Source: a virus. From it: a stretch of DNA of 25,788 nucleotides. A model generated the notes under the pieces. That model searched no databases. It saw only the letters and a program-made list of their open reading frames with translations, and was not told the DNA's origin. Shown here piece by piece: positions 1 to 25,788 of this stretch; the first letter of the stretch is position 1, and each line of letters starts with the position of its first letter. The DNA lies in the IMG/VR virus record IMGVR_UViG_3300020596_000096, positions 1 to 25,788 of that record; one strand, 5' to 3'. A program made the translations under genes and the position numbers.

Positions 1-3000
1 TGCCCGCCTACCCCCGCAAGTCCCCCTGTGAACGTGCTGCTTATCGTTTCTGCTAACTGCTTTCCAGGCTTTTCAGCCGCTTGAAATTCTTTGGAAGGCG
101 CTTTACTAATTTCGAGAGCACCCTTTTGCTTAAGTAGTTCGATTTGAGTTTGCAGAGCTGCGGTAGCCTTGTCACTTAAGCCTTTTTTCTTCATGTCATT
201 TTCTACTGCTGCTATTTCTAAGGCTGTTCGCTGATTTATAATATCTATGGCAAACATATTCTCAGCGTTTATTTCTTTACTGATTTCGAGATTCTTTTTT
301 AGAATTGCATCAACTTCTTTTGACGCTACTGCCTTGGCAGCTTCAATCTCCGCTCCTGATTGAGCCTGAATAGCTTTGCGGGCCTTCTCTATTTGAACAA
401 GCTGCTCTCGTCTGACACTGACATCTTTTTCTAAGACCTTAATGCCCTTTTCCTGCTCGGCTAAATCTTTTAAACGAAGTGCAGTCTCAAATTGTATTTT
501 TTCAATGATCTTACCAGAAGCCTCTAGTCTGGATTTTTCCGCATCAGATTGTATCTTTTTAAAGTCTTCCACTGTTTGGTTTCGTAACGCTATCCCCTGA
601 GTCTCAGCAGTTAGCTTCTTTAAGTATGCATCAGAAACTTTTTGGGTAATTTCATCAAGCTCCTTGGTCTCCTTACCCGCTGACTTTAAGCGAGCTGACA
701 ACATATTAAGAGCTTCCACGGATGGCTCAAACGACGCAGCTGATTCTTTATTGTTTAGAAACTCACCGGCTACTTTTTTTGCCTCGACAGAAACAGCCGC
801 AAGCTCAAACTTGGCTGAGCTAATTGCAAGGGATGTCTTTTCAAACTCAGTCCCAAGTGCTGCGATCTGTACACTACCGGTGGCGAAGTCAAACCTCTGC
901 TGCGCTGTTTTGTTTAGCGCCTGCATTTCGGTACTAAGCCCCCCGATGTGGGCAGCCATTTCAGTGGCCATTGCTGCACCGCCGCTAAACATTTTGGTGA
1001 GGGCAAGGTGGAGCTCATAGACGTTGGCCTGAACCTTTTTGTGCTCGGCTGAAATCTCGGCTAAAGCCTCTTTGTCGCCCCGCATCGCCGCCCAAACTTT
1101 TCTAAATGCAAGAATGGCAAGTTCGGCATATCGAATAATGCCGATCCACCCAATAATGACAAACTTCACCATATCAACGAAAATTTGCCCGACATTTTTT
1201 ACGATGTTGTAGAGCTGCCCCATCACGCTAACGCCGCGTGTCGTGGACGTGTTGGCCTCGTCCATATTGGTGTGGAACTGAGTAAGTTCTGAACTTAGTT
1301 GGTCAATAGCAACGGCAAACGCTATGACCCCAGCAACAGCATAAGTCCAAGGCGTTGCGAGAAGAAAAAGGGTGAATTGTCCTACCGCTACGGTGGCTGC
1401 CCTAGCCCCCACTATGATTGCTTGCCATCCGGCCACCGTGAAAAACTGCGCGGCGACAAAACGATACGTGGCTAAAGTAGCTGCGATAATTTGAGCCCGG
1501 ATTAATTGAAACCCTTTTATAAACCCAGGCATAATAGTCTGACCCATAGCTACCATGGCTGTTTTTAAGCTATCTACAGCCACAATTTGCAGGCCAAGAC
1601 TTGCCCTTACCACGTTGATGATCGTGTTGAGAGCTAACTGAGCGACGAAAAACTTTCGAATAACAAAATCCGCAGCTTGAAAAGCCCCCTTGACCCCGGC
1701 CACTGTCAGAATCAAGGTGAGAAAGTGCCCTACTAGCGTTGTCGCGACGGCTAGCAAGTCCACCAGTCCCCCAACAGCGCCTAAAATAGCGTTAGGCATG
1801 GCTAGGAGGGATAGCACAAAGCTGTTCTGTACCCGTGTGAGCATCGCCATGAGGTCGCTTTGGCTACCCAGTTTAGCCTGCAAAAGCTCGACGGACTGAG
1901 CATACTGCTTGTTGGCCCCGGCAATGGTCCTGAGTTGATCGGTAGCAGCCCCTACCATGGGAGTTGATTGCTCCATGATGGTATTTAAAATCAGTTGAGC
2001 TTTTGCGTGTCGGTCCATGCTCTCCACGACGAGCTTTTGCTCTGTGGCGAACTTAGAGTGCTGAAGAGAAGCATTATCCACGAAAATACCTAGAGACTTT
2101 AAGGACTCGCCTTGTCCTGCAAGACCCCTCGCCAATGACAAGGACACCTCGGCTATGCCGTGACCAGACACAGCTGCAATGTCAGCTGATCTTGCCAAGA
2201 TAGCGGCGTTCTGCTTAGCGGAAAGCCCTAGCTGCCCGCCTTCGGCCACTAGAATTTTTATGCCCTTCTGTACCTCGGCCACTCCAAACACCGTGGAGGC
2301 AGCTGTTTTTTCGACCTGCTCGTTCCAAAACTGCAAGGATCCGGTGCCCGCTTCCCCTAGCGTTTTGCCAAACCCCCTAATGGTAAACTCAAACGCCCTG
2401 GTGACTTGCTGCATGGCATTAAATTTAGCTTCCCACTGGTCTATAACGGCGAAGAGTTTAGAACCAATAGCTATAAACAGCCGCCCCACCAGGGCTGTGA
2501 GGATAGTTAGACCAGCCGACAAGCTAAGCGACATCATGCCGACAAGCTGAATAAAGGATCCTAGTAGCTGAAGAACCGCGCTGTCAGTCCTCTTTAGTAA
2601 TGTTCCGAGCCCTAGCAAAGCCCCACCGATCAAGGCTGAGTTGTCGATCAGGCCGATGAAGCCCTTTCCCAGCACACCAAAGCTCTGGCCGAGCTCGTAA
2701 GCTTTGAAAGCTAACGTGCTAAAGCCTTTTAAAATACCGACAAACGCCTTGGAAGCTAAAACTTCCCCCGCTTTGGCGAACTCAAGAATCTTTGCCCCCC
2801 CGCTTTGAAGGAAAGGAACCAGGATAGACCTGCCCTTAGCCGCGAACTCTGTAAAGACCCCGCCGACAAAGTTAAGGGCAGTGCCTACTTTGCCTTTGAA
2901 CATCTCAAAAAAGTCCAAAAGCTTTAAATACTGTTGCTGAAGGAAGTTGATTCGAGCTGCACCGCCTGTACTCGCCCCGAACGTCTTGCCAAAAATTCCC

Positions 3001-3779
3001 CCGACCTCACCAAGAATACCCATCATGGTTTGGGAGGTATCGCCTAGTGTCTTAAAAACTCTGATGACGCGGGTGATCCCCTCAGAGGTTGTTGACACAA
3101 ACTCTTTCACGTTGACCATCGACCGGCTGAGAAAGGAAAAACCACTGCTTAAAAGCTTTAAAGATTCGGTGAACTTCTCGGTGAATAGGGAAGTCCGCAC
3201 AGCCGCAAGCTGAAAGCCTTGGAGAAGGAGCACTTGCTCTTTGATCGCGGGTCCTATCAGGGCAAAGGTTTGTCTAAATCCCGTCAAGGATGTCGATATA
3301 TTGGCAAAGCCAAGGCGGATTTTCTCAACCGTACCCGTAATGACAGGTATGACAGTTTTATTGAATAAAAGAATCGCCTGCGTGGCGTTGGTGACTTGCT
3401 GAGAAAACTTAATGAGAGGATCCAGCGTGGCTAGGGCAAGCATTGCAGCCGACAAAACGGAGAAAGCCTGCGTTGCCCCCACCGTCCTATCGTGAACCCG
3501 GTCGAGCTTGCCCGCTGTACGCTCAAATTGATCTTGGAGTCTACTGGTGGCCCGCTCTGTCTTTTTAACTTCTTTACTGAGCTTGCTTATCTGATCATCG
3601 GGAAGTTTATTTACCGCCGTAGCGATAGACTTGTATTCTTTTTCTAGGCGCTGAAGCTCGCGCTGAATCATTTTAGTTTGCTTGGCGTTGTCGCTAAGAC
3701 TTTTATTAAGATCATCGACGCCACGCTTGGCGGGTTTAGAGTCAACGTCGATATTTATTAAAATGTCTTCTTTTGCCAT
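1..3779 (-). CDS. tail tape measure protein (C-terminus cut by window edge)
   Basis: The frame stays open from the ATG at 3777-3779 to the left edge, giving at least 1259 residues. Tape measure proteins fill the tail tube, set its length and take part in DNA ejection. Residues about 20-95 form a charged coiled coil. Roughly residues 520-635 resemble the conserved core of phage tape measures (SAKQNAAILARSADIAAVSG, then GLAGQGESLKSLGIF). Hydrophobic stretches lie near residues 420-445, 645-700 and 770-830, as expected for a protein that can insert in the host membrane. Residues about 1060-1240 are a long Lys/Glu/Ala coiled coil. It begins 6 bases after the stop of the frameshifted chaperone extension, the standard siphophage order. 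Family identity rests on length, composition and position. Confidence 0.9.
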   Translation of the reverse strand, partial: MAKEDILINIDVDSKPAKRGVDDLNKSLSDNAKQTKMIQRELQRLEKEYKSIATAVNKLPDDQISKLSKEVKKTERATSRLQDQFERTAGKLDRVHDRTVGATQAFSVLSAAMLALATLDPLIKFSQQVTNATQAILLFNKTVIPVITGTVEKIRLGFANISTSLTGFRQTFALIGPAIKEQVLLLQGFQLAAVRTSLFTEKFTESLKLLSSGFSFLSRSMVNVKEFVSTTSEGITRVIRVFKTLGDTSQTMMGILGEVGGIFGKTFGASTGGAARINFLQQQYLKLLDFFEMFKGKVGTALNFVGGVFTEFAAKGRSILVPFLQSGGAKILEFAKAGEVLASKAFVGILKGFSTLAFKAYELGQSFGVLGKGFIGLIDNSALIGGALLGLGTLLKRTDSAVLQLLGSFIQLVGMMSLSLSAGLTILTALVGRLFIAIGSKLFAVIDQWEAKFNAMQQVTRAFEFTIRGFGKTLGEAGTGSLQFWNEQVEKTAASTVFGVAEVQKGIKILVAEGGQLGLSAKQNAAILARSADIAAVSGHGIAEVSLSLARGLAGQGESLKSLGIFVDNASLQHSKFATEQKLVVESMDRHAKAQLILNTIMEQSTPMVGAATDQLRTIAGANKQYAQSVELLQAKLGSQSDLMAMLTRVQNSFVLSLLAMPNAILGAVGGLVDLLAVATTLVGHFLTLILTVAGVKGAFQAADFVIRKFFVAQLALNTIINVVRASLGLQIVAVDSLKTAMVAMGQTIMPGFIKGFQLIRAQIIAATLATYRFVAAQFFTVAGWQAIIVGARAATVAVGQFTLFLLATPWTYAVAGVIAFAVAIDQLSSELTQFHTNMDEANTSTTRGVSVMGQLYNIVKNVGQIFVDMVKFVIIGWIGIIRYAELAILAFRKVWAAMRGDKEALAEISAEHKKVQANVYELHLALTKMFSGGAAMATEMAAHIGGLSTEMQALNKTAQQRFDFATGSVQIAALGTEFEKTSLAISSAKFELAAVSVEAKKVAGEFLNNKESAASFEPSVEALNMLSARLKSAGKETKELDEITQKVSDAYLKKLTAETQGIALRNQTVEDFKKIQSDAEKSRLEASGKIIEKIQFETALRLKDLAEQEKGIKVLEKDVSVRREQLVQIEKARKAIQAQSGAEIEAAKAVASKEVDAILKKNLEISKEINAENMFAIDIINQRTALEIAAVENDMKKKGLSDKATAALQTQIELLKQKGALEISKAPSKEFQAAEKPGKQLAETISSTFTGGLAGVGG

Positions 3780-3784
3780 TTGAT

Positions 3785-4228
3785 TTACTTTGTCCCCTGC
3801 TGCGCTTTGAGAGGCTGCTTGCTGTCGCCTGCATCCCCCAGAATCATTTTAGCCCGAGACACAAATTTTTGCGTGTCGTAAGCAGGGACAAACCAGGAAA
3901 GCATACTAATAAACCACGATGGCTGATCTCCAATCCCCCCCTCAACGAGCATTGCCTTTTGCTCCGCAGCTACCACCATCGTCTCAAATAAACTAATGGC
4001 CTCTTGGTCCCATGTCGATTTAGCTGGGCAAAAACCATAGAGACCACCTCCTTCGCTAATTCTGATAGGAAAGACATTACTGTCCTTCGCCGTGTAGTCC
4101 CACCTATCCTCGCGACATCTCCTTAGTTTTTGGGTGGCTACGGGGCAGCGTTTGCAGTCAAACGTCCTACCCTTTTTCTCTAGTTTCGCATGGTCCGTAA
4201 AGTGAAGCTCCAGGAGGGCTTCTAACTT
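3785..4228 (-). CDS. tail assembly chaperone, -1 frameshift extension (GT-type)
   Basis: This frame is open from the slippery A8 run to the TAA at 3785-3787 and has no start codon before an ATG at 3979, so 3980-4228 is best explained as read after a -1 slip from the upstream gene. I checked every codon and found no stop. The slip gives a protein of about 294 residues: 147 from the upstream frame plus 147 here. The extension begins KLEALLELHF, contains a cysteine cluster (DCKRCPVATQKLRRC), then SEGGGLYGFCPAK, and ends PLKAQQGTK. In lambda-type phages gpGT carries this second domain, which recruits tail tube subunits to the tape measure. The Cys-x2-Cys arrangement suggests metal binding, which is inference. 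A separate 64-residue protein from the ATG at 3979 is less likely. Confidence 0.75.
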   Translation of the reverse strand, partial: KLEALLELHFTDHAKLEKKGRTFDCKRCPVATQKLRRCREDRWDYTAKDSNVFPIRISEGGGLYGFCPAKSTWDQEAISLFETMVVAAEQKAMLVEGGIGDQPSWFISMLSWFVPAYDTQKFVSRAKMILGDAGDSKQPLKAQQGTK

Positions 4229-4668
4229 TTTTTTGGTACGTTATCGGTGCCTTCACCCGCCGCATTTCGCCTCGCGTTGTAAAGATCCATCATCACCCCG
4301 CTGTTATACAGCGCGTTGACGACATCCATGGAAGCGTACCCGTCCTTGTCTTTCTTAAATGACTCGGATCCTGGACCTTCCATGCCCGTTAATGCACAGC
4401 GTACTTCATCCATGATGTAGCTGACATTCACGCTAGCTTTGCCGTCGTCAAAGGATACCTGGCTGTTCATCACCTTCTTGGTGTCTTTGTACGGCAGGGT
4501 TTTCCTGAGAATGAAACGAGTGCTCTCTCCCTGGATAGGGAGCTTTGACTCGTCGAGATCTTTTAAATATTGCTCGTAGACTTCTTCCGTAACGTCACGG
4601 ATTGAAGAATCTTTGCTCACGATTACCGACACGGTTTTATCCGTGTCCATGCTTAGAATAAACCCCAT
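4222..4668 (-). CDS. tail assembly chaperone (G-type, 0 frame)
   Basis: This 148-residue acidic protein lies between tail tube and tape measure genes, where long-tailed phages encode the G chaperone. It ends PKKS-stop, and those last lysine codons form an A8 slippery run, so most ribosomes would stop here and a minority would continue into the extension. The sequence (IRDVTEEVYEQYLKDLDESK, later MDVVNALYNSGVMMDLYNAR) looks helical and soluble, with no signal peptide or membrane segment. The ATG at 4668 follows AGGGGG at good spacing; a second Met lies at residue 7. The function comes from position and frameshift signal rather than sequence family. Confidence 0.75.
   Translation of the reverse strand: MGFILSMDTDKTVSVIVSKDSSIRDVTEEVYEQYLKDLDESKLPIQGESTRFILRKTLPYKDTKKVMNSQVSFDDGKASVNVSYIMDEVRCALTGMEGPGSESFKKDKDGYASMDVVNALYNSGVMMDLYNARRNAAGEGTDNVPKKS
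4227..4234 (-). other. programmed -1 ribosomal frameshift slippery site
   Basis: On the minus strand the mRNA reads CCA AAA AAA AGT TAG, so eight adenines sit immediately before the 0-frame stop. The heptamer A AAA AAA is a classic bacterial -1 slippery sequence. After a one-base backward slip the ribosome reads AAG TTA GAA and stays open for 147 codons. I see no strong downstream hairpin by eye, although the G/C-rich GAAGCCCTCCTGGAGCTTC just after it can fold into a short stem (GAAGC/GCTTC with CTCC/GGAG), which could act as a stimulator. Confidence 0.75.
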
Positions 4669-4703
4669 GAAATCCCCCTAAGTGCTAGCAGTAGTGCTAT
4701 GTA

Positions 4704-5939
4704 TTAGAGGAACGATACAGTCACTTCATCAGCAGCGTCAAGCGCCGTCTGATAAGCATTACCAGTAAAGGTCACTGGGATTGTGCCGGTGTCTGGCACT
4801 GCAATTTCTGGCACAGGGAAGATTACTTTTGGCACCACCACTTGAACGTGCCGACCAGCAGCAGCGCCAAGGATAATGGTGATGTTTTCCCCAGTGAAAT
4901 CCTTCTGACGGTTCAGAAACTCCACAAGCTCGTGGTTCAGGTTCAGTTCAAGGCTAAGCTCAGCAGTGAAGCGCCCGCCTGGAGTGAAAAGCCGACCGCC
5001 AAGACCTTCTTCGCCAAAGCAGAAGTCTTGTGGCTCGTGGTTGTTCACCATGTTGAGCGAGGCAGAGCGAACACAATCAGCAGACGAAAGGCCCGCGATG
5101 GTGATGGATCCGACCAGACCAGTTTGGGGATCGTTGATCGCAACCGCAGTGGTTGGCTCGTAGTAGCACAGATAGACAGGGGTGGCTGACCCATCAGAGT
5201 CACTTAAAACTGCACCGCTTAGAGTGACAGTGGTGGAGGTAGCTGACACAACGGTGCGCGGGGAGCCGGTAGGTGTGTCGGTTGCCCGCGTAACGCCGTC
5301 AGCCTTCACGATCATAACCAAAGAGCCGACTGGAAAGCGGGTGCCTTCAGTCGCGGCTACAGTCACGACGTTCGCCGCGTTAGCAGTGATGGATTTAGAG
5401 ATACCGACTAGCAAAGAAGTCTTTGCCATGCCTGCCCACTCGACTTGGGACTGGCCATCACCTGGAAAGGTGGCATTGCCCGAGTCAACAAAGCACCCTG
5501 GAGCTTGCTTTGCCCAAAGGTCACCGTTTTCAAAGATTGAGAAGGTGATATCTGGAGGAGTACCAGCCGTGTAGACAGGACTGCCCCCACTTGTATCTTC
5601 TTTGCCCATCAGGGACTTCCAAAGAACGCGCATGGCAGGGTCAATTTCAGCAACACCAGCCGCGCCAAGCAGGCTATTGATGTTGAAGAAGGTTGGCAGT
5701 GCCCAGCTGGTGGTGGTTTTTTGTTTGATGACTGAGGTGTGGTGGCGTCCCGATTTGTGCGGGCTGCTCTCAATAGGCTGCGAGAAGTTGACACTCGCGC
5801 CGTTAAGCGTGAAGAGGAAGTCTGCGCCGGTCGGTGCAAGTAAAACTCCACGGGCAGTTTCTTCTTTAATAAAGATCTTCTGCTCAAGTGCTATAGAATC
5901 GTTAGTGGAGTTATAGATTGATGCGTAGTTCTTCGACAT
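4704..5939 (-). CDS. major tail tube protein
   Basis: This 411-residue protein sits just upstream of the tail chaperone gene and is long and beta-rich with no membrane segments, as expected for the subunit that polymerises into the tail tube. Residues 59-88 contain SPHKSGRHHTSVIK followed by SWALPTFFNI, a pattern I associate with tail tube proteins of this type. Residues about 183-262 (VVTVAATEGTRFPVGSLVMI through VYLCYYEP) look like an extra beta domain inserted into the tube fold. The C-terminal half (about 290-411) returns to tube-like strands ending VTFTGNAYQTALDAADEVTV. The ATG follows AGGAGG at ideal spacing, fitting a highly expressed gene. An alternative label would be a generic tail structural protein. 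Confidence 0.75.
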   Translation of the reverse strand: MSKNYASIYNSTNDSIALEQKIFIKEETARGVLLAPTGADFLFTLNGASVNFSQPIESSPHKSGRHHTSVIKQKTTTSWALPTFFNINSLLGAAGVAEIDPAMRVLWKSLMGKEDTSGGSPVYTAGTPPDITFSIFENGDLWAKQAPGCFVDSGNATFPGDGQSQVEWAGMAKTSLLVGISKSITANAANVVTVAATEGTRFPVGSLVMIVKADGVTRATDTPTGSPRTVVSATSTTVTLSGAVLSDSDGSATPVYLCYYEPTTAVAINDPQTGLVGSITIAGLSSADCVRSASLNMVNNHEPQDFCFGEEGLGGRLFTPGGRFTAELSLELNLNHELVEFLNRQKDFTGENITIILGAAAGRHVQVVVPKVIFPVPEIAVPDTGTIPVTFTGNAYQTALDAADEVTVSFL

Positions 5940-5963
5940 TGCAGAGATCCTCCTTGGATATTT

Positions 5964-6398
5964 TTAGCACGAGCCCGTGAGACTATCGTAATACTGTATA
6001 GTGAAGTCTATACGAGCAATGTAAAACGGCTCTAATAAATGTAAGTCAGAGATGTTACCAGTATAGATCAGATGCACCACACCAGGAATACCTAAGTTAG
6101 GCACAAGCCACAAAGCTTGCTCAATGGTTCTGCGTAGTTCAAACAGAAGCTTCTGGTCAACCGATCCTGTTACTTCTGACTTCATAATCAGTTCGAGCGA
6201 AAGTGCCCAGTCCTTACGGACTCGGCCCCTCTCATGCACAATTAGCTGCCCATTGTCCCAAACCTGCACAGCGGGTAGCTCGTGGGCTAGGAAGTCACCC
6301 GTTGCTAGGCGAATTTTGTCGAAGGAAATGTAATTGATACCGGGCACAGCCGCCACGACAGTCACAATCTTGTCCACAATGTCTGACTCGATACTCAC
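5964..6398 (-). CDS. tail completion / tail terminator-like protein
   Basis: This 144-residue protein starts at a GTG whose GTGA overlaps the stop of the preceding gp10-like gene, so the two are translationally coupled. It begins SIESDIVDKIVTVVAAVPGI and has alternating strands and helices (LPAVQVWDNGQLIVHERGRV, then LELIMKSEV). Its size, position between the gp10-like protein and the tail tube, and a central segment resembling the beta-hairpin of tail terminators all suggest the ring protein that caps the tail tube and joins it to the head. No diagnostic motif is visible, so the role is inferred from gene order. Confidence 0.6.
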   Translation of the reverse strand: MSIESDIVDKIVTVVAAVPGINYISFDKIRLATGDFLAHELPAVQVWDNGQLIVHERGRVRKDWALSLELIMKSEVTGSVDQKLLFELRRTIEQALWLVPNLGIPGVVHLIYTGNISDLHLLEPFYIARIDFTIQYYDSLTGSC

Positions 6399-6874
6399 CG
6401 GTAAAGGTCCCTTATAATGTCTAGGATTCTATTACGTTGTGTTAGCACAGCAGGTCTTAGGTAGGGCCGCGCTATCAGCCGGTCACCGACAAGCACCCCC
6501 TTGTTTATCCCCGAGCCCCCTTTGCCAATTTTCCCCCGCTCACGGAGCGAGGCAAACATTGCCCGGCGCTGGCGAGCCGTGTAAATGCCCCCGAATTCGT
6601 GCATCGAGGCATAGGGAACCCCGAAAGCACCTACTGAGATCCCAACATGGTCACCGCGTTGATAGAATATACTGCGTATCGAGTTAAAAAGCCTGCCCGT
6701 ATCAATGACCCCCTGGCGTCTGACGTTCAACTTAGCTTGGTTTTCTACCATAAAGCCTATGCGTAATAATGCTTCCCGCATTTTAGGCGAGTTAGGCTCA
6801 TTCGCCCGCAGGCGTCTATAGATCCGCGCCTCGAGCTCGTCTGACAGGTTGGTGAGTGGGATTCTCTTGGCCAA
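6395..6874 (-). CDS. HK97 gp10-like head-tail joining protein
   Basis: This 159-residue protein has the HK97 gp10/neck pattern: an N-terminal helix with a MREALLRIGFMVENQAKLNV segment, then DTGRLFNSIR and a glycine-rich turn before PYASMHEFGG, where Tyr-Ala-x-x-x-Glu-x-Gly is typical of the family. These proteins close the neck between connector and tail. The start is a TTG at 6872-6874 (MAKRIPLTNL) preceded by GAGGT; no ATG fits upstream because the TAG of the gp6-like gene ends at 6878. It overlaps the next gene by 4 bases. Confidence 0.75.
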   Translation of the reverse strand: MAKRIPLTNLSDELEARIYRRLRANEPNSPKMREALLRIGFMVENQAKLNVRRQGVIDTGRLFNSIRSIFYQRGDHVGISVGAFGVPYASMHEFGGIYTARQRRAMFASLRERGKIGKGGSGINKGVLVGDRLIARPYLRPAVLTQRNRILDIIRDLYR

Positions 6875-6877
6875 GGG

Positions 6878-7510
6878 CTACCTCGTGGACAAAGGACGGT
6901 CCCCCGTGGGCCACTCTGTGCGCTTGTAGGAGTCCAAAGTGGACAGTACATACTTGGGGAGGTCTTCCCTATAGCTCGTATTCTCTTGGTTTTTGCCTTT
7001 GGACTCTAGCCCAATGGTGCGTTCTGTACGCATTTCATAGAGAAACTGCACCGTCCATATGCAAGCCCCCTCGATCTCGTCTGGCACCGTCGCATACCCA
7101 CCGTCATAGATGATCTTGATATTTTTCATGCCTCTTGGAAAGAAGCTCCGACTTGTGAGCGCCACGCCGACACCCTCTCCCTTGGCAGACTTATCCAGAG
7201 CGTATGCAGTCGTCGCGAGTTTGTAGACCGTATCTGTGAACAAGCCCGTAGAATCAATCCAGAGCTCAGAAGGGAACGCCACCGGCCATTGATCCAGGAG
7301 AATTCGGTCGTTGGCGAACCCGTCTTGATACTCGGTAATACCCGTTCTCTGCTTGAGCTTGCGGTCGCAGTACGTTTCAATCCTACCCGTGGCTTCATTT
7401 ATGAGTCTCGTAATGAGGTCATCAAAAGTCACATTCAGCGGAGGGACACCTAAATGTTCCTTCGCCAAAGCTAACGTTGTCAATGCGTATGGGCTGATCG
7501 TAACTGGCAA
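6878..7510 (-). CDS. head-tail connector protein, gp6-like adaptor
   Basis: This 210-residue protein begins with a helical bundle typical of HK97 gp6 and SPP1 gp15 adaptors: LALAKEHLGVPPLNVTFDDL, LITRLINEATGRIETYCDRK. It then has a beta portion (ITEYQDGFANDRILLDQWPV). Adaptors of this type form a ring under the portal and seal packaged DNA. The start must be a TTG at 7508-7510 (or the ATT just before it), because an in-frame TAG lies immediately upstream; AGGGG precedes it. It is followed 3 bases later by another TTG-started gene, and gene order supports the call. Confidence 0.75.
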   Translation of the reverse strand: MPVTISPYALTTLALAKEHLGVPPLNVTFDDLITRLINEATGRIETYCDRKLKQRTGITEYQDGFANDRILLDQWPVAFPSELWIDSTGLFTDTVYKLATTAYALDKSAKGEGVGVALTSRSFFPRGMKNIKIIYDGGYATVPDEIEGACIWTVQFLYEMRTERTIGLESKGKNQENTSYREDLPKYVLSTLDSYKRTEWPTGDRPLSTR

Positions 7511-7519
7511 AATCTACCC

Positions 7520-7813
7520 CTACTTGTTTTTGTACCTGGAAACCATTTTGGTGGCCTCTTTAGCCGCGTCTTCTTCAGGTGAAAGCTTAGGTTCATCCTC
7601 TATAGCCACGGCTTCTTCTGAAAGCTTAGGTTCAACTGGCTCGTCGACAACATTCTGGTAGCACTTACCAAACGTGCTCGCAAGAATGGCTTGGCCTTCT
7701 TCATCGGGGACATCCGCTACTTTACCAAGTTCAAAGGCCCTGGTCCCGAATTTAGTTTGCACGATCATATCGGTCTGCCCTGGACGGGCTGCGGAAACGA
7801 GTTTTAATTGCAT
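7520..7813 (-). CDS. small acidic hypothetical head-neck protein
   Basis: I do not recognise this 97-residue protein. Residues 1-55 look folded (MQLKLVSAARPGQTDMIVQT, then FELGKVADVPDEEGQAILAS). Residues about 56-85 are acidic and low in complexity, with the hexapeptide EPKLS(E/P)E twice, 13 residues apart. The C-terminus is basic (SRYKNK). It sits between the zinc-ribbon gene and the gp6-like connector, 9 bases upstream of the latter. The ATG follows GAGGA at good spacing. Position suggests a head or neck accessory role, but nothing in the sequence shows it. Confidence 0.65.
   Translation of the reverse strand: MQLKLVSAARPGQTDMIVQTKFGTRAFELGKVADVPDEEGQAILASTFGKCYQNVVDEPVEPKLSEEAVAIEDEPKLSPEEDAAKEATKMVSRYKNK
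7580..7634. repeat. 16-bp direct repeat pair inside the acidic hypothetical gene
   Basis: The 16-base string TGAAAGCTTAGGTTCA occurs at 7580-7595 and again at 7619-7634. The copies are 39 bases (13 codons) apart, so they are in frame and encode the repeated EPKLS peptide. This looks like a small tandem duplication in a flexible linker. Confidence 0.8.
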
Positions 7814-7859
7814 TTTTTGTCCTCACCAAAAGGGGGTTTGGACTACCTTACAAGGAAGA

Positions 7860-8105
7860 TCACCACTTGCCTAGGGGGCAAGCCGATCCGTGAATTGAAA
7901 TCTTGCGCTTAAACCCACAGCCACAAGTTACACACGAGAACTTGTTATGCTTCTGGCGAAGCTTGTCACAAGACATGCAGACCGTAGCCCTTGCCTGAAC
8001 CATTTCCTCGGTCGCCAGGAGCCGACCATCCATTAATGATGCGCGGATTGTTCCCAGGATGCTCCCCGCTTGCTGAAACAGGGTCATCTCCACTTCGTCG
8101 CTCAT
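7860..8105 (-). CDS. small zinc-ribbon protein
   Basis: This 81-residue protein has a helical N-terminus and a C-terminal cysteine cluster: C43 and C46 (CMSC), C58, C61 and C63 (CVTCGC), and C76 in ACPLGKW. Two CxxC knuckles plus the last cysteine make a zinc ribbon likely. Short proteins with this ending occur in many phage head modules, with unknown role. It overlaps the papain-fold gene upstream by 4 bases (ATGA), so the two are probably co-translated. No DNA-binding function can be claimed from the ribbon alone. Confidence 0.7.
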   Translation of the reverse strand: MSDEVEMTLFQQAGSILGTIRASLMDGRLLATEEMVQARATVCMSCDKLRQKHNKFSCVTCGCGFKRKISIHGSACPLGKW

Positions 8106-8632
8106 ATTTTCACCCTAGGTATCTTGAAAAATCCGCTATCAAGTAGCAGGTGGTAAAGGTCGTGCGGCTTCACCATCTCGAGATCCATGCCACTGGTCTT
8201 GGCGAGCTCTGCAATGACCTGGACACCTTTGGCAAGACCCGTACAAAGCTGGTAGCCGTCCACGGCCCACCTATTTTTAGGTGGCAACGGAACCTTGAAA
8301 AACTTGTTTAGGATCCCTCGCCATGTCCAATAGAGGAGAGCCTTATAGTCGTAGCCCTCCCCGTAGTATTCACTGAGCAAAGATTTGTAGATGCCCTCTT
8401 CTTCTTGCAAGGTCAGCTTTGCTACAAACTCCAAAGAATGCACAGTAATGTTTTTCTTTTGGAAATGACCGAGCCACTCAAGCTGAGCCCCGACCCCATA
8501 GCTATGAAAAACAATCCCGCGCCCCAGGCTGTCTTCATCGAAACAGACTGCAAAATGACTGCAATCAGTCCCGAGCCCCCACCTAATAAAGCGAGACCCG
8601 ATGAGGTTTGACGTTACGAAAAGAAGCCTCAT
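8102..8632 (-). CDS. predicted permuted papain-fold (NlpC/P60-like) hydrolase
   Basis: This 176-residue protein resembles the circularly permuted papain-like enzymes (YiiX/LRAT-type). The catalytic His would be H26 in DCSHFAVCFDED, followed by a strand with HSYG (H43). The nucleophile would be C130 in DGYQLCTGLA at the start of a helix. His before Cys is the hallmark of the permuted fold. Such enzymes cut peptide or amide bonds, including peptidoglycan, or act on lipids. No signal peptide is seen. It is coupled by ATGA overlaps to genes on both sides, within the virion cluster. A virion-borne peptidoglycan or capsid-processing role is possible but inferred. Confidence 0.6.
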   Translation of the reverse strand: MRLLFVTSNLIGSRFIRWGLGTDCSHFAVCFDEDSLGRGIVFHSYGVGAQLEWLGHFQKKNITVHSLEFVAKLTLQEEEGIYKSLLSEYYGEGYDYKALLYWTWRGILNKFFKVPLPPKNRWAVDGYQLCTGLAKGVQVIAELAKTSGMDLEMVKPHDLYHLLLDSGFFKIPRVKI

Positions 8633-9075
8633 GCTATTTTTTTGTGAAGCGTAGCGTTTAACTTAACTGTGACATTAACCGCACCGGTGGAGACGTAGTT
8701 TATCCGAATGTAAACGCCAGCCGGAAGCCGCGCCACGAAGTTAAAAATATCCCGTCCCTGGTCTGACTTTGTTTCGTCCACGTTCCAGGTAATGCCGAAA
8801 GTCTTAAGCACTAGCCCCGCGCCGTAGCCGAGCACGTTGTCAACGTCCACGACTTGTAGACCGAGCGTATCGGCTTCGGCATGGTCTTTTAAAATTAGGC
8901 GTATGCCATTAATGTGCCGGTCTTCATTGCCCACCGCAAAATCAATTGCGGTTGTTTGCCCCGGTAAAGCTGTCCCACGAAAACCCGTTGCCTTGACTTC
9001 GTATTGCCCATTGTAGGCAAATGCTTCCATCAAAATGATTTGTCTGCCTGTTGCTGGGTCAATATCTTGTGGCAT
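8629..9075 (-). CDS. hypothetical beta-rich virion-type protein (148 aa)
   Basis: I do not recognise a named family. The protein is mostly predicted beta strands: QIILMEAFAYNGQYEVKATG, then HINGIRLILKDHAEADTLGL, and ends with ARLPAGVYIRINYVSTGAVN and VTVKLNATLHKKIA. It has no cysteines, signal peptide or membrane segment. It is last in a run of four beta-rich genes between the capsid gene and the hydrolase, so a capsid decoration or fibre role is plausible. The ATG follows GAGGAAACC. Its stop overlaps the hydrolase start. Confidence 0.65.
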   Translation of the reverse strand: MPQDIDPATGRQIILMEAFAYNGQYEVKATGFRGTALPGQTTAIDFAVGNEDRHINGIRLILKDHAEADTLGLQVVDVDNVLGYGAGLVLKTFGITWNVDETKSDQGRDIFNFVARLPAGVYIRINYVSTGAVNVTVKLNATLHKKIA

Positions 9076-9083
9076 GGTTTCCT

Positions 9084-10172
9084 CTATTGCTCAAAAAAGT
9101 CCATCGCCCCACGGTAAACCGTAGAGGTAGAAGTTTCAGGCGTCACATACATGAGCACCCGCGCTGGTCCAACAATAGGAATCGGGGAAGAGTAGTTTCT
9201 TGAGAAGGTAGACGACTGACCGTAAAGGCGCACGAAGTCAGAAATTTGCTGCTCAACTTGGTTCGCCACATTTAGAGGTATGGCCCGGATGATAAACACG
9301 CCGCCCGAGCCTACAGTTGTGCCACTGTGAGAAACCGACACGCCCGAAATATTCATCGTTTTTCCACTATCGACGTAATGGTGCCCCCAAAAAGTTCTGT
9401 TATCTGTCGCCGCGATAGTCCCAACGGTCACACCGCCGCCAGATGTTGCTGCCTTAAGGGAGATTATTCCGACATTGGAAGCCGTACTTCCCACTGTCAT
9501 GACAAGCATCTTTTCGATGTAACAAATGTTTGTCGCTACGGTATTAACAGCGGTTGTGCCGTTCAGTGTCACCGTTTCAAAAAGGCCACACACCCCCGCA
9601 ACGGTACAATATTGTATCTGCACAGTTCTTGCCCCGGTCCCCGCTGAAGAGTCATTTGCGCTGGCAGAGACGATAGAGCGTTGTGCATTTGAAGCTGGCT
9701 CTGTGTAAGCCGTCCGGCGCACTACGGCTAGGGCCGTAGATGCCGTGGTCACATCGCCTATTCTAAATACTCCGGTCGAATTAGCAGGGGCAATAATCAG
9801 AGGATTGTTAATTGTGGCAAACTCAGTCCCGCTTGAATCCCTTAAGTTCACATGTAGCGCCCGATTGGCTGTCATCCGTGACACGCCAACCGTCCCCGTC
9901 GTTAGCCCTGGTGAAGTGTCCTGATAAATGCCACCCGTGGGGTTGAATTTGTCCGAACCGTAAGTGAACCCATCCTTGTCGATGTATGAACCAACCGTAC
10001 TTGTGATGGTTGCGTCAGTCTTCAGAGCGTTAATTGAAGAGACTTCAGCACAGTATAGTTCAGACGGATTGCAAATCTTTGTCTTCATGACAGGTTCAGA
10101 ATCAACGGAAAAGGAAGGAGCGCCCCAGAAAAGGAGCGCCCCCAACGCTAGAAGTTTTGTTAGCTTACCCAT
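9084..10172 (-). CDS. hypothetical virion-cluster protein with N-terminal signal peptide
   Basis: This 362-residue protein starts MGKLTKLLALGALLFWGAPS, a textbook Sec signal (positive N-terminus, hydrophobic core) with likely cleavage after SFS near residue 22. After it come a possible disulphide pair (KICNPSELYC) and a Thr/Ser/Gly-rich beta-type chain, including MTANRALHVNLRDSSGTEFA, a phrase I have seen in phage head-decoration-like proteins. Further cysteines occur in QYCTVAGVC and NICYIEK. It sits among probable capsid accessory genes, where a secreted protein is unexpected. It may be a surface or envelope protein made by infected cells, or the hydrophobic start may serve another purpose. 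Function is unknown. Confidence 0.65.
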   Translation of the reverse strand: MGKLTKLLALGALLFWGAPSFSVDSEPVMKTKICNPSELYCAEVSSINALKTDATITSTVGSYIDKDGFTYGSDKFNPTGGIYQDTSPGLTTGTVGVSRMTANRALHVNLRDSSGTEFATINNPLIIAPANSTGVFRIGDVTTASTALAVVRRTAYTEPASNAQRSIVSASANDSSAGTGARTVQIQYCTVAGVCGLFETVTLNGTTAVNTVATNICYIEKMLVMTVGSTASNVGIISLKAATSGGGVTVGTIAATDNRTFWGHHYVDSGKTMNISGVSVSHSGTTVGSGGVFIIRAIPLNVANQVEQQISDFVRLYGQSSTFSRNYSSPIPIVGPARVLMYVTPETSTSTVYRGAMDFFEQ

Positions 10173-10184
10173 TCACCGCTTCCC

Positions 10185-10733
10185 TTACTGAACTTCTTCC
10201 ACGGTTAAAGAGCCGCGCAAGGATGACAATGCCTCAAAGTTCATGGCCTTCAGTTTAAGTTCTTGGGTGCCCACTGCGCCCGAGGTGAATTGAAGGCAGT
10301 GAAGTTCACTGGACACCGTATAAGCACCGGAGCCGACCACAATCTCACCTAGAATAGTTTCAACGCCGCCATTGTTCCAAATAATTTGGAAAAGAGCGTC
10401 CCGTCGGCATGAGACAAGAAAACCGAGTTTATTATAGACCATGCTGACGGCCAGCGTAATGGTCGCCCCAGTAACAACCACAAGCGTTGCTGAGCCCGCC
10501 GCTGTTTCGCCCTTTGCTTTTAAGCAAATGCCTGCCGTTTCATCGGTGACAAGAAGGGCGCCCGTTGAAGGGTCCACTTTCAGGTATGCGAAGTTAGTAC
10601 CGTTCTTTGCAACCAACGCGCCGTGGGCGTTGATCGACGCAATGGCGTCGCCTTCCAGGGCTTTGTGGAGGGGTAGCCCGGCCTGGGAACTTGAATCTTC
10701 GAGGATCGTAAAACTTGTGCGTGGGTCAGCCAT
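10185..10733 (-). CDS. hypothetical beta-rich virion-type protein (182 aa)
   Basis: I do not recognise a named family. The N-terminal 80 residues are variable (MADPRTSFTILEDSSSQAGL). The C-terminal part runs LGFLVSCRRDALFQIIWNN, then GAYTVSSELHCLQFTSGAVG and ELKLKAMNFEALSSLRGSLT, which reads as a beta-sandwich. A weakly similar arrangement (CRxxxFxV, then VEVHYTN) appears in the C-terminal half of the neighbouring 280-residue protein, so the two may share a fold. The ATG follows AGGAG at 8 bases. Capsid decoration or fibre is inferred from position. Confidence 0.65.
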   Translation of the reverse strand: MADPRTSFTILEDSSSQAGLPLHKALEGDAIASINAHGALVAKNGTNFAYLKVDPSTGALLVTDETAGICLKAKGETAAGSATLVVVTGATITLAVSMVYNKLGFLVSCRRDALFQIIWNNGGVETILGEIVVGSGAYTVSSELHCLQFTSGAVGTQELKLKAMNFEALSSLRGSLTVEEVQ

Positions 10734-10805
10734 GTCTAAATCTCCTAAGTGTTTGGTAGCTAGAACCGCCTAGCCTTCCCCTTGTCGTCCGGTTTTCGGA
10801 ATGGT

Positions 10806-11648
10806 TTAGGCTGTCGCTTCTGTAGTGAAAAGAAACGAGGTAACGGGGACAGTAGGCCCGTGGCTATTAGTATAGTGTACTTCAACGGTTTCACCGGCCA
10901 CCGCTTCCCCGAACGGGTCAAAACTAAATTTTGAGTTCTCACAAGCCGCCGAGCTATTGGTCTTGGCGACTAACAAAGCATCTACAAAAACTTCAAAGAA
11001 ACCATGTGCCCTGCACTGTCCCTCAAGTCTTCTGAGTCGCCACACCTTCCCGACTGGGACCACCGCTGAAGTAAGTACCACCGTCGCCAGTGAGGCGACC
11101 GTGTTGCTTCCCCGCAAGGGGTTGATCGTACCGAAATCCTGCTCAATGGTGAGCTTGCCCTGGTTGCTACGGAGAAAGTATAGCTTGTTCTCGCTATCAT
11201 CAAGGGTGACGGCTGGCAGACCCTTATTCTGACTAGTGAAGAATGCCTCTGCATCAAAGACAAGATTAGTGTCCAGATCCGATGCAGAAGAAGTGACCGC
11301 TGTGACGTACACGCCAAACTCCACCGGGCCACCTGTAACGATGACCTCAAGGTGTGGTTTGTTGTGGATCCGAGAGACGAGAATCCTGTCAGTGACCCCG
11401 CTGGCCGACTGAAGTACATGGCTATCCAGATCAAAACGCTCGGAAGAGTTGGTGTCTCCCGTCGTGGTGTCAAAGTAGTTTACTTTTACCGTTCCGCCGC
11501 CAGCTGCCTTGATAAACACCGAGGACAGAAGGGAGTTGCACCTCACCATCATCTTGACAATGTATGTACCGGCTGGACGAACTTCCAAGTCCAGCAGAGC
11601 TTTTGTTTCAAACTCCCCAAGGAAGACTGAGGTAGGAGTTTCAGCCAT
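10806..11648 (-). CDS. hypothetical two-domain beta-rich virion-type protein (280 aa)
   Basis: This is the first gene after the capsid gene and its terminator. Residues about 1-125 form one beta-type domain (RPAGTYIVKMMVRCNSLLSS, FGVYVTAVTSS). Residues about 195-280 form a second (VPVGKVWRLRRLEGQCRAHG, then FFEVFVDALLVAK). A less regular link lies between. The second domain resembles binding or fibre modules of virion proteins and, weakly, the next gene's product. No enzymatic motif is seen. The ATG follows AAGGTGGG, which lies directly after the U-tract of the terminator, so translation needs read-through or a new promoter. Decoration protein is the best guess. Confidence 0.65.
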   Translation of the reverse strand: MAETPTSVFLGEFETKALLDLEVRPAGTYIVKMMVRCNSLLSSVFIKAAGGGTVKVNYFDTTTGDTNSSERFDLDSHVLQSASGVTDRILVSRIHNKPHLEVIVTGGPVEFGVYVTAVTSSASDLDTNLVFDAEAFFTSQNKGLPAVTLDDSENKLYFLRSNQGKLTIEQDFGTINPLRGSNTVASLATVVLTSAVVPVGKVWRLRRLEGQCRAHGFFEVFVDALLVAKTNSSAACENSKFSFDPFGEAVAGETVEVHYTNSHGPTVPVTSFLFTTEATA

Positions 11649-11658
11649 GACCCACCTT

Positions 11659-11695
11659 AAAAAATAAGGGGAGCTGGGTTTCCCCGAGCCCCCCT
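11659..11695 (-). terminator. rho-independent terminator after the major capsid gene
   Basis: On the minus strand a GC-rich hairpin (arms AGGGGGGCT and AGCTCCCCT, then GGG/CCC, with one bulged C) closes on a GAAA tetraloop. It is followed by TTATTTTTT. Stem, loop and U-tract are all present and the orientation matches the capsid operon. It lies 28 bases past the capsid stop. Confidence 0.85.
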
Positions 11696-11722
11696 AGTCT
11701 AAGTAATAATTAGCTTTTCTAC

Positions 11723-13081
11723 CTAGAGGATGTTCCTACCGAGGACAACGGATGTCTCCGAAGCACTCTGTGGCAAGCCCTTGAAATCACCTCTCCACCA
11801 GGATGCCAGCAACCAGCGGTCTCCTGGAGGCGTTGGATCCATCGAGGCGCGAACACGGATGGGACGACGAACGCCCCACATGAAGCGGCTGCGGTTGACC
11901 AACATAACACTGGAGAAAGTGCTGAGCAAAGCTGCGTTAACACCGGCTGCGGTCAAGTCGTCGCGTGAATACTCGCTGATGACGATGGGGATACCATCGA
12001 GAGCCGCGAGTGCCCCGCGAAGGATGGTCGCGTTCGGGCCAAACTTCTCGACTGTGCTGACTTCAGGCAGTGCGAGAAATTGGTTATAGATCTTGGAGGA
12101 AACCAACCAGGTCAAGTTCCGTTCAGACACACCAAACTTGCCCATCATGACTCGCATGGCGCGAAGGTTAGCAACCGTGACTGCGGCTGCTGAGAAGTTG
12201 ACCGATGCAGAGTTGGCCAAAGCCAATTTGCGAAGACCCTTCCAAGCCTTGCGAGCATCGGTCGCTGCGGTAACGTCTGCGTCCATGTGAGGACCAGTGG
12301 TGTCGCCGTTCATGATGGCCGCTTCCCAAGCTCGTGCTTGAGCAGTGCTGACTTCACCGCGCACGAGTGCGAGGATCTGCACAGCCGAATCTTCGTTGAG
12401 TTCTTCTGGCAAGCACATCGACTCTACAAGCTTGGTAGCCTGAAGGGTTAGCTTGCTCGTGCCGAAGCTGGCCGAAGCGATGTTGTCAGCAGGGTCGCAA
12501 GACTCTGGCTGAATACGCGCTTGGGTAACTGCGGTTTGGATGGGCACATCAAATGGACTTGAAGGCATGTTGATCGTTTTGAATTGATCGACCACTTGGC
12601 GGTCGAGTTCAAATTCTTCGATGAATTGGCTGGATACCATCGTTGGTACCCACTCATCACCGCCACCCACGACGGTGGACCCGAAAGCTTTCAGCTTTGG
12701 TGCAAGCACATGCTTGGCGAAGTAGCTCCCGTCAACGATACCTTTGACGTGCCCAGGCATGTCGCCGCTGTCGCGTTGCTCGCCGTGGAAAATCTGTTGG
12801 TTGAGGCGCGAGATGTCGAAATCTCTTTTCAGAGCAACAACAAGCGTCTTCAGTTCTTCAGGAACGCCCTTGAAATCAGGGTGCCCAGTGTTGACTTCCA
12901 GAAGTTGTTTTACGGAACTTGCACCGAAGTAACGGAGAGCGCGGCTCTCGTCACTGTTGACGTGCGAAGTTGCTTTGGTGCCAGCTGCCAAAGCAGTAAC
13001 CGTATCTTGTTCAGCTTTCTTGGCCGCGTCTTCCGCTTTCGTTACACGCGCTTCAAGAGCCTTAATTTCTTCTGGTGTCAT
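11723..13081 (-). CDS. major capsid protein, HK97 fold
   Basis: This 452-residue protein follows the prohead protease, as in HK97-type phages. Residues 1-30 (MTPEEIKALEARVTKAEDAA) form a coiled coil like the delta domain, which acts as an internal scaffold and is removed by the protease. Residues about 140-200 contain GDEWVPTMVSSQFIEEFELD and NMPSSPFDVPIQTAV, a typical N-arm/E-loop region of the HK97 fold. Later parts include LRAMRVMMGKFGVSERNLTW, LDGIPIVISEY and RFMWGVRRPIRVR, matching the P and A domains. The start has a perfect AGGAGG, consistent with the most abundant virion protein. A terminator follows the stop. Confidence 0.9.
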   Translation of the reverse strand: MTPEEIKALEARVTKAEDAAKKAEQDTVTALAAGTKATSHVNSDESRALRYFGASSVKQLLEVNTGHPDFKGVPEELKTLVVALKRDFDISRLNQQIFHGEQRDSGDMPGHVKGIVDGSYFAKHVLAPKLKAFGSTVVGGGDEWVPTMVSSQFIEEFELDRQVVDQFKTINMPSSPFDVPIQTAVTQARIQPESCDPADNIASASFGTSKLTLQATKLVESMCLPEELNEDSAVQILALVRGEVSTAQARAWEAAIMNGDTTGPHMDADVTAATDARKAWKGLRKLALANSASVNFSAAAVTVANLRAMRVMMGKFGVSERNLTWLVSSKIYNQFLALPEVSTVEKFGPNATILRGALAALDGIPIVISEYSRDDLTAAGVNAALLSTFSSVMLVNRSRFMWGVRRPIRVRASMDPTPPGDRWLLASWWRGDFKGLPQSASETSVVLGRNIL

Positions 13082-13119
13082 CTAAGAAGCCTCCTAATTT
13101 ATAACGGCTTTTAATGTAA

Positions 13120-14661
13120 TTAATAACCTAGATTCTTCAGCCTTTGATTCAAAGAATCTAGCCTCTTTTCCGCATGATCATTCGACGCGCTTGCTAAGGC
13201 ATCGGTGGTTGCATCGGAAACTTTACTTGTATCTTGACTTGATTGTAGGGAACTTTGATTTGTTAATCCATCCATTTTACTGGATAACTTCTGTATCTCG
13301 TTTATTAGTGCTCCCAAAAGTACATTGGTCTGGTTAGCCGCTTCTAAAAAAGGGCTACCAAAATCATTTTCGGATGGATCCGTCTTAACTGGAGTTGTTG
13401 GCGCTTGATCTCCCTGAGCCTCCTGGCTGACATCCTTCACCGCTGAACCCGCTTTGAACGCAATCACCTCGGACTCCACCAAGACCAAGTCGCCTGCGGC
13501 GAGGCGCACGAACACTTCACCGTATACGGCCAGCTTGGAGGCGGGGGTGAGCTGGCATTTACCCTGCTCTTGGCATTTTGCAATTGCCATCGCGACGGCT
13601 TCATCTTGCGGCTTGCCTTCAGCCACGAGCATAGGGACCATTTCATTTACGCAGGATTGGAAGTCTGCCTTAAGTTTTGGATCTTCTTTACCAGCTTTTG
13701 GATCGCCTTCTTGCGTTGCTGGGTCTTGAGCAGCTGGGTCCGTTTCTCCTTGCCCCGCAGTTTCTTCTTTGCTGCCTTGCGCTGGGTCGGCTGGCGGGTC
13801 GGCTGGTTTTTCTTCATCAGACGGTTCCTTTAGTTTGTCGGTTAACTCCGCTAGGACCGCGCTCTGGTCAGCACCAGCATCCAGTGCCGAGAGTGCTTCC
13901 TCGAGCACAAGTTTTAGATCCACCTGCTTTATGGCCAATGGAAAAGCAGCGATGACAGCATCGGGTATATCTGTGTCACCTGCCAGCATGTCCAGTAGCT
14001 CCGAATGCTCAAGCTTCTGAGACTTGGCCACTTCCGCAATGACATCTTTACGGCAAGGACTTTGCGCGAGCAGTTCTTCAATCTCTTGTGCCTTCGTTGC
14101 TTGCTTGGCTTTCAGGATCTCGCCTTTGAGTTGATGAAAGCTTTTTGTGGTGAGGGATTTCTCAGACAGCTCAAAAAGACTGTCCTGGTTCATAGGTACG
14201 CCTACGATGGATACTTCAAACAGTTCTGCTTTGGTGATCTTCTTGATGGATTTTCCGTCGATCTGCACAGTGTCCATCTGCTTTGGGTTAAACCCCACAG
14301 AGAAAGCTTTAAGGATCCGCTCCTCCACCAGGCCGCGCACCATGGCGATACCTGGCGCGTTGCTGTTAGACATCTTCACCTTCAGGTAAAGACCCTCCGG
14401 CGTCTGCTTAATCTCAGTAGCGCGCCCCACGGGTGTACCGCCAAGGGTATCCATACCGTGGTTGAAAAGGATGATTGGGTTTCTCTTGAAGTTGTCGAGC
14501 TCCCAAGCATCCGTGGAGATCATCTCGTCACCACGGTCCACGGTCGCCTTGTTGGCAAAGCCCTCAATCGAAATACCTGTGCTCGCCTGCTTGACATCAA
14601 ACGTGTCGGCGCAAGCGATCTTCTTTAGGTTCAGGTCGATCTTCAACTTCTTGATGGTCAT
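13120..14661 (-). CDS. prohead protease with long C-terminal extension
   Basis: The N-terminal 170 residues match the HK97 prohead protease family (peptidase U35): SIEGFANKATVDRGDEMIST, then H68 in LFNHGMD, S121 in KAFSVGF and E149 in LFEVSIVGVP, the His-Ser-Glu catalytic set. The enzyme cleaves the capsid N-terminus during maturation. HK97 protease is about 225 residues; this protein has 513. The extra part holds helices (about 175-285), a Pro/Ala/Glu-rich linker (about 290-345), a C-x-n-C helical segment around FQSCVNEMVPMLVAEGKPQD, and a Ser/Asp/Gln-rich tail ending in a coiled coil. The extension may act as scaffold. The ATGA overlap couples it to the portal gene. Confidence 0.9.
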   Translation of the reverse strand: MTIKKLKIDLNLKKIACADTFDVKQASTGISIEGFANKATVDRGDEMISTDAWELDNFKRNPIILFNHGMDTLGGTPVGRATEIKQTPEGLYLKVKMSNSNAPGIAMVRGLVEERILKAFSVGFNPKQMDTVQIDGKSIKKITKAELFEVSIVGVPMNQDSLFELSEKSLTTKSFHQLKGEILKAKQATKAQEIEELLAQSPCRKDVIAEVAKSQKLEHSELLDMLAGDTDIPDAVIAAFPLAIKQVDLKLVLEEALSALDAGADQSAVLAELTDKLKEPSDEEKPADPPADPAQGSKEETAGQGETDPAAQDPATQEGDPKAGKEDPKLKADFQSCVNEMVPMLVAEGKPQDEAVAMAIAKCQEQGKCQLTPASKLAVYGEVFVRLAAGDLVLVESEVIAFKAGSAVKDVSQEAQGDQAPTTPVKTDPSENDFGSPFLEAANQTNVLLGALINEIQKLSSKMDGLTNQSSLQSSQDTSKVSDATTDALASASNDHAEKRLDSLNQRLKNLGY

Positions 14662-16856
14662 GTTATCTCCAGTTTCTCGTTAGGAGGAATAATTAGCAAA
14701 TTACACCGACAATTCACCACGCTCCCAGGCTCGGTGGCATCGACATCGCGGGGGTGGTCTAGGCCGTTCGCGAACTTCGCATCAGCGTCAATGACATCGC
14801 CGTTCAAAGCCTGGTGACTATCGCGCACACGGTTATCGCCTGCGGTCAACCAGGCTTTCTTTAGACCTGGCATGACTTCTTTGGCGTTTCGCAAGGCAGC
14901 CGCTTGGCCTATGGACACAGCTGTGAGGGTCTCGGTCCTAGCAATTGTCTCAGCCTTCCCCGCCAATTGTTTCGGAGTACCAAGGAGCTCGGCCACTGAG
15001 CGCATGATCGTGCTGACGGACTGCCCCTTCTTTTGCCCTTCAGTAATCGCAACCATTATGCGCTCTGTGTGCGTATCACTGATATTATGAAACGAGTCGA
15101 GCCCTCTTGCCTCGAGTATCAAGCGACGTTTCTCCCCGTCGCGCGCTCGGAGCGCCTCGACTTCTAACTTCGCCTTCGGATTGAAAATGACCTGGAGCTG
15201 CTGGTCGTAGCCCAGGTCAACACTCACCTTCAAAGTCTTAGCAACTTGACCCTGCCACTCCTCTTCAAACTTATCGGTGAGCGCCTGCTTTATCTTCCTA
15301 GATAGAACACGCTTCGTGGGTAGGGCCTTCATGCTGATGAACCCCGTCGCCTTGTTTTCCCTGTCCACCACGTCGATGGCTGTTGCGGTCATGCCCACAA
15401 GCAAGTCGGTCGCCGCTTGGCCTAACTCGGAAAGTGTTCTGCTCTCCTCGTCGATAAGTTGCTTGACCACATGATCGCGAAAATTCTCGATCTGCGGTGT
15501 GATATTTATCTTGGCGTTCGGTGCGTTGACCTTGACCTCGCCTTCTGGTGCTTGCAACAAAGAAGAAAAACCAGTAGCTAGTGTCGCCACCTGCCCCGCT
15601 TTTTGTACTAGCACATAAGGATCATTAGACCCCTGTGCGGCTGACGGCTCTTGCTGCCACACCTGTTGACGAACTTCATTGATTGACAGTCCAGCAGTAA
15701 GCATCACGGCTGCGGTCTCGGCTTTGTTCCTAAGATCATCCTTGAGTGAATCGACGCTACTTAGGTCAAACTGAAAGAAAGCATCCTCACCAAGCTGGAC
15801 CTGAAAGAACTTGGTCATCGCGCCTTCGATGAACCGCATTCCAGGAATGAGGCAGGCTTCCCAGAAGTTTCTGATCGCGGTCTTGTACTCCTCGCTACCT
15901 AAACTCCCCGCCGTTTGCAGCGAGAGCTCGTGCTTAGGCACTTTAAGCAGCGCGCAAATCGTCTCGCGGTTCTGATTGATATGCTCAATGAGCTTTTGAT
16001 CGCTAAGCGTATGGGTCAGCGTCGTGGCGCTTACACCCTTGGGCAAGATGAGCGTGCGCCGTTGGTTCTTCCGTCCTTGATAGGAACTCTCAAAGCTCCG
16101 CAGCTGCCTAAGCGCCACGTCTTCGTTGACATTGCGGTCAAGGGACAGGGCCAAGCCTGGAGTAGCCTGCTTTAGATAAAACGCGTTGAGGTAGTCTGTA
16201 GAATATCTGTTGAAAAGTATGGACCGCTTACCTGGAATAAACGGAGAGAGTCCCCACAAAAGGCTTGAAGGATTGGGACGACGCACATGGATGATGCTAC
16301 TTGGGTTAAAGTCCGTCTTACTCCCGAGGTCTTGCATAGCGAGGAGCTCAGAAGTCTCATACACCGAGTAGGTGGTGAGCTTGCCCTTCTCGTTAAACTG
16401 CATCGCCACGTTCTCAGAGGGCATTGTCAAGAGCTGACCTGACCTCGGCGCGTTCCAAATGATCGCGTTGCCCATGAGGTACAGCTCAACAACGGTGTTG
16501 TACATCCACTGCGAATAGTCTTGCCACTCATTGGGCTGCTCGAGGAGAGCGTTGAGCGGGTGCTCGGGCATCGGCTCGACGGACTCTGACTCGCCTGACA
16601 CCACGGCGCGCATTACTTTTAGCGGCTGTGAGCTGATCTTGTTCGCGATGAGATCACATATGATGTAGACCCAATCCTCTGTGAAGAACAGAGACTTCAG
16701 GGTGCTCGCGTCCATGAACGCTTTGTTCTCGCTACTCCAAAGCTCATTGGAAACTGACTCATTGCTGCCCATGTCAAAGCTTTTTTGCATGTAGCTGTCA
16801 AGGTCGCGGGCAAACTGTGGCGAAGGATCTTTTGTCTTTGTTATTTTAGCTGCCAC
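14658..16856 (-). CDS. portal protein fused to MuF-type minor head protein
   Basis: This 732-residue protein joins two head proteins. Residues about 1-430 are an HK97-type portal: IICDLIANKISSQPLKVMRA near the N-terminus, then PLNALLEQPNEWQDYSQWMY, a stretch of membrane-like helices and KVPKHELSLQTAGSLGSEEY. The portal is the dodecameric DNA channel at the capsid vertex. Residues about 640-732 match the MuF/SPP1 gp7 C-terminal domain: RTETLTAVSIGQAAALRNAK, KKAWLTAGDNRVRDSHQALN and PGSVVNCRCNLLIIPP. MuF proteins ride inside the head. The GTG at 16856 directly follows the TerL TAA, with GAGGAT upstream. Confidence 0.88.
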   Translation of the reverse strand: MAAKITKTKDPSPQFARDLDSYMQKSFDMGSNESVSNELWSSENKAFMDASTLKSLFFTEDWVYIICDLIANKISSQPLKVMRAVVSGESESVEPMPEHPLNALLEQPNEWQDYSQWMYNTVVELYLMGNAIIWNAPRSGQLLTMPSENVAMQFNEKGKLTTYSVYETSELLAMQDLGSKTDFNPSSIIHVRRPNPSSLLWGLSPFIPGKRSILFNRYSTDYLNAFYLKQATPGLALSLDRNVNEDVALRQLRSFESSYQGRKNQRRTLILPKGVSATTLTHTLSDQKLIEHINQNRETICALLKVPKHELSLQTAGSLGSEEYKTAIRNFWEACLIPGMRFIEGAMTKFFQVQLGEDAFFQFDLSSVDSLKDDLRNKAETAAVMLTAGLSINEVRQQVWQQEPSAAQGSNDPYVLVQKAGQVATLATGFSSLLQAPEGEVKVNAPNAKINITPQIENFRDHVVKQLIDEESRTLSELGQAATDLLVGMTATAIDVVDRENKATGFISMKALPTKRVLSRKIKQALTDKFEEEWQGQVAKTLKVSVDLGYDQQLQVIFNPKAKLEVEALRARDGEKRRLILEARGLDSFHNISDTHTERIMVAITEGQKKGQSVSTIMRSVAELLGTPKQLAGKAETIARTETLTAVSIGQAAALRNAKEVMPGLKKAWLTAGDNRVRDSHQALNGDVIDADAKFANGLDHPRDVDATEPGSVVNCRCNLLIIPPNEKLEIT

Positions 16857-18245
16857 TTAATCCTCGTCTTGAATATCAGCGTACCACTTATCGACAGTCA
16901 TTTTAGTATTCGGTAAGTCTTCAAGAAAATGGAGTTTGAACTCACCTGAGTATTCTTGTGCTGCACAATTCGCCAACATGAGACTTGAAACAATGTCATC
17001 GTGCAGTCCAGCCGGGGCCGAGTACCGCGCATTGCCCAGCTCGTTGGTGATGACCGAATAACTTTCAAGCTCGCTCACCATCTCGGGCCAGTCGGGTAGC
17101 GTGATCGCCTTAGTTTCAAATGCCATCATGAGTTGGTTGACCATTGCGGCTTTGCTCGCGCTTGTGAACACTACTCCCTCGAATGGTACGGTCAGCTGAG
17201 CCATCATGTCGTCAATCGCCTCACCTACCCCTGTCCGGTCATGCTTAATGTTCACAATAGACTTGAACTTCTTTGTGAACTTATGCAGCTCTTTCAATGC
17301 CTCGACGTAGCCGATCCCGTGGAAACGAATAAATCCCACGAGCTCGGGCTTGCCTAGTGCTACCGAAAGTGCAGTGATTACAGTGTAGTCTTCTTTCTTT
17401 GCCCAATCTATCCCCAAGAACACATCTCGTGAAGAACTATCTGGTGCTACCCAATATTGAGTAGCACCGTACACGTCCAGTCGCGGGCCTTGGATACATT
17501 CGCGGAAACCAATAAACACGGAGCCATCATCAAGAAACTCGGCAAGGTAGTACTGCCGGAAGAGTCGGTCAGGTAATGCCCGCCTTGCCTCCTCAATCAC
17601 AGCCTGTTTGATAAAGGGGTTCTCGGTCGTTGGTGCGGTTAGGAAGATCCTCTCTGGGTTCTTGCCGTTCTTGAATGCCCAACGCATATGCTCCTGCGCC
17701 TCCATGCACTCCTTGTAGAACCAATTCTTGCCCAGGGGGGTGCTGAAGTACCCGTTTGGTCCACCAGTGAATGTCGTCGTGGTTAGGGCCGCTGCAACAG
17801 CAGCATAGGGACACTTGGCTGCCTCATCGAAAATATTGCCGTTGATCCCAGCACCCTCAAGCGAGTGCGGGTTCTTGCAATGCCAGAACTGAATCTCGGT
17901 CCCAGTGTAAGGGAGCGCGATCTTCATGTGGTTGTCATTGAACTCAGAGTGAGGAGAAGGGGGTAAGAGCTTTCGGAAGTAATCCATCCCCACCTTGGAC
18001 TGGTCATAGATCGGGGCAATCCACCGCCACTTAGTTGCGGGCTGCGCCAGGGCGGGCTGCGCCATGCAGACGGAAGCACTCAGTGATTTTCCGTACTTAG
18101 TCCCCGATGCCACATAAATCTTCTTCAACGTGGGTATCTGAAACGCTGCCATAATCAGGCGTTGCTTCTTGGTGTGCGGGGCAGGTGGGTGAATCTCAAC
18201 GACGACGGGCTCCCGCTTCGCGTCCTCCTCTTCCTCGTCATACAT
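16857..18245 (-). CDS. terminase large subunit
   Basis: This 462-residue protein is the packaging motor. Walker A is ASGTKYGKS (residues 46-54), and Walker B is NIFDEAAK with D140 and E141. The C-terminal RNase H-like nuclease carries D280 in LGIDWAKKEDYT, D336 in KHDRTGVGEA and D416/D417 in LHDDIVSSLMLA. The N-terminus is acidic (YDEEEEDAKREP). Length is normal for the family. The ATG follows AGGGGTAGG. It is immediately followed by the portal-MuF gene with no gap, and the TerS candidate lies 46 bases upstream across a small inverted repeat. Confidence 0.95.
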   Translation of the reverse strand: MYDEEEEDAKREPVVVEIHPPAPHTKKQRLIMAAFQIPTLKKIYVASGTKYGKSLSASVCMAQPALAQPATKWRWIAPIYDQSKVGMDYFRKLLPPSPHSEFNDNHMKIALPYTGTEIQFWHCKNPHSLEGAGINGNIFDEAAKCPYAAVAAALTTTTFTGGPNGYFSTPLGKNWFYKECMEAQEHMRWAFKNGKNPERIFLTAPTTENPFIKQAVIEEARRALPDRLFRQYYLAEFLDDGSVFIGFRECIQGPRLDVYGATQYWVAPDSSSRDVFLGIDWAKKEDYTVITALSVALGKPELVGFIRFHGIGYVEALKELHKFTKKFKSIVNIKHDRTGVGEAIDDMMAQLTVPFEGVVFTSASKAAMVNQLMMAFETKAITLPDWPEMVSELESYSVITNELGNARYSAPAGLHDDIVSSLMLANCAAQEYSGEFKLHFLEDLPNTKMTVDKWYADIQDED

Positions 18246-18271
18246 CTAAGCCTACCCCTTTGTAGTATCAC

Positions 18272-18288
18272 CATTAACAATGTTAATG
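18272..18288. repeat. small inverted repeat between TerS and TerL genes
   Basis: CATTAAC and GTTAATG flank a 3-base loop in the 46-base gap, giving a perfect 7-bp AT-rich stem. There is no U-tract, so it is not a terminator. It could slow or protect mRNA or be a protein site; function is unknown. Confidence 0.5.
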
Positions 18289-18291
18289 AAT

Positions 18292-18747
18292 TCAGAGTAA
18301 CACCTCCTCTTCCTTTTTAGTGTCACCTGCAACAATGTCTACGAATTCCTCACCTAGAACATCGGACATCACCTCTTGAACCAACGCACCATCACCACGG
18401 ATCGTGGTCTTATAAATTACCGGCTCAAGGATCACCCTGCGTTCTTCCACAACTTTCCCAATGGACCTGTCCAAAAGAAAGTTCAGCTTGCTGTGGTCGC
18501 CATCCTGAATAGCTCTCGACACGATGCTCGCCACCATCATCTCCAGGTTGTTCAGTTTGCCCGGATCCTTCGCGCTCAGAATTAACTCTTGCGGCGTCAT
18601 CCTCGCCAGCTTCGCTATGATTAGCTTTAAATAGCCAGGCGAGAGCTTCTTGATCGCCTTGAGCTCGGGTGACATCGGCACGCGCCCCGCTGGATTCGGC
18701 GCGTAGCCGGGCTTCCAAGTTCCATCTGGGTTTCTACTGTTATCCAT
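18292..18747 (-). CDS. terminase small subunit candidate (DUF5681-like)
   Basis: This 151-residue protein precedes TerL in the usual TerS position. Its N-terminus, NPDGTWKPGYAPNPAGRVPM, matches the DUF5681-type pattern GxWKPGxxxNPAGR seen in phage packaging-region proteins. The middle is helical (LKAIKKLSPGYLKLIIAKLA, MVASIVSRAIQDGDHSKL), as expected for oligomerising DNA-recognition subunits, and the C-terminus is acidic (GDTKKEEEVLL). TerS recognises the packaging site and loads TerL. Assignment is by motif and position. Confidence 0.65.
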   Translation of the reverse strand: MDNSRNPDGTWKPGYAPNPAGRVPMSPELKAIKKLSPGYLKLIIAKLARMTPQELILSAKDPGKLNNLEMMVASIVSRAIQDGDHSKLNFLLDRSIGKVVEERRVILEPVIYKTTIRGDGALVQEVMSDVLGEEFVDIVAGDTKKEEEVLL

Positions 18748-18872
18748 AGTCCTACTTCCATCGTACTATGTTTATTTTTTAGACAAAAGAAAGCCCCGGC
18801 CCGTTCAAAACGAGCTAGTGCTACCATTATCTTTCAACTCTATCGGACTGTAGGGCTTGTTACTAGATAGCT
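18748..18872 (-). other. intergenic segment with possible hairpin upstream of TerS
   Basis: These 125 bases separate the RHH-like gene from the TerS candidate. On the minus strand a 7-bp stem (GCTCGTT/AACGGGC, loop TTG) is followed by CGGGGCTTTCTTTT, so a weak terminator or attenuator is possible. The segment may also carry the packaging-operon promoter, but I find no convincing -35/-10 pair. Confidence 0.3.
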
Positions 18873-19187
18873 TCAAAGCGTGGATACCCCTTCGAGATCC
18901 GTGTCTTCAAATCCGCATGTCACTCGCCCTTCACGCAAAGCTATCTCGTATTGCTCCTCCAGCTTTTTTTCCCGAATCTCATACCTAAGTTTTTCGAGCT
19001 CCTCCCTCTCCATATCCATTTTTAGCTCCTTACCTAAACGCTCCGCACCATGCTTCATGGCCCAAACACCAAGAATATGCTTGATTCCAGAACTGATTGT
19101 CATCCTGTTATCCCAACAGAATTTCCTTAATTCATCAGCAATTTCAGTACCTACTACTGAGTGAACTGTCTCTGCTCTCGCTCCCAT
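18873..19187 (-). CDS. ribbon-helix-helix-like regulator with coiled-coil tail
   Basis: I place the start at the ATG 19185-19187 because GGAGGGTGTAGA precedes it and it follows the upstream TAG by one base; an upstream in-frame start at 19223 would lie inside the previous gene. The 104-residue product begins AETVHSVVGTEIADELRKFC, then NRMTISSGIKHILGVWAMKH, which fits one strand plus two helices of Arc/CopG-type proteins. Residues about 55-85 are a Glu/Lys coiled coil (EELEKLRYEIREKKLEEQYE). It resembles the 52-residue protein two genes upstream in its first 45 residues. Such proteins usually bind operators as dimers. Confidence 0.6.
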   Translation of the reverse strand: MGARAETVHSVVGTEIADELRKFCWDNRMTISSGIKHILGVWAMKHGAERLGKELKMDMEREELEKLRYEIREKKLEEQYEIALREGRVTCGFEDTDLEGVSTL

Positions 19188-19188
19188 T

Positions 19189-19434
19189 CTACACCCTCCA
19201 AAGTTGTTTATGCAGGCATACACTCATACACACCCCACTTGCTACCACCAAGTTGGTGAGGTTCTTGAAGGTAGAATTATCCACCAAAGCCTTGTCTATA
19301 GCGTGACCACTCTCGGCATCTGAGTGCCACTGCCTCACAAACTCCACCCGCGCTAGATCTCCTTCAGTTCTCATTTCAGTTCTCATTTCAGTTCTCATTT
19401 CAGTTCTCATTTCAGTTCTCATTTCAGTTCTCAT
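19189..19434 (-). CDS. hypothetical protein with six N-terminal MRTE repeats
   Basis: The 81-residue frame begins with six copies of MRTE, encoded by a perfect 12-base tandem repeat, then GDLARVEFVRQWHSDAESGH and a hydrophobic patch (FKNLTNLVVASGVCMSVCLH). The first ATG follows GGGGAGGAG at good spacing; the other five ATGs lack their own ribosome site but are in frame. The TAG is separated from the next gene's ATG by one base, so translation is coupled. I know no family. It could be a leader that keeps ribosomes flowing into the RHH-like gene. Confidence 0.45.
   Translation of the reverse strand: MRTEMRTEMRTEMRTEMRTEMRTEGDLARVEFVRQWHSDAESGHAIDKALVDNSTFKNLTNLVVASGVCMSVCLHKQLWRV
19363..19434 (-). 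repeat. six perfect 12-bp tandem repeats carrying start codons
   Basis: The unit ATGAGAACTGAA (minus strand) is repeated six times without a mismatch over 72 bases. Each copy holds an in-frame ATG and encodes Met-Arg-Thr-Glu. The array lies directly after a strong Shine-Dalgarno sequence. Confidence 0.95.
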
Positions 19435-19455
19435 TTCACTTCTCCTCCCCTTCGC

Positions 19456-19614
19456 TTAACTGTTTCTTACACTCTCCTCTATTCTCGCCTCTGCCCACTC
19501 AGCGAGCATCTCTCCAACCACCTTGCTCTTAGTAAGTCGGTTCCGCGCGCAGTACCTCTCTAGAGTCTTGGACACCTCCACTCCGCATCTGGCTGATATG
19601 ACTGTATTAACCAT
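19456..19614 (-). CDS. small ribbon-helix-helix-like protein
   Basis: The ATG at 19612-19614 has GGAG 8-9 bases upstream, giving 52 residues; a TTG at 19647 would add 11 residues but has no ribosome site. The sequence MVNTVISARCGVEVSKTLER, then CARNRLTKSKVVGEMLAEWA, fits a short strand and two helices as in CopG/Arc DNA-binding proteins. It shares the pattern TVxSxxxxE(V/I)xxxL(R/E)xxCxxNR(L/M)TxS with the 104-residue protein downstream, so the two are probably paralogues. It is the first gene after an AT-rich spacer with three GACAGTA motifs. Confidence 0.55.
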   Translation of the reverse strand: MVNTVISARCGVEVSKTLERYCARNRLTKSKVVGEMLAEWAEARIEESVRNS

Positions 19615-19632
19615 CGTATTTTCTCCACTCCA

Positions 19633-19804
19633 GGACAGTAAAACCAAAAGACGCTAGGGGGTTCCAACAGTTTTTGTATAGAGCATTGAGGGATGGATGT
19701 ATATATACAGAATATATATATAATGTTTATATATATATAAAGTCTTTACTGTCTTATTCTTATAACTACCTATAAATATTATTTTTTTTCCAATCCGGAC
19801 AGTA
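19633..19804. promoter_or_regulatory. three GACAGTA motifs, candidate operator sites
   Basis: GGACAGTA occurs at 19633-19640 and 19797-19804 on the plus strand, and its core TACTGTC (GACAGTA inverted) at 19747-19753. Two copies are also followed or preceded by AAA. Three copies of a 7-mer in 172 bases next to two RHH-like genes suggest binding sites. This is inference from pattern and proximity. Confidence 0.4.
19675..19796. other. AT-rich segment with TA palindromes, possible origin or promoter
   Basis: The segment is far richer in A/T than the genes around it. TGTATATATACA at 19698-19709 is a perfect 12-bp palindrome. From 19711 to 19740, TA runs on either side of ATGTTT can pair. A T8 run lies near 19781. 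Easy melting next to the primase gene suits a replication origin or a late promoter; the sequence does not decide between them. Confidence 0.4.
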
Positions 19805-19805
19805 T

Positions 19806-19838
19806 GAGACACACCCTCTGGTGGTAAAGGAGTGCCTC
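19806..19838 (-). repeat. imperfect hairpin across the primase stop codon
   Basis: On the minus strand GAGGCACTCC can pair with GGGTGTGTCTC, with one mismatch and one G-T pair, around an 11-base loop. It spans the TGA of the primase gene. No U-tract follows (the downstream bases are A-rich), so it is not a classic terminator; it may protect the mRNA end. Confidence 0.4.
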
Positions 19839-22215
19839 AGTTGATACTTTCAATCTCAACACCCTTAAGTGCCCGTACTTGTTTCTTTTTTCCTTTTTGA
19901 TCCACATAAATCTTGGTAGCTCGCTCCCGATACGGGTGCTCGCCCCAAACTTCGCCGCTCAGTTTGGAGAGCCTTTTTTCAAATTTGCTCTTGGTGATTG
20001 GATACCTTTGTTCGGCCTTCATTATGTCTGCGTAAGCTTTATACATGTCGCCTATCGGGGCCGAGTGAGCATCAAACCCCCCGTTGGTGTGGACCACCAA
20101 GTACTCTTTAGCCCAGTAAAGCACCGAGTCGCTTTCCGTCTGGTATTCATCAACGGTCCTTTTGACCACCTCGCTCTCAGTAAATGCCCCTTGGCGCACG
20201 AGCCGATGGTAGCCAGTCATGGCCAGGTTAAATATCCCAGCGAGCTCCCCCCTGAGCTTGGCCTCGATATGGGGGTCATACCCCCCCTGGTCTTTGGTGA
20301 AGACCTGAGTGAATGGGACGATGATTAGCCTTCTAAAGAATCCGTAGGAGCTGTCCGACGACTCGGGCATGTCGTTGCAGTTAAAAAACAGCTTGGCTTT
20401 ATTTCGCACTGTGTATGGCGAGCCATAGATTGGCCTGGCCTGCACCTCGCCCCCCGTGGCGAGGGACTTAAAAATCGAGCTATCTAGCAAAGCCTTGGTG
20501 GGCGTTTCGTCTGAAATGTTAAACAGCTTCCCATCAAGCATGTGCCTGGAGTATTCCGACTTGGCCAGATCTGGCATAGATATGCTGGTGTAGTTGCCCC
20601 AGCCAACTAAATCTTTGACAATATTAAGAAAAGTACTCTTTCCATTCGCCCCATCTCCCACCAAAACCAAAACCTTTTGCGCCCAGCAGTCGTCATTGCT
20701 AAGGGCATACCCAACAAACTCCATAAGAATCTTCTGAAGGTCGTTATTACCAGCCGTTACTTGCCCGAGCATGTGTTCAAAGAGCGGTGCGCGGGCCGTG
20801 GGGTCATACTCGTAGGGCAGGATGTTGCGAAAGGCGAGGTCAATGTCGTGGGGTCTGAACTCCATGCTGTCTATGTCTAAGTAGCCGTTAAGAAAGTTCA
20901 TTTTCCTCTTAATGGAGTCCTGCCACCACACCATGGGGACGATGTTGGCGACGGTCAGACGCTTTCTAAACTCCTCCATTACCTTGACCTCGGGCTTGGG
21001 ATCAAAATACTTCCGGGAGAATGCCTCCATGCTCGGCTTTTGCATGGGTTCGTAGTGGTGCTTGTTCCACACGCACACCTGGCGGGAATCAGCTAGTACC
21101 TTGAACTTGTGCTCCCTTGAAAAGAATGAAATCAGATCCTCATAGTTTGGTGTGCTCTTAGGCTTCCCCTTACTATCCACGCCAACCGTGTGAAACCCTG
21201 TGTGCTCAGTGCCGATGGCATCCTTCGGTGCGAGCATGATCGGGCTGCTGACCTTGCCAAAGTTAGGGCACTTGGGACATCCATCCCACATGTTCTTGAT
21301 GTAGTCACAGGTCCGAGGGCCGCTGGCGTTTAGGGCCTGGTCAATCTTTTTGTCGGTCTCTTCTACTGAGTAGCCAGGGTGGCCACTGGAGAGCTGGTGT
21401 GCCCGCTCCCTACCTGTGGCTCCTTCCCCATCTAACCTAGCTACGACGGAGAGGGCGGCGTACCAGGTGGGCTCGTCAAGTGAGGCAGCGGAGGTGTAGC
21501 AGTGGGAAAGAAAAGAGCAGCCTTCCAGGACGGCACTGGGGAAGTTTTGAGTCTGCCTCTTGGTGACAGCCGGGGGCAGGGAATCAGTTTTTTTGAGCAG
21601 GGGCAGACCAGAGATAGTAGCCAAACAAAAGTCCACGGGCTGGGTCATGGTGCGTATGAGCTTACACATACGCTCGGGTTTCCCCGGCTTGATGTTCTTA
21701 GTGCCGGGCAGTCTGAGAATCCGCCTGGCGTCAAAGATGGCGGTGTCAGCTTTGCCTGGTAGACCAGCCGCGAGCAGCGCCGCGTTGATCTTAGCCGCTA
21801 CGGCTTTGTAGTGCGGGCGTTGCTCGGTGAAAAAATTCCGGTCAGTGACGCGAGTTTCTAGTTGCATGACAAAGTGTAGGCCGTTGCCTGACGACACCAC
21901 TGCGAGTTGCTCTGGGTCTACTTGTAGCAAGGCGCGAATAATCGGTTCATACTCTTTGCCACGCTCTCTTTCAAAACCGTCGATGTCAAACGCCAAGGCG
22001 GCGGTGGATTCAAACGCACGCTTTTTCTCGCCACAATTTGCTAGCGTGTAGAAAAGGTTCCAATGTTCGGAAGGACTAATTCGAGAAAGAACTTCAGGCA
22101 ACCTGGAGAATAGTTCCTGCACCGTTTCAATGCAGAGGCCCGTGTCAAAGATCTTGTCAAAGTTTACTATTTCGCCATTTGGGGTGAAGGATCTCAGTCC
22201 AAGAATTTGGATCAT
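19837..22215 (-). CDS. primase-helicase (AEP primase fused to D5/SF3 helicase)
   Basis: This 792-residue protein combines both activities needed at a phage fork. The N-terminal archaeo-eukaryotic primase has D77 and D79 in LAFDIDGFE, H114 in SSGNGLHFVM, and D162 before RRILRLPGTKN. A Cys cluster near residue 310-325 (CDYIKNMWDGCPKCPNFGK) looks like a zinc knuckle. The C-terminal SF3/D5 helicase has Walker A VLVGDGANGKST (about 517-528), Walker B LFNISDETP (about 565), and the sensor/arginine region FFNCNDMPESS to FFRRLIIVPF (about 607-632). The ATG follows GGAGATAGCC. It starts the leftward block and faces the rightward helicase operon across the divergent region. Confidence 0.93.
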   Translation of the reverse strand: MIQILGLRSFTPNGEIVNFDKIFDTGLCIETVQELFSRLPEVLSRISPSEHWNLFYTLANCGEKKRAFESTAALAFDIDGFERERGKEYEPIIRALLQVDPEQLAVVSSGNGLHFVMQLETRVTDRNFFTEQRPHYKAVAAKINAALLAAGLPGKADTAIFDARRILRLPGTKNIKPGKPERMCKLIRTMTQPVDFCLATISGLPLLKKTDSLPPAVTKRQTQNFPSAVLEGCSFLSHCYTSAASLDEPTWYAALSVVARLDGEGATGRERAHQLSSGHPGYSVEETDKKIDQALNASGPRTCDYIKNMWDGCPKCPNFGKVSSPIMLAPKDAIGTEHTGFHTVGVDSKGKPKSTPNYEDLISFFSREHKFKVLADSRQVCVWNKHHYEPMQKPSMEAFSRKYFDPKPEVKVMEEFRKRLTVANIVPMVWWQDSIKRKMNFLNGYLDIDSMEFRPHDIDLAFRNILPYEYDPTARAPLFEHMLGQVTAGNNDLQKILMEFVGYALSNDDCWAQKVLVLVGDGANGKSTFLNIVKDLVGWGNYTSISMPDLAKSEYSRHMLDGKLFNISDETPTKALLDSSIFKSLATGGEVQARPIYGSPYTVRNKAKLFFNCNDMPESSDSSYGFFRRLIIVPFTQVFTKDQGGYDPHIEAKLRGELAGIFNLAMTGYHRLVRQGAFTESEVVKRTVDEYQTESDSVLYWAKEYLVVHTNGGFDAHSAPIGDMYKAYADIMKAEQRYPITKSKFEKRLSKLSGEVWGEHPYRERATKIYVDQKGKKKQVRALKGVEIESIN

Positions 22216-22358
22216 AGGCTATCTCCGAGTTGTGAAGTGGAAGTTTGAGTCTCCCCCCTACGGAAGAGGGCTGTCAAGTGGAACTAAAAAATGCTTGCGT
22301 TAGTGCTATCAGTGATGCTACTTAGTCTGCAAGTCCAAATTTCTGGGAGGATGATTGC
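22216..22358. promoter_or_regulatory. divergent intergenic region between the two blocks
   Basis: These 143 bases lie between the primase start and the first rightward gene, so promoters for both are expected here. A direct repeat, GTGAAGTGGAAGT (22232-22244) and GTCAAGTGGAACT (22273-22285), is spaced 41 bases, about four helical turns, as an operator pair might be. A TTGACA on the minus strand (22272-22277) has no good -10 partner. GGGAGG at 22345-22350 is the ribosome site of the first rightward ORF. Confidence 0.45.
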
Positions 22359-22514
22359 GTGGATTTTGTGCAGTGGGTAGCAGCGATACTAGTAGTCCTA
22401 CTTATCGTGCAGCTGTTTAGAGCAGCCATTCAAGAAGATAAAGACTTTGCACTGACAGCCCTGGGGACCTTGACTGTGTTCATCCCTTTGTTTCGAGTGT
22501 TAAATTTGTGGTGA
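22359..22514 (+). CDS. small two-segment membrane protein (51 aa)
   Basis: The GTG at 22359 has GGAGG eight bases upstream, and the frame ends in a TGA that overlaps the helicase start as GTGA. The protein begins MDFVQWVAAILVVLLIVQLF, a clear membrane helix, then RAAIQEDKDF and a second hydrophobic stretch (ALTALGTLTVFIPLF). Two helices with a charged loop fit a small membrane or holin-like protein, but no family is recognised. An ATG at 22351 gives only nine codons, so the GTG frame is preferred. Confidence 0.5.
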   Translation: MDFVQWVAAILVVLLIVQLFRAAIQEDKDFALTALGTLTVFIPLFRVLNLW

Positions 22515-23941
22515 AAGAACTCATTCCACTTTGGCGACACCAAAAAGACGCAGCTTTAAAGGCAGCATCTAGCAACGGGTATGGTCTCTTTTTTGAGCAG
22601 GGTTGTGGAAAAACTGCCACAGCGATCACGGCCCTTCGTTACAGGTGTACTACTTCTAAACGTCTTCTCCGCACTCTGGTGCTTTGCCCACCAGTCGTTC
22701 GCAGAAGTTGGCAACGCGAGTTTGCCATGCACTCCACGATCAAAAAAGAAAACGTGGTGGTTCTTGAGGGTGTCGGGAAAGACAGGGAAAGGCTATTTCA
22801 GACCGAAGCGTTTGACAAGGACAAGGTGCTAGCACTTGGCAAAATCTTTATCACCAATTATGAAGCATTGTCGATGCCCAAACTCTTTGCCCTTTTAAAG
22901 AAATGGAATCCCGAAGTAATGATCGTTGATGAGTCCCAGCGTGTAAAAGACATCAAGGCTAAGAGGACTAAGCTAACAATAGAGCTAGCAGACTCGGCCA
23001 GCTACAAAATGATCTTGACAGGTACCCCGATCCTAAACTCAGCTATGGACATCTGGGCACAGTTTAGGGTGATGGACGGCGGCGATACGTTTGACCGTAA
23101 CTTCTACGCCTTCAGAGCTCGCTACTTCATCGACAAGAATGCGGGAATGACTGGTCTAAAGAAGTTCCCCGACTGGCGTCCGATCCCTGGCCTAGAAAAG
23201 ATCTTCAACGATATGATTTACCGCAAAGCCACCAGGGTTCTGAAGAAAGATTGCTTAGACCTTCCTCCGATTGTCAGGCAACGGGCTGATGTCGAGCTCT
23301 CCAGTGAGCAGCTCAGAATGTATCAGTCCATGAAAAATGACTACGTTGCCTATTTAAACGACAAGGCGTGTGTCGCTTCCATTGCCTTGACCAAGGGGCT
23401 TAGGCTCCAGCAGATGGTGTCAGGTTTTTGGGTAGACGAGGACGGCGGTGAGCATGGGTTCAAGGAGAACCCACGGCTTGAGGCGTTAGGAGAGCTGCTA
23501 GCGGACATTGGCCACACCAGCAAAGTGATCGTGTGGACTAACTTTCGGCACAGCTACAAGCCCATATTGGAGCTGTGCGAGAAGCTAAAGCTCTGTGCGG
23601 TCAGTTTGTATGGTGGCATGACAGACAAATTGCGCCAGACCTCCATTGATGAGTTCCAGGGCAATCCTGATGTAAGGGTCATGGTGGCTAACCCCGCCGC
23701 TGGAGGCGTAGGCATTACGCTGACCGCCGCGAGCTACATGATCTATTACTCCAGGGGCTTTGGACTTGAGCATGACCTACAGAGTGAGGCTCGGTGCCAC
23801 CGTGGGGGTTCAGAGATCCACGACAAGATCACCCGTATCGACATCGTGGCGACAGCCACAATCGACGAGGTGATCCTCGGAGCACTGGAGAGAAAAGAGA
23901 ATTTGGCCACTGACATACTTAAGATGAGGGATCTCTTGTGA
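22511..23941 (+). CDS. SNF2-family DNA helicase/ATPase
   Basis: The 476-residue protein has the SF2 SNF2 motifs in order: Q-motif-like LWRHQKDAAL, Walker A FEQGCGKTATAI (GKT at 33-35), motif II VMIVDESQRVKD (about 139), motif III LTGTPI, and in the C-terminal lobe motif IV VIVWTNFRHSYKP, motif V NPAAGGVGITLTAAS and motif VI LQSEARCHRGG. It pumps along DNA using ATP and probably remodels phage DNA during replication or recombination. I use GTG 22511 because GTGA overlaps the upstream stop; GTG 22508 is the alternative, and neither has a clear ribosome site, which implies translational coupling. Confidence 0.92.
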   Translation: MKELIPLWRHQKDAALKAASSNGYGLFFEQGCGKTATAITALRYRCTTSKRLLRTLVLCPPVVRRSWQREFAMHSTIKKENVVVLEGVGKDRERLFQTEAFDKDKVLALGKIFITNYEALSMPKLFALLKKWNPEVMIVDESQRVKDIKAKRTKLTIELADSASYKMILTGTPILNSAMDIWAQFRVMDGGDTFDRNFYAFRARYFIDKNAGMTGLKKFPDWRPIPGLEKIFNDMIYRKATRVLKKDCLDLPPIVRQRADVELSSEQLRMYQSMKNDYVAYLNDKACVASIALTKGLRLQQMVSGFWVDEDGGEHGFKENPRLEALGELLADIGHTSKVIVWTNFRHSYKPILELCEKLKLCAVSLYGGMTDKLRQTSIDEFQGNPDVRVMVANPAAGGVGITLTAASYMIYYSRGFGLEHDLQSEARCHRGGSEIHDKITRIDIVATATIDEVILGALERKENLATDILKMRDLL

Positions 23942-24123
23942 AGACCTATACAGTCGAGGGCGTTTACAGTGGCAAGGTGCGGCTGATTACTAGCGCGGAC
24001 AGCTGGAGTGAAGCCGCCAAGATATTTGAAATCGACGGCGGCGAGGACAGTGCGGAGATCCTCGAGCCGAGCAAAATAAATCCTGACATGGCCACGATGC
24101 GGGAGAGACCGTGGGGAGCGTGA
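23938..24123 (+). CDS. hypothetical protein (61 aa)
   Basis: The GTG overlaps the helicase TGA as GTGA and has GAGGG seven bases upstream. The 61-residue product begins MKTYTVEGVYSGKVRLITSA, followed by a helix (WSEAAKIFEI) and an acidic turn, and ends MRERPWGA. The strand-strand-helix start resembles small alpha/beta phage proteins, but no family is recognised. It lies second in the helicase operon. Confidence 0.65.
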   Translation: MKTYTVEGVYSGKVRLITSADSWSEAAKIFEIDGGEDSAEILEPSKINPDMATMRERPWGA

Positions 24124-24566
24124 ACTGCATCATTGAGGATACACACTGTAGGCAAAAAGAAACACCTACCGGCTTTGGGCTACCAGTGGATCCTTTTACG
24201 CGCCAGGGGGGTGGGCTTGCGGGAGCGGGGCTTGCGGCTAACGAGCAGAGTGTAAGGAAGAAAACAGGCAAGCGCGTTCCAGGCACAAGAGCAAAGGTTG
24301 TACCAAAAGTAGTTGTAGCAAGAGGAGAAAATATGAATTTAAAGATGGCCCTGAGCATCTACCGGGACAAGGGACCAGCGAGTGCCCGTGGGGAGGCGAT
24401 GCCTACCACGGCTTCACAGGCCACCGGGGTTGTGCACCTTCACCTGACACCCGTGGAGTCAAGTGCTCTGCTTAAGGCATGGACCGTACGCTACATTAGT
24501 AAAGCGGATTTTTTTAAAGCCCTGGAGCTTGTAGAAACCAGGCTTAAAGAGGAGGGATTTATATGA
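24111..24566 (+). CDS. hypothetical protein with an internal in-frame start
   Basis: The GTG at 24111 follows GGGAG at five bases; GTG 24120 would give a 4-base GTGA overlap with the preceding stop. The full frame is 151 residues. The first 74 are Gly/Lys/Arg-rich and look disordered (RKKTGKRVPGTRAKVVPKVV). The last 77 begin MNLKMALSIYRDKGPASARG and end with a helical region (SALLKAWTVRYISKADFFKA). An ATG at 24333 in the same frame has the strongest ribosome site here (AGAGGAG), so a 77-residue product is likely, alone or with the longer form. No family is recognised. Confidence 0.55.
   Translation: MGSVNCIIEDTHCRQKETPTGFGLPVDPFTRQGGGLAGAGLAANEQSVRKKTGKRVPGTRAKVVPKVVVARGENMNLKMALSIYRDKGPASARGEAMPTTASQATGVVHLHLTPVESSALLKAWTVRYISKADFFKALELVETRLKEEGFI
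24323..24335 (+). promoter_or_regulatory. strong internal ribosome binding site and ATG
   Basis: AGGAG with an A-rich spacer sits just before the ATG at 24333-24335, in the same frame as the longer GTG-started protein. It is the best Shine-Dalgarno sequence in this operon and may set the real start. Confidence 0.55.
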
Positions 24567-24814
24567 AGCAAGGGTGCAATCCGTATAGGACAAACTACAA
24601 AAAGACAGAGGAGCTCAGTGAGTACAACCGTATTTGCCCAGGATCTTACTGCGGTAGGAGTCGGTATCTTGACGAGGCCGACACCATCTTGGAGGTCAAG
24701 GTGGAGCGGTGCGCCAGGTGCGTGGAGAAACGCGGCGAGCTCAGGGCCAAGCCGATCAAGCAGCGGTCAGGCGTCTATGTTTTTCCTGAGAGAAAGGTGG
24801 GGGGTAGACTATGA
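24563..24814 (+). CDS. hypothetical cysteine-containing small protein (83 aa)
   Basis: The ATG overlaps the upstream TGA as ATGA, with GAGGAGGG upstream. The 83-residue, strongly basic product has cysteines at C5, C25, C30, C50 and C53 (CPGSYC, then CARC), so a small zinc-binding fold is plausible. It is followed by another ATGA overlap. No family is recognised. Confidence 0.6.
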   Translation: MKQGCNPYRTNYKKTEELSEYNRICPGSYCGRSRYLDEADTILEVKVERCARCVEKRGELRAKPIKQRSGVYVFPERKVGGRL

Positions 24815-24840
24815 GCATGGACCGAATGAGCATGGACCGA
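24811..24840 (+). repeat. 15-bp tandem duplication with duplicated start codon
   Basis: ATGAGCATGGACCGA occurs twice in tandem at 24811-24825 and 24826-24840, and the next codon is again ATG. It is the second small gene in the window whose start region is a tandem repeat. Confidence 0.9.
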
Positions 24841-25053
24841 ATGTGCCAGGAATTGAAGTTGATGAATCGTCTTTTGATTCAGGAAGTGTTTCGACTTGAG
24901 ACAGGTCGGGATACTGAAGCCGCGCAAAAAGAGTTAAACGCGGTAGCTAAAAATATGAAGAAATCGCCAGTGGCGGATTTGATGGGGATATCACATGAAG
25001 AATACAGCGGAGTGGATGCTAACGGTTCGCCGATACGCGAGGCTGTGCAGTGA
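24811..25053 (+). CDS. hypothetical protein with duplicated N-terminus (80 aa)
   Basis: The ATG overlaps the previous stop as ATGA, with GGTGGGGGG upstream. It begins MSMDRMSMDRMCQELKLMNR: a perfect 15-base direct repeat encodes MSMDR twice, so two start codons lie in frame. The rest is helical (LLIQEVFRLETGRDTEAAQK, LNAVAKNMKK) with a tail EEYSGVDANGSPIREAVQ. The 3' end overlaps a possible membrane ORF in another frame. No family is recognised. Confidence 0.6.
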   Translation: MSMDRMSMDRMCQELKLMNRLLIQEVFRLETGRDTEAAQKELNAVAKNMKKSPVADLMGISHEEYSGVDANGSPIREAVQ

Positions 25054-25126
25054 GATCTTTATCCTCATTATTGCTTTGCCCCTTATTCTCGTTACGCTAC
25101 GGCAGCTACGAAAGACAAATGCTTGA
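24995..25126 (+). CDS. possible nested small membrane protein (43 aa)
   Basis: In a third frame an ATG at 24995, with GGGG seven bases upstream, opens 43 codons ending in TGA at 25124. The product is basic, then a single membrane helix (IFILIIALPLILVTL), then basic again (RQLRKTNA). It overlaps two other small genes, so at most some of these frames are real. The topology would suit a lysis-type or other small membrane protein. Evidence is hydrophobicity and a moderate ribosome site only. Confidence 0.35.
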   Translation: MKNTAEWMLTVRRYARLCSEIFILIIALPLILVTLRQLRKTNA

Positions 25127-25277
25127 GCTTGCCTACAATATGGTGGAATCAAATTTGCCTCTGCCGAAGAATAACCTTGAACTTGCCGAGCTGATGCTAG
25201 GAATTAGAAATGAAGTACAAATTAAGCCAGAACCAGTCCCAATGCCAAGTGACGGTGAGCGGGTGGGTAAGAAATGA
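25050..25277 (+). CDS. hypothetical protein (75 aa)
   Basis: The GTG overlaps the preceding TGA as GTGA, with GAGG seven bases upstream. The first 20 residues are mildly hydrophobic (RSLSSLLLCPLFSLRYGSYE), then a helical part (MLELAYNMVESNLPLPKNNL) and a Pro-rich tail. An in-frame ATG at 25119 would give a 52-residue form whose start overlaps the end of the nested membrane ORF; its ribosome site is weak. No family is recognised. Confidence 0.5.
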   Translation: MRSLSSLLLCPLFSLRYGSYERQMLELAYNMVESNLPLPKNNLELAELMLGIRNEVQIKPEPVPMPSDGERVGKK

Positions 25278-25432
25278 CGTGTGATGCTATCAGAGTAAAA
25301 ATTGCAGAGTTAAAAAATACGCTAACAAAGATGAAAGAGGAGACTAGCCGTAATGGAATCAAGCAAGTGATCCATGCATATGAGCTGTTGTTGAAGGGAA
25401 AAGAAAGAACAGAGAGGGAAAGTAGCAAATGA
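25274..25432 (+). CDS. hypothetical small helical protein (52 aa)
   Basis: The ATG overlaps the upstream TGA as ATGA, and its own TGA overlaps the next ATG the same way. The 52-residue product (MTCDAIRVKIAELKNTLTKM, then KEETSRNGIKQVIHAYELLL) is almost entirely charged helix, probably coiled coil. It is short but fits the overlap chain exactly, which supports translation. No family is recognised. Confidence 0.55.
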   Translation: MTCDAIRVKIAELKNTLTKMKEETSRNGIKQVIHAYELLLKGKERTERESSK

Positions 25433-25683
25433 TCGACAAAGAAGCGTTTCGCTGGGAGTGTGCGAAGGCCGCGATGCAGGCGATTCTAACGTATGGCGGA
25501 GCATTGCCGGGATCTATTGGTCTACAAAACGCTGTTTTGTATGCAAACGGGCTTATTGCCGAACTCGAAAAAACAGCGCCGAAGCCCACCACAATTCAAG
25601 ATATTATTGATGGGAAAGTAGAGGTCAGTTGCGTGCACGTATACCCCGGCGGTGGATTACCATGTGTCATTTGTGGAGGTTGA
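25429..25683 (+). CDS. hypothetical protein (84 aa)
   Basis: The ATG overlaps the upstream stop as ATGA, with AGAGGG upstream. The first 50 residues are helical (MIDKEAFRWECAKAAMQAIL, LQNAVLYANGLIAELEK). The last 20 have three cysteines (CVHVYPGGGLPCVICGG), a pattern that may bind metal. Similar short proteins occur in phage early regions, but I cannot name a family. Confidence 0.6.
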   Translation: MIDKEAFRWECAKAAMQAILTYGGALPGSIGLQNAVLYANGLIAELEKTAPKPTTIQDIIDGKVEVSCVHVYPGGGLPCVICGG

Positions 25684-25686
25684 ATC

Positions 25687-25788
25687 ATGACATCTGCAAT
25701 GCTTAGAGCTGGTTCGTCGTCGTGGTCGTGGTCGTGGTCGGCGTCGTCGTCGTCGTGGTCGGCGTCGTCGTCGTCATCTTCGGTGTCG
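25687..25788 (+). CDS. Ser/Trp-rich low-complexity protein (3' end cut by window edge)
   Basis: The ATG at 25687 has a consensus GGAGGT six bases upstream, so it is very likely translated. It begins MTSAMLRAGS and then consists only of Ser, Trp, Ala and one Val up to the edge, almost all from TCG, TGG and GCG codons. The frame is open at the edge, so full length is unknown. The repeated Ser-Trp unit suggests an unstructured or beta-stacking chain. I do not recognise a family. Confidence 0.6.
   Translation, partial: MTSAMLRAGSSSWSWSWSASSSSWSASSSSSSVS
25714..25788 (+). repeat. TCG/TGG/GCG trinucleotide low-complexity tract
   Basis: From 25714 to the edge the plus strand is built almost only of TCG with TGG and GCG, with no adenine until 25776. 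The period is three bases. The array continues past the window. Confidence 0.9.

Follow-up and report, generated by a model that had tools for sequence, protein, structure and literature searches.

The window that we analysed is a viral contig of 25,788 bases, whose record itself ends at position 25788, and its terminase, portal, head, tail, primase and helicase genes mark it as that of a tailed phage. Behind the helicase gene, a run of small rightward genes extends to the right end of the window and includes the 5′ part of an open reading frame (ORF) for a small Ser/Trp-repeat protein (25687..25788, plus strand), the 34 visible codons of which, MTSAMLRAGSSSWSWSWSASSSSWSASSSSSSVS, reach the contig end without a stop. 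The ATG start codon (25687-25689, plus strand) follows, at a spacing of 6 nt, a Shine-Dalgarno sequence, GGAGGT (25675..25680, plus strand), that lies inside the last codons of the preceding small ORF (25429..25683, plus strand, with its TGA stop at 25681-25683), which is not Sm-like and provides context only. The first nine codons (25687..25713, plus strand) specify a leader, MTSAMLRAG, that fits the family leader described below. A preliminary description of this DNA had pointed to the consensus ribosome site and ATG and had taken the frame as meant to be translated; the site is indeed perfect, and the frame looks like a real translated gene.

From residue 10 onward, a TCG/TGG/GCG array (25714..25788, plus strand), defined by Tandem Repeats Finder (score 99, 21-bp period) and by codon counts, encodes SSSWSWSWSASSSSWSASSSSSSVS. 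Its 25 codons specify 18 Ser, 4 Trp, 2 Ala, and 1 Val residues and, as had been noted beforehand, nothing else, with Ser encoded by 16 TCG, 1 TCA, and 1 TCT codons, Trp by TGG, Ala by GCG, and Val by GTG. TCG thus makes up 16 of these 25 codons, a density far beyond chance; no other run of 25 codons in the contig has more than 5. Ser alternates with a second residue (X) in the first units, after which the register slips by one codon. The ORF contains a single Arg, and no residue in the array is charged. The other readings mentioned in the preliminary description are also present, in that the other frames encode Arg/Gly and Val and the complement encodes Asp/His. We rejected an antisense Asp/His protein, which would overlap the 3′ part of the ORF at 25429-25683 and would leave the leader and the ribosome site unexplained.

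The ORF at 25429-25683 had no relative in the viral collection searched, an exact search with the start region of the window ORF matched no other viral contig, and a tblastn search with the repeat protein (the query carrying two extra Ser residues) gave no match, probably owing to low-complexity filtering. The sole blastn match of the right end to phages, an Asp/Glu-rich gene of BcepSaruman, is antisense and unrelated. None of the relatives of the window's helicase (L126-L131) displays the array, their contigs stopping short of it or lacking it; in the helicase-region relative L127, an Ala/Ser/Tyr/Asp-rich low-complexity ORF (12179-12894) also runs off the contig end. Repeats occur elsewhere in the window as well. 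A 12-bp repeat (19363-19444; 6.8 copies, 98% matches) lies in a minus-strand ORF (19189-19434) that has no Pfam match and whose protein begins MRTEMRTEMRTEMRTEMRTEMRTEGDLARV, the start codon itself being tandemly repeated, and a 15-bp repeat (24811-24843) duplicates a gene start, MSMDRMSMDRMCQELK, so that two genes of the contig have tandemly repeated start regions. A 42-bp direct repeat (7555-7634, about 85% matches) lies inside a minus-strand ORF at 7520-7813.

Probable membership in a class of Ser-X reading frames

When viral contigs were scanned for Ser codons alternating with Trp codons, a check that the preliminary description had proposed for phages, many small ORFs composed of a short leader and an array came to light. 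They form a widespread class from uncultured phages in which Ser-X units, with X usually Gly, Arg, or Trp, make up an array behind a nine-residue leader, M-N/T-x-A-I/V/M-L-R-x-G. With a leader profile built from the relatives, the window being left out, the start of the window ORF scored 15.2 bits over a match that spans nine residues only, and it ranked first of the 1951 starts in the window, the next scoring 7.4 bits. Among 124,850 starts in the other loci, 96 scored at least 15.2 bits; 87 of these 96 precede Ser-X arrays, and most of the remaining 9 precede looser or truncated arrays. A leader-like start, MSAAVLRTG, was also seen in L183, where it is followed by ordinary sequence.

An array that is mostly TCG, slips out of register, and lacks the Gly/Arg alphabet might also be a trinucleotide microsatellite, a (TCG)n slippage tract open by chance and unrelated to other phage genes, and Ser/Trp-reading tracts of other origin do exist in viral contigs. 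Against this stand the consensus ribosome site and the top-ranking leader, which was found in none of 16 unrelated Ser/Trp-reading tracts taken as a control from a separate pattern scan (scores of −2.4 or lower, or no start); none of their loci has the Sm-like gene described below. A further locus, L004, joins a similar array to both the leader and the Sm-like gene: its 99-aa Ser/Trp/Pro/Ala ORF is intact, with MNAAILRLG as leader and a stop codon at its end, and begins next to the stop codon of an upstream Sm-like gene (HMM E value, 7e-25). Like that of the window, the L004 array is Ser/Trp-rich and lacks Gly and Arg, and L004 bridges the window ORF to the Ser-X family. We therefore regard a microsatellite as improbable.

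In the window, as in the class, the leader directly precedes the array and essentially one Ser codon is used (TCG for 16 of 18 Ser residues); in the relatives, Ser codon purity is at least 95% in 48 of 50 arrays. Strict Ser/X alternation is typical of the class and not required, L004 departing from it, and the visible part of the window array keeps its first units in register before the one-codon slip. With Ser, Trp, Ala, and Val at X, the window array falls outside the Gly/Arg/Trp subtype. We concluded that the window ORF very probably belongs to the phage Ser-X repeat class, as a divergent Ser/Trp/Ala version that lies outside this subtype and is cut by the contig end. Intact, stop-terminated ORFs of the class occur in independent assemblies as well as in an annotated phage genome that is circular, which contradicts the sequencing artefact considered earlier.

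A coupled upstream gene with a predicted Sm/LSm fold

The arrays have only one widely recurrent same-strand neighbour, an upstream gene for a protein with a predicted Sm/LSm fold (here called the Sm-like gene); no other gene recurs beside them. A second search used the upstream protein alone as the query, so that the array was not presupposed, and yielded 90 loci, of which 79 were viral (of 260 relatives) and 11 were in genome assemblies. Strict Ser-X arrays made up 67 of the 85 downstream ORFs read, and most of the other 18 were looser Ser-rich arrays, were taken in another frame through the script's choice of start, or were short. The stop codon of the Sm-like gene overlaps the start codon of the repeat ORF, as ATGA or GTGA, in 62 of the 67. 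In a few loci, among them L183, L185, and L201, a family A Sm-like gene (see below) has no Ser-X array directly behind it. Several tandem Ser-X ORFs, many with their own start, were seen in L012 (up to 13 frames), L034, L063, L086, L116, and L192, and the X alphabet of L063 is wider than usual.

The pair is found in only one annotated phage genome, MW202573.1, which is circular and in which the two genes (UOF78857.1 and UOF78858.1) lie near a repressor gene on the opposite strand. A planctomycete contig of 649 kb has a prophage-like copy, with RusA and ArdC-type genes nearby. Neither family HMM detected an Sm-like gene anywhere in the window, which thus does not display the two-gene cassette. 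This is not exceptional, because an Sm-like gene lies no more than 900 bp upstream in 24 of 41 Ser-X loci taken from the pattern scan, and another 13 likewise lack it although there is space for it. Nor is the position of the array at the contig edge unusual, since 11 of the 79 viral contigs end inside the array, compared with 1.0 expected (Poisson P of about 1e-8). Contigs therefore often break in these arrays, and the simplest view of the window edge is that the assembly broke within the repeat; genes of this kind will be cut or missed as a result.

The upstream proteins fall into two related families, A and B (profile comparison E value, 3e-7); family B (...YIYTGKLVGVNDSCVKLEDA...) replaces family A upstream of the Ser-X ORFs in L012, L023, L096, L102, and L125. 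The preliminary description had stated that such a chain has no known phage role, and the libraries agree: two relatives of the repeat protein had no PHROGs match, and the upstream protein had no Pfam match at an E value of 0.1 or better, no PHROGs match, and no NCBIfam match above the cutoff. In structure models of moderate confidence (pLDDT, 78 for family A and 74 for family B), an N-terminal helix precedes a five-stranded bent sheet, as in the Sm fold, and Sm/LSm proteins make up almost all of the top 50 matches in the PDB for both families (best Sm/LSm E values, 1.7e-3 and 6.6e-4; probability, 1.00). Viral matches in the fold comparison include DUF6948 proteins and one protein named Sm-like. 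The upstream protein of the relatives is thus predicted to have an Sm/LSm fold. Most members of family A have GRG at residues 96 to 98, between strands 92-96 and 100-106, and we infer that this Arg-Gly between strands 4 and 5 occupies the Sm2 motif site of Sm proteins; the GRG is replaced by NLG or SLG in L075 and L094 and is not seen in family B.

Array composition and the level of selection

In the relatives, X is Gly 575 times, Arg 490 times, and Trp 437 times, with other residues rare, and its codon is almost always NGG. The Ser codon is uniform within each array and differs by locus, being TCG, TCA, TCT, or AGC, and no single substitution can exchange TCN for AGC without losing Ser. This maintenance of a Ser-X protein across unrelated Ser codons (TCN or AGC) speaks against the earlier suggestion that selection may act on the DNA as well. 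So does the variable base of NGG: 45 arrays have 15 or more such units, and the least frequent N was A in 31 of them, C in the other 14, and T or G in none; in 44 of the 45 only A or C was lacking, which amounts to a choice of Arg codon (the sole exception, L177, lacks G as well as A). Arg is encoded purely by CGG or purely by AGG in 55 of 58 arrays. The missing base is thus the one that distinguishes two exchangeable Arg codons, with Trp and Gly kept, which points to selection on the protein alphabet; judged from these sequences, selection acts on the composition of the protein rather than on a motif in the DNA.

The order of the X residues is near random (pair ratios, 0.92 to 1.11); words recur in excess at P < 0.01 in 8 of 44 arrays, which points to a degree of segmental duplication. 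Unrelated X orders were seen in L143 and L144, the flanks of which are 92% and 96% identical, and L154 and L157 have different arrays behind upstream DNA that is 99.8% identical, comparisons that rest on metagenome assemblies; identical arrays in separately assembled contigs (such as L215/L216 and L176/L180) favour the arrays being real. Across these loci, composition is conserved and order scrambled. Within arrays, variation is about 4-5% at synonymous positions and 55% at the first base of X; of the six positions in the hexamer, one is highly variable and the other five hardly vary. We attribute the nearly frozen synonymous bases to repeat-unit turnover, against which selection for balanced composition works at the first base of X; a dedicated diversification process is a less likely source of the pattern. 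The monotony of the synonymous bases argues against a protein-level account alone and needs such turnover as an explanation. A diversity-generating retroelement was rejected because such an element, whose reverse transcriptase copies a template repeat, varies adenines only, whereas 29 of the 45 arrays lack A at the variable base; in a general survey of same-strand neighbours, the only widely recurrent one was the Sm-like gene.

Rows of NGG codons could also act at the codon level, causing peptidyl-tRNA drop-off or serving as a rare-tRNA sponge, so that the array would be a translational brake and the peptide a by-product. The almost exclusive use of NGG at X in the relatives fits such a role, as does the fact that GGG accounts for 541 of 575 Gly codons in the arrays and for 78 of 404 in the Sm-like gene next to them, and NGG codons close to the start reportedly lead to peptidyl-tRNA drop-off (PMC12204400). 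However, any N would do for this purpose, yet the rarest base was A or C in 45 of 45 arrays, and the window uses TCG and GCG besides TGG; we consider a codon-level action very improbable. We give the same low credence to the repeat acting as DNA or RNA, with an incidental frame, for example as an mRNA platform offering an Sm-like site every 3 or 6 nt or as a recombination array. Five nearly invariant positions of six, with one highly variable, would suit this role, as would the fact that Sm-like proteins generally bind RNA, but the unit varies by locus (TCGNGG, TCANGG, TCTNGG, or AGCNGG) while the Ser-X chain is constant, and the start codon, frame, and leader are conserved.

Proposed function and comparison with known systems

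We marginally favour the view that the window holds the start of a gene for a disordered Ser-X protein, of a class normally coupled behind an Sm/LSm-like gene, that would serve as a flexible partner of the Sm-like protein and RNA. Having no hydrophobic core and consisting mostly of Ser with interspersed Trp (and, in the relatives, Arg and Gly), the repeat chain would be disordered and multivalent, with Trp and usually also Arg as sticky residues and Ser and Gly as spacers. Early in infection, the repeat protein might bind, tether, or condense the Sm-like protein together with its RNA, and the cassette would then correspond, split over two genes, to the Sm/LSm proteins with disordered tails. 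In the window, whose copy is a Ser/Trp/Ala version, any Sm-like partner would lie beyond the contig end. Translational coupling to the Sm-like gene suggests a tethering or condensing partner of its product, and early expression fits because the pair in MW202573.1 lies near a repressor gene and the window ORF lies behind the helicase gene; the tethering or condensing of the Sm-like protein and RNA is nevertheless a tentative proposal, to which we assign rather less than an even chance. Against the favoured reading, the Gly/Arg alphabet usual in the class is missing from the window array, which also runs out of register, and no Sm-like gene was found in the window. The weakest rival, a short cationic membrane-active peptide of the Trp/Arg type used in lysis or host takeover and not a partner of the Sm-like protein, would match the net positive charge (~0.13 per residue) and 12% Trp of the relatives and is the least probable reading, given the coupling to the Sm-like gene, the lack of another recurrent neighbour, and the single Arg and uncharged array of the window version.

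A more far-reaching reading of the partnership, which we think unlikely, is that of a new phage ribonucleoprotein system, in which an Sm-like protein would work with a separate disordered chain of Gly, Arg, and Trp on Ser, the order being rerandomised faster than the flanking bases under a fixed alphabet, through a process, dedicated or under strong selection, that diversifies one base in each hexamer, and the window ORF would be a Ser/Trp/Ala offshoot. The broader class merits more interest than the divergent, cut copy in the window. The upstream Sm-like family occurs in hundreds of contigs of uncultured phages (260 relatives in one scan), and the cassette offers a natural test of whether the composition of a disordered protein alone is enough for function.

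The two-gene cassette was absent from the family libraries and papers searched. PDB entry 3by7 is an Sm-like metagenomic protein, presumably of cyanophage origin. Fold comparison suggests that it and the phage DUF6948 proteins share the Sm-like fold with the upstream protein of the relatives, which differs from them in having no Pfam match at an E value of 0.1 or better; no repeat partner of 3by7 or of DUF6948 proteins was described in the papers found. Eukaryotic SmB, SmD1, SmD3, LSm4, and LSm14 have Arg/Gly-rich disordered tails and so share with the phage cassette an Sm-like core and a low-complexity Arg/Gly/Ser chain, but their tail is part of the same polypeptide, whereas in the phages the chain is encoded by a second gene, is Trp-rich, and alternates strictly with Ser.

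In the papers searched for the cassette or for such repeat proteins, the only close parallel was the study of Borgs, in which Sm ribonucleoproteins carry amino acid tandem repeats (PMC9879509). Both systems combine an Sm-like protein with a fast-evolving, in-frame tandem-repeat disordered region on an extrachromosomal element; in the Borgs, which are archaeal elements, the repeat is the N-terminal part of the Sm protein itself and has units of 4 to 17 residues (PMC9879509), whereas in the phages it has two-residue units and is encoded by a gene of its own that overlaps the Sm-like gene. Sm-like proteins with tandem-repeat disordered regions (Borgs) or Arg/Gly tails (eukaryotes) are thus known already, and what is new, by the family libraries and papers searched, is the separate coupled gene, the two-residue unit, and the fixed three-letter alphabet. 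The pairing of an Sm-like protein with a disordered repeat, known from Borgs and eukaryotes, would thereby extend to phages.
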